Shown piece after piece: positions 1 to 64,000 of a DNA stretch of 64,000 nt. The notes under the pieces were generated by a model. That model searched no databases and was not told the origin of the DNA. It saw nothing but the letters and a program-made list of their open reading frames with translations. Made by a program: the position numbers and the translations under genes. This stretch comes from Heterotrichella gracilis (Eukaryota; Sar; Xanthophyceae; Tribonematales; Xanthonemataceae), in assembly GCA_032358255.1 (NCBI GenBank), contig JAULBX010000003.1, positions 393,451 to 457,450 of the forward strand, given 5' to 3'. How positions within the stretch are numbered: position 1 is the stretch's first letter; every line of letters begins with the position of its first letter.

Positions 1-1
1 C

Positions 2-2118
2 CTGTCTTTGTGCATGCTGCAGCTGCATCTAACAAGAAGGCTGTACGAATCTGGGCTGAAAGCAAAGTACCCTCCCGGGGCAAAGATGCACGTCATTGCC
101 TACCTGTTTGGGCTGAGGTACGAGACTCGTAAAATCCTAGAGAGTCAATTCTAAGGCTGAGATCTCAGCCTTTGGGTTGTGAAGCTGAGCTCACCTTGTA
201 GCTAGGTAGTTGCTGTGCAATGTATACATCGGCACTTGACCCTGGATTGCGCTGCATGTATCCCTGGGCCTTGAATTTTGCCGCTTAGGTTTTGTAATCA
301 ATCATGACTACACGCAACCTGTCAGCTGCACTCGCTGGGGAGGGTCTTACAAACCGTGAGACACATGCCATGTGCGGATCACCCTTTTGTTGCCGATAAT
401 TGAAAATGAACCCGGCCAGATTTGGAAGAGCCCTGGGACAATTCTTCCGCTCCCTGCTCGGCGGGAATTGCAAGTGTGTCGTGGGTTGCAACCACTCTTC
501 CCTGTCGTTCCTGTTACAAGAGGCATGTGACGCACACCCATGTGCACCGGAAGAGTATAAGCCAGATTGCCTATGGTCCCCACATGAATCCTTGACAAAA
601 AAACTTCACCCTTACGAGTCCCCCTGCCCCCTCCCCTTACAGCTATTACATCGTGCTCCCCCTCTCCTTCCTGGCCACCAGCCATTGGAACCCGCAGCTG
701 ATCCACGCCACATGGGAAAAGCACCGGGACCTCACACAGCTTCCCCATCAGCTCCTACTCACCTTGCAGCTTGCCTGGTTCAGAGCGCAATGGTACCATG
801 TACTGGTATGGCCTGAAAGCAGTTACATATGTAATGACAGTACAGTGCTCTCGCATGCTGTTGGCCGTGTCTGCTACTAGGTTCGCATTTCTGCCCCTGT
901 GCATTTCTGCGCCTTTGCGCATTGCCATGAATTGTTCATGTTCATTTGGTTGTGTGTCATGGTCGCATGCTTTCTTGGCTTTGGTTTTGGTGGTCGTTAT
1001 TAGTTGTCCCCCATCTGGGGCTTTCAAATGTGTTGTTGTCCAACCAAGTTGTAAAAGCTAAAATTGCGTGTCTTTCCACAGGGTGCCGCCACCTTCCTTG
1101 CCGGCAACGCCCTGCAATACCACGCCCACCACATCCTGTCCACCCTGTCGCGACAACCCGCGCAGTCGGGGGCAGCATCCGCCTACAAGATACCCCATGG
1201 TAGGGTAATATACACACTGCAATACTCAATAGATAGCGCATGGATAACCCATACCTGTCCCGCATCAGTTCCTGGGCACGATGCATTGACAAGGCCGCAT
1301 GGTACGGAAGTAAGAGGGGTTGCTGAGTGGTGCCTGACCCCCAAGCTAGGGTTTGGCATTCCTGGCTGATGCCCTGTCATGACAATTTTCACCAAGCGCA
1401 TGCTGCCATGGCGTGGTTACATCACCCCTCAAAAGCATGTGGAATATCAAACCGTGTTAGCAATAGCAGCGCTGGTGTAGGTAGGGCGTATGCAGCCACT
1501 CGTACAGAGTCCTTGGCCCCACCTCAGTACGGGTGTGGTTTGGGGTCAGGGGTCTAGGATTTTTAATGCCTGCACTGCTTGACACGTCATGTGTGCCATG
1601 TGCAGGCGGGGCCTTTGAGCTTGTATCCTGCCCCCACTACCTGGGTGAGGTGGTGGTGTACACAGGGCTGGCGATGGTCATGGGCCCACACCAGGCGCTC
1701 CCCTGGTTGGTGCTGCTGTGGGTGGTACGTTTGCACCTCCAGGCACCGCATCGGAACCCTAAATCCTATTCTCTGAACCCTAACTATGCGCACCTCCATG
1801 CACCGCATCGGAACCCTAATGAGTACCTGTTGGCCTCATTGAGGCGGGTTGACAACCCGCAACCATATATATTTATGCCCTCACTTTATTTGTGCAATCC
1901 AAGACTCATGGTGCTAGGCCGTGATCAACGGCTCCTGTAGATTCGTAGTCGAGAATGCTGCGATCTACTTCAACCCAGGGTCCAGTGTCAATATTATTTT
2001 GCCTATTGTGCAGGTGTCTAATATCTTGCTGGCAGCGGGCCCAACCCACCGCTGGTACCAGAGCCATTTCCCGCACTACCCCAAGCACAGGAGGGCGCTG
2101 GTGCCTTTTGTGTATTGA
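2..2118 (+). CDS. PPRD: Polyprenol reductase (SRD5A3/DFG10 family), 3' part
   Basis: Steroid 5-alpha-reductase-like ER membrane enzyme expected to saturate the alpha-isoprene unit of polyprenol to give dolichol for N-glycosylation. Five exons join in phase: 2-117, 643-805, 1082-1199, 1606-1724, 2014-2118. The order of landmarks matches the family: an N-terminal LHLTRRLYES helix, QWYHVLGAATF, QYHAHHIL, then YKIPHGGAFELVSCPHYLGE (the conserved PxG...FE.VS.P.Y..E NADPH-site region) and the terminal HRWYQSHFPHYPKHRRALVP. The 5' end lies outside the window, so the start is not seen. It converges on the RUNKEL gene. A 57-bp-spaced duplication follows the donor of the exon ending at 1724. Family assignment is strong; the precise substrate (polyprenol rather than a steroid) follows from closer resemblance to SRD5A3 than to SRD5A1/2. 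Confidence 0.9.
1732..1820 (+). repeat. Short tandem duplication after a splice donor
   Basis: A segment of about 32 bp starting with TGCACCTCCA at 1732 recurs at about 1789 (offset 57 bp). Both copies end in GGAACCCTAA, a degenerate telomere-like motif. It starts 8 bp after the donor at 1725. Confidence 0.7.
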
Positions 2119-3476
2119 CCCACCCCGGCCCCGCACCACCATGCTGGTTGATGAGTGCGGAATGGTGTGCGTGGAAGCTGGGAGGTCATCGGAGGGTTCT
2201 AGAGGGTCTGTCTCACCTGGATTCATGGCCTGGCGAATGGGATGCAAGGGTTTTGCATCCACAGGGTGCCCGTGCGGGTGGGTGCAATTGCTTTCTTCCA
2301 ATGATATCACGTTGCATGACCAAGTGTTGGTGTGACATTGGTTGGAGGGCAACGTCAGCAATCTGAACTGAACCCTTTCTTGCACAGTGCCTGTGACAAT
2401 GGGTCCCACCTTGGGTGAACCAGCTAGACAGGGAAAACCACAGTTGTGTGATTTTGATTACTGCTTTGATGCCCTTCACGGCATCACTGTGCACCTCAGT
2501 GATCGGCTTCGTGCCCTTTGGATCGAATCTACCACCCACCAGCTTATCCTCATGGGGCACTCCCTTATCAAAATTTAATGTGATTCCCACGTCCATGTGG
2601 GGATTCACGTAGGACGAGGGAGTGCTGTAGTACACGTACTACGAAGAGAAGCTTGTGGGTGGAGAACTTAGCGCGCAAGGCGCGCGCAATGCAACCACCA
2701 GGTTTGGATAACGCTGCCAAGGAAATCAAAGCAAGTATTGCTCTTCCCCATGTCCAAATTGTGGGCCAGGCGCCAGGACAAGCGGATGCAGCGCATCTGT
2801 GTGCACGCCCTGTACCAATGCTGTGTCCTGGGCATGAAAGGTGCAATATTGATGGCAAAGATTGGAGCACTGGGCGGACCTTGCCGGGCTGGGATTGGAT
2901 CAACCCTGGTATAATGTTGAGTTTGAAGCTGCATGGGGGGTCGATGGGACCATTAGGTGCCACTGGCCTTCCAACGGACTGGAAGCATGTTGTTGGCTGA
3001 TTGTCTGGATGTGCAAGTGCAGCCAGGCCCTGCTTCAATCTACTACCGGAGGCTCAGCCGTACACGTGTGCCCTACACGTGTGCCTTCCAAGCTGAATTC
3101 AGCTGGCGCGGCTTCTCATACTCGATCAGATTTCAATTTACTTCCTTGCCATGTTTTCCAGCAGTACTCAGTACGGTACTACAGCCAGATTTAATCTAAT
3201 TTAGCAAAAACTGATATTTAACAAAATAAGTTATGAGATATAGATACATGGGATGTAAATTATGTCAATCACGTAATACGTAATACATACTATGATCACG
3301 ATGGTGGTTCAATCACCGGCAGATTCCTACCATGGGCAACACAAAGCTGCCATGGCATGGCGCGCCCTCAACTACCCAACTGATGCCCCATCTGATGCAA
3401 GCGAGACCTGCAGCTAGTGACCTCTGCACTCCAGCAGAGTGTAAAATTTAGCTGTTGGGCTCCAAGTTCGTTTTGT
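2119..3476. other. Intergenic space between convergent genes
   Basis: This holds the 3' flanks of polyprenol reductase (+) and the RUNKEL-like gene (-). Open frames occur on both strands but none has splice-consistent borders or recognisable protein sequence. The last ~300 bases before the RUNKEL stop are AT-rich (around 3190-3290), as expected for 3' UTR or terminator sequence. No gene is called. Confidence 0.5.
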
Positions 3477-6400
3477 TCAGCCCAGCGCTGTGTGCAGCGC
3501 CTCGCCCACCTCGTTTGCCTGCAGCCTGATGGCACTGCTGCGTACGCATTCCAGCCCCTTGAAGTAGTCCACCAAGTCCACCAGCTGCTGCAGCATAGCC
3601 TGTGTGGGGGGGAGTTCAAGTAAGAACACCAGAATGGATTAAAATGGCATATTGAATCATACGAAACAGAAGTCAATAAAGTTTGGGAGGCAGCTGCTGG
3701 ACAATGGCCTGCAGGGGAGAGTGCCCAGGTGGGATGCTTTCACCATCAGTGGCCACACGCCACGCGGTTCTGCCAATCGCAGCTTCAAGTGCCAATTCCA
3801 TGAAGAATCCCCAATTCCGACAATCAGTAGCGCTGCCCCCCCCTGCCCTGCACCATGACACCCTTCCTACCCACCTTTGGTGACCCATCCACGCTCCTCA
3901 GCCCCGCCGCAGCAGCCACCCCTGCCACCTTGCTCACAAGCACAAGCAGCGCAGCCTGCAAGACAGGAGGGGATCAGTGCCAGGCATGGGGTGCGTATGT
4001 ATACTGTATTAACCAATGGTTTTGTGAAGGCATCGCCATCCTTCGGGGAATAAGCACCCCTCCACTGCCCAGCGCTACACCTCCCATCCTCTCACCACCC
4101 CCGTCACCATCTGCAACCCCTACCCCCCCCCCATCAACCCACCTGCAGCTCCCCAGTGATGTGCACCTCATCGCAGCACAGCGCATTGCCCAGCAGCGCC
4201 ACACCCTCAGTGGTTAGCAGCAGGCCAGCCGCCTCACGTGGGTACAGGTCAAGCAGCGTGTGCAGGGCGGACACGCACAGGCCAGCCACCGCTGCGTCTG
4301 GCTGGCAGACGATGTCGAGAAGAATGGGTGTGGAGGTGACAAAGGGGCAGGTCTGGCCGCTGCCGCCGCGGGAGGCGGAGAGGGAACTGCGGCGGGTGTT
4401 TGGGTGAGGTGGGGCGGTGATGATGGTAAGCCAGGCGCTTGGCAAGAGTCTAGATGGCTCCCGGGCAAAGCAATAGATGGCACTGCTGTGCAGTGCGGAC
4501 AGCGCACAGTGTGATCAGCACACAGTGCGATTAGTGCAGTGCACAATATAATCAAAGCAGTGCGAACACTGCACAGCTGGGCAGGTGCGGCGCTTCTGCA
4601 CCCCACCTCACCCTCCCCTGACCACCACCAAACCATTACTCTGGCACATCATCCCCACCCGCAACCCCCCACCTGCTATCCCACTTGAGCAGCGCCACCG
4701 CCAGCTCCATGACCGGCTCCAGGAAGGGCTGCACATCGTTCTGAAACGCATACTCAAGCACCGCTGACACCTGCGGGCGGAAATCAAAACATGCATATTA
4801 AACCTGGTCCATTAGGGTAATCAGAGCATGATCAAGCAGGTGATCTTATCGCGATCCAGCAGGCCATCGGAGCATTGTCACGCAGGTAATCTCACCGTGA
4901 TCCAGATGGGCCATTAGGACATGATCAAGCAGGCATCAGACCATGATCCAGTAGGGTAATGAAAGCACGATGAAGCAGGTAATCAGACCATGACATCAGG
5001 GCTTGATCAAGCACAACTACCCCACCACCCCCACCCACCACCCACCTTGTCCACCACCTGCAGCCGCTCTATGTCCTCAGGCGTGAGCCACTGGCCCTCC
5101 ACCAGCGTGCGGCACAGCTTGATGTTGTGGATGTTGTTGTGCGGGTGGTCAAGGGAAAGGTACTCAAAGAAAACGGGGACGAGGCCCATCCTGTGCAAAG
5201 GGAAGGAATGGATGTTGACGGCGGTTGAGGATTCTGGTTCCAGTGTTGCTCAGGGTACTGTAACTACTGCAAGGAGTAAAGTTGCAAATGCACTTACATT
5301 GGTGCACCCAGCCCTGACCTCACAATCATCCGCCACCTACCATCCACCTCCTGCACGCATGGCGGATGCGCCTCACCCAACCCACCTAACCTCCCACCTC
5401 CGACCCACCTCTCCACCTCCTGCACCCATGGCGGATGCGTCCCTTTCACCCACCCACCCACCCACCCACCATCCCCACCACCCACCTCTGCACCTCCTGT
5501 ACCCATGGCGGGTGCGCCTCCAGCATGGCCACCAGCAGCTTGAGCGCGTACAGGGGCATGGGGTCATCGCCTGCCAGCAGCTTGGGAGCCAGGGGGAGCA
5601 GCTGGCGGGCACACATGGACAGCACGCTGCTGTCGGCTCCTGCATGCGCACATGCCGCTGTGGATGACAGTTCCATGCATGCCCCAGGTTACAATTTGAG
5701 GGCACAGGGTTTTGGGATGAGAGTTAAAGCCTAAACCTGCTGTCGCCTGCATGTGCACACGCCACCAAGGGCCACAGGTGCAGTTGACGATTACAATGTA
5801 AATTGCAGCACCAGTTCCATGCATGCCCCAGGCAGGGCTATTCCACTGTGATACATGCACTAGTACATGTCCTCGCTCCCGCGTACGCGCACAATACAGT
5901 AACACTCATGCCTAGGTTTAGATTTGATTCCATGCGCGCCCTATACCCTCCCCGCACCCCACCCACCACCACCCCCCCGCACCTGGCCCCCGCAGCTCCT
6001 CCAGCAGCCCCCTGTCCCCAAACCACACCAGCACCATGTCGCACACCAGCTTGAGGCAGTGCGCGCGCAGGTCGCCGGTGTGGCTGGTGGGCGAGGCGAC
6101 GATGGTGGCAAGCACTGGCAGCAGGCTGGTGGCTGCGGGTCGTGCCACTCGTATGAGCTGCGCGCGCTGCTGGCAGGTCACCTCCAGAAGGTTGAACAGG
6201 GTTGCCTGCGGGACGTGGTTCAGATCATTCAGATGTGAAATTCTTGGCCTACTTGTGGCAGTCAAGGGGGAGGAGGGGAGGGGGATAGGGAGGGGGGATC
6301 AAGTGGGAACGCCTCCAAAGTGAAAAGGTGTCTTCCCAGCTATGTTGTGAAAACTATTGCCTGTGATAATAAAACCACCAGGGGCCTGCGATACAAGGCC

Positions 6401-9400
6401 CGGACACACTTGCATCACATGTTGATCATCCGGCCATTGCGTGCACATCATCATCATCCACAGCCTAAACCCTAACCACCATCATGCAATACCAATAGAC
6501 CTCTCCCCAATCCCCCCACCTTGAAGGGTGTGGTCCACTGCCCCGTGACCGAACCCCCGCACACCACCTGCAGCCAGCGGGCAGCTGCCGCCACCAGCTC
6601 TCCCCCCACCACCGCCCCCCTCATGGGCGCGCATGATGCCAGGTGCAGGAGGGTGGTGGACAGCTCCAGCTGCTCCTGGTGGGCGTTGGAGGAGCGCAGG
6701 GGGGTGCGGTGGGGGGAGGAGGTGCGCGAGCGCTGGAGGGCGGCGTTGGTCTGAGGGAGGAGGATGGGGGGTGGGGGTCAGGATGGGGACCGGAGGGGCC
6801 CAAGGGCGGGGCAGACGAAGGGGACTACAACACTGGAAGGGCGCCAACAAACTTTGCACATCCATGGGGTAAATTGGCGCCAAATTGGAAAGGCATAACG
6901 TTGACCAGTTTTGAAAACGACTGTGATTTGACTGCTGCAACTGTGGCACAAGGGTTCAGTCAGTTGGCCTGGTGAATGGTGCAAAGGGGCCTGTCAACGG
7001 GTGCGTACCAATGCGATGAGCTTGGGCACCGCCGCCCCCACCTCCTGCGTGAATGCGGCCAGTACCTGGTGGCAGTAGGGGTCGCCGGGCTTGAGGTACT
7101 TGTCAATCTGGGGGGGCACACGCACAAATGAAAAGGGAGCATCAAAACGCAAGAAGTGGACATGTACGCTGCTTGTTTACTTGAGGGTTGGCGAGGAGGG
7201 CAGTGCCCTCCTGTCAACTATCAACCCCCTCCCACATGGGCGCAGGCACATGTCACCCCCTTCAGAGACATTGATTCACTGATGAATTGGAGCCAGGGTT
7301 CAATAAAAGCCACAATTGCATCGACTCTCGCCACTTACCTAGCCGACAAAACCTCGTTTATTTGCTGCTGGAGAGTATAGCGCACCCTCGACACCACCGC
7401 ATCCGCAGCGCGTGACTGCGGTTGATGCTGACATGCTTCCAGCCTGCCTGATCATGCCCACAATCCATCTGACCAAACAACAACCCCGCCACTCCTCGCG
7501 CACGCACCCACCACCCCCCTCCCCGCCCCTCACCTGCGCCACCAGCCTGTTCTGGCACATGGGCCACAGGTACTTTGGCTGCAGCCGCACCACCAGCCCC
7601 AGGCACACCAGCGCCTTGCCCCGCACAACCACCCCGGGACTATCCAGCAGGCCGCACAGCGCGTGCAGCAGCCCCTCCTCAATCTGCAGTATGTCGGTCA
7701 CGTACTCCCGCAGCTGGGGCAGGGTGAGGGCTAGGCAGAGGGTGTTGGCCAGGGACGCCTGGACTTTGGTGTTGCCGGAGCGCAGGCCTGCGGGTGGGGT
7801 GGGTGGGATGAGGAGGTGGGGGTGGGGGTTGCAGTGTGATTGGTGCCACTGCATCACAATCACGAGGAAGCCACTGTGGGTGTTGTGGAAAGGTAATAAT
7901 TTCCAAAAAGAGTAAGCCCGGGCGAAGAATTCATCGACAGGGTTTTTTGTTTTTAATAAAACAATACCTACAAGGTACCTAATGTGAACAAAACACATTA
8001 ATATCAGTCATTTCCTGCCCAGGATGACCATGTATATACGAAGAATACAAATTTACTCATGCAGCAACTGTTATATAAAATGAACCATCCCTTCCCCTAC
8101 CTGCGATCACCGCCCGCATGCCCAGCGTGTCCAAGAATGTGCTTGTCAGGCCAGGGCTGACACGCAGCAGGCGGGACAGCGTGGATGCCGCAGTGGCCCT
8201 CAGCGGGTCGCTGGTGGTGCCGGCATACACGCGCGCCAGCTGCTCCACAGTGGCTGCGGTAGCAAAGTGGCGCAGCCATGGACCGCCCTGCGCCGAGATG
8301 TTCTCGATGGTCTTCACCGCGTAGTGCTGCACAGCAAACAAATAAGATTAAGGTAAGCCCCATCCCCACACTCAACCTGCGCACGTAGTCTGCCATGGGG
8401 CCCGGGTGACAAACCCTAAACCCTAAACCATAAACCCTAAAAGCCTAAATCAACCCGCAAACCCTAAACCCTAGATCCTAAACCCTAAAAGCCGGAAGCC
8501 CACTCCTGCATCATGTATCATGTTAGGCCTCTAAGGGCCCCAGCAGACGCCGCCGCTACCATAAACCCTAGATCCCAAACCCCGATTCCCACCTGCGCGA
8601 CGCAGTCCTCGGTTGGCCCCAGCAGGGGCATGACGGCTGCAAACCCTAAACCCTTTATTCCAAACCCTAAACCCTGAAGCCCTCACCTGCGCCACGCAGT
8701 CCTCTGTGGGCCCCAGCAGGCGGGTGACTGATGCAAACACGCTGTCCGCCACCGGCCACTCGAACATCTGCTGCTCGTCCTGCTGCTGGCTGGCGATGTA
8801 GAACAGCAGCTCGCCCAGGGCAGCCATGGTTGCGCGCCGCACCTTGTCGCTGGGGTCGCGCAGGCAGGAGGCAAGCACGTCAACCACGCCTGCACAGGAG
8901 GATATAGCTTTGAGGGAAAAAATAGAATTACAACAGATATGAGGTTTTGCATGCACAGGGTTAGAAAAAAAACATGTGGTAAAAACCAAAATTACATTAT
9001 CAACCATGCACTGCATTAAACACTTTATATTCCACCACCCCTGCATAGGCCAAAGCCACACCGTTGTGCTGTCCCCATCCCCAGCAAGACCTTGATCACA
9101 TCCCCGGGACGGCACCCCACCTGAGTACGCAAAGTCGCCCTGGATGACTGTTGCGTGGCGCACCAGCATGCCCACGATGGCCGTGAGCCTGCACTGCATG
9201 AGCGCCACGCGCGCCTCCCGCAGGTGCGCCACCACCAGCAGCGCCACCCGGCTGTTGACCAGCATGTTGGCGGAGGAGGTATCCGCGCACAGGGACTCAA
9301 AGTAGGCCAGCACGTTCACCTGCGGCCATGAAGGGACAGCGTGACACGGTGGGTTTCAGGCTGCATGCTAGGAGGGTGCTAGGGAATTTATCTCTATACA

Positions 9401-12400
9401 GCAGTCGGGGCGGTGGGGATTTCTAGACTGCGCGGCCGGGGCGATGACAGGGATTTTACTCTGTCGTGGTGCATGAGGTGTTGGCGCACAGCGATTGAAT
9501 GTGATCCCAGACAGGGTTCTGGTTGGGTGCCTGTGCGCACCTTTTCCTTCACCGTCATTGGCCCCGCCAGTGCGCTGTACACCTGGCCCAGGTAGGCCTC
9601 AAGCGCATCGGGGGGGAGCTGCAGGAACAGCCGCAGGGCCTGCAACGGATGGGGGGAAGGCTTCAGGGCCGCCAGGGGCGTAATGTAGTCGAATTGCAAG
9701 CGTTCTAACATTGCTGTCAGAAGAAGCCTGGCCCTGCCCAGCTTTGACTCGGCAAGCATGGTACTATCAACATAAAATCCGTAGATCCTTAGCAGCCAGG
9801 GTAAATGTGTGCGTACCCAGCGGTGCAAAAAGGACGCATTGTGGGGGTCCCCATGTCAATGACAGCCTTGGCCCCTGCAGGCTGTGGCACTATCCAGGGC
9901 ACTGTACCAGGCTGGCACACAGAGCAAGCAGGTGGGTGAGGGTGTCGCGTACCAGCGGCGCAAAAGGCATTGTCCTCGGGTCCCACACCGCCGCCTCCAC
10001 CCGTTCAATCCGCCTGTTGCCCACGATTGGCTTGACGGCGGTGTCAGACGGGTGCCAGATGAGCTCCTCCAAGGCCAGGGGGCCAGCCTCACGGGGGGAA
10101 CCGCCCTGACCCTGGCCCTGCTCTGTCGGGCTGGGTGTGGCGCTGCGGGGAGGGCCTGCACACACACACAATGGCAAATATATGATTTGGGGATTATAGT
10201 TCACAGGTATGCGAGTGTAGGTCATCCTACATGGCAAGTTGACGGCTCAAATATTATGGATCCCACAGCAGCATGGTAGCGCTGGGTGTGGCACTGCGGG
10301 TGGAGCCTTCGCACACGAGTACAAGAAAGAGTCCCACCTGCTGAATCCAGGTCGAACGGCCGTGCATGGGCATCCCCGCTGCACTGCCGTGGTGCAGCGC
10401 GGCTAGGCGAGGCTGCGGGTGATGGTGGCGCACGTGGCGGGGGCAAGTGTTCCGCCATCTGCCGTTCCAGCTGGCGCTGCACTCCTCCTGCAGACAGGTA
10501 CAGTCACGGTCACATGCGCGCCCCAGATTGAGAGACATCCGCACATAGAAGCCACACACCATGCATTCTTGTCCTCCTCCCGTCAACAAATGCGGGAATA
10601 TCGACGAGACATGTGTCATGCAAGGCATGTGGGTGAAGTGTGGTATCCTATAACACACATGAAAATCCTGCCCTTCACCCCGGCGCAGGCAAGGATCAAG
10701 GATCTGGGCTCACCATGCGCATGGTCTTGCTGGCGCATGGGGTCCCTGGGCCGCCCCACAGCCGCCCCGTGGTGCACAGCCGCTGACTTGTGGAAGGCCA
10801 TGGGCGTGGACACAGCAATGGGCACCGCCACCCCACCCCCATGGGCCGGAGGGCTGCGGTTGTCGCTGCGCTGGGGGCTGCCGGCAGAGGGGTGGCTGGA
10901 GGTGCTTGGCAGCGCTGATGGGCTCCCGGGTACCTCTGCAACACATGGGAGCCTTCAGGTGCAAGGGGTTTCACACATGAAGCAGTAACCCTAAACGAAC
11001 CCCAAGCCCTGAACCTTCAAAGGATAGGGGTTGCACAAGATCAACAAATGGCGTGAACTTTGCCAAGCGCGTGTGCATCGCCGTCACTACCCCTCTGACT
11101 CTACTGCAGGGATGCGTGTAACTTGCCTACCATGACCCTATACCCTGACGCGGCAGCGAAGGCCTCACAGGCGCATGTGAAATACAGTACAGTCTGCAAC
11201 ACAGCCCAGTCCGCGCACCTGCTTGTGCCTGGTTGGCACCCCCGCCAGCAGGCTTGTCCTCAAAATCGAGCTCTGTGTCTGCATTGGGCAGGGTCACGTC
11301 CCCCGTGCGCGCCACCACGCTCTGTGCCGCCATGTTGTCCCCTGCGTCCGCCTCCCTCTCCAGGTTGCTGCGCACGATGGTGGCTATGCGCTGCACGTTC
11401 ACGCTCTGCCGCACGGTGGCAAGCGTATCGACCTCGGGCTGGGCCTGAATTCAACATCAGAGGAATTAATATTTTTTCATGTTGCGGTCGTAGGTTGAAG
11501 GGAACAACCCTTGAGCAAAACCCTACGTGAATTGCAAAGGACAACCCAGAGCGGTACAATGGTGATATAATACAGGTCATCATGCTGCACAAAGGAGACA
11601 TGCAAGGACATGGGTTATAGCTATGGTTGCATGGGGTTGATGTTACTTCAAAAAAGGGTTCGGAGCGATGTTCAGCTATATGTGGATGACGTGGCATATA
11701 CGGAATTGCTTTAACCTTGACGTCAGCGATGATTTACGCTGGCTATATGTGGGTGACGTGTAGTGGCCAACCCCACCTCGGCGCCGTTGCTGGAGGCCGT
11801 TGCATTGAGCTGGTTGTTCTCGAGGAACTCCTGGAACGCAGGCTCAGGCGGCATGTCCCGGTCTGGGAACTCGCAATGCCAGAAGGGATGACTCCGGAGC
11901 TCCTGCCAAAAGGTGGGCTTGGTCAGGATCGTGGTCCCGAATCACTTGCAGACGTTTACATGGAACTAAATCGTGCCAGAGTAAGCTGCATGGCACTGCG
12001 TGTGCAAGGCTGCCTGCTCATGTGGCTCCTGCTGGTGGTATAGGTGACAAAATGTGTGATTCTGATGTCACCATGGTGGTACTGAACCCCTTGTGCTTGC
12101 TGCATGGATCTGGCAATCTGCAGCAGCTTGTCAAGGACAGGAGTGCATGGCGTGTGGCCACCGTTGGTTGAGGCATCCCACACTGGGCAGTCATGTGACT
12201 GTGGTGCTAATAGGCATGTGACCAGCTCACCCACTCACCGTCCATGTCATGCGCTCAGCTGGATTCCGCTGCAGCAGCCGGGCCACCAGATCCTCAAACT
12301 CAGGTGAAGCACCTGCGCATCCCATGCCTACTCTTAAAGTTGCCAAAAAGGCTTCCAATCCAAGCACAGGATTATGCTACATCAATACGGTGTCATGCTG

Positions 12401-13808
12401 CATGCTGTGGCAGGTGCAAAAAGGTGCAGGGTTCCGGGTAGGGAGGAGAAATTTTTAATCAATAAAATAATATATGTTCCTTGTGTAGGTCAACCCCCCA
12501 CTGCGATTAAACCATGAGAGATAGCTTAAATCATTAATTTATGCCAGGCAGATGCAATGATTGCCAGCGCGGTTATGACGTCACCTGGTATTGGCTTGGG
12601 CTCCGCCATCACGATGTCCTCCATGAGCTGGTTCAGAGACTTGCTGTTGAATGGCGGGTGCCCTGCTGCGCACTCGTACAGCACACAACCCAGCGCCCAC
12701 AGATCGGAAGCAATGGAGTGGGTGGCACCATCCATGAAGAGCTCAGGCGCCATGTAGCATGGGGTGCCCCTTTTTGCCTGCGCACAAGCGCACGTCAAAA
12801 GCGTTGCCAGGTCATACTACCAGAGAGTGGGTACTTGTGTGCACGGCCAAGTGTGCAAGTATGAAACTAAGCTGACTGCTAACCTGGCTGTACTGCTGGA
12901 GTGCGTGTAAGTAACTATCTATATAGGACACCCAGCCTGAATTAATTCCAGCAACCCCAAAAACATTGCTGAAAAGAAAGGATAGTGTGCATAGAATGTT
13001 GGTTGGTTTCAGGAGGATGGGGTACCCACCGGGAGCAGCTTCTTCAGCGGAGTCTTATTGATCTCCTTCAGGGTGCGCGACATGCCAAACCCTCCCAGCT
13101 TGATCCTGCCATTCTCGTCCAGCAGGATGTTGGAAGGCTTCAAGTCGCAGTACACGATGCTGTTTGCGTGGAGGTACAGCAAGGAACTGACCAGGTCCCG
13201 ACCAAAGTCGTGGATGGAGGTTTCGGGCAGCTTGCCGTCTTGCTTCAGGAGGGAAACAAGGTTGCCTCCCACGCAGTACTCCAGTATCAGCCACAGGTGG
13301 TTGTTGGTCTCATACCTGGAGCAGCAGTGCTGGTCAGCGAGGCGCAGCGCTGGTTGGTCAACATCTTGAAACATAGATTGTGGTTTCAATGTGGTTGGCC
13401 CGTGACCCTGTATGTCCTAAGCTTACCAGGCAAAGAACTTGAGGATGTTGACGTGGTTCAAAGCGTGCATCGTCCGAACCTGCAGGAAAGCTGGCAGTGA
13501 GATCCCAGCAGGGTTTGCAGACCCAACTACTTTCGGCACCTGGGTGAGACTTGCAGCATGCATGCATACCTCCCGAAGCACTCGTGGCTGCTCAGCCTTG
13601 TCCACACTCTTGATGGCATAGTACTGTATGTTCTTCTTCCGCCTCCCTTTGTAGATAGTGGAGTGCCTGCCCTTCCCAATCACCTCATACATGCTGTTTG
13701 TGCCAAGGCAAGGCAAGTCAGCACCAAGCCAGAGAATGGTTGTAAAACGGTAGCACAAGCAGCTATAAGATTCCAAATAACACCTTGAACTTACTGGTAT
13801 TGGTTCAT
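3477..13808 (-). CDS. RUK: RUNKEL/ULK4-like (pseudo)kinase with armadillo-type repeats
   Basis: Twenty-five exons join in phase to 1340 codons, close to the ~1366 of the plant protein. The first exon is 14 nt (13795-13808) and encodes MNQY plus the first two bases of the H codon, matching the plant start. Further exons: 13570-13693, 13427-13479, 13030-13315, 12585-12777, 12239-12312, 11777-11902, 11219-11444, 10714-10935, 10338-10487, 9953-10155, 9541-9639, 9121-9319, 8687-8889, 8101-8326, 7534-7787, 7009-7107, 6520-6750, 5983-6205, 5486-5639, 5046-5190, 4673-4770, 4143-4359, 3875-3955 and 3477-3599. Residues 4-260 form the kinase domain: glycine loop GKGRHSTIYKG, Lys33, YCDLKPSN (Asp121) and GTPCYMAPEL, but the DFG motif reads GFG (139-141). 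A low-complexity linker follows, then alpha-helical repeats from about residue 550. In plants RUNKEL acts at the phragmoplast in cytokinesis; animal ULK4 is tied to cilia. The role here is inferred from homology. Confidence 0.92.
3691..3716 (-). repeat. Weak copy of the acceptor of the last RUNKEL exon
   Basis: On the minus strand, CAG followed by GCCATTGTCCAGCAGCTGCC resembles the true last-exon start (CAG, GCTATGCTGCAGCAGCTGGT at 3599), 110 bp away. The copy enters a frame that soon stops. It lies in the last intron and may be a decayed duplication. Confidence 0.4.
8408..8740. repeat. CCCTAAA tract with duplicated exon end in RUNKEL intron
   Basis: Runs of CCCTAAA (about 8408-8490 and 8638-8676) surround a copy of the exon end next to the true donor. 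The segment starting CACCTGCG at 8684 (exon end plus donor, minus strand) recurs at 8590 with about 80% identity over 57 bp. A shorter remnant with GGCCCCAGCAG lies near 8535. The telomere-like motif occurs at the edges of the copies. Confidence 0.75.
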
Positions 13809-14708
13809 TGTATCCAGGAGCTCCCAGAGCAGGTTGAGAGGGCCAAGTTGCTATGCAGTCCACGCCAGCAAACTTTCCACCTTCACAACATACTCAATCC
13901 TTGAGGGCTGGTGAGCTTTAGACACACTGCTGCCATGGACATCCAAAAGCAGAGGCTGTTCTCATGTCTGGCACAGGGTTCTAGCTGCTCGTGGTCTACT
14001 CAGTCGGCATGCAACCGGTACGTACGCAATCTCAGCAATAGCAGCAGGCCACACAAGGTCTGGTGCGCAACCCGTTGTGCTATACTGCTAGGCCCCAAAG
14101 CAACTACAAACAACGCCCTTGTCTCATCCGACCCGAGCTTGTGTAACTAGGCAAGTGGTGACTTTGGCTCCATGGCTTGGAGGTTGGGAGAGCAAACCGC
14201 CCAACCACGCGGCGTGGGTAGCACTTTCATGGGCTGCCAACCAGGAAGCCTGCATATGTGCGAGGCTCAAAGTGTGAAGCGTCTGCACATTCAGCCGCTG
14301 AACTTCAGCGCATGTGATCACGGAAGTGCGTCAACTGGGACTGAAAAGCTGTTCCAGGACTTTTGTCAGACTATATTATGCACCCCCTTACAAGGTTCGA
14401 CAGCTGCAGTAGACAGTTTTGAATGTTTCAAAGACAGCTCGGTCGTCACATCCACACAGCAGCACATGTCACAGGTCCAGCCCTATCCAAACTCTGGTTT
14501 GCGCGTACAACGCCATTTTGGTTTGAACTGCAGCTCGCCTGGTCTGTGTGCTGAAGTGACACTCGGTTGGCAATGCCATTGGCAATGGCACTCGCTGGGA
14601 AATGCCATGGGGAAATGGGGCTGATGACCGCAGGTCGCGGATGACAGCAGGTCCAGGCGCTAGCATATGTCAGAGTCGGTTTTAAAAAATTACATCTAAA
14701 CCCCAAAC
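13809..14708. other. Upstream region of the RUNKEL-like gene
   Basis: About 900 bases between the RUNKEL start and the 3' end of the next minus-strand coding region. It must contain the RUNKEL promoter and 5' UTR. No recognisable coding sequence or RNA gene was seen. Confidence 0.45.
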
Positions 14709-16450
14709 CTAGCCCAAGCTCCCTGAATCGCGGAAGACCCACATATTCTGTGCATCATCCCAATAAGGTACACTCTGATCTAATATGTCAACATCATTGG
14801 GCGCATGCACAAAAAGCACGGGGTCAGTGACATACTTGCCCCACCGCCGTAAATGGTCAAAAGTCCGTGTTACTGGTACCCCAGGCCCCAAAGTTCCGTC
14901 CCCCACAGGTGTGCCCTCATTCAAGGTGATGTGCACTGTTGGGGTTTTTATCTTTACCTCTGGCACCGTGGCCAAAGATATATATGCACAATATACGTTT
15001 CTTTCTAGTACTTGATTCCACTCCACGACGTAGTCCATAACCGGGTCACCATCGCTTGTCATCATGGGTTTGAGGTTGATGTCGAGCTTGTTGTGCCGTA
15101 CCCTTACAGCAAGACAGAGGTATGGCCCTGCATATCAGCCAGCAATGCTCATAAGTATATGTCTGCATCATATAAAACCCTGCTTCCCTCTTTGTGGTCC
15201 ATGATATATTTGGCGCATGTGCCATCGAAGCGTGCATACGGGCTATGAGCAGTGGCTAGCCTATGGGCATGCATACCAAACTACACTACATTGTGGCCCG
15301 ATGTGTGCACGACATACAGTAATCCTCATGCATTACACCTGTGCGCAATAACCAAACAGCAATGGGGTTCAGGGGCGTGGGTGTACCTTCCCTCTCCGGG
15401 CGCTTCCTTTTCGTGGGCCGCTCTCCCTTTGCCGCCCTTGCCGCTCTGTTGACCTGTACTTGCGCCCTGCCCTTCGCAGCTGCACAATGACAACACTGCT
15501 GAGCATAACTCAATATATGTGGGTTGCATTGATTTGGGCAATAATCGGCAATGCCACTTGGGGGTTGGTGTAGCAGAAAATGCTGGAATACGTAAACCTC
15601 TCCAAGCCTAATATGGGGCTGGTGGGTTCCAGGTGTGTGAAGGGGGGGGACCCGTAATGGCCTTACCTAGCTCACTCATAAACTCAAAGTACGCATCGTC
15701 CCCCAATTTTCTTCCTGAGAGCGGCCGCTCCCAGTTTCGCTGCAGTGTTGACCCATGTGTCACGTACGATATGTGTTTGGGCAAATCGGGCAGCAAGTAT
15801 GGAATGGAATGAGTTGGCAGCCCGCAGTTGGGGTCTGCGCAGGGCGATATAATGGAAATGACCCATTGTTAGCAAATTCGACTGTTCCACTTACAGTTTT
15901 CCGAATGCCTCAATTCGCCTATCATCCTCACTGCATACTCCCTTTTCTCTTGGTCGTGTACGCCTGCCTTAGGGTCAGCGTAAAATTCCTGTAAACACAT
16001 GCATGCCTTATGTGATGCTGTTAATGTATACCCTAGCCAAGCGTCCAACTTATCAAAATAACCAACCTCGTAAATGGGCTCCACTTCTGCGTGAAATTGT
16101 GTTTTTTCCTTCAAGTCATGAATGCCATCCTCTATTGCTTTCTGCCAGTCCTTTGGACAATGCTCTGACCACGCAAACCTGCATGCGCATGAACTCTATG
16201 GGGCTCAGAAACGCAGGCAGAAACTAACAGTGTTTTTTTTGCCAGCATTATACGGGTTCACTGATAGCCATGGCCAGACTGAAAATTGCTTTGGAAGACC
16301 TCTGAAGCTTGTCAACATCATCCAGTGGTTGGTCTTCAAGGGTTAGTATACGTTCGTTAAAAGGGTTTTGGGTTCCAAGTTGGAGGAATGACACGATTCA
16401 CTTCCAAGGAGATCACTACATGGGCAATATGCACAGCCTTCCACTTCCAA
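14709..16450 (-). CDS. Unrecognised split coding region
   Basis: Several exon-like blocks on the minus strand have open frames and usable splice sites, but I do not recognise the protein. From 5' to 3': a block at about 16240-16400 encoding ...NERILTLEDQPLDDVDKLQ..., one at about 16065-16175 with ...FAWSEHCPKDWQKAIEDG..., one at about 15890-15985 (...FYADPKAGVHDQEKREY...), one at 15670-15830 (...GDDAYFEFMSEL), a basic segment at 15390-15480 (...ERPTKRKRPEREG, NLS-like), one at 15170-15245 (...CAKYIMDHKEG...) and a terminal block ending at a TAG at 14709 (...PYWDDAQNMWVFRDSGSLG). Phases do not all agree in my reading, so exon borders are uncertain. It could be a lineage-specific gene or a decayed transposon protein. 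Confidence 0.4.
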
Positions 16451-16539
16451 AGGTTGTTAGAGTTAGAGGTATGCATACCTCCCGCAGCATGAGATGCGAC
16501 GACCACGCGGTTCCAGTCTGCAGTAATCTACAAGTCCTA

Positions 16540-16834
16540 TGGTAATCTATAATAATTTTTTTCTGCCCGCATGGAGCGCACCAACCCCCACTGGGATCCA
16601 CCACCAGGATGGTGGTGGTGGTGGTGGTGGTGGAGGTGGCGGTGGTGGTGATTGGAGGGTGAATGCTTACCCACCGCAAGGCAATAGAAGCTCTTCCCAC
16701 TGCTTTGCCTCCTGGAACCAACGTTCACCCCATGGTCATATAAATTTGACACATAATTAGTATCCATTGCCTGAATCCCATGCCAGCATCACCTCCCCCG
16801 ACCACATATCACCCTGCCACCCCTGTCGTGTGCA
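16540..16834 (+). mobile_element. Dispersed ~300-bp element, copy B
   Basis: This stretch is closely similar to 59200-59495: AT-rich AATTTTTTTCTGCCC start, shared GCGCACCAACCCCCACTGGG, a GGT/GTG microsatellite, shared CACCGCAAGGCAATA, TTTGCCTCCTGGAACCAA, GGTCATATAAATTTGAC, CATGCCAGCATCACCTCCCC, and a GTGTGCAG end. The ends are the same in both copies. The insertion sits among minus-strand coding blocks in the opposite orientation to them. No transposase, terminal inverted repeat or target-site duplication is obvious, so it may be a short non-autonomous or introner-like element. Confidence 0.7.
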
Positions 16835-17312
16835 GGCGAACGGTAACCCTTCAAGGGGGTGGTATACAAGGCATTAAATGCACGAGGTGGCCAGACCTCA
16901 TCCGATTGGCCAGGCCTGAAAGCAGACCGAGTGGGGTGCTTTTGCCACAAGTTTTGGAGTGTTGGGCAGTCAGCAGCACCTTCATGTGCACCACTGGCGT
17001 TTGTGGCAACCTGTTGTGTATTCAAAGTTCGGTTGTATCTCGCTGGCACACAATCTGCCGGCTTGACGTGTCCCCTATCCTCAACAGTATTCAACTGAAC
17101 AAGCCTTCTTGCTCGACCTGGTTTACTATGTACACCTGCGTCACGTTACAAACTTCTTTTATCCTACTCGTTTGCCGGTGACCTTGTGGTGCACTGTGTT
17201 GGGGCTGTGTACCTCGGTGGTGGCACTCCAGAACATTGCCCTCCTCCGAAACCACTTCGTGGCATGTAGTCAACTGTATTGCTATCTTACCCGCAAGGCG
17301 TGCAAGCACCAC
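16835..17312 (-). CDS. Unrecognised coding-like region, two overlapping frames
   Basis: Two minus-strand open frames abut near 17093: 17091-17312 (ending ...VTQVYIVNQVEQEGLFS) and 16789-17094 (with ...CVPARYNRTLNTQQVATN... and ...LQNLWQKHPTRSAF...). Their composition looks protein-like and they may be the 5' part of the coding region ending at 14709, with an intron or a frameshift near 17093. No family was recognised. Confidence 0.3.
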
Positions 17313-17407
17313 GCTGTTGACTGCAACCAGGACTTACAGCTGGTTGGACCATAGCTCTTGTGGTGGTTGAGCCATTGCCCCGCTGCTGATCTGAAGCAAC
17401 ATCAGCA

Positions 17408-20400
17408 ATGGCAATGGTGGCCTGCACAACTCTTCAGCCAGTGGAGCAGTGCAGCACCAGCAATAGTGCCACCCACCCACTTGTAAGGACCCATCTTCAA
17501 CCTTTGAGGTCCAGGGCCTCCAACACTCACCTGCAACAACGGCAGCTGTCGTGTCGGAGGCCAGCAAGGTGTGCCCATGCACAGTCCCTGGGGGTCCGGT
17601 GTGCTGTGACCAAGGCAGATGGGACGTCCTCTGATACGGAAGAGAGGACAACTGTCAGCACGAAGCAGGTAAGATAACCTTGAACCTCGTTTGGACAAAG
17701 GCTTTCTACTGAACCTGCATTTCCTGACCAAAGCCATGCAATAGGGCGCCATGCTTGGATACACACACTTGGTCAGGTTGGCACCTGCGCTCAAACTTTG
17801 TGGATTGTCTAACCAGACCCAGGAGGACAGTGTCAGACTTGCCAGTTGGCTAAGCCGCACCCAAGTCCAAGAGGGCCTGGGTGATACCACCGATGATACA
17901 TGCATACACATATATCACACATATATAGACGCACCCCCACATATTGCCCAGCAGGAAGAGGAAGCCACAGGTCCCTCGGAAGACGACGCTGCACACCAGT
18001 TCAGCCCCAGCCTGATGCGGCGGCTAACCAGCGCCACGTCAGCCTTCCAAGCGCTGGACATCCTCTCCGAGGCCCAGGAGGACAGCCCCAGCCTCCCGCT
18101 GCAGCTGCTCACCGACGATGACTGCAGGTATGCCATTCCTTGGGTCAAGGGGGACCCTGTTTACTGGAGTTTGTGTGGAGCTGGCATTTGGCAGCGGCTT
18201 GTGGAGCACAGGCTTCCATGGCATGGGGTTACACGTGCCCCCTGGGCACGCATGGTACTGCAACTTGCAACCTGCAAACAGTGCCACGAAACCCTTAATT
18301 CTCCTCCTCACCACCCATCACCACCACCACCACCACGCCCACCTGGGCAAGCTCTATGGCACTGTAGAGCTAGAACCCGGCCACTGCAGGACCATAATCC
18401 TGGCCAGCCTGGAGCGCGGCAACGTGCAGCTAGCCCTGTCCATATACGAGGCAATGACCTCAGCCCCCACGCAGAGTGTGGCCGCCTCCTACGACAGCGC
18501 GCAGCCAGGCAGCCTGGGGTGGCCGGTGGCCTCACTGGCCAGTGTCACTGCGGTGGCGCTGGGCCTGGCCAAGGCGCTGCGCGTGAAGGATGCGGTGCAG
18601 GTGGGGCGCTGGCCTTGAGCCTCAAGCCTGAATATAGATCTCGAGTGTGTCAATTGTGGTTTAGGGCTTGAGGACAGTAACTATATGCGTGGGGGTATTG
18701 TACCTCCCTGTTCTTCGTCAAGCCCTAGTCACAGTTGCGTGCTCGCCTCGGGTGGGATTAGGGGTTTAGGGTTTCATTACCCGTAATCAGGAAAGCATTA
18801 ATATTTACGGACCATCCCCCTGTGCAGGTCATCAACGACCTGCGAAGCAGAGGGGTCCCCAAGGCGGAGGAGGTGCCCTTTGGGGACGTGGTCAAGTGCC
18901 CGCTGGATGTGCGGGTACCCTTAGCCGTGGTGGCACCCAATGAAGGGGCCAAGACGGCCCGCTGCTCGGTCACCAAGTACGAGTTTGACCTGTTCTCTGG
19001 AGCAGTCACCGAGAGCAAGTCAGAGGCTAGGGTCAGCAATGACAACCTGCTGGTCAAGGCAGGTGAGCTGGAGGAAATGTTACTGCTAAACCCTACACCC
19101 TAAATTCAGTATCCTAAACCCTAAATTATGCAGGTGACTTGGTGGGGGTTTAACTGTGGAACCTGGAATTCTAAGCCCTGAATCGACTACCTGTTCTCCC
19201 CATTGCGCCTGCTGAACCCTAAAATCCAGTACCTTCAACTCTGACCCCCTCCCCCGCAATCCTGCAGCGCGCCTGGCAGGGCTGTGGAAGAAGCCCTCGG
19301 TGCAGGCGGTGCACGAGGTGGTGGTCTCCGCACCCAATGGCGTGGCCCGCACCTTCCGATTCGGGACCTCTACTGCGGTCCTGCCAGCCTCGCTGGGTGA
19401 CCGCATCACCATTGTGTGCTCACCCATGGAGCGATCTGTCAAGGGCTCGAGGTTCTTCTCCCCCAGCCCACCAGGCACCATCCCTGGCCAGCCGCTGTCG
19501 GTATCCAACCACACAACAGGTGAGAACCCTGTTCAGGGTTTGTTGGCTACATTCGAACCAGTACAACCGGATATTTTTCGTTATATGCGCTCGACCAATT
19601 TCCCACAAAAATGGGTGTGGCGTACCCCTTGGATTGACCCGACTCTTGTATGACAGCCCCCCACACACATTCCACCTCACCTACCACCTCCCTCCCCCGC
19701 AGGCCAGCAATCCCTGCTCCTGCGTCCCCCACCACCCTCGGGCGGCGGCCTCCCCTCCTGGGCCCTCCCAGCAGCCCTGGTCCTGGCCGGCAGCGACGCA
19801 GCCACAACCCTCATCGACCCCACCCTCCCCTACCTCATCGCCGCCGGCGCAGCCGCCCTTGCCGGCGGCACCGTGGTGGGCAACACCCTGGTCCTCCCCC
19901 GCTTGAAACAGCTTCCGGAAGCCTCCCTGAGGGTGGAGCAGACCAGGCAGCAGCTGCTGGCGCAACACGGGCAGCTTGCGACGCGGGTGGGGGAGCTGGT
20001 GGGGGCCGCCTCGGAGGATGTGCGCACCCTGGCCAAGCTGTACCAGCTCCAGAACAAGATGGACTCGGTGGGGAGTGCGGCGACATACAGCACGCGTATG
20101 GGGCGGGTGGGCAAGGCCATGCAGGGCATTCAGGTAAGGAAGTATTCAGATTGGAGGTGGGGGTGGATGGGTGCATGCTGGGATAGAGGGGCGGGTGGGT
20201 GGATGTGGAGTGTGATGCGGGGTGCATATTTAGATGCCATACGAGGTGATGCAATCTGGCGAGGCGTTGATAGCATGGACTCAGTAGGGTGTGCGGCCAC
20301 ATGTAGTACGCGCATGGGGCAGGTGGGCCAGGCCATGCAGGGCATCCAGGTAAGGGAGTTTGAACCAGAGTGGAGGTGGGGGTGTGTGGGTGCATGCTGG

Positions 20401-21156
20401 GGAAGGGACGAGGGTGAACGGATGTGGGGTGTCTTACGGGGTGCACTAATATGATGTCATGCGATGTAATGCAATCTGACGCGGCTTTGATAGCATGGAC
20501 TAGAAAGGGTCCTGCTCTGAAAGCTTTCAGTGCTCTGCTTTAGTGCACAATGGAGCAAGTTGACTGACTCGACACTCCTCCTCCTCGTGATGAGCATTGG
20601 CACATGGAAAGGCATGCCCCTCCGCCTCCCCTCACCTACACCTTTTACCCTTTTTCCTCAGGAGCGGCTTGAGAAGCGCCTTGAGCTGATCGATGGCTAC
20701 TCTCGCGTGCTCAACATGATCGAGATTGAGGTGGAGATGGACTCGGAGGTGCCCGCGGCAGAGATTCTAGGTGAGTGGGGGGTGTTGCGTTGGTGGGTAT
20801 GGGTGGTGGGGAGGCAGGGCTGTTGGCCCTCTTTGCATTGCCGCTTTGGGGGACATGAGGATGTGGTGGAGAGGGAGTCCGGACGGACACATGCATATTG
20901 TCACCCCAGCGCCACTTGTGTGCACAGGGAACCCACGCATAGTGACACATGTAACTGTATTGGCCTTTTGGCTGCTGCTGCACGCGTCCACCATCCTTCC
21001 CACATTTTCGGGACCCTGCTGACCCCCAATCCCCCCCCCCCTGCAGGCATCGAGGAGCAGATTGCCCGCCTGGTTGAGGTGCAGGACCTGCAGGAGCGAT
21101 GGACCCTGCAGGCTGAGGCGCAGGAGGAGGTGGAGAAGCTGCTCAGGGTGTACTAG
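17408..21156 (+). CDS. Plastid-leader protein with hydrophobic segment and coiled coil
   Basis: Eight exons join in phase to 594 residues: 17408-17668, 17952-18127, 18390-18600, 18828-19062, 19268-19519, 19703-20133, 20662-20770 and 21047-21156. The first exon encodes 87 residues rich in Ser, Thr, Arg and Gln, with few acidic residues until its end (MAMVACTTLQPVEQ...), as in chloroplast transit peptides. The mature part begins with acidic and helical sequence (FQALDILSEAQED), continues through NVQLALSIYEAM, and has a long hydrophobic Ala/Leu region at about residues 385-430. It ends in charged helices (EQTRQQLLAQHG, RLEKRLELIDGYSR, MIEIEVEMDSE) that look like coiled coil. I recall similar uncharacterised plant proteins but cannot name one. 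The function is unknown; a plastid-membrane location is inferred from the leader. Confidence 0.8.
20059..20510 (+). repeat. 216-220 bp tandem repeat copying an exon end and its donor
   Basis: About 2.1 imperfect copies. Unit 1 (from 20059) contains the last 25 codons of the exon ending at 20133 and its GTAAGG donor. Unit 2 (from 20275) repeats both, with an intact frame and a second GTAAGG at 20350. A partial third unit (about 20415-20510) repeats the intronic part up to GATAGCATGGACT. The two donors are exactly 216 bp apart, a multiple of three, and the frame stays open between them. Confidence 0.85.
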
Positions 21157-22284
21157 GGTTTTTGGGGAGGGTTTCTGTGCCAGCAGACCCTAGCGACTGA
21201 GGCGGAAAAGCTGCTGATGGGCTATTAGGGTTTTGGCGAGGGTTTTCTGTGCAAGTGATGGATATTACAGGCTGATCGGGAATGTTGAGGGCCTGCTAGA
21301 GTAGGGTTGGGATGTGCAAGCGGGGGAGGGGAGGCTTGTGGTGGTGGCTGGGGGGGTTTACGTGGTGAGTGTCATACGTGCATGTTGTGAGTACCTGTGT
21401 GGGGATAAGCTAGGCGCTGTTTGGTGGCAGGCATGTGTGCTTGGGTATATGATAGGATATGGGTGAATGGGGGAGGCGCCATACCTGGAACGGGGGACGA
21501 GGGTGGGTTGTACGAGTAGGGGATTGAGGAGCGTCTGTGTGCAGCCGGCCGGCCCCGCGTGTGACGACAGTTATTTGATTTTCTGAATTTGTGGGAAGTG
21601 GATTTGATGCTTGAGATTATGGATTTTGGACGTTAGGATGAGCCATTGTGGGGAACTGCACACACATCACCAGCGTGCAGGTTTTGCGCAATGCTTGCTG
21701 GGATTCAGGGTCTGATGTGGTTCTGTGTGTTTCCTCGCCAATGGCCCCATGGACCCTAGATGGCAACCAGTCTCGCTACTGCTGAATTTGGTGACAGTGC
21801 GACTGACAGTATGCGCTTGTAGATACAGTCTGGGTAGAATTGGAACTCAACATGCTATGGGCCCAACTTGGGCGTGCGTCGGGAACCTAATTTTTGGGAG
21901 ATAAGTGTGATATAAATTGGTGTGCTTGAATAGTATGCAAGCGCTGTAATGATACTTTCTTGTTTTGTGACGGGACAATGACTGTAAGCAGAAGGCTTGC
22001 AAGCTTTGGCTTTGAGAGTGAAAACGTGTGGAGGAGGCCTTGATAATAGAGCCTGTCGCACATCATACATGACCACCACCACTATGTCATAGGTGGGGTA
22101 CTAGGATACTTGGTGGGAAACACAACCATTTACACGGCCTTGCCACAGTACTGAACAGATCTCTGGCTTTCTTAAGCTCATAGGCATAATGCAACTGTGC
22201 TTAGGTAGTCGTTCCCTATCATATCTTACGCCTCAACTTCAACTCAGGCTGAGCAAGCAGCAGGTTGGTGGTGGGGTAACAACC
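21157..22284. other. Intergenic region before the kinase-epimerase gene
   Basis: About 1.1 kb between two plus-strand genes, G-rich at first and AT-richer after 21580. It should hold the 3' UTR of one gene and the promoter of the next. An in-frame upstream ATG at 22189 would extend the kinase by 32 residues. No other gene was seen. Confidence 0.5.
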
Positions 22285-25200
22285 ATGGTGGGCAAGTACG
22301 TCGTAGGAGTGGATGGGGGCACGGAGAGCCTAAGAGCTGGCGTGTTCGACCTGGCTGGTGGGTGTACTTCTGCTGTTCGCCTGTGACCTGAGCTTGTAAC
22401 TGCAGCTATTGTCCGCCATGGGTGGCTGTGTATATTTGCAAGGTATAGTGCGAGGGGTACAAGGTCAAAGATAGTTCGGTTCTATCGCTTCGCCATAGGT
22501 TCTAAGTTTTATTTCTCGTTTTGCACCTTGCAGGGGTCTGTGGGCTGTTGGAATGTTTTGGTAGTAGGCCATGCGTGTGTGGGGCCATATGCATGCATGC
22601 ATTTGTTATGGTAGACATTTGACACCCCGAACGAGAGGTTCGCAAGCTGCGCTGTGCAACAACATGAATTTTTCTGCAGTTCCTGAACCTAAACCCACGA
22701 ATGTGGACCCCAGCCCCACCTGCCGCCCCCTGAGCTTGGATGCATGCATGTGTTGCACCCGCAAACCTCTATGCCCTAGAGGGTTGAGGCCCTTTGCCAG
22801 TCCTAACCAGTCTCTCTATGATAACAAGCGCAGATTATTGAGTACGTCCTTCCGCACACGTGTCTGCAGCCAGCTAGGCAGGATGCACATAGGTGGCGCA
22901 CAGTCCCCACACCACCTTCCCTCCCCGCAGGTACCCCGCTTGCATTCGCATCCTCCCCTTACACCACCACCTACCCCCACCCCTCGTGGGCGGAGCAGCA
23001 GCCACAGGACTGGTGGGAGGTGCGCTCCGAAAACCCTAGTGAACCCTAACCAAACCCTAGGGAAATCCAGGCCAGCATGCGCACAACGACCGATCAAAGC
23101 ACGCCTACTGAAATCACTGCAAGGAAAGGTAGCAGCGCTGCATGAATGGCATTTCCTCCTAAGTGCATGGTAAAGGCAGCAGCACTGCATGTGAGGCAAC
23201 GAAGCCTGAAAGGCGAGGTTATGGGCACAGCGTGCTTGCCCTGTCTTGTTGTCTTGTTGTCTTGTTATAGGCGGTACCACCTGTTCATCCTTCACCAAAT
23301 TTTCTCCATGCCATCAACGCAAATGGGTAGCAATTTTCATGTGGGTGGTGTGGCTGTGGCGGTGGTGGGTGCGGGCTGTGGTGTGTCATGCGGGTGGGTG
23401 TGGCTGGTGCAGGCGCTGGGCGTGGCTGTGGCTGCGGCTGTGGCTGAGGCTGGTGTGGCCCCGGAGGAGGTGTGTGCGCTGTGCCTGGACACCACATGCT
23501 GCACAGTGGTGGCGCTGGATGAAGGTGGGGATGCGTTCACGGACAAGGATTCTACCACTAGGGTTTTGTATTGGGCCTACTTTCTCCTTTGGAGACAAAA
23601 GCTTTGCTTTGTTTTAAAGGAAGGTTGTCGAGAGGAAGTGCGTGTTTTGTGAATGACCACAGTGGTATTGGTGCCGTATTGTTTAAGTTATTAGAGTTTC
23701 GATGGATACTGTATCTTTGTGCCAATTGCCTCTCCCAAAATCCACCCTCCCCGTCTCCTCCACCAGGTGGCGCCCCCCTGCGCCCCGCCCTCCTGTGGAT
23801 GGACATGCGCTCCGCACCCTGATTTCAAAACGAACCAGGACAAGTTTATTAGCCTGCCGCATTTTGAAACCACCTTGGCCGTTGCCTTCTCCGCACCTCA
23901 AATATGTCACTCCTCCCGTCCCTGTTTCACACTCTCCCTTCATTCCAGGTGGCGTCCCCCTACGCCCCGCCCTGCTGTGGATGGACATGCGCTCCGCCCC
24001 CCAGGCTGCACAGGTAGCGGCCACCGCTGACGTGGCGCTGGAGGTGAACGGAGGGGGTGCGGGGCCGGTGTCTGCGGAATGGATGGTGCCCAAGGCGCTG
24101 TGGCTGAAGCAGAACGAGCCAGGGGTGTACGATAGCGCCAAGTACATCTGCGAGTACCAGGTGAGGGGGTGGGTCGTTGTCCATCAAGGAATCGTTTCCT
24201 GATCCATTTGATTTATTTATATGTGCTGGTATTGGGAAGGGTTGTAAAGAGAAGGCTGTGAATGTGAATGTCACTTAATTCCTTTTCCTGAGGATTTGTT
24301 GAACCTCTCCTTTTGCACGCTGTATATGTTTACCCCCCCCACACACGCCACCCCTTCCCCCTCCCTGCAAGATATGCATGTTTGCCTTCCCCTTGTTGGA
24401 GGGCTAAACTCCCCCCCGTTATCCCTTTTTGTGTAGAAACGCATCATTTTCCTCCCCTTGTGCAGGACTACATGAACTTCCACCTGACAGGCGCCATGGT
24501 TGCCTCCCTGAACAACGTGTCTGTGCGCTGGCACTACCAGCAAGGCAGGGGCTGGCCGCTCACCCTGCTTGGGAAGCTTGGCATGGGTGACCTGGCGGGA
24601 AAATGGCCACAGCAAATTGTGGCGCCAGGTGGGTGGGGTGGGGTCCTGGTGAGGGGGCAGGGGGCCGCAGCAATGCATGGCAAATGTGTGCATCGCATTC
24701 AGGGGTGTTATCATCCTCAACATCAAGTTTTTGCGGGTATATATTGCAGTGGGAAAGGAGCTTAGGGAGAATTTGTTTTGTCCTATAACTTGAAAGTTTG
24801 CAAACACGTTTGACCGAAACTAATGCCATGTTTGATCTGCTTTATCACTTGGAGATGTCAGAAATATCATACAGAAGGGGGGAGGAAGAGGACTAAGATT
24901 GTCACTCACGTTAACTTGGGCCCATAACCCCTTTCCGCACCACAGGGGACGTTATTGGCGGGCTGACTCCTGCTGCGGCGGCGCACGTGGGCCTGCCACC
25001 TGGCACGCCTGTGGCGCAGGGGGGTGCGGATGCCTTCATCGGGATGATTGGCCTGGGGGTGCTGGAGTCAGGCCAGCTGGCGCTGCTGACAGGTGCGAGG
25101 GAAACCCTAGGGCAAAACCCTTGGGCAACCCTAGCAAACCTTAGGACATCCCATTCTCAGGAAACCCTTGCAAGCCCTGGAGAGGAATGGATTTGGTGTA

Positions 25201-28200
25201 CCACTCTCAGTGGGCCAAGTACTCAGGAACCACCATTATAAAGGGATTTTAACACCCTTGTCCAACACTGGGTAGCTGTGCAAATTACCTGATTTCCTCC
25301 CCTCTGCAGGCTCCTCCCATCTCCACCTGGGAATGACTGACCGCACCTTCCATGGCAAGGGCATCTGGGGCACCTACCCCGCCGCATTGCTGCCAAATGT
25401 GAACATCGTGGAGGGGGGCCAGACCTCCACGGGGAGCGTGATAAATTGGTTCAAGAGGAGGATTCTGGGGGATTCGGTGGGGTATGATGAGTTGAATGCA
25501 GAAGCAATGGAGGTTCCACCGGGGTGTGAGCAGCTGCTGTGTTTGGACCATTTCCAGGTGAGAAGAAACCCTTCTAGACTGGGCCTGCAATGGAAGTGAA
25601 GGGTGTGTCTAGGGTGTAAAAGAGGTAGCTGACAACTGCAAGGATCATATCATTGCATGCTACTGAATGCACAGGGTGTGCCTGGGTAATTATTCCCTAA
25701 ACCTTAAACCCTAAACCCTATTTCCAGGTGAGAAGAAGCCCTTCTAGACTGGGCCTGCAATGAAAGCAAAGGGAACAAATCGTCCAGGTTTGACAGCATG
25801 AACCCCTGTGTGTGCATGTAAGTGACAGCATCCCCTGACACAGCGTGAACCATACATTGTGGATCCACACCCCTTCTCATCCAGAAGTGGTATTGCATGC
25901 AGGGCAACCGAACACCGCACACCGACCCCCTATCAAGGGGTGTAATTGCTGGCCTCACGCTAAAGCATTCCAGGGGGCACATTTTCAGGGGCCTCATCGA
26001 GTCCGTGGCATTTGGGACCGAGCTCATTTTGGACACCATGCGCGCCCATGGCTATGCACCCACCTCAATCAACATTGCAGGAGGGGCCACCCGGTCGGAT
26101 TTGTGGCTGCAAATTCATGCTGATGTGTCGAATCTGCCCCTCAAGGTCATGAGGTAAGCAGATCAGTATGACGAGAAATGAGGATGGACAAGGTGGAAGC
26201 GATGAGGAGTCATGTATTGCAGGGTGATCACAGGTGATAGCATAAATGTCTTTTTGATGCAGCCCGGCTGATGTGCGGATGGCAATTTGGTGGCATATGG
26301 GGTGGTGCTTCTTGACTGCAGTTGCAACCTTTCACCTTCCAATTTAATCCCCAACCTTAAACCTTCAACCACATACTTTTGCAGGGTGGCAGAAGCCCCT
26401 GCGCTGGGCAGCGCCATCCTGGCTGCAGTTGCTGCTGGCCACTTCCCCGACGTGCCCTCTGCAGCGAGTGTTATGGTCCACCTTGACAGGGTAATTCAGC
26501 CAAATGAGGCGCGGCATGAGGAGTACAGGTGCGGGCACGTAATAACGAACAATGACTCTAAAAATTGTACAGGGGTGTCATAGTATTTTTAAAAGGTGTT
26601 GTGTCATGGGTGAGGGTGCGGTGACCTGGTGTCGATGAGCTGGCACTTGGCAGAGGAATAGGTATAGGTGTAAGAGGAAGAGTACAGGCCACTGCCTGGT
26701 GGATGCTGGCATCACTAAACCCTAACCCTAACCACTGAACCCTAACCCTGTGCGTGCACTCCTGCTCCCGACAGGCCCCACTACGCCGCCTACAAACACC
26801 TCTACCACGCACTGACGCCCACCTTCCACCGGGAAAACCCCACGTCACCAGCACCACCAACAACAACCCCACCACCCACCGGCACCGGTCCGGTCCCCAT
26901 CGTTGCCCCATCCATTTTGGCGGCTGATTTCGCACGCCTGGGTGAGGAGGTGGCTGCTGTGGTGGCTGCGGGTGCTGCGTGGATCCATGTGGACATCTTT
27001 GATGGCCAGTTTGTGGAAAACCTCACCATTGGACCACCAGTGGTAAGAGACTAGTCAGTACCGGGATAAAGTACTGGGATGATGTAGTTTATTTTTCTGA
27101 CTTTTCTGATTTTTTTCTGGCAAGTGACTTATGGTGGCATGGTTGGGTGATCTTGAGGAGATGTGGGGATTACTTGTGTTTTGAGTGTCAGTCTCAATAC
27201 CCCGGAGTCTACCTATGCAATGTGGCTGCGGTTTAGACAACTGGCACCCCCCACACCCTACCTTGAACCCTAAACCTGATCTTAAACCCTTAAGCCCTGC
27301 AGGTGTCGAGCCTACGAGCGCACACCCACGCCTTCCTGGACTGCCACATTGCCGTCATCAATCCCCACAAATACGTGCAACCCCTGGCCAAGGCAGGCGC
27401 ATCCCAGGTGAGCTTCCTCACTGGGGCTGTGGTTTCCTTGTCACACCTGCAGTCATTACTCGTGTTGTGAACCTGGTTTTTTATGCACATGGGCGCACAT
27501 GCGCTGCACACCTCATTGCGGGATGATGACCTTGTCACAGGGGTTGCCCATTGTTTGTACGAGCCGCGCCGGGTACGCATTTCTTTATATTTCTATTCTA
27601 ATTTGTTTTCACAATAATTAATTACATTAAAAATGCCTATTGTTCTTATTCTCATCCTTATCCTTTTTATAAATAGGTGACCTTCCACATAGAGGCTGTG
27701 GATGGCGCCACGTCAGCTGCTGAGCTGGCAGATAGCATCCACCAAGCGGGCATGCGGGCGGGCATTGCAGTCAGCCCTTCCACCCCTGTGGATGCTGTGT
27801 TCCCCCTGCTAGATGCAAGGGGGGTGGAGTGTGTGAATGTGATGAGCGTGCAGCCAGGTGAGCTGTGACTGTAATATCTTAGTGCAAAAGTTTGATTACG
27901 CGCAATATTAGCTGTATGGCCATACCCTGGGTAGCCATATAACTAAGGCCATGCTTGTCTAAACACTGTGTCCAATGCGCCACCCAGTTGCCCTTGTGCT
28001 AATACATTACATCAGTAGCTTGACATCAATAGCTTGATCATTTACTTCACTTGCCTGGATTTTATCAGCGCTGTACAACGTCAGCACATGTTACACACAA
28101 TCTCGCAGCATCCAACGCATGCACTTCCAGGTCAGCTGCATTTCCAGCCGCATTGAAAGGAAGTGCCTCCCCTCATCGCAGGCTTTGGCGGGCAAAAATT

Positions 28201-28441
28201 TGACACCTCATCCCTCGTCAAGATAGCCACCCTGCGGCAGCGCTACCCCTGGCTGGACATCCAGGTGGATGGCGGGATAAACGACAAAACGGGGAGGGCG
28301 GCAGCCGAGGCGGGGGCCAATGTGCTTGTGGCGGGCACCTATGTGTTCAAGAGCCCCAGGCCCCATGCGGCGACTATTGGCGGGCTGCTGGATGTCATTG
28401 CAGCCTGTATGGCTGACAGCCAAGCGGCGCTGTGTCACTGA
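22285..28441 (+). CDS. FGGY carbohydrate kinase fused to ribulose-phosphate 3-epimerase
   Basis: Thirteen exons join in phase to 750 residues: 22285-22357, 22931-23019, 23413-23524, 23949-24160, 24466-24628, 24946-25092, 25310-25557, 25903-26153, 26385-26528, 26775-27042, 27303-27407, 27677-27857 and 28182-28441. Residues 1-499 are a complete FGGY kinase: [47 protein letters not shown] and [20 protein letters not shown] Pro/Thr linker (502-519) leads to a complete epimerase (about 521-750): [42 protein letters not shown]. Metal and catalytic residues (His551, Asp553, the DCH His and the VDGG Asp) are present. The kinase C-terminus, linker and epimerase N-terminus share the exon 26775-27042. 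Expected chemistry is ATP-dependent phosphorylation of a pentulose (D-ribulose or D-xylulose) and Ru5P/Xu5P epimerisation; kinase substrate is not provable here. The ATG at 22285 has a good context; an in-frame ATG at 22189 could add a targeting leader. Confidence 0.93.
23755..23820 (+). pseudogene. Decoy copy of kinase exon 4 start
   Basis: A CCACCAG acceptor at 23766 followed by a near-identical copy of the exon that starts at 23949 (offset 182 bp). Both read G(A/V)[15 protein letters not shown], but the upstream copy then hits TGA at 23819-23821. Splicing to it would truncate the kinase after the ALLWMD motif. Confidence 0.85.
25551..25773 (+). repeat. Duplicated splice donor of kinase exon 7
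   Basis: About 53 bp starting TTTCCAGGTGAGAAGAA at 25551 recur at 25721 (offset 170 bp) with a few differences, including the exon's last bases, the donor and the intron start. The second copy is immediately preceded by AAACCCTAAACCCTA. Confidence 0.9.
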
Positions 28442-30261
28442 TGTGGTGCGCTCCCCTTGGGCAAATCACGGTTAGGAGCCCACCACTGCTGGCAGCCCAG
28501 GTGCATATTTTTTACTTGGCATGGTGGCATACCTACCACCACCATCACCACCACCACCACCACCACCACCACCACGGTATTTATATCAACATTTGGGTAG
28601 ACCTGTGCGACTCTGAGCATGGAGGAACTGGAAAACAATAATCATTGGTCAGTATTTTCTGGTTCTTATATTTTTTCCTTGGCATCGACAGCAGGGGAAG
28701 AAAATTAATTTATTCCTCTGGAACATTTGAACATGACCAGCCCGGTTCATGCAAGAGTTCTTGGTACAATTTTCAAGTGCCTGACCTCTCTGACGCCACA
28801 CCCGTCTGCGAGATAGCTCCAAGCTGTTCAGTGGGCCCAGCAAGCCCTGTATGTTGTGGCACAAAGGTTCATTCATCCATACCCCCATTGATGCTGTTGG
28901 CGTATATATTTTTTACCTAAATGACCTCTTGACAATGCCACAATCTTATGTCAGTCAAGTGGCTGCGATCATATCTGAGAAATATGTAGTACAATGTCAT
29001 GATAAAATGGATTGTGTATCGAGTGAAATCTGGTAAAACATATAGTTCATGATGAAATGTATTGGCTGTCGAGTGAATTTGGTCATGACCCTACTACTAG
29101 TGCACAATGACGACAACTACATCTAGTGTTGAATGCCAGATTGTCCTGAATACTTGCTCAAGGTGAAGCTATTAACGTTGCTCCAGCAGCGCATATTGTA
29201 GAGTCACTCTGGGTAAATTTCCCTCTGACAGGGTCTCCTAGGGTTCCAAAGGTCTTTCTAAAAAATTAACATTGTGTTCACTCCTGTCTTAATTCTGCTG
29301 CGATTGTTGCCTCAATACTGTCAAAGGAAACAGCATGTGTAAAACCATTGCTCATCTGCCAAGATCAAATACAATAATCCTCGGTGTCACTGACTGGATT
29401 GATACATTAAATTTCACCATTTGTGAAAAGCTGCAGCAGCAGTTGCTGTAAATTTAGTAGATACTCAGGATCTGACCTCTTGAGACCTGAAAGCTTAGCA
29501 GTCGCTATTACATTGTTTTAAGTAAAATGGATGGTTGCAAATGGCATACGCCACATAGCAAGGTGCCAGCGAAAAGGTTGCCTAAAAGCAGCTGCTGTGA
29601 AATTGAATTGCGTATTTGATGTGTGGCTTCATGACAATACTGTTCAGGCGAGTATTGTAGCATGTAGAATGTTGAATCAAATTTGATGTTGACACTTGTT
29701 CACGATATCAAGATGCATCTACGTTCTGTGGATTTTTCTCTTTTGCGTTCAGTGCAACTATGTGCACCTGTGCCTCAGCGCCACGTGGGATTGCTGGCCT
29801 GATGCAGTATGCTGCATTGGAAAATATGTGCGTCACAAAACTATTTAGGTGTTCCATGTGGCTTGCTGCAACATTGAGAGGCTCTGGCTTGCTTTCCCGT
29901 TGATTGCCAGCCTCAAGTCTATGTACCATAGTAGCCTTCTCCTTTCCATTGTGGCAGCCAGCGCCTGCACCCAGCTTGTGGTGCAAATGGCACAGAGATT
30001 TTGGCTTTATACTTTAAGCCTCCATGCTCAAAGGCAACTGCCCTCTGGCTCCTCTCAGTAGCCTGGCTGCATCCACCAGTCCCCCTGCGCCCATCACTCC
30101 CACATACATGCACACTGCAAGATTAAGTACATTGAAGGCAGCAACCCTCATAACTGGCAGCTGCATTTGTATGGGGCTGGAGCTCCCGCAGTTGCTCCAT
30201 GCTCCAAGGTGTCACCCCTTCGCCTTGCCCTCTCTACAACTTGTATTGGTGCCATCACCTC
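28442..30261. other. Gene-free region with CAC microsatellite
   Basis: About 1.8 kb between the kinase-epimerase (+) and the first SET gene (-), which converge. A (CAC)n tract lies at about 28537-28575. From 28640 the DNA is AT-richer with no open frame of interest. The portion 30020-30261 resembles the 3' coding part of the second SET paralogue (for example CAGTTGCTCCATGCTC near 30196) but is interrupted by a stop, so it appears to be a decayed 3' end. Confidence 0.5.
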
Positions 30262-33029
30262 TTAACCCCTGTCCCCGGTGTACCACGCACTCAGCATGTT
30301 GCTGTGCAGCACAAGCTTGTCAAATGCAGCCACCCATGGGGGCGCCTGGGGCGTCTGCCACTTCCTGTAGATGGCGATTGCTGCGGCTACGCGGCGGAGG
30401 TTGCATGCAGCCAGGCGCTTCACGTGGCGCACGATGGGGTGCTTTGGGTCCAGCACTGGTTGCAGGTGGTCTCTGGCTCTGAGGAGCCTCTGGGTGTCTT
30501 GCATCAGCCGCTGCAGGAGGGCACATGTGTATGTTCAGCAATCTTTCAAAGCAGCTGCTTGTTGCAGCTGCTTGATAAGAACGAGGGAAGTATCAACGTG
30601 CAATTCAAGCGTGCAAAAGGGGGCGGGTGGGGGGGCGACAATGAAGTGCTGGGTGTGGGATTGTGGGAGAGGGAAGAGGTATGAGTGTGGGACGTTGCTG
30701 TAGCTGCGGTTGTTTGGGGGTTGGTTGCTTATTTGGGTGTGTGCGGGCATCTCGATCAAGTGCTTGCATGGATATCAAGCAATGCTTACCTCGTACACTA
30801 GCTCGCCAGCGGGGATCCCTCCCAAGCTGTGAGACTGCAGCCATGACCACACCTGGTTCCAGTCGTTCTCATGATGAGCAATGTTAATGTGCATTTCCTC
30901 CTGGTCCAGCTGAGATACTCCCGCCATCACGGCATCCAACATGACCTCTGCAGGGGACACCACGACAGTCAACTTGTGACACATGCGCATGTGTTGCTTG
31001 TCAAAAGTCGTGGGCAAGAGTCACAATTTTATAACCAGTGGTTGACGCCTGCAATGCTTCTGACTTTCGCCAGCTCTTGACCTGCCTCACTCACAAGTGC
31101 CGTGGTTGTTGACTCCAGCTTGGCGTCAAACGCTGAGACCAATTGCTGGAGCACGTGCTCAACACGCTGCATTTCATCAGGAACAGGCTGAGGGACCTTG
31201 AAGCCAGGAAACAGTGCGGCATCGTCATCTGGGAACTCCACACCGCACTTGGAACACTTCCAGGGATGCCCAGTCGAGACATTGTGATCACCGCTGCCGG
31301 AGGGAACGTCAGGCCCTGGAAGCACACTGGCAGCTGCAGCTGGTGCCCTGTAGCGCAGTACTCCAGCTTATGGGTTATCTCCCAGTGCAGCAGCTGGAGG
31401 CAGCAGGCCGTGGATGTCCCTTGGCTCGCAGCGTGGGCATGGGATGTCTCGCATTTCATCCAAACCACACGTGCACAAACCACACGCGCAGTCAAACGCA
31501 AATCGGCGGCGCAGTATCCACTGCCTGCAACAGAGCAATATAGCAAATATTTTTACATTCTGTATTGCAATGCCAGGGCAGGCGTGCAACACAGACACCG
31601 TCATTTGCAATATCTACACCAAATTGTTGATCAGTTCCCAAACCAAAACAACAATCTGATGATTACCAAATTGATTCAATCATGTAACCTAACAGTCCAA
31701 ACTTTCACAGACAAGATTTGAGCCGTAGTCCATAAATGATTGGGTACAAAACGTTGTTGTCGCAGTTGGGGACTCGCAATGTGGGGATTGGAGATTCAAG
31801 AAAACCTGGTCAGTTACTTAGGGCATTGAGGCCAGCGCATGTCTGTCTAGGGCCCCTAGTATGGGCTGCAAAAAATAAAAGGAGGGTATACTTTGTTGAC
31901 ATTTGCGCATTGGCAATGCGTCGCAACGGTCTTGTTTCTGTATTGTATGAGCAATGGTACACAATGTTGCGCTGGGTCAATGAAGCAACCCCTACCTTGC
32001 TGGCTGGGACATGATGAGTTGCTTTGGGCTGATGTAGCTCGTGGTCAGCAGCTCCCCTTCAGCAATGTCACAGGTTGCAACATGATAGAAATTTTGGCCC
32101 AATGAAATGTGCTGCGTATTGGCTCGGTCGCATGTGTGGGCCAGCTTGCTTCCTTGTAAGAAGAGCTTGCAGATGGCGGACCTGCAAATGTCAATGGCAT
32201 TGCGTGCACAGTTTGACTGTCACATCCTGCTGCATGCATCCACCACCTGCACTGGCATGCGGCTGTACAGGGATATTGTGGGTAATTATTGCCATGATGC
32301 ACTGCAGGATGACATGCACTTACTGTGGGTGTAAATGGATGGCGGTGTGTATCATATTGCACAATGATGCAGATATTATATATAGGAACGCACCCATATC
32401 TGTTGGGAATGCTGGATGCATTCAGCTCCCAAGTGAAGATCACGCGAGTGATGGTGTCCACATTTGTAATCCCCACAACCCCGCGATTTGTGGCATCCAG
32501 TAGGTCTCGCATCCTTGGCTCCACTAGATTGATGAAGACCTCTGCTAACTTTCTGCAGCGCTGAACACTTGTTCTGCTTTCAAAGCTTGGGTCCGGGCAG
32601 TTGAAGAACTCTTGAAGGACTGCTGTCTGGGTGGGAATAGGTGCCATGGCCTGTTCAGACGAGTATTTCATACATCAGATGGTTGGGAGGAGTGTCTGAT
32701 GCGTGAGGACCACTGAGGAATAGATTCACAATGTCCTGTGTGCAATACCCATGCTCTGGACCACTGAATGAAACGTTGAGAATTTAGTAACCCGCCCATG
32801 CCAGGATAGCTGAGAGGTGTGACACCAACCCTTTTGGTACGCTGAGTTTGCGCCCAGCGCCTGAGCTTGTGGCCACGTAGTTCACAGCTTGCTTCAACAG
32901 CTGGTCGTCCTTGGTCAAGGCAACCAGTAATGGCTCCTCATGAAGAACTATCTCTCCTGCAGTGAACGGCTGGGCAGCAAAAGCACTCTTGCCAAATACT
33001 GGGTGTTCCCTGATACTTACAGCCATCAT
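30262..33029 (-). pseudogene. SET-domain protein, tandem copy 1 (probably degraded)
   Basis: Exon-like blocks follow the order of copy 2: MMAVSIREHPVFGKSAFAAQ (from ATG 33029), ...VDTITRVIFTWELNAS (about 32410-32650), SKLAHTCDRANTQ and CDIAEGELLTTSYI (about 31990-32190), the cysteine-rich CACGLC...IPCPRCEPRD, KCSKCGVEFPDDD (about 31025-31530) and a C-terminal helical part. These are SET-domain features (HTC.xxN for NHSCxPN, GELLTxxYI, post-SET-like cysteines). Signs of decay: after ILAWAG the frame meets a stop with no phase-matching donor I can find, and the C-terminal basic tail of copy 2 is cut by a stop at 30262. It could still be expressed with different exon borders. A lysine methyltransferase role is inferred from the domain only. 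Confidence 0.6.
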
Positions 33030-34694
33030 GTCAATGGCTTTGAGAGTATTGTCAAGTGACTCAGAGACTAGGAGATGATGGGTAGTCTACTACAAGCAGC
33101 TAAGGTCTACTTAGGGCTAAGGTGGCAGTGAGGCCAACAGACTGTTACTGAGGCAGGTGCACTGAATACGACAAACGTCTCGTGAATGCCGGCAGTAGTC
33201 TACTCTGGTTGGTGTGAACCACTAGTAGATAGGGTAGCTTCAACACTGTCGAGGGACTTGTGCTATGGTGCTTATTAATAGTATCAGTATGATGCTGTGC
33301 TGTTGTTCTTTACTCCTAGGGCAAATTCGAAACTGCTGTCAGCATGAGCAGCGTTTGAAACGTTACATAACCTGCAGGTGGGTCACTCGTGCCACACAAT
33401 GTACTGCCCACTGCCAGTAAGTTGTTCTTAGGGCAAGTCACACTGGCAGTGGGATGCCAAGCCCAGTACTCCTGCCAACTGATGCTAGATACCGTCCATC
33501 GTTCGAAACCATTTTGGGTCTTGGGCAGTCGTCATGATGGTTGTGATAAGGCACATTATGTATGATACAAGGAATTGCAGTTGATCAAGGCCAGGGTTGA
33601 AGTTTTGAATGCGGTGAGGGGGGAATCAACTTGAATGTGGGGAGGGGGGGAATTGCAGTAACTATTGGGTTGAACTGAGGACTGTTCTTCCAAGGCCTCA
33701 CCATTTGTCAGTCTGGCTTGTCCTCTAGTAAGATTTTCAATAATATGTAGTTTCTGCCGGTTGCTCAGGGCCATCCTGCTTGCCAATGGCAAACGTGCCC
33801 GCACTGCGCAATGGCGTGCAGCCTGGCAGCTGAGGATAATCTTGTCAGCAGCTGACACATGACAGGGAATGCTTTATTGCCACTAGCTTTGCCTGCAACC
33901 CTTTGTCCACCACCGCCACCGCCAAAATAGCAATACTATTACCCATACAATTGCACTGCATGGCATACCCAGACAGTAAGCATGGCGCACGCAGCCAGGA
34001 AGCAAAGCAGTATTGCACCAGTACCACGCTGCCAGCTGTCATTGTAACCAAGTTCACATCTGATGGGCAATCACTTGCAAATAGCATGCCTTCCTTTTGA
34101 GCCCATAACAGTAACGCTTGCACTTCACAATATCGTTCTATTTCTCAACTCGTACGTCTGACTCAATGATATTCTGCTGTTTGACTTGAGAGTCTTTTAA
34201 ATTAACAAAACTATTAATTCAAATTATCAAATATCAGACTACCTATGTATGGCTTGTCAAACTGTGTCGCTGGCAGCAGTTGTTCGCCTATCTAATAATA
34301 TTTCAAGACCGTGTTCATTAAAGGGCATAGCTGTGGGTCACTACGTGCACATTGACCTCACAGAACTCTTGACTGTCATTGACTGCGGGCAACTTTTCAA
34401 ATCATTGAGTCTTGCATTGTGATCGTTGCACCCTAAACAGTGTTGAAAAGCTTGCTGCAACAGTAGCTGTCTCCCATGCCAACCACTCACAGATGATGTG
34501 CACACCGGCAATTCTTTAGCAAAATTACTACGATAGCTATCTGCTATATCCTGTGTCACCACGTCCAGTTAAAATCGACACAAGTTGAACACACCTACAT
34601 TTGGAAAATGTCTTGATCACGTGCGACACAGCAATCACCGCCCATGCTCACAAATACATAGCATGCACACCATCATAATAATACCTACATACAA
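33030..34694. other. Spacer between the two SET genes, with duplicated upstream sequence
   Basis: The first ~200 bases upstream of ATG 33029 (GTCAATGGCTTTGAG..., TTGTCAAGTGACTCAG, GGTTGGTGTGAAC) match those upstream of ATG 38205, so the promoter or 5' UTR was duplicated along with the gene. The rest, 33300-34690, holds no gene I can support. Confidence 0.65.
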
Positions 34695-37600
34695 TCAGCC
34701 ATGATGGCCCCAAGGCAGGGGTTTCCTAGTTCTTCTTCTTCCCACCAGCTCCCTTTTTGCTGCCATTCTTCTTGCCCCCCCCGCCGAGCTGCCCCCGCTG
34801 CGCCGTGCCACTCCCACAGCCGGCACCTGCCTCCCGCATGTGTGCCCAGGGGGCAGGAACTCCTGCAGCTGCTCCATACTCAACAGCGACTGCCCTCCAC
34901 CTGGCCCTCCCGCAAGTGGCTGACTGCCATCATCCCCTGCCATATGCATGCTGCTTTGCACGACAAGTGCGTCATACTCGGCAACCCATGGATGTGGCTG
35001 TGGAGTCTGCCAGCTCCTGTATGCACTGATTGCTGGGGCTATGCGGCTGAGGTGCAGCGCTGCCACCTGCTACATGCGCCGCAAAAGTGGCTTGTTGGGG
35101 TGCTCGCCAGCCGCCAAATAATGCATAGCTCCCAGAAGCTTCTTAGTGCAAAGCATTAGCCGCTGCAGGGAGTGGGGACGGTCCATGCAGATTTCAGAGT
35201 ATTCATTAAAACATACAACACAAAGCCTTTTTGTGTTTTGTTTATCAAAATTACGGTACAGATATTGTGTAAACTGCACCCGCTTTGCTAAAGTGCGCAT
35301 AAATGCTGTGTACAGTCAACATTGGCTCAATGTAATTGCAATATGGCAGAACGGCGGCCTACATTGTTGTCAGCCAATGGCTGCCCATTCCCACACAGCA
35401 AAGATCCCATGCTATTTGCACTGTATGAAATTTTCCAAATTTATCACTGTTTGTCAGCACACCCACTTGTGCTCGTAAATCAGCTATCACACACTGTGTC
35501 CGATGTTGACCGTTGCACTCCTTTAAATTAAAATTAAAAAGTCATCCTTACCTCATACACCAGCTCGCTGCTGGTAATCCCTGGCAACTTGTGAGACTCA
35601 GCCATGACCACACACGCTCCCAATCGTCCTCATATGCTCCAAGGCAAACCTTCATGCCATGCATATTTGGACCATACATTGCACGCTCCAAGCATGCCAA
35701 CATCACCTCTGCAGCATCAGCACAATGTCAGTAAGCCAGCGGCCCAGCCAGACAGCCAGTTAGTGAGATGTGATAATGTGGGCAATGGCAAGGCAGCCTC
35801 ATACAAAAGATGAATCTATTGTAACATCCATGCATGACATGTCCCACAGCCTTGAATATCTACGCACACACGGCTCAGCCTACCTGCATGCAGCAGCAGC
35901 ATGGCATTGACACTCCAGTGGCCATTGCCTGCAATCCTCCTCACAAGCGCCAGCTGCTGAGCTGCCTCAGTAGCATCCGCCTTGCCACGTGCATCCAGCT
36001 TGGTATCATACCTGAAGACCAGCTGCTGTAGCACACGCTCAACACGCTGTGATGCACCGGTGGCAGCATCATCAGGGAACCTCTGAGAGGGCACCACGAA
36101 GCCAGGGAACAACACTCCATCATCATCTGGGAACTCCACACCGCACTTGGAACATTTCCAGGGATGCCCATTGGAGGCATCATGACCACCGCTGCTTGAT
36201 GGAACATCAGACCCTGGAAGCACGTTTGCTGCTGGAGCTGGTGCCCTGTAGCCCAGCACTCCGGCTAATGGTCTGTCCCCCACTGTGCTGGATAGGTAGC
36301 CAATGGCATCCCTTGGCTCGCAGCGTGGGCAGGGAATGTCTCGCATTTCATCCACACAAGACAAGCACAGCTCACATTCGCAGTCAAATGCAAAATTGTC
36401 GTGCAGCATCCACTGCCTGCAACAAAGAGCACAAAGAGGAGTGAGTTCCTTCCTGTTCACAATTGCATGCACTATACAGTGTACTTCAAACAACTCCTCA
36501 GCCTGAGCCTTGGCTCCCACCTCAGCCTTGTCAACAAAGGCAAAGGACACACAGTGCGAATATGCGGTTTTATACTGGATAGCAGCATCACTGCGTGGTA
36601 CTTGCATCCAGTACTGGCCCAGTATGAGTTAGCAAGCATCTAATGCGTATACCCTGGCACCGTGCATTGCGCTGTGCAGGATTAAACCCTTAATTTGCAT
36701 GTATTTTGTGCAGGTACCATGAAGTGATCCTAGCATTGAGCATCTCTCAATGGCCAGATTACAGCAGAATGCGCCACCTGTCATTGTTATCGCAAGCGGT
36801 GAACAAGTTGACGCATTTTGCATTTGTGAGTGCACTGCTGGCCATTTGCCCCTAAAACTCCCGAGGTCATCTGCCCTTACAATCCTATTGTTTAGGGTGT
36901 TTAGTCAATTCCCACTTGCCTTGCTGGCAGAGACATCATCGGAGTGATGTACTGTGTGGTCAGCAACTCGCCTTCAGCAATATCGCAGGTTGCAACATGA
37001 TATCCATGGTCCCCAATCGATTTGTATTGCGTGTTTGGCCTCCCACATGTGTGCGCCAGCTTGCTTCCAACAATGAAGAGCACTGACCTGCAAGTACAGC
37101 ACACATTAGTTATGTCATACTCCGTATTCTTGCAGTCGCTGGCATGGCTGGATTTCCAAATCATGATTTTCAACGTGTAACAATGCCATGAAGGAGTATT
37201 AGGAATTTTCATGTGCAAAATCAACTGTACTGGGCAGTATTGTTGGAGTCCAGTATTGGAAGTTTTTCAGTAATATTATGCATGCAGATAAATCGCGCAA
37301 AGCATAGTTTCAAGCCAGAGGCGGGACCGGTGACCATGTCTGCCAGGCTCTGCACCGTATGACAACCATGGGCACAGTGTAACGCACCCATCAGAGAAGA
37401 ATCTGTGGGCATTGAGTTCCCAGGTAAGAAGCACGCGAGTGATAGTCTCCAGGTCAATGGCCACTTGGGATCCAAGACGATTGGCATTCAGTGTGCCTGC
37501 CATCATTGATTCCACTGCATGGATGCAAATGTTTGCTGAGCTTCTGCAGCAATGCACGCATGTGCTGTCATTGAAGTGGGGTACTGGGTTGTTGAAGAAG

Positions 37601-38205
37601 TCTTCCAGAACCGCTTTCTGGATGTCATCAGGCGCCAGCCTCCATGCCAGGATACGTTTCAGTGATGTCATCAATCCTGCATTTTTTGTAGCAGCTTTGT
37701 GATAGCAAACATATGCAAGACCTAGTCCAGACATGCTCTTTGGTAGAATTGAATATTTAGCACCCATATTCAACGATTTTGGACACCCTTCTCAATCACC
37801 CTATACGCAATGAAAGAAAGGAAGGAAACACCCACAGATGGCAGCCAGGCACAACACATGCTATGTGACAAGGCAGTTGTGTCACACAGTCCTGTAACAT
37901 TAAACATTAAAATTACAATTCAATACCTCACGGAACCGGCGCAAAGACAATCGCTGACTATGAAACAGTCATTGCAGAGCATGTTTCCCCTGAGTACATG
38001 CTGCATCTGAGATTATGATGTCAGCTCCTGAACTTCTAGAGCTCCTCTTTACATGCTGCACTGCTTGCTTCAGCAGCTTGTCATCCTGGGTCAAGGCAGA
38101 CAGCAGTGGCTCCTCCTCCAAAACAATCTGCCCTGCAATGAATGGCTGTGCAGCAAAGGCACTCCTGCCAAATATTGGGTGTTCCTGGATACTTACAGCC
38201 ATCAT
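34695..38205 (-). CDS. SET-domain protein, tandem copy 2
   Basis: Starts at ATG 38205 (MMAVSIQEHPIFGRSAFAAQ, then AGQIVLEEEPLL: the SET N-flank with G-R-x-x-F-A). Further exons: about 37420-37680 (AWRLAPDDIQKAVLEDFF; ETITRVLLTWELNAH), about 36915-37085 (GSKLAHTCGRPNTQY, the NHSCxPN equivalent, then CDIAEGELLTTQYI), about 35880-36420 (QWMLHDNFAFDCECELC, IPCPRCEPRD, KCSKCGVEFPDDD, zinc-binding-like), about 35530-35710, and 34695-35170 ending in a basic tail (KRELVGRRRTRKPLPWG). The layout, a SET domain with internal helical insertion and cysteine-rich post-SET part, is SMYD/SET-split-like. It probably methylates lysine on histone or other proteins; the substrate is unknown. Exon borders beyond the clear blocks are approximate. 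Confidence 0.75.
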
Positions 38206-39028
38206 GTCAATAGCTTGGAGTGTATTGTCAAGTGACTCAGGGACTAAGAGATGCTGGGTAGTCTATTAGAAGCAGCTACCACCCAGGGTAACACTGTGAG
38301 GCTTACAGTAGGCAGGTGCACTACCACGGGTTTCGTGAAAACTGACAATGAGGTTTCCTAGTCTTGGGTTGGTGTGAACTATTCGTATTGGGTGTTGAGC
38401 TGATATTGACTGTCACACTCATCACGAGAGAACTTGAAGTCCAAGGGAAAGCTACTTGTGGGTCGTCTACTCAAAGCACCTAGTGCCCAAGGAGTACTGC
38501 TGTTGCACAGGAGGACACACTTCAAAACGTTGGGTTCGTCAGGGTTCTCCACGAAAATCCCGAATGGTCAGGGACCGCATGGGGACTGAATGTGCCACAT
38601 GTGGGATTGCACGTAAAAATACATTTTGGGCTGCTTTCTGGGATGTTCATCGAGTGGCAAGCCAAAAAGCAATGCTTGCAGCTGCATCAAATGTCAAGCC
38701 TTGAAACAAGCGGAAAGGAGCATCGGTTTTGAAATGTAACCACAGTCGCTGCTGGTGTGCGCGTTGGGCTGCAGGGTTGCCGCACATTGTTGTTGTATGC
38801 CCAATACAACAATGCCGCAGCGCGTGGTTTTTCTCAAGCTCGCTAGTATTCCTTGAGGCCAAGTAACTTTGGCGTTGGCTTTTAGTTTCATATACCTGAC
38901 AATGCTCGTCACCCAAGTACTTCACGGGACGGCATGGTGAACATCTATGGCTCCTCGTCTAGTCCTGTAACAGAGAGCAACAGTTGCTTGCTGACCACTG
39001 TGCTGTGCGACACGTAAAACTACCAACA
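38206..39028. other. Divergent upstream region of SET copy 2 and the next plus-strand gene
   Basis: About 820 bases between two divergently transcribed starts (38205 minus, 39029 plus). The first ~200 bases match the region upstream of SET copy 1. No other coding sequence seen. Confidence 0.5.
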
Positions 39029-42000
39029 ATGGACAACAGCGGTTGGTCTAAACCTGCTGCAAGAACTAGGTTGGGCAGGCAACCTTTGTCCAGCTATGCA
39101 AAACTGTCAGTTCCAACGCCTCGAGTGCAGTCCAGGTCACTCCTCCCCAGAAGCTGGCTAGCAGCCACTGGTTTTAGGCACAAACAGGGGGCTTTCCAGG
39201 CCAGCCCACCAAACCAAAACCTAGTTGCAGCTGCAACCAATAGGGAGACTCAACACAGTGCCCAGGAGCAAGGAATGAGAGTGCACCACGCAGTACCACC
39301 GCCCTCTGAGACAATCAAGCAGTCACCAGCGTTCAATGAGTAAGCTTGGAGTCAGCACGCCCCATGTCACAGTGTGATCCCCATGTTGCATCACAGTCAC
39401 AAATGCATCACCGTTGCCCCACCAATTGCATTAGCTTGCACGCTATGCTCGGGGCGCCTCGGCTTGCACACCCTGGTATATGCATATGGACCAACAAAAC
39501 TGGACATGCCGCGCCATGACCTGGGCACTGTGGCGGTCCAAGCATGGATCATCAGATGCTGACGTTGCCATCAACAGTACTGGGTAGGGGATGCACGAGC
39601 CAGGTGGCGTAGCTTTCTCCACAGTGTTGAGTGGGCTATGGCTGCATTTGGCTCCATGCGTACCAAGCTGGCTCGAGATTCCTGCCTTTGCATGCAGGTA
39701 CCGGTGGGAGATGCTGTTCCAGCCTGCCCTGCTGGCAGTCACCCTCATCATGGGCGGCCTGGCGGTGTACAACAGATACTTCAGGCATGACGTGCAGCGC
39801 AAGGCAGCGGTGCGCAGCCCTGCAAAACTAGATTTTGATATATGTGTATATAATCTGTAGTGCAAGCAAGGCCACCGCCCTGTCATGCTGTCATTCGCAT
39901 GTGGTCCACTGGCAGTGTGCAGTCACAGTTGCACACGCAAATGCATGCCCGCATGTTTGCCTGCATTTTATTTCAGTGGGAGTCCAAGCCACATAGCTGC
40001 ATATCATTGCCACACGCCATCAATATGTATATTGCACAATTGGCGGCCTTCTGAAGAATTCTGTGTTATTCCTGCGCATCTTCACTGCGCCACCACCATT
40101 TGTACGCAAGTACCACCCAAGATAAGGGCATGCTGCATGCTGCATGCTGCATGCTGCATGCTGTAGCAATGGGATCATTAAGCTTTAGGTCTTGACCTTG
40201 TGTGAAGCATTGCTTAGCAATGCAAATGTAGTCACTGGCTGCTTGATCAGTTACGCACTGGTTTGCTTGATCAGTTACGCATTGGCATGATCAGCTACTT
40301 ACGCACATGCACATGCGGATGCTGAACAGCGCCCTGCCTTGCGCCTACCCCACAGTTCCTCCTCAGCCAAGCCCAAGACCTGTGCGCATCAGTCCCCGCC
40401 GTGGGCCCCCCCCTGGACACCCTGTTCCAGCAGTTTGTGGAGGGGGAGGAGGAGCAGGAGGCGCTGGAGTGGCGCCACCTGGCGGTGGCCTTGGCCCAGG
40501 TGGTGCCACGTGGCGCAAGCCTAGATCCTCAGCGTCGCCAGGCATTGGAATTGCTGCTCCAGTATGACTCAAACCAGCACAGGTGGGAGCAGGCGTGGGC
40601 ACAATTTAGTTAGCTAGTAATATGTTGCGCTTCAGCACTGCTGGACTTCACACTCGCATAGCTTGCGCCTTGCGCCTCAGAGCTTTCCATTGCAGGTCCT
40701 GACACCAATCCTGAATATTGCATGCCGTTATTTTGAGACAGAACCATATGGAAAACAGCCAAATATCATTCTGGCTTTAGCTCAATTGACTCTTTTCTAT
40801 TTATCTTACACTGATGCGTTTTTTACGAGTTCTTTTAATTACTGTATATATTCTCCCCCACCACCCAACTTGCTCCCCATCCCGCAAGGGCGCTGGACCG
40901 GCCCGCCTTCCGCCGCGCCCTGCAGCGCTTCTGCCTGCTGACCGAGCAGCCCTTTGACCGCATCGCACCCGCCTTGGAGGAGCTGCTGACTGGCGCACCG
41001 GGTGCCCGCGTGGCGCTCAAGGCGGTGGCCGACAGCGCCAAGACGATGCCGGGAGCAGCATCAGAAAGAGTGAGCTGGGGCTTGGAAAGATTTACGGTAG
41101 CTAGTCAGTTGTTGCATCCATTCCAGCTTTGGAAATTCCAAGCAGTCTGTTCCAGGCAGTCTGGCAGTCTGGCAGTCTGGCAGTCTGGCAGTCTGGCAGT
41201 CTGGCAGTCTGGCAGAGTGAGAGTCATCCTTGCACAAGTGGCGCAAAGCAATCATCAACACATTGGGGTTTTTCTCGATCATTTGATGATCTTGGAAGAC
41301 TAAGGACACATTTTGGGGCATTGTCACGGTGTGCAAGCTGATATTTTCATCCTTGGGAATTAATAGCTCCCCATTGAATAAGGATGCAGGTGCTAGAGTA
41401 CTTCAAACCTGACATATGCCTTACAAACTGTGTGCAGCAAGTGCACTACCACACACCATACTACCGGGGCTGGCTGGCTTTCAAGGTGAACGGCAAACCA
41501 GCTCTACACTGTCTTGCATGGCAATCAATCAGCCTGATTGGTCAATGCACTCCGACCCAATGTGGCACACTGACCCGACCACACCCTGTCCCGCCTGTGC
41601 AGCGTGAGCTAGCCTTCCAGCGCCAGCGCCTGCAGTGTGCGTTTGCGCTGTGGGAGGGAGACGGGGACGAGCTGGTGGACTTGAGGGGGGTGGCCACAGC
41701 GCTCAGACAGTACGTGCACGCAATAGCCCAAGTGATTAACCAATATTGGGGAAAGTAAGGTGCAAGATGCAGAATTGCGTGTCGCGTTGCCAGTGCTGTG
41801 GGGTGTGTTAGTGCGTGGATCTGGCTTTCCTGTTTACCGGAAGGAGGACGTTTTGAATGGTACGAAAGCTGGCATGGGCATGTCAATGGCATCTGTTCCA
41901 CACAAGATGGTGGTGCATGGCCTAAATGATGCGCTGTTCTCAGTATGTTCACTACTGATTTCACATGTGAATCAGAAGTGAGCATACTGAAAGCATTCAG

Positions 42001-42491
42001 AGTGTGCGCAGAAGTAGTGGAAACAGGGATACAACATTATCACTCCTCTGATCAGGCTCCAGTGTGAGCGCATTGACCACAACATCTGCCTCCACCCACC
42101 CCGCTGCGTGCAACCATGCGCAGAAGCTGCAGCAGGCTCTTCGATGTGATCCCCCATCGCAGATATGTTACTGACACAATAATTTTGGTAGCGGACTTAT
42201 AATACATTCCCATTCTGCAGTGTGAAAACCCTCACCACCGCCTCTGCCGCCACGCGCACCACCTGCCTCCACGCGCAGGAGCTGCGGGACGACCTGCAGG
42301 GGGTGCTGACTCACAAGGGGAGCTTGATGGCGGACCAGGCGCAGTTTGACGCCTTTGTGCGCAACGTGGCCACGCACAGCGCCTTTGGCCTGCACGAGGT
42401 GGTGGATTTCCTGGCGGTGGTGGCTGCGGCGGGGTACGACCCGCTGGTTGGCATGGCCATGGTGGAGAGCAACAAGGGGGCGGTGGTTTGA
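39029..42491 (+). CDS. Putative organelle membrane protein with EF-hand-like loop
   Basis: Six exons join in phase to 402 residues: 39029-39339, 39698-39809, 40356-40582, 40889-41069, 41603-41709 and 42221-42491. Start chosen at ATG 39029 (ACAATGG context); upstream frame has no other ATG. Residues 1-100 are basic and Ser/Pro-rich with few acids, like a transit peptide. Residues 115-132 (ALLAVTLIMGGLAVYNRYF) form one likely membrane span. The rest is mainly helical; residues 294-306 (EGDGDELVD) resemble an EF-hand calcium loop, and the C-terminal exon ends in an alpha-helical region (FGLHEVVDFLAVVAAAGYD). I do not recognise the family. A calcium-sensing plastid or mitochondrial membrane protein is a guess from these features. 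Confidence 0.75.
40131..40165 (+). repeat. TGCTGCA 7-bp tandem repeat
   Basis: Four exact copies of TGCTGCA and a fifth with one change, inside an intron of the membrane-protein gene. Confidence 0.9.
41155..41215 (+). repeat. GGCAGTCT 8-bp tandem repeat
   Basis: Seven exact copies of GGCAGTCT (41155-41210) and a partial eighth, in the intron after the exon ending at 41069. The unit has no internal stop in some frames, but splice sites place it outside coding sequence. Confidence 0.95.
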
Positions 42492-43633
42492 AGGGTAGGA
42501 GAGAGCTCCTTGGGGGCCTCAGGAGACGTGGGCAGGATACCTGCGTCCCAGGTCTTATGAGCATTGTGGCCATGGACAGCGCCTTTTGACCTGCGCGAGG
42601 TGGTAGACATCCTGGCAGTGGTAGCTGTAGCGGAGTGCGACTTAACTGTGGGCACATGCCCATGCGTGGACTTGATGGAGAGCAGCAGGGCGGGTGGTGG
42701 GTAGGCAGGCTGGGGAGGGAATTAGAAGTGGAATTAGAAAGAACTAATCACTATAAGCAACCTATGGGGTATAAGGACCCTCTGTGCCCACCGGGGCCTG
42801 GGCACATGGATGCGAACACAGCACTTTTTGGCCTGGAAGTGCACTGAATTGGTGGTCATCATGGTGGAACTCTTGCAGGCTAGTCATTGATTCGATTAAA
42901 CATCCCAGGCGGCCCGCCGGGTGCGCAGCGCTGATAAATTCCGCTGATAAATTCCATAAACATGTCACGTTTTATTGAGTATTCCTGAAGTTAGCCGAGT
43001 TTTACTTCTTGTTGTTACACCAGATACTGTAGCCATTTGTGTCACCGCATGTTAATGGGTCATGCTATATATGATATCATGGTCATGCCAGCATGATGCT
43101 CAGGTGGACATCGTTGCACGGAGCGTTCTGACGCGGTGGGCAAGATGGGACTTGATTGGTCTTAGGGTAGACTCTCTGAGGGATGAATCGGATTGGCCAG
43201 TGGCCACCCACGTAGTGCACCTCAGCATTGCTGACGGGAGATAGTTGATCATGATAGATCATCAGCACACAACACGATGATGTCCGTACAACTGGTCAAA
43301 TTGTCAAAACGTCAATTGTGAAAAACAGTGGCATATGTAACTTCCTGTTCCCCCAAGTCTGCTGGATACATATTGGAAGGCGCCTGGTGCCAAATTGTCT
43401 CAACAACACCACTGCAACAACTGACCAGCAGGCAGCCAATCTTGGGCTGAAAGGAGCAATATCTACCGGCCTACTGGTCACTAGCCTTGCATTGTCCCCA
43501 TCTGTTGATCACTGGCGTGCATCCCCGTCAACCACTGATCTTGCATGCTTGATCTGGAACCAAGCACTGCGCTTTTCAGCAGCCGGCCCCCTGCAAATTG
43601 CTCCCTTTGTCACTGCTGCAGCCATGCTCCCCG
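42492..43633. other. Intergenic region with decayed copies of the preceding last exon
   Basis: Between convergent genes. Two diverged copies of the end of the last exon of the membrane-protein gene follow it: one at about 42570-42700 (GCCTTTTGACCTGCGCGAGG, offset 200 bp) and one at about 42800-42880 (GCACTTTTTGGCCTGGAAGT, offset a further 240 bp). From 42900 to 43633 nothing is recognised. Confidence 0.65.
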
Positions 43634-45746
43634 CTACCAGGCACCCACCCGCTGCAGCTTGCGCGCCCGGAAGTAGGAGTGGCGCGACGCTGCAGAGGAT
43701 GCCGCAGCCTTGCCACCGAACGCCAGGGTTTGCTGGCCGGCCTCCTCCTCGCACGGCCTGGCAACACAGGCAGAGAGGGGTGGTCACGTGTCAGGAGATC
43801 AGGGGCAGGGCTGTGCTGTTGCCAATGCTGGACATCAACACTCATGCTGGAGATATACCCATGACCCTAACCATGACCCCTGAGTGGAGCACCCACCACT
43901 TGACCTTGACCCCCCTGTCCTCCAGCATGCGCGTGCAGGTCTGCCAGCTGAAGCGCACCAGCGAGGGCCAGCCAAACACCGGCTCAAACTGGCTCTCCAG
44001 CCAGGCCTTGGTGTCGGGGTCTGCGGGGACAAGGGGAGGTCAGTACTGTTTTGTGTCTAGGCTGTACCGTTACCCCTAAACCCTCAAATGAGTGCCCAGC
44101 CAGAGGTGCATGGTGGCGCAGGGTCACATTAAGGGCTCAATGGTGGTGTTTTTATTTTAGGGTTTGGGGTCCACCCACCTCCAGGGTAGCCCGACCCATA
44201 CGCGCTGCTGGTCTCCACCTGTTCCTCCACCCGGAACTCCTTCAGCACCGTGTCGCGCGTCACCTTGGCCACGATGCTGCCTGCACTCACCACGGGGTAC
44301 AGCGCGTCTGCCTTGGGGCACACCGTGAAGGCAATCCCCGGGAAGCGGCGGGACAGGCGCTCCTGGTGGCGGGAGGCGTCGCCCACAGTGTCCACGTACA
44401 CCTGCGGGTGGCCGCTGTCAACATTTGGATGCAATTTAAATTATCATCAGAAACATAAACTGGAATTTGGCTGAAAATTGGGCTAATCTTGAAGCACGAG
44501 CTGATTCTGATGGGCACGAATTGCATTGGATGATAAAAATACATTGAATTGTAATGTGATTGTCTAATATATTTTGTAAATCTTGTAGAATATTAGCTAA
44601 TCGCATTTGCCATCAGTGGCGCATGGCCATAGTTGCCCTGTCAAGGTGCATGGCACCCACTGGCGGCGGTAGGCGCACCCCACCCTATCCATCTCAAGGG
44701 CAATTAGTAGCAAGGTGCAGTGATGTGTGGTACGAGACTTGCCTCCTGCAGATTGACTCCCTGGTCGATCGCCCATTGGATCAGCTTGAACGTGGACTGG
44801 TTCGCGATCTCATTCAGGCTCACTTTCTCCCTGAAGGAAGGCACCGGAATGCATGACCTCCCATGGGCGTGGTGTAGTGTGGGCAAGCATTCAAAGGCCC
44901 ATGCAAACGGGTCCATTAGCACATGTTGTCTGTTAAGCCGCTTTTCTTGCAGCATTTGTGCTGATATTTGAGTGCATCATGAGCAGGGCAGGACCAAATG
45001 TATGTGTTGTGCCACGTACGCTTGCAGCATCTGTGCCGATATGGTCCTGGCACTCAGGACGTCTGCCGCGTAGCCCATGGCCTCATCAGCCTGGATCTGT
45101 GCAAACAGCACGTCCCTTTTCTCCTCGGTAAGCGTCTTGGAGTCAGCAAAGGCCCTGCACAGACAGTCCATGTGTGACCGAGAGTGTGCACAATGGGGTA
45201 AAATTGAGGACAATGTGTGAGGCTGCACACTGGGCTTTGTCGAGGCATCGGTGCTGCTTCTGAGCACTTGGGAGCACAGAGTAGTAAGATTAGCAACTGG
45301 AGATATTGCGAGCATATATTGCTGGTGCGGGTGGAACCACATTTGCTGTGCGTTTTGCCTTCCAGTGTGCACATGCGTACTTCTTGGCAACCTCCTCTTT
45401 GATGGCTATCGTGCAGAAGCAGCACCCGTACACCATGGGGCCAAGCACCGGTCCTCTGCCAGCCTCATCTGCGTGCACCAAGCGGCGTTATGTCTGCGCA
45501 GGAGATCTTGGACTTGCCAAGCTACATTCAAGATGGTGGAAAAGCTAGCGCCATGCTTGTGGTGTGAGGCAAGCACACACCCAAAAATTCAATCAGGAAT
45601 GTGCATTCTGCCCGTCAGCACTGTTATATGGAAGGTTGAGGACAGTACTGGGTGCCGTGGCTCGCCATTTCAAACCTACCGACCCCCAGCACGCATGGTT
45701 CGCTGTACCACTTCTTCGGCGCGCTCCCAACCCAGGCGTCTGCCAT
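43634..45746 (-). CDS. RNASEH2A: Ribonuclease H2 subunit A (catalytic)
   Basis: Seven exons join in phase to 282 residues: 45680-45746, 45381-45468, 45020-45154, 44743-44830, 44179-44401, 43897-44020 and 43634-43757. This type 2 RNase H removes single ribonucleotides and RNA primers from DNA in the nucleus, normally with subunits B and C. The start MADAWVGSAPKKWYSEPCVL leads straight into GVDEAGRGPVLGPMVYG. The acidic active-site set is present: Asp23, Glu24, Asp130 (VYVDTVGD) and Asp158 (KADALYP). Also conserved: ADSKTLTEEKR, SAGSIVAKVTRD, SGYPGDPDTKAWL and the C-terminal YFRARKLQ near the PIP-like end. The intron after 44743 starts with GC (GCAAGT) rather than GT. Length and motif order are normal, so it should be active. 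Confidence 0.95.
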
Positions 45747-46575
45747 GTCGGGGCCAAGGAGTATTATCGGTTAAGGGTTGCTGTTGTACAGCTCCAGTAC
45801 CCCCAGGGGGCAACACCGTGCACTAAGCCTAGGCTTGCATGCATATATGCATGCATACGATGTTCAAAAGTTTTTGCGAAACGGAGGTTGATAGAGAGCT
45901 GAACAGCAACGTGGTAGCAAGCGTATCTGCCAGCGCATGCTCGGCGGGGTTCAGTTTATGTATGAACGGCACGGGCCTGCTGCAAGTGACGGTATTCGAA
46001 TTCCAACTTAATATCGTTATTGCATCACTGGTTTTAACGTGCGTCTATTGCTACTGGATATCTCTGAGATAACTGCAGTCTGACTGTTGTACTGCAGGCT
46101 GTAGACAGCGTTGCCATATGTCTACAAGTGTATACTGCAATTGTGGCATCCATTAACCAGGCACTTGAGCTTTTCACTGCTTTAATATTACCGGTACTTG
46201 ACGATGTCAACCAGGAAAAGCGGGAGAAGCTTGTTTGTTATGCACTCTCAGTCTGCATACAAACTCCGAAAGCCGCGCCGTGTTGCCTTTTTGAATGTGG
46301 TGGCTGACATGTCCCCGAATGTGGTGACCCACCCTTCTCGAGCCACCCTTTGGTTGGAACTCGGTTTCCTTGCACCAGTGACGCCTGATAAGGGCAGTAG
46401 ACAGTATACCATCAGCGCAGCCAACACACATTTCGGCTAAAAACGCCAAAGTGACTGGGTTGCTCCGTGTCAAGGGTGGTGCCACAATGGTGGCAACCAT
46501 AGTTGCCCACAGTGGCCAGGAGCCTCTAAACAGGTTGTTCCATCCTGTTTGTGGTGTGATGCCTCCTTCTTTGTG
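45747..46575. promoter_or_regulatory. Shared upstream region of RNASEH2A and the Sfi1-like gene
   Basis: About 830 bases between divergent start codons (45746 minus, 46576 plus). No third gene was seen; it must hold both promoters. No specific element can be named. Confidence 0.4.
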
Positions 46576-49500
46576 ATGACCATACTTTCGACTGGAGACT
46601 GTGTGCAGTTACTCTCCCCTGCGGGGCATCCCTATGTGGTAAGGGTGTAAAGCTTTGAAGCTAATTGCAATTGATCCAACGGCCTCAAAGAGCCTGACAG
46701 CGTGAGATATTCTGCAGGTTGAGACTGTTCAAGGACTATGTGTCCTGGTTGAGTACTCTGAAACTGGAGGAGACAGGGAACCTGAGATTTTAGAGGTAGT
46801 GCAAACTGAGGTATGAGGGATGTCTGCATCCACATGCTATGCACCCAAACACTGGCCCTTGCTGACCAGCCTGTTCTGTGGACAGTTTGTTGAGTTCTTT
46901 GGGTTTCGTGGAGTGAGCAGTGGTGGCCTGTGCCTTCAAGTCAGGAAGCGCTCACAGCACAGGCTCTGCTTCTTTTCCTCCAATGTTGGGGTCTGGGAGC
47001 AATGGAAGGTGCGGCCCATGGTATTGTGCACTGGTAACCTGGTGCTTGGTTGCTGTGTCTTACATATACGCCAATGCAGGTGATGCAACTATGCCAAGTG
47101 GGGAAGTCATCCACGGAGTGGACCGCCACCTTGGTCCCCAGACAGTACGTGACACCATACCCGCACCTGCAGTCTTGCCTGTACACTCCTTGCCTGCCTT
47201 GCCTGCGCTGGAGACGTAACACCTTCACTCCAATCAGGTTGGAGAGCTTCAGGCTACCTGTGACGATCAAGAAGGTGGAAGCCTCAAGCCCATCCAGCTC
47301 AATTACCACCCTACCTTTCTTCAGGAGTAAGTCCAGCGGTCCACCCTTCTATTCCACGCTGATCAGTGTCCAGCACTGTCATGTCCTTAATAAAGTGTCT
47401 TTTATGTGCACTGTCAAGCACCCACTGCTATGGTTGTTAGGCAAGCACATACACCCTAAACCCTAAACCCTAAACATGGGGAACGTTATCCTATCTGTGC
47501 AAACTATGTTGCCAACTGCCTCAGTGCCACATGGAGAGGACAACCTGGAGGACGATGTGATGGACCTGGGGATACAAGCCACAGCAAAGCTGGCGCGGAG
47601 ACTCACGATGGGCCCGCTGAAGAGCTACCTGCGTGCCTGGCAGCATGCAGCGCACTGGCAGCGCAGGCTAAGGTAGGCGCACAATAAGCAATAATGCTGT
47701 ATACCCATTTCACTGCCATGCATGCAAGTTAGTTAAACTCAGTCAATGTGGTGAGCAAATATCTAGTATTGACTTTTGCGGGTATTGGCTTATATGTGCA
47801 GGAATGGCAAGCAGCATGCAGAGCAGTTTCGAGAGGCACGCCTCCAGTTTTGTGCTCTGTACAGTTGGCATCAGCACTTGCAGCGCTTGAAGGGGTACAA
47901 GCTGAAGTTTGAACGCATACAAACCAGGTACGCTTGGAACAATGCCCATCAATTGTATATTGGACATCAACCCTAAATTCTACATATACGTACGTTTAGG
48001 GTTTAGGGTCTAGGGTTTAGGGTTTAGGGTTTAGGGTTGTTCATGGTTGGCAGCTGTATTGTGCCTGACATGCTGCACCACCAACCCCTGACGTGACACA
48101 CTGTAATACGTTGCAGGCATACACTATGGCTCAAAAGGACAGCACTGCACGGCTGGTACTGGTACACCCAGAATGGGACCACAAGCGCAGATGCTGTAGC
48201 GGCGTTCCGACACCTGCGGGCTTCAAGGCTGCTAGCCTTGTGCCTGAATGCCTGGATCGAGGTGCACATGCAGCGCAAGCAGGTGAAGCTGGCTGTGCAG
48301 CGGGCATTGCAGAAGCAAACCAGGAGCTTGCTGATTCGAGTAGTGGACCAGTGGGCCACAAGAGTGTTCATCAAAAAGGCTGCGATGTACAAGGTAAGCC
48401 TAGCATTGCATGCCAACTGATTGCTGGCACAGGCCAACCTGTAATGCATGCACACTGGCATTACGGCCTGTCATACCAAACATTTGCTTTCATGCTTATC
48501 AGACTGACAGCGATTGTGACCAATTGTTTCTGTACAACTGCGTACTCAGCAACCACAGCTGATTATGATTTTTGCTGGCATGGCCAGGTGCACAAGCATG
48601 TCAGTGCCGTCCGCCAAAGGGTTCTGCAGCGCATGGTGTCGTGGTGGCACGCGTGGGCATGCGCCAGGAGGCACAGGGAGGGAGCCATACAGTGGGTGAG
48701 GCAGCAATGTCATTGCACATGTGCTGTCAGACAAGAGTCAGTTAGGATGTAGATGGATTTTATGTATTGCCTCTACAGTGCCCATAAATGCAAACGCACC
48801 TGTCTTAGATGTGTGGATTGCAGCAGCACGTTTAATGGCGCCACTGTGCCTATCATGTTCCTTATTATGATGCTCATGGCTGAGACTTATGTCTTCTCAC
48901 CTACAGATGATCAATGCCAGGGCACTGAGGGTCAAGCACAGGATTGTGGATGAACTGTGGGCAGGCATGCAAGAAAGCAGACACCTGGTAGCCGCAGCGG
49001 CAGGGTACCACTCCCGCTTGCAATTGGTAAAAGCATGGAACTCTTGGTACACCATTGCTCAGATGCACACGCACCAGCCGCAACTGCAGCAGCCGCAACC
49101 GCAGCAGCAGCACCCCCAGCAACCCCACCAGCAGCTTCCCCAAGAAGAGCAACCACAACCGCACCAGTCCCACGAGCAGCATGCGCAACCCCCATTGCAG
49201 GGATCTCAGCAACAGCACCTGCAACAAACTCAACAGGCACAACAGCACCAGCCGCAACCGCAACAGCAGCAGGCAGAAAACAAGCAACCCCTGGGCCCAG
49301 CCCTAGCAGCGTCAGTGTTTGGTGCTTGGGCAGCGCACACAGCCAGGCAAGCTCAGCTCCGGGGCCTGCAGCACATGGTCGCCCACCACCGGCTGTCAAC
49401 CACGCTGCAAAACGCGTGGCGGGAATGGCGCATGTGGCACCAGCACAAGCAGGCGCGGCGCATGCGGGGAGAGGCAGCAAGGTCCCTTGCAGCCCGGGCA

Positions 49501-52500
49501 CTGTGCACCAAGGCTGTGCTTTCTTGGCACCTGGTGGCCCTCCAAAGCCAGGAGAGGAAGCTGTGCCAGGGGGCAGCGACAGCTCAGGCGGTGGCACACC
49601 ACCGCTACCAGCTGCTGTCTTGCGCGATGGCATCCTGGCGCGAGCATGTGCAGCACAGGCGCTTCAAGCACGCCTGCTGTGTGGGGGCGGCACACAACTG
49701 TGCACGCCACTTATTGCTCAAGGCATGGATACTGTGGAGGTGCCATGTGGAGGATCAAGGCTCCATGCATGCAGCTGCGGATGTGTTTGCGCGCAAGCAT
49801 ATGCAGCGTGTCGGGGCAGCCTGTTTGATGGCGTGGCGCATGCATACCGCATGGAAGGCCTTTGCAGAGCACACTGTGCAGCACTGGGCAGCAGTGAGGA
49901 GGCGCAAGGGGGTTGGCGCCAGCTTCAGGTGCTGGCGGCTGTGGCTGCTGGGAAGGAAGCGGGTGCGCCTGCTGCAGATGCAGGTCTTGGAGACTAGGAG
50001 GCTCAGCATGCTGAGGAGGGCTTTTGATCACTGGCGCCAGCACACGCTGGAACATGCGGAGTGCGGCAGCGGTTGTGGATTGGAATTGGCGGAGAGGTAC
50101 CGGCAGCAGTGGCTGATGGCTGCAGGGCTGCAGGGGTTCATGGAAGGAGTGCTCAGGTCACATATGAAGAGGTGGGTGCCATGTGCATGATGAACGTTCT
50201 ACATTTAAAGCACAAATGCTCAACATTCTCACTTCATGAGTATGCACTTAAAGCACACAAATCTTTTGTTGGATGATTGTTTCAGTAATTGTTGATTTGC
50301 TGGCAACATCATCAATGTTTATTTTATCAGTTTGTCAACTTGCCATAGTGTAATCCAGTGCCTGATAATACTGCTGTTTTACTAAATGTGATAGTCTATT
50401 GCGCAGGAGCAGCGAGGCTCTAGCTTCCACTGCGAGCAAGTACCAGCTGCTGGCCAGAAGCATGTCTGCATGGCGGGAATGTGTGGCAACGCAGCGGGGC
50501 AACCAGCAGCACATGGAGGCAGCAGCAATGCCATGCACGTCTGACCTCCTTGCCGTGCGAAGGTATGATGCATGCATGTGCCTGGTGCACAAAACATTGT
50601 GCACCAATGTTCTCAATGAGAACACCATGTTTCCACGAATGTAGGTAAACGACATAAGTACAGTAAGTCCAGTAAATGAATGCATCGCTGTTGTGACCGG
50701 TGCAACATTGGTGTACATGCATGGGGTGGATGTATGAAGAAATGATGCAATGTACTGGCTGATCTCACACTCTTGTTTATTCCCCTTCCTCAGTACCGTA
50801 TGCCCTTACACTTTTTGACAGAACTTGACTCATGCAGGGCGTTTGCCAAATGGCTGGTGTGGGCTGTTGGTGAGGCATCAGCAAAGGTTGCAGCCCGGCA
50901 GAGCCTCATGCAGGCACTGCACAAGGCCTCCACCCACATCCTGTTGCAGTGGGTGATTGCAGCATGGGCCCAGCTTGTGCTTGAGAGCCATGATCTGCAG
51001 ACCACGTTCACTGCATGGCAAGAAAGTGCATGCACTGCTGGATCCCATCGCATGCAATGCCTGCATACACTGCAGCAGCGGCGGAACACGCAGATCCTCT
51101 CCAGGGTTCTCCACTCCTGGAGGCAGCTGACAGCGCACTTGGGGAGCAGCAGGGAAGCACTTGGGGCTGTTGTGAGGCATGTCTACGAGGCCCTGCTGAT
51201 GGCCACAGTGTTTGCTGCATGGCGAGATCATACTGCTGACATGGCAGGAGCAGCAGCCACCAAGGTGCAGCATGCAGAGCGGGCTCAGGGCAGGCGACTG
51301 CTGTGCAAGGCGCTGTTGCAGTGGCAGGTGCATGCGGCACCGCGCAGCACACAGCTGCATGCGCGGATGCGGCAACAGGGCAAGCTGCATGTGACAGTCT
51401 CTTGGGGCGAGGTACCCTCTGAACCCTAAGCTCTGAACGGACACCCTACAAAGGGCAAAGGAAGCAGGGGAGCAGGCATTGTGGTGCATTAAAATTGTTA
51501 CACCTTTCTATCACATGTGCTTACATGCGTTCCAGCAATACAGCCAGATTGGCAAGTGCCAGCAGATTAGCAAATGCCAGGAGTGCCAGCAAATGCTGGT
51601 GATTTATGTGGTATGCCCCTTCTGGTTGGGTGCTGAGTTCCTCTCTGGTCAATGCGCACAGGTGATGGAGGAGCCTGCATGGGACCCGTCCAGCAAGGTG
51701 CCCGCTGCGCATGGTTGCACAGTCCATGGACAGCTTGAGGGACAGCCATTGCATGAGCTGGCCACTGCCCACGACCCACCACTGTCAGCCCATGGACAGA
51801 GGATGGAGCATGCAGTGATTGAGCAGCAGAGGTGAGTGACTTAGGTTTGTATTGTTGTCACATATTTATGGTGCGCATGTCTTGGCATGTTGAAGTGCTG
51901 TAATTTGAATGCAAGGCGTGTGGTATGCAGGCAAAGGACTCACAAGCTTTGCACCGCAGCGTTTACTGCTTGGCGGAAGTGGGTGCATGGCAGGAAAATA
52001 GTGCAGGCAGAGAATTTGCTCAGTGACAAAAGGTGCAGTAGACAATACTTGCTTGCAAAATATTCGAATTCTTGCAATTGGTTGACCAGTTGCATGCTAG
52101 TCAGAGACACAGCATATGCATGTTGCCGCATCATTATGCCGAACATTCTGTGTTTTGTGGCGCTGCAGGCAGTTGCTGCTTCAGCTGACCAGGGCATTCT
52201 ACGGCTGGATGTACATGGTCACAGATGGCAGAGGGGGCCAACAACAGAGGACAGCGCACGCACAACGCAGCAGCATGCACCAGGCAGATGTGGGCTGTGC
52301 GTCTGCATCAGGTCCCAGCAACCAGGTGCCGGCACAGGACCACCCACACCAGCAGCAGCCAGCAGCAGCCCCTTCAGTGCGCAGGGGGATGTGCTCTACC
52401 CCCACGCACACACACAGGCACAGCGGCAGCAGCCCTGCAGCAGGGCACAACCATGCCAGCACAGCGAGGTTGGTACCTCCTGTTTTGCAGGGAAGCTCAG

Positions 52501-53384
52501 CTCCCACCGCTCCTAGAATTGGAGGCTTTGCACATGCCGGCGGCCGCCCACCTCCAGCGGCGCTGCACGGAGACCCCCAGGTGCCAAGGGCTGGGGCGTG
52601 GACACGTGGCGCCTGTCTCGCCTGCTGCAGCAAGCGGGCGGGCAGCAGCGGTCTGTGCAGCGCCTGCAGCACGTGCCCCCTGCTGGGTGGGTTTGGGCGC
52701 ATCATGGATGACTGTGCAGCACTGGGGATGAAGGTGCAGCAGCTGGAGGCACAGAGGTGCGGGCCTAGGGCTTAAGGTTTAGGGTAAAGGGTTTAGGATT
52801 TGGGGCTAAGGGTTTAGGGCTTCAGGGCCTGGCTTTAAGTTAGGATTTTGGGTTGTGTACTTAGGTTGAGGGTGTGACAGCTGGGGACGCTGAGGTGCAT
52901 GACTAGTGTTTTGCCTACGCACGATGTTGAGCCCGTCACAGGTGATAGCAGGGGTGTTCATGATTGGCAAGTGCCACTGATACTGCTTAGGACCATTTGT
53001 GCGATTGTCACCTCGCGATGTACTGCTGGAAATGCATGCAACAAGTTACCAACTATCATGTGCAGGCTGGCGGATGCAGACGCCATGCACCGGACAAACG
53101 CGGTGCTCAAGGGCCAGCTGGCGCGCTGCGCATCAAACACTGCGGCCATAGTGGAGGCGCTGCAAGGGGAGAGCAGCGAGGCGTGGGCAACAGAGGTGGG
53201 GCACCCTGGTGGCAGTTGGAGCACGCGGCAAGTGGCTGGTGCTGGGAGCTGTCCCGAACCTCAACACAGTAGGGCTGTGCAGTGCACACCTGGCACACTG
53301 TGCTGCCATCTGGCTGGTGCTGGGGAGGGACCACCTGGCCTTGGCCTGCGCACTGCCAGGCACATGAGCAGCATTGCATTATAG
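46576..53384 (+). CDS. Sfi1-like centrin-binding repeat protein
   Basis: A long multi-exon gene. N-terminal exons join in phase: 46576-46638, 46718-46795, 46886-46939, 47080-47144, 47238-47326, 47525-47672, 47802-47927 and 48117 onwards. Later exons include about 48588-48696, a large one at 48907-50171, then about 50407-50562, 50836-51410, 51930-52035, 52170-52757 and 53069-53384. From residue ~120 the protein consists of about 22 Trp-containing helical repeats of the Sfi1 kind (for example LQNAWREWRMW, LLSCAMASWREHVQ, MLRRAFDHWRQH, VFAAWRDHTAD), which in Sfi1 bind centrin along a long helix at spindle pole bodies or basal bodies. A Gln/Pro/His-rich insert (about 49060-49280) splits the array. 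The N-terminal ~115 residues are not recognised. The 3' exons after 52170 are less certain; the stop at 53384 is the end of the open frame. A basal-body or centrosome role is inferred from the repeats. Confidence 0.82.
47452..47475 (+). repeat. Interstitial CCCTAAA tract
   Basis: Three to four units of CCCTAAA in an intron of the Sfi1-like gene, 50 bp before the acceptor at 47524. Confidence 0.95.
47996..48038 (+). repeat. Interstitial TTTAGGG tract
   Basis: About six units of TTTAGGG with one variant (TCTAGGG), in the next-but-one intron of the same gene and in the opposite orientation to the tract at 47452. Confidence 0.95.
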
Positions 53385-54192
53385 TGTGGCGCAATGCAGT
53401 GCCGATACCAGGGTGCCTTGCTGCTGCAGCGTGTGACTATGACAGAGCCAGATCACCATCACAGAGCCAGGGGATCTTTCCACCTAGTAGGCCAAGGTCA
53501 TGTCATGGGTCAATGGCCACGCAATATCCCTCACCAAGGGCCCAGCTGGATCTGTAACAACGAGCTTTGCTTCAAGGGCATCCCAGGGTTGCCTGACAAG
53601 CTGACAGTGTCACCGTTGGCACGTGCACTCAACTTGATGCATGTGACACTGCCACCTAGGTATGCCCCTGTGGCAATAACTGCTCCAGAGTTTGCTCCGC
53701 TTTTCAAGGACTCAGTAAGCGTGGTGTGTAAGGCTACCCTCGTGGGGCTGGGCCAGTGCAGGTATACACATGCTGCAGCAGGTCCCACCATACATGCTTG
53801 ACACATCAGCAGCTGGGACCACCACAGTAAAATTTGAGTATCAATTATTTTGTACTGCATTGGCTTACAGGGCAACTCATGCGAATCATCGCACTGTCAC
53901 GTGCTGCCAGTGTCAGGCTGCATCCAGCCATGCCACGCCATGTCAGCAAACCTGCTAGACCTTGCATAAGCCCAAATCTTTGCCATGAACACATGTGCTG
54001 CAGCGCACGGCGTGGATATCTGGCCTCCTCCCAACAGTGTTCTCCCGACCTCCCCCTCTCTCCCCTCCTCACATTGTCCCCACCCCCACCCAATCCCCAC
54101 CCCCACCCACCGACCACCTTTAGTGTGCTCTCCAAGCCCCCCCACCGCCCACCCCCACATTGCGGTCCCGCCCCCCATCAAGTCCAGCGCCC
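53385..54192. other. Region between the Sfi1-like gene and GCN5
   Basis: Contains a plus-strand open frame at 53394-53801 (with SPLARALNLMHVTLPPRYAP and TAPEFAPLFKD) that reads like protein and could be a further 3' exon of the Sfi1-like gene, or chance. From 54040 to 54180 it is a C-rich low-complexity stretch. GCN5 ends at 54193 on the other strand. Confidence 0.35.
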
Positions 54193-57100
54193 TCAGTCCT
54201 TGACAGATATGTGCGAGTTGATGTACGACTCAAAGAATGCCCCCAGCTTCTGCGCGCACTTGTAGAACACCGTGTCCTGCGCGTTGTACACCTGCGCGTT
54301 GTTGCACATGCGCCTGAAGTCTGCAGCGAATATGTCCAGCGTTAGGTAGTAGTGCTTGGACCGCACCCGCTGCTCCATGGTGCTCAGGTCCATGGGGTCC
54401 TGAGGGGCAGGAGGGGGGGTATTCAGAACCGCAATCGGGATTTGGGATTGGAATTTTGCAAAGGCGCTTAGGGCAGCAGCGCCATAGCCATCCCCCGGGG
54501 GGCTCAGCCCACCATGGACAACCGGCCATTAGCAAGGAAGACAGAGTGAATGGGGAGTGAGGGGAGAGGTTTGGGGTCAGAGGCGGGAGGTGGAGGACAT
54601 GCTTGCAAATGGAGGAGGGCATGCGTGGGGGCTACTTTGGATGTGCGTGGCGCACGGTGCAGCAATGGGTTCACAAGGGGACGGATCTTGCCAAGCGCAA
54701 TGTAACTCAATCATAATCTAGCGCGACACAACCACAAAGACACAACCGCAGAACCGTCACCCCGCCTACCTTGATGATGTCGTAGTAGTCTGGCACCTCC
54801 TCTGCCGGCACCGGGTCCATGAATGGCCATGCGTCCTCGTGCTTCTGGAGCACTCGCAGCACCTGAGGAGGACGCAGGGCGCAATGAACCAACGGATATT
54901 CAATATGTATAATAAAGTATAGAGTGTCTTTAAAATAAAATTGTATGTATAGACACATATGCCTCCCATATCCTGTTTCATTTAAGGTATTAAATTCAAA
55001 ACAATTCCCGAGACACAATTTCACCATGTTTTGACCACATTCAAATAAAGTGAATCGCAAAACGCACAGCTACGACAGCATACATTCGCCTAGTAGCATG
55101 CAGCCCACCAACAGCAGCTATGCCCTCCTTCATTCCCCGCACCTCCATCATGAACTTCTCCAGGTTTGCTGGTGTGGGCTCCAGCACCCCTCCCCCGGTG
55201 AGCAGCAGCACCTGTTGCTGGTGCTCGTCGCGTATCCAGCCAGCCTCACGCACCCCTGGTAGTGACACAAACCCTAGATTAGGGTCTGGTTGTGGCGGTA
55301 GACATCGCGGCGGGGTAACTCGGCATGGTCAGGTTGGCAGCATGCTCATGTTGGTGATGGCCATGCCAAGCCCAGGGGGGAATGCGAGCCTGGTGAGACA
55401 TGTTTGGTTCCACATCCAGCTGCACAGGTAACACCCTCAGTACACCGCAATATGCCACTAGCTCAGATTAGGGTGACTACAAAGATGCCAGCCCTGATAC
55501 CACCATTCAAACCCGATCCCATCCCCATCGCCACCCACCTGGGATCGTCTCAATGTCTACCTGCCTGCGCGCACCCTTTTGCTTGAAGTGCGGCAGGCCC
55601 GGGTGCACGATGTGGGACTTTGAGAACAGCCGGATCTGTGAGTCCAGCGCCTGGCGCTGCGTGCGGATCATGTCCGGGAAGCATGTGTGGCGCAGGCGCG
55701 GGTGGATGATGCACTCCATGAGCGTGCCGCCGTCATAGTCCTTGATATAGCCAAACCACTGCGCGCATAACCGATAGGGTTTAGGGCTAGAGGCGAGGGT
55801 TATGCGCATGCCACATGTGCTGGGTAGGGTGCATCATGCACTCCAAGAGCTTGGCGCGGGTCAGGAAATCCTTGATGTATGCAACACCCTGCATGCACCC
55901 GGGTGAGGGCCAGCGATCTGCATGCGCCGTGAAGGACGTGTCAAGATGCACTCCCCCCACACGCAGCCTGTGCCACGGATCACGCCGCGCCTCCTCTCCT
56001 CCACATGCAACTCCCTGCCATGACCCCCCCCCCCCCCACACACACACACCTGCTCCTGCCTCTCCTGCTGCCTGCCCGGGCTGATGCACCCCCCATATAT
56101 GCGCGCGCTGCCGTAATGCATGTTGATAGACCATGCTGCGCCCACCCCCCTATGCAAGTCCTGCCATGACCTCCCAAACCCGCCACCCAGCCCCCCCTCC
56201 TTACCCGCTCCCTGTCCAAGCTGATGCTCTTGGTGAAGCCCTGCTTGGCAAAGTACCCCACCGCGTTGTTGTCGGCATAGGTCAGGAAGTGAGTCAGGTG
56301 GTCATGCTCCCGGGCATACTCCTGCGGCAAGGGGGAGCAACACGGGGGTGAGCCAATGGCCGCATAGCCTACGCCTGATGCCGGAATGTCCACTGCGGCT
56401 TGGGCAGCATGCTGGTAGCGATGCGCGTGGGGTGGTGCATGCTCGTGGTTGCATGCCAAGTCGACGTGTACGGTTGGTATCAACGCATAGGCCACAATCC
56501 TTTCGCACATCGGCGTCCCTTCTAGGATGATAACGGCGCACCTTGGGGGTGCAATGTGCAGCATGCTGTAGCAATGCGATGCAAGAGTGCCAAAGCCTGC
56601 CTACCCCACTCTCACCAGAAGAATCAAGCAGCGATGAAACCTCCCCCAAAAACCCTTACACCACCGCCCGCAGTTTCGGAACCCCAGTGGGCCAGATATG
56701 ACGAGTACCTCGGGGTACTCCAACGACCACTTGCCAAACCCTAAACCCTAAATGGGTACCTTGGTGTAGTTCATCAGCCGCGTGCCAAACCCCTTGACCT
56801 GCTCGTTTGAGGTGACAGCACAGAAGGCGATCTCGCCAAAGCCCTGCTGGTGAAAGGGCCGGTAGGTGATGCCGCCCAGCACCACGTTGTCCCGCTTGCG
56901 CGCAATGAGGCACGAGCGGTGCCGCCGGTCCAGCACCAGGCGCACGATGTACTCCTTGGGCATGTTGGGGAGCTGCTTCGAGAAGATGTTCTTCAAGGAG
57001 ATAAGCCTGCGGGGTGCAAGGGAGGTGCATGGGTTGCTGTGGATGCCACGCTGTGATTGTTGATGAGCGGTGGGTGGTTTGCCTAGGGTCTTTGAGCCTC

Positions 57101-57858
57101 ATAACTGTGGGCAACGTAGGTCTGCTTTGCGCCGGTTGTGCAAGGGTGGATGGTTGCTAATGGCTGTACTGCTTGGAAAAGACTGACTTACGGTCCACCT
57201 CTGAATATGAACCCACTGGTGGTGCATTGTAAAGCATGGGGTTTCATAGTCGGCCTCACCAGATGAGATGCGTGTGGTCCCCGTCGTTCTGGACGTATTC
57301 GAAAGAGAGTTCCCCTTCCGCTTCACTGTTTTGAAGGTACAGCTCCCTCTGCGCGTAGGCCCCGCTAACGTATGGGTCTGATGCCGCTGTCTCCAAAGGG
57401 ACCACGGCATCTTGTTGGTCTGCAGCTGTAGAAGGCTGCTCGTCTTCTTCAGCAGGCGCGACCTCGGGTTCTGTTTCTTGTTTTGTATCCAGCTCAGCCT
57501 TAACCTCCTCGTGTACCTGGAGGGTGGCGGGCATCAGCTGATAGGTAGGGCATGATCAGCCGCACCCCAAAGAATGCATGGCATGCATCATTATGCAAAG
57601 CGCAATGAAACGCTGCCATTTACAGCTCTAACAATAGTTAGTATTATTACTGGACGGTATAGTTTGCGAGACGGTGCAAACAGCAACAGGTGGCCCCATT
57701 GACCGTGGTCCGCCCCCAACGACCAGCTTGGTTCTAAACCTCCAGCGTTAGCGAGTCCACTGTGCTCCGTAAGCTCTGCGCACCTGGTTGTTAGCCTTGC
57801 TGTTTGCGTTGCCGTACTTCCTTCGTTTCCTGGACGGTGTCTCGTCAATGTCAGTCAT
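54193..57858 (-). CDS. GCN5: GCN5-type histone acetyltransferase with bromodomain
   Basis: Eight exons join in phase to 442 residues: 57784-57858, 57260-57516, 56760-57006, 56205-56321, 55539-55758, 55143-55255, 54770-54862 and 54193-54399. Catalytic subunit of SAGA-type complexes, acetylating histone H3 tails in the nucleus. The first exon gives [20 protein letters not shown], including a basic NLS-like run. An acidic linker leads to the HAT domain (about 95-300): [28 protein letters not shown] with the general-base Glu169, acetyl-CoA loop [23 protein letters not shown], and the [13 protein letters not shown] end. The bromodomain (about 344-440) has [22 protein letters not shown] and the acetyl-lysine Asn413 (NNAQVYN). 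The N-terminus is shorter than in land-plant GCN5. It is head to head with the E(z) gene. Confidence 0.96.
55772..55895 (-). repeat. Decayed copy of a GCN5 exon start
   Basis: In the intron upstream of the exon starting at 55758, a minus-strand block reads GVAYIKDF...LLECMMHP, resembling the true FGYIKDY...LMECIIHP about 126 bp away, and has its own CAG acceptor. The remnant TAGGGTTTAGGG lies between the two. Confidence 0.6.
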
Positions 57859-58473
57859 TTGAAAGCTCCACCCCCCTTCCAAATCAGGCCAGGTCCATCT
57901 GCAGATCGGCCAGGCAACTCTTCACATGGTCACCGTTTTGGCCTTAACACAGCGCTGCCTTATAAACTAGCTCATAGCCAGGAGGGTGCGTGCGATGGAC
58001 GTGGTTCCTTTCAACCCTCGCTCACCAAACACTGCAGTTCAACCCAATGCTGATGATAAGCTGCGTTTCAGTTAGCTCTAGGGCCCTCCCCAGATTAACA
58101 GCTACTGCGTCTTGAGTATAGGCAACGAAGTAGGCAACGATATATGCTTGTCAGTATCACTTTTTTCAGTCAACCACTTTTTAAAGTCTGGCCTGTAAGT
58201 TCTGCTGGCACTTGTGTTTTACCAGCCTTGGTCACTAGGGTTAATCAGGTGTTATAACAGTGCTGTCAACGCCAGCGCAACTATTTATGTCGCACCTTCG
58301 ACCTGTCAATTCTGCCACACGCTAGGTGTGCCCTAGTTCTGCTGTGGACCCTTTTGAATCCGTGGGCTATGGACTCGTTACAAACCGCGAGCTGTCATTT
58401 TTGACCTGCATGCAACAGGGTTCCAAAGTGCTCACTAACCAAGGGGCCCTAAGGAGTAGGTGGCGTGGTATCA
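57859..58473. promoter_or_regulatory. Head-to-head promoter region of GCN5 and E(z)
   Basis: 615 bases separate the two start codons. No other gene fits. It must carry both 5' UTRs and promoters, so the two chromatin genes may share control elements. No motif can be named with confidence. Confidence 0.5.
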
Positions 58474-61400
58474 ATGGCGTCAGTAGGGAGCAAGGAGAAG
58501 GCAAGTCGGCAAGGGACGGAGCCGATGAGCGAGAACCTGAGCGATGCCAGGGAGCAAGGTGGGCTCGCACTGTTCACACCCATTCTCAAAAGAGCAGTCC
58601 ACTCACGTTTTGAACCTAACTGGGCTGTGCGCGACCAGCAGGGAAGTCGAACTTCACAAAGACCGTGCAGTCTGTCAGGCGGTTGTACCTCAACAAGCAC
58701 CGAGCGGTGGCTGCTAAGGAGATGTCAGAGTGCCGGGTGAGAGTGCCATATGCATGCATTGTACCCACACACGAGACAGGCTGCCAGGCACCAAGCCAGC
58801 CCAAAACCACCTGGCACAACAGCTACCTTAAACTGCTCTCCACATCACCCAAACCCACCTCCTGCTTTGGTCACCACCCTTTTTCCTACCCTGCATTCTC
58901 CTCGCCCCCCGCACAACAGGCTCCACATAGTGGGCGTCTTTATGCCTTGTGAGTTTAATCAAACTCCTGCCACCCCTTCCTGCAGGTCCTGATCAATACA
59001 GCGCTGCGGAAGCGTTATGAGTTCCAATCCAAGCTGCCTCGGTGCGACATACCCCGCACCGCCACACAGCTCAGCAGCGCGCCCTCCTCGACCCCAGGCG
59101 ATGGCGATGAAGCAGAGCCAATGGAAGAGGATGATCCTGGGGACATAGCAGGTGGGGTCATGGTCCGCATGAAGTGGCTCAGTCCAAAGGTTGGTCAGAA
59201 ATTTTTTCTGCCCACCGGGGGCGCACCAACCCCCACTGGGATCCACCACCGGGATAGTGGTACTGGTGGTGGTGGTGGTGGTGGTGGTGGTGGTGGCGGT
59301 GGTGGGGGGGATGGGTGAAGGCTTCCCCACCGCAAGGCAATATAAACTCTTCCCATTGCTTTGCCTCCTGGAACCAATGGTCACCCCAAGGTCATATAAA
59401 TTTGACTTACAATCAGTATCGATTGCCTGGTTGAAAAATCCCATGCCAGCATCACCTCCCCAACTGCATCCCACCCTGCCGTGCACCGTGTGCAGGCGCC
59501 GCACGGGGTGGGGGGGCATCGACATCGGCACCACCTGCGGGCCCCGCTGATGGCCGGCCCCCACTTCCCCGGGCCCCCACCCAGCGGCTTGTGGTGGAGA
59601 ACAAGCACACCCTAGAGGGCAAAAAGCGGCTCAAGTCGCATGTGGTGCCCAAGACAGTGCCGGTACGGTCGCATGTGGTGCCCACACCCGCGCCCCGCGC
59701 ATGGGCAGGCTTCGGGGCGCGGGTTAGGGGTTGTTGTGCAGGGCATTCGCGTCGACATATGGGTGTTTATCCTGCATGGCATCCGGGCATGGTCCACATG
59801 GCATCCGGGCAAGGTTTGGGTTCATTGTGTAGGGTTCATGGTTAACGGTGCATGTTCAACCATCTGTGCATGGCGGCAGGGCAGCGCTGCATCTGCATGA
59901 CCTGTGCTCCATGCACATGGCACATGCTGATGACTGCATCCATGTGGCGATTTTGGGGGGGTAAAAATGTGCACAGGGCACAATGTCCATGTGGGTGCTA
60001 CCTGCCGGCATTGCGCACCAATTAGGCGCCACTGTGGAACTGATTGACTTGATGTCCTAAATGCACGGCGGCAGCTGCCAGATGACACCCGCATGGCGCG
60101 AGAGTACTGGTGCATGGCATCGATAATCATGTTGCATGAAGCCTGATGTTGCCCCAAAACCACACAGGGTGCACGGCGTCGCAAATTAATTCATTGGTTG
60201 ACATCACGCGGGTGAGCACATAGGGCCATGCCCCCCGGGTCAGCGTAGAAATTTATTCATATAGAAGTCATATATATATTTCATTTACTTGTATTGGTTT
60301 ATGAATTTATGCGTAATTTTAAACTGTTACTTCATTGTGATGCAGCTGCCCCCCTTCAAGTCGTGGGGCTACCTCATCCGTAACGAGCTGGCACTGGAGG
60401 TGGGCAAGCGGATGTTTTACAGCGACGACAACGGGGAGACAATCCCTGCCAGTGACGACGATGATGAGGAGGTGGTGGCCATTTCAGAGGTGGGGACAGC
60501 GTGGTACATGATTAGGGTACATGCTCCTGGGGGGGGGATTATGCTGATCCCCATTCCAAGGATGCATCCCTATATCAGTGCAACATGGCATGAAGCCTTC
60601 CCCATCACCCAATACAACCACCATCCCTGGCAAAGTCAAGCACCCACATCCGCAATCCACCCCACCTCCCCTCCTCCCCACCTCCCGCACACTCCTCTTC
60701 GCAGCAACTTGCAACGTTAATAGCGCCCCTTTCTCCCCCCACACCGCACACCCACACACCTTCCCTCCCCACCCGCCACAGGGCGAGCCCGCGCTGGATG
60801 GCGTGTACCGCGAGCGCGAGGAGTACCTACTCACCGAGGTGACTCGCGAGCTTGGCAAGGGGCCCGAGGTGCTCGAGTCGCTGGCGCAGCGCCTGGATGT
60901 GCCTGTGGATGCGATTAAGGCCAAGCTGGGGGAGCTTTCGGATCCCCAGCTGTCGCCCACGCACAAGCAGCGGGTGGAGGGAGGGTGCGTGAGGTGGTTG
61001 GGGGATGCGTGGGGTGGTATATTGGGTGGTGGTGGGGGTTTTGGTGTGTGATGTGAAGGGAAGGCCGCGGGCCTTCAGCGAGAGTGGTTATGTGTGGATG
61101 CGGTGAGGTTCAAGCTTGGGGGGCTTTCTGACCCACAGCTGTCGCCCACGCATGAGCAACGGGTGGAGGGAGGGTGCGTGGGGGGTAGGGGGTGGGTTGG
61201 GGTTGACCTGTGGGGGCCCGCTAAGGGGTTGGTGGTGGGTTCATGGGGTGTTGTGGGGAGATGATGCGGTGTGTATATGTTGACAGTGGCCGCCGTCATG
61301 AAATACAACGATGAAATAAAGATAGCAGATTTTGTATTCATTATTCCATGTTATTAATGTCCCTTGCTGGTGGCGCAGGTTCATGCGTGCCCAGGAGGCG

Positions 61401-64000
61401 ATGCACAGCACGTGGTGCAGGAGGTGCACGGCATTCAACTGCCTCACACACAGTACGTGGCCAGCACCCCAAAACCCTAGGCAAAACCCTACCACAAGCC
61501 CTTTGCCAGCTACCTCATATTGTGCAGCCTACTGAACAGATGCTGAATGTCTGGGGCGGCGCAATGCCGGTACATGCATCTGAAGCCCTCCCCTTTCCCT
61601 ACCAACCCCTCTCCTCCCATGTATGCTACCGCTCTGTGAGCTGTCACAAGCAAAGTGCCCTGCGCATCTGAGCTTACCAAGTCATCCAGCCACGGAGAAG
61701 GTTTTGCCTGCTTTCAGCTGACAACCATGTGAATGGTAAACCCTGAACCACCTACGCTCTCCCCTCCCTCTGATTGCCCACCAGGGCGGCGGTCATGTGA
61801 ACATCTAGACGCCTTACTCCCCCTGCTCCCCTGGCTGCGCACGCACCTCCAGGTGGCAGCCACGTGCACGCTAACTGTCTGCAGCTCCCTGAAAACCCCA
61901 GGAACCCTTGGAAACCTCCCCCTGCCTGCTTCCAGGTGGCAGCCATGTGAAACCCCACCGGCGGCCCCTGCCCGCCCAAGGGGAGGAATCAAGCGAGCCC
62001 TGTGGGAGCGCTTGCTACAAGCTGCTGCCGCCTGATGCGCTCCCCCTGCAGGGGACTGACAAGGATGGTGCGGGTAGGTAGCAAGCCCTAATCCGCGAAA
62101 TTTAAACCCTTTGAAGCATTTCCTGCTGGGATCTGATGAGGAATGGATGCAGGGAAATGGCAAATTCTAAATCCAAAACTCTAAACTCTCGAAGCGCACC
62201 CTGCGGGGGTGTGACCAGGGCAGCTGCAGGTAGGGTGGCAAACCCTAAAACCCTTGAGGGCATGCCCTGGAGGGGATCGGGGTAGGGGTAGGTGGAAACC
62301 CTGTGCAAGGGTCGCCTAAGGGCAACGCAAGTCCCTAGCCAGCTGTGTCACTGCCATGTGGCAACCGGCTGTGCATGTACGCCATACACGTCACAATTCC
62401 CCATCAATCACCTGGCCGTACCCCAATAAACCCTACACACCCCGTGAAACCCACGCACAGACATTGGGGCTGCGAACTGGTGGAGGCAACAATGTTTCCC
62501 GTGTCCTGTCACCACACAAAGCCCTGCATAGACCCGCGCAACCCTCCCGCAGGCGCTGCACGTGTGAGTCAAGAGGTGAAGCGCCTGCGCCTGTCCCCGC
62601 CTCGGGATTCTGCGCACCACCTTGAACCCCAAGGGGAGGGGTCCAGGCGACAAACAAGGGGAAGCGAAAGCACGATGAAAGGTATGCAGCAAAAATAATG
62701 GAGTAATTCGAGTGGGAAATACCTGCCAAAACCCAGGCATGGTGCATCCCTGTATTTTATGTACCTTTTTAGGGGAAAGCTTTTCTTAGGACCTATGTCT
62801 TTGTCACAGCGATCCCTAGGGACGAGACACTGTCCCCTGGGGAAACGAGCTTTGGTTCTTATTGGTTTCCTCCATAACTTATGAGTCATACCTTGTCGGA
62901 AATGAGAAAGAAAACTGGCAATGAGCGTTGCAGGTACACCTTGCCTCACTCTGTGTTGATCCCATCATCCATCCTCCAAATCCCCTTCCCTCCCGTTCCC
63001 CCCCATAAAACTTGACAACCGTCTCCCTCCCCCCCGGACCCCGCAGCCACCAGCTCCTCTTTGAGGGACACCATGCTGCACTCGGCGGCGCGGGTGCGGG
63101 TGGCGCGCGGCCCCACCGCCCCCCACCAGTCTCCAGGGGGTGAGGTCACCTCCCCTGAGCAGTGGCACACACCCGCAGGTGCGTGGCGGGGACCATCAAG
63201 ACCCCGGATTTGATTCCGCCAAGGGTTAAAGAGAGTTTAAATTAAGAAATTACTTGTTAACTTGTTATCCTTTATTCCATGATTGCTCGCATGCTGATGG
63301 TACCCCATGCTTGTACTCATTTGAAACGGTCACATGGGCAGGTACATTGTGTAGGCTTGCATTCTGATCGTCATGTAATTACCTGAAGTAGATCATAGTT
63401 GATGTAATGTTTGATTTTATCTTTTTTTTAATCTTATTTAAGGATATCTCTCTGTAGTGGTCCGCAGTTCTGCCCTGGTAACCACCGAATATTCTATTTA
63501 AGAACCCTAGCAAGGCCTCATTACCCCGCCCTGGTGCTCTGCAGGGGAGGACGATGGCAGTGGGTGGGATGATTTTGAAGAGGGGGTATTGGAGCGGGGG
63601 CGGGTGCTGTTCCAAAACAACGCATGCAAGATCGCACGCCTGGTGGGGACACGCACGTGTCAAGAGGTGGGTGGTGGTGGCGGTGGTATGTGGGGGAGGG
63701 GGTAGGGTGGGAACTGGTTGAGGATGATGCATGGAATATCAGGCAGAGTGGCGTGATATGCACCTGCCAAGAGGGGAGTGGTGGTGATGGTGGTGGTGGT
63801 GGTGAAGGCGGTGGTGGAGGAATGCATCAGGAGGTGATCACTTTCTGAGGGTGGAATAGTGACCACTGCTTTAAGGCTGGAATACCCGCCTCAAACCCTA
63901 TCGACAGCTCCCCTACCCCAACCCCACCCCGGTCACACACACCCCTGGCCATGTGGCTGCAACACACCCTCGTCGCCCCCCCCCCCACCCCCCACCCTCC
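58474..64000 (+). CDS. E(z): Enhancer-of-zeste-type H3K27 methyltransferase, 5' part
   Basis: Catalytic subunit of Polycomb repressive complex 2, cut by the window end before the CXC and SET domains. Exons that join in phase: 58474-58558, 58642-58736, 58986-59151, 59496-59662, 60346-60489, 60782-60984 and 61379-61452; then probable exons at about 61786-61850, 62553-62687, 63047-63178 and 63545-63666. The start reads MASVGSKEKASRQGTEPM. Diagnostic features: LPPFKSWGYLIRNE and FYSDDNGETI with an acidic run (DDDDEE), EEYLLTEVTRELG...VDAIKAKLGEL (the SANT1-side region), HSTWCRRCTAFNCLTH followed by SCEHL (the CRRC...C.H and C..HL zinc-binding block), and a SANT2-like exon LERGRVLFQNNACKIARLVG with TRTCQE. 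The order matches plant and animal E(z). One intron holds a dispersed element and another a duplicated exon end. Confidence 0.9.
59200..59495 (+). mobile_element. Dispersed ~300-bp element, copy A, at an E(z) splice acceptor
   Basis: Same element as 16540-16834. It fills most of the intron 59152-59495, and its GTGTGCAG end is the splice acceptor of the next exon. The intron's donor (GCAG/GTGGGG at 59152) lies about 50 bp upstream of the similarity. Contains a (GGT)n tract at about 59262-59300. Confidence 0.75.
61092..61185 (+). repeat. Copy of an E(z) exon end and donor
   Basis: The exon end around 60930-60984 (with TGTCGCCCACGC, CGGGTGGAGGGAGGGTGCGTG) recurs at about 61108-61180, offset 189 bp, including the donor. 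Stops in the intervening sequence prevent read-through to the second donor. Confidence 0.8.

What the first reader, a model, noticed from the sequence alone, without database searches (positions are those of the whole stretch)
22285..28441. Kinase-epimerase fusion linking consecutive pentose steps
Seen: a full FGGY kinase (about 500 residues) and a full ribulose-phosphate 3-epimerase (about 230 residues) lie in one open reading frame; the exon 26775-27042 contains the kinase end, a Pro/Thr linker and the epimerase start. Established: FGGY kinases phosphorylate pentuloses and RPE interconverts Ru5P and Xu5P. Inference: free D-ribulose or D-xylulose is fed into the pentose phosphate or Calvin cycle by one bifunctional enzyme. 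I am not aware of this fusion being characterised.
Basis: partly seen in the sequence, partly recalled or inferred. Interest (0 to 1): 0.82.

Follow-up and report, generated by a model that had tools for sequence, protein, structure and literature searches.

The report
Algal sugar kinase fused to epimerase
A green alga's genome joins a sugar kinase of bacterial type and a sugar-phosphate epimerase of eukaryotic type into one protein, and the epimerase half has lost two active-site residues that nearly all its relatives keep, so it may do a new job.

Summary
Thirteen GT-AG exons at 22285-28441 splice into one 750-residue frame: FGGY kinase (1-499), Pro/Thr linker (500-518), epimerase (519-750). 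Exon 26775-27042 carries the kinase end and the epimerase start; no in-frame Met lies between residues 462 and 630.

The kinase groups with proteobacterial, mostly alphaproteobacterial, kinases (up to 65% identity), the epimerase with eukaryotic cytosolic RPE: the protein is chimeric. No RPE lies in the held DNA of 86 bacterial kinase loci.

The functional reading is partly supported. The kinase passes no named subgroup's cut-off. The epimerase keeps its metal and acid-base residues but lacks two of three 'sulfur cushion' methionines (position 39: Met in 48 of 48 comparators; 72: 47 of 48). Against over-reading this: the alga's own cytosolic RPE lacks the third. A xylose isomerase gene lies 30 kb away; arabinose isomerase was not found.

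Best reading: one bifunctional enzyme that phosphorylates a ketopentose and epimerises the product, with a retuned epimerase site. Expression, substrate and distribution in other algae were not testable here.

The parts
22285..28441 (+). whole coding span of the kinase-epimerase fusion, 13 exons, 750 aa
22285..22357 (+). exon 1: start ATG (context AACAACCATGG), kinase N-terminus with Asp10/Thr13
22189..22284 (+). optional upstream in-frame ATG; 32-residue extension MQLCLGSRSLSYLTPQLQLRLSKQQVGGGVTT without acidic residues, possible targeting peptide (untested)
22931..23019 (+). exon 2 (kinase)
23413..23524 (+). exon 3 (kinase; Cys83, Cys84)
23767..23820 (+). decayed copy of the start of exon 4 inside intron 3, 49 of 54 nt identical, runs into TGA
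23949..24160 (+). exon 4 (kinase; Trp136)
24466..24628 (+). exon 5 (kinase)
24946..25092 (+). exon 6 (kinase; Asp245)
25310..25557 (+). exon 7 (kinase; His269)
25903..26153 (+). exon 8 (kinase)
26385..26528 (+). exon 9 (kinase; Met462, last Met before Met630)
26775..27042 (+). exon 10: kinase C-terminus, Pro/Thr linker (residues 500-518), epimerase N-terminus with His551, Asp553 and Phe555 in place of the conserved Met
26998..27000 (+). codon TTT, Phe555: equivalent of RPE Met39
27303..27407 (+). exon 11: epimerase; His584 kept, Ala586 in place of the second conserved Met
27351..27353 (+). codon GCC, Ala586: equivalent of RPE Met72
27677..27857 (+). exon 12: epimerase; Met660 (third cushion Met) kept
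28182..28441 (+). exon 13: epimerase; Asp694 kept; stop codon

Best explanation
One nuclear gene of a green alga encodes a chimeric two-enzyme polypeptide. The N-terminal half is an FGGY sugar kinase of a proteobacterial, mostly alphaproteobacterial clade, most simply gained by horizontal transfer and now carrying introns. The C-terminal half is a diverged member of the eukaryotic cytosolic RPE group. The kinase phosphorylates a free ketopentose at O5 (D-xylulose or D-ribulose most likely). The tethered epimerase inverts C3 of the product, so the sugar enters the pentose phosphate pool in either 3-epimeric form. Two of the three methionines that normally cover the epimerase active site have been replaced, so I expect rates or substrate preference unlike those of ordinary RPE. 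Shown here: gene model, domains, catalytic residues, origins by tree, the substitutions. Inferred: expression, substrate, and that both steps run in sequence. My separate odds: single polypeptide 0.95; active kinase 0.9; pentulose-5-phosphate product 0.55; C3-epimerase activity retained 0.6.
For: Intact 750-residue frame over 13 GT-AG exons, shared exon 10, no internal epimerase start. Both domains complete in Pfam. Kinase Asp10/Thr13/Asp245, equivalent by motif to D8/T11/D221, whose mutation lowered activity in the Synechococcus kinase SePSK (PMC4880283, passages read); all three are invariant in the 6-row alignment A1. Epimerase His551, Asp553, His584, Asp694 and the tested phosphate-loop residues agree with 48 of 48 compared RPEs. 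Kinase within a 36-row group (SH-aLRT 100, quick tree): 22 rows labelled Alphaproteobacteria, 3 other proteobacterial classes, 11 unlabelled, among them the window itself, 5 plasmid rows and one Verrucomicrobiota MAG. Epimerase with the four other eukaryotic cytosolic rows (97/88). Highest-scoring FGGY models are pentulose kinases. Xylose isomerase matches cover model positions 1-435 at C2:382071-385660, 30,075 bp from the fusion's start; no L-arabinose isomerase match in this genome.
Against: No transcript evidence. No named kinase subgroup is passed, and the epimerase narrowly misses the cut-off of the rpe equivalog (208.5 against 212.6 bits). Two of three cushion Met are lost, and the domain sits on a long branch (1.49 against 0.64 for the alga's own cytosolic copy), which the tree program flags as unsure to place. 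The bacterial relatives show no RPE in the held DNA (0 of 86). The alga has a separate second kinase that looks like an ordinary xylulokinase (C902; label by eye), so D-xylulose alone would not need this gene. The xylose isomerase proximity is a single post hoc observation, with other genes between; each of its nine pieces alone is under the whole-protein cut-off. No other eukaryotic genome could be searched.
Confidence: 0.45

Rival explanations
1. One reading: a salvage enzyme for D-ribulose or D-xylulose whose epimerase half is ordinary RPE (EC 5.1.3.1); the Met changes are neutral drift.
For: Metal, acid-base and tested phosphate-binding positions kept; 54% identity to rice cytosolic RPE; xylose isomerase matches present. 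The cushion is not untouchable: the alga's own C315 RPE has Leu at the third position and one bacterial row (L130) has Gln at the second.
Against: Met39 is Met in 48 of 48 and Met72 in 47 of 48 compared RPEs, and none of the 48 lacks two of the three; even E. coli D-allulose-6-phosphate 3-epimerase keeps all three (by eye).
Confidence: 0.27
2. The epimerase half has been recruited to another ketose phosphate (for example L-ribulose 5-phosphate, a tetrulose, hexulose or 1-deoxy-ketose phosphate) made by the kinase half, or now allows isomerisation as well as epimerisation.
For: Loss of two of the three residues credited with preventing isomerisation. Of 6 distant family members of unknown role, 3 could be aligned: one has Cys and one Ala at position 39, one has Leu at 72. 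The kinase's Cys84 and Trp136 align with Cys97 and the Trp of ribulokinase 3qdk, not with XylB (read by eye; pocket meaning partly recalled). Bacterial relatives are more often beside TPP-dependent dehydrogenase-like subunits (22-23 of 86) and SDRs (21 of 86) than beside pentose phosphate enzymes (rpiB 6, transketolase 4, RPE 0 of 86).
Against: No arabinose isomerase match in the genome and a single partial class II aldolase locus, which speaks against an L-ribulose route. No positive evidence for any particular other substrate.
Confidence: 0.2
3. The kinase is the working enzyme and the epimerase barrel is a weak or dead passenger kept for dimerisation or stability.
For: Two active-site Met lost, long branch; two other intron-bearing RPE genes could cover the reaction.
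Against: All four metal/acid-base residues and every tested phosphate-loop residue are intact, which a dead barrel would not be expected to keep.
Confidence: 0.05
4. Two adjacent genes wrongly joined by the reading of the sequence (separate transcripts), or a misassembly.
For: No RNA data; one TGTAA in intron 9.
Against: One continuous exon holds both domain ends, there is no stop between them and no Met for a separate epimerase.
Confidence: 0.03

Closest known systems
Unassigned FGGY kinases of Alphaproteobacteria (L042 and L075, 65% identity; Skermanella L027, 58-59%)
   Same: Same FGGY group; full-length alignment, same catalytic residues
   Different: Stand-alone bacterial genes in catabolic loci with ABC transporters, Dak-type kinase, class II aldolase or TPP-dependent subunits; no RPE in the held DNA of 86 loci
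Cytosolic ribulose-phosphate 3-epimerase of rice (PDB 1h1y) and the alga's own C315 gene
   Same: Same family, same His/Asp metal and acid-base residues, same group in the tree
   Different: Stand-alone; Met at the first two cushion positions (C315 has Leu at the third, where the fusion keeps Met); introns of C315 at other positions (by eye)
L-ribulokinase AraB (3qdk) and xylulokinase XylB (2itm)
   Same: Best FGGY function models; third and fourth best solved chains, after 3gg4 and 3ifr
   Different: Scores below both curated cut-offs; no epimerase domain
Plant/cyanobacterial XK-1 / SePSK (D-ribulose kinase activity in SePSK, PMC4880283 passages)
   Same: FGGY family, same catalytic Asp/Thr/Asp motif
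   Different: Distant by sequence: chains 5htr and 5htn, which I take to be these proteins, match at 1e-7 and 4.8e-7; no epimerase
Bacterial 1293-residue protein in L176 (P-loop N-terminus by eye, class II FBP aldolase, RPE-like C-terminus)
   Same: A multi-domain chain that ends in an RPE-family barrel with a changed position 39 (Cys)
   Different: No FGGY match; another RPE subfamily; bacterial

Membership tests
FGGY carbohydrate kinase family | FGGY_N plus FGGY_C domains above curated cut-offs | tested here: met
   115.1 bits (cut-off 28.8) and 140 bits (27), profiles covered 1-245 of 245 and 2-198 of 198
FGGY carbohydrate kinase family | catalytic Asp/Thr near the N-terminus and catalytic Asp in the cleft (SePSK D8, T11, D221) | tested here: met
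   D10, T13, D245 by motif, invariant in the 6-row alignment A1; SePSK itself not aligned; role from PMC4880283 passages
D-ribulokinase / L-ribulokinase / D-xylulokinase (named subgroup) | curated equivalog or subfamily score | tested here: not met
   302.5 of 428 (ribulokinase PRK04123), 287.1 of 380.25 (XylB), 266 of 408.7 (pentulose kinase), 243.8 of 583.25 (L-ribulokinase)
Ribulose-phosphate 3-epimerase family (PF00834) | domain score over cut-off | tested here: met
   206.4 bits against 21.1, profile positions 2-198 of 198
Ribulose-phosphate 3-epimerase, EC 5.1.3.1 | NCBIfam rpe equivalog TIGR01163 score | tested here: not met
   208.5 against 212.6 bits, a narrow miss; subfamily model NF004076 is met (208.9 against 165)
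Ribulose-phosphate 3-epimerase, EC 5.1.3.1 | two His and two Asp for metal and acid-base catalysis | tested here: met
   His551, Asp553, His584, Asp694; same letters in 48 of 48 others
Ribulose-phosphate 3-epimerase, EC 5.1.3.1 | three conserved Met forming the sulfur cushion (PMC9978339 passages) | tested here: not met
   Phe555, Ala586, Met660: one of three kept; 46 of 48 comparators keep all three, C315 and L130 keep two
Ribulose-phosphate 3-epimerase, EC 5.1.3.1 | activity on D-ribulose 5-phosphate | not testable with these tools
   needs an assay
Bifunctional kinase-epimerase (both steps in one chain) | single open frame with both complete domains | tested here: met
Bifunctional kinase-epimerase (both steps in one chain) | single transcript and protein in the cell | not testable with these tools
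   no RNA or protein data

The most novel reading that the evidence does not exclude
A horizontally acquired bacterial ketose kinase was fused to a eukaryotic RPE copy, and the RPE half was then re-specialised by swapping out the methionine cushion, so that the chain carries out a two-step conversion not covered by either parent family: phosphorylation of an unusual ketose followed by epimerisation, or mixed epimerisation and isomerisation, of its phosphate.
Probability: 0.26. Interest if true: 0.8.

Novelty: new variant of a known kind. Interest (0 to 1): 0.57.

Why it matters
Both halves belong to well-known families, but I found no account of their fusion in the listings of searches. It would be a case of a bacterial-type enzyme gene in an alga physically joined to a host-type enzyme, which points to the next step of its pathway. 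The lost methionines give a natural test of the proposal that these residues are what makes RPE an epimerase rather than an isomerase. If the substrate is D-ribulose, it would also offer an entry route for ribitol carbon in green algae; polyols are how trebouxioid algae pass carbon to lichen fungi (PMC6652019, passages read), though the species here is not identified.

Tried and rejected
Structure prediction: not run.

Bacterial or viral fusions: tblastn of the whole protein against 72,556 plasmid records found 1274 with a match and 0 covering 80% of the query in one place. A viral-contig scan with the kinase alignment gave 21 pattern matches, none confirmed. In 10 kinase-bearing bacterial genomes RPE matched in 9 of 10, in open frames of 223-288 aa, too short for a fusion. 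Among 120 genomes of the phylum of L044's genome (Pseudomonadota, inferred; 115 with an RPE-family match) only two listed open frames exceed 700 aa. One (G024, L176) has no FGGY match. The other (G041, L177) is, by eye, an over-long frame running into an ordinary rpe gene.

Recent duplication of the alga's cytosolic RPE: intron positions of C315 and C22 do not match those of the fusion (by eye), and identity is 47% and 41%, so any such duplication is old.

Third RPE of the assembly (C533): intron-free, beside Bacteroidetes-like genes (by eye); treated as contamination, but kept as a row.

Neighbourhood logic: 8 ORFs upstream of the fusion, chosen by eye, gave only sub-cut-off HEAT and protein-kinase matches (2 of 8; 6 of 8 nothing). 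ORFs downstream were listed but not scanned. The xylose isomerase link lies outside the window and is only suggestive.

Papers: ten searches; no title or abstract start in the listings describes this fusion (one search showed 20 of 24). Opened: PMC3245297 (outline, Results section, passages), PMC4880283, PMC9978339 and PMC6652019 (passages only). Subscription journals are mostly absent from that library.

Paralogue check: 6 distant family members fetched, only 3 aligned; the other 3 were dropped by my frame filter and are not counted either way.

Mended on re-checking: an early note called C315 intact; one search shows it has Leu at the third cushion position. For that reason I moved 0.02 from the re-specialisation rival to the plain one and lowered the novel case from 0.28 to 0.26.
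Full report
What was checked. I rebuilt the gene from the sequence. Thirteen exons with GT-AG introns give 2253 nt, one terminal stop and a 750-residue protein. Pfam finds FGGY_N (5-252), FGGY_C (262-449) and Ribul_P_3_epim (523-720), all complete or nearly so and far above cut-off.

Is it truly one protein? Exon 10 first continues the kinase: its opening codons align with the C-terminus of bacterial relatives across the exon 9/10 junction. It then encodes a 19-residue Pro/Thr linker (500-518) and the epimerase start. There is no stop between the domains. The in-frame methionines are at 462 (kinase) and next at 630 (deep in the barrel), so an epimerase-only product has no start codon. Short of transcripts this is strong evidence. 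A second in-frame ATG upstream (22189) would add 32 residues without acidic side chains, which could be a targeting peptide; the downstream ATG has what I recall as the stronger context. Location in the cell is therefore open.

The organism. The window is G000:C2:393451-457450 of a 68.5 Mb assembly with 903 contigs. The genome carries a RuBisCO small-subunit gene in a locus where an upstream exon reads like a transit peptide followed by MQVWTPVNNK (by eye), which I recall as typical of green algae. The species is not identified. Some contigs are probably bacterial: C533 is intron-free with Bacteroidetes-like neighbours (by eye).

Origin of the kinase half. It is 58.6% identical to a Skermanella plasmid gene and up to 65% to Rhodospirillales/Pelagibius genes (L042, L075). 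In a quick tree of 87 rows (the window, 80 loci, 6 plasmid loci) it falls in a 36-row group with SH-aLRT 100: 22 rows labelled Alphaproteobacteria, one each Betaproteobacteria, Deltaproteobacteria and Lambdaproteobacteria, 11 without a class label, among them the window, 5 plasmid rows and one Verrucomicrobiota MAG. Its exact place inside is unresolved.

Origin of the epimerase half. Identity is 54% to rice cytosolic RPE, 47% to the alga's own C315 RPE and 41% to its plastid-type C22 RPE (both own-genome proteins are my splicings). In a 49-row tree it groups with the four other eukaryotic cytosolic sequences (97/88), on a long branch that the program flags as unsure to place. The introns differ from those of C22 and C315 (by eye). 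The fusion therefore joins a bacterial-type and a eukaryotic-type enzyme, and nothing suggests the pairing came from the bacterial side. tblastn with two RPE queries found none in the held DNA of any of 86 bacterial kinase loci (3.7 to 21.5 kb each; best E 0.43), while it found all 10 control RPE loci.

Active sites. Kinase: Asp10, Thr13 and Asp245 correspond by motif to the residues whose mutation lowered activity in SePSK (PMC4880283, passages). The residues aligned to the specificity positions discussed for the family (PMC3245297, Results section read; I mapped them by eye through the alignments) are Cys83/Cys84, Trp136 and His269. Cys84 and the Trp match the ribulokinase chain 3qdk rather than XylB, but NCBIfam puts the protein below the cut-off of every named kinase subgroup it lists. 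So it is a ketose kinase of unassigned specificity.

Epimerase: against 48 other RPE-family sequences (3 from this genome, of which C533 is probably contamination; 5 from PDB printouts; 40 bacterial), the metal and acid-base residues, the Ser of the PS motif, and the tested Pro/Gly/Gln and Gly positions of the phosphate loops are identical in all 48. Four positions stand out in the fusion: Phe for Met39 (Met in 48 of 48), Ile for Leu71 (Leu in 48 of 48), Ala for Met72 (Met in 47 of 48; Gln in L130) and Glu for the Pro of VPN (Pro in 47 of 48; Asp in L128). The review PMC9978339 (passages) describes three conserved Met as a sulfur cushion that stabilises the intermediate and prevents isomerisation. 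The fusion keeps one; 46 of the 48 keep all three and two keep two. One of those two is the alga's own cytosolic C315 copy, with Leu at the third position, so single losses occur in what is presumably a working enzyme, and the loss in the fusion should not be over-read. E. coli D-allulose-6-phosphate 3-epimerase keeps all three (by eye), so losing them is not simply what a change of sugar requires. Of 6 distant family members fetched, 3 aligned: one has Cys and one Ala at position 39, one Leu at 72. The 30 rows are top-scoring RPEs, which biases the comparison towards conservation.

Metabolic setting. The FGGY_C and FGGY_N searches show two other FGGY loci, C902 and C123 (only the best candidates are scored, so a distant XK-1-type kinase could be missed). 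By eye they look like a xylulokinase and a glycerol kinase (labels from recalled motifs). Two intron-bearing RPE genes exist besides the fusion. A xylose isomerase model is matched by nine pieces covering positions 1-435 at C2:382071-385660, minus strand, 30,075 bp from the fusion's start; all nine pieces lie at this one locus, and each alone is under the whole-protein cut-off. L-arabinose isomerase gave no match, and class II aldolase gave one partial locus. This favours D-xylulose over L-ribulose as a free ketopentose. It is one post hoc observation: the chance of two given loci lying within 30 kb in 68.5 Mb is about 0.1%, but I tried several families, and other genes lie between (weak protein-kinase and HEAT matches). 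In the bacterial relatives the loci are varied: TPP-dependent dehydrogenase-like subunits in 22-23 of 86, SDRs in 21, Dak-type kinase in 8, rpiB in 6, class II aldolase in 4, transketolase in 4. None of this names a substrate.

Mechanism I commit to. ATP-dependent phosphorylation of a ketopentose by the N-terminal half, followed by C3 epimerisation of the product by the C-terminal barrel, both on one chain. D-xylulose is fed by xylose isomerase or polyol oxidation; D-ribulose is the main alternative. Because a separate xylulokinase-like gene and two further RPE genes exist, the fusion should have a special role, either a particular sugar or a particular compartment, and the changed cushion suggests the epimerase step is no longer ordinary. 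I give the whole statement 0.45.

Novelty. Searches of the open-access library with FGGY / ribulose-phosphate 3-epimerase / fusion, xylulokinase / epimerase / bifunctional, domain fusion / alga, the two Pfam names and pentulose kinase / epimerase / fused returned no paper about such a protein; the few hits were unrelated by title and start of abstract. Annotated algal proteomes could not be searched, so the architecture may well exist unremarked in databases.

Verdict. It is a new variant made of known families, with one unexpected feature, the replaced methionine cushion.

Noticed in passing
window 23767-23820: A decayed copy of the first 54 nt of exon 4 (49 of 54 identical) sits in intron 3 and runs into a stop; a failed exon duplication or poison exon.
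   Followed up: partly
G000:C2:382071-385660 (about 8 kb before the window start): Xylose isomerase matches in nine pieces on the minus strand, 30 kb from the fusion on the same contig.
   Followed up: partly
L039 (G000:C315) about 2496-2587 and 2736-2786: The alga's cytosolic RPE gene carries two partial tandem copies of its second exon (by eye).
   Followed up: no
C315 RPE (L039): The alga's cytosolic RPE has Leu where 47 of 48 compared RPEs have the third cushion Met.
   Followed up: partly
L176 1275-5156 (G024:C15): Bacterial 1293-residue open frame with a P-loop-like N-terminus (by eye), a class II FBP aldolase match and an RPE-family C-terminus, next to a nucleotidyltransferase-like gene (by eye).
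   Followed up: partly
L040 (G000:C533): Contig of the algal assembly with intron-free Bacteroidetes-like genes (by eye), probably contamination.
   Followed up: no
L028, L029, L030, L031 and others: Related bacterial kinases sit in a conserved cluster with TPP-dependent dehydrogenase E1 subunits, a carboxymuconolactone-decarboxylase family protein and SDRs: a sugar pathway without an assigned substrate.
   Followed up: partly
window 28535-28575: Short ACC trinucleotide array about 95 bases after the stop codon.
   Followed up: no
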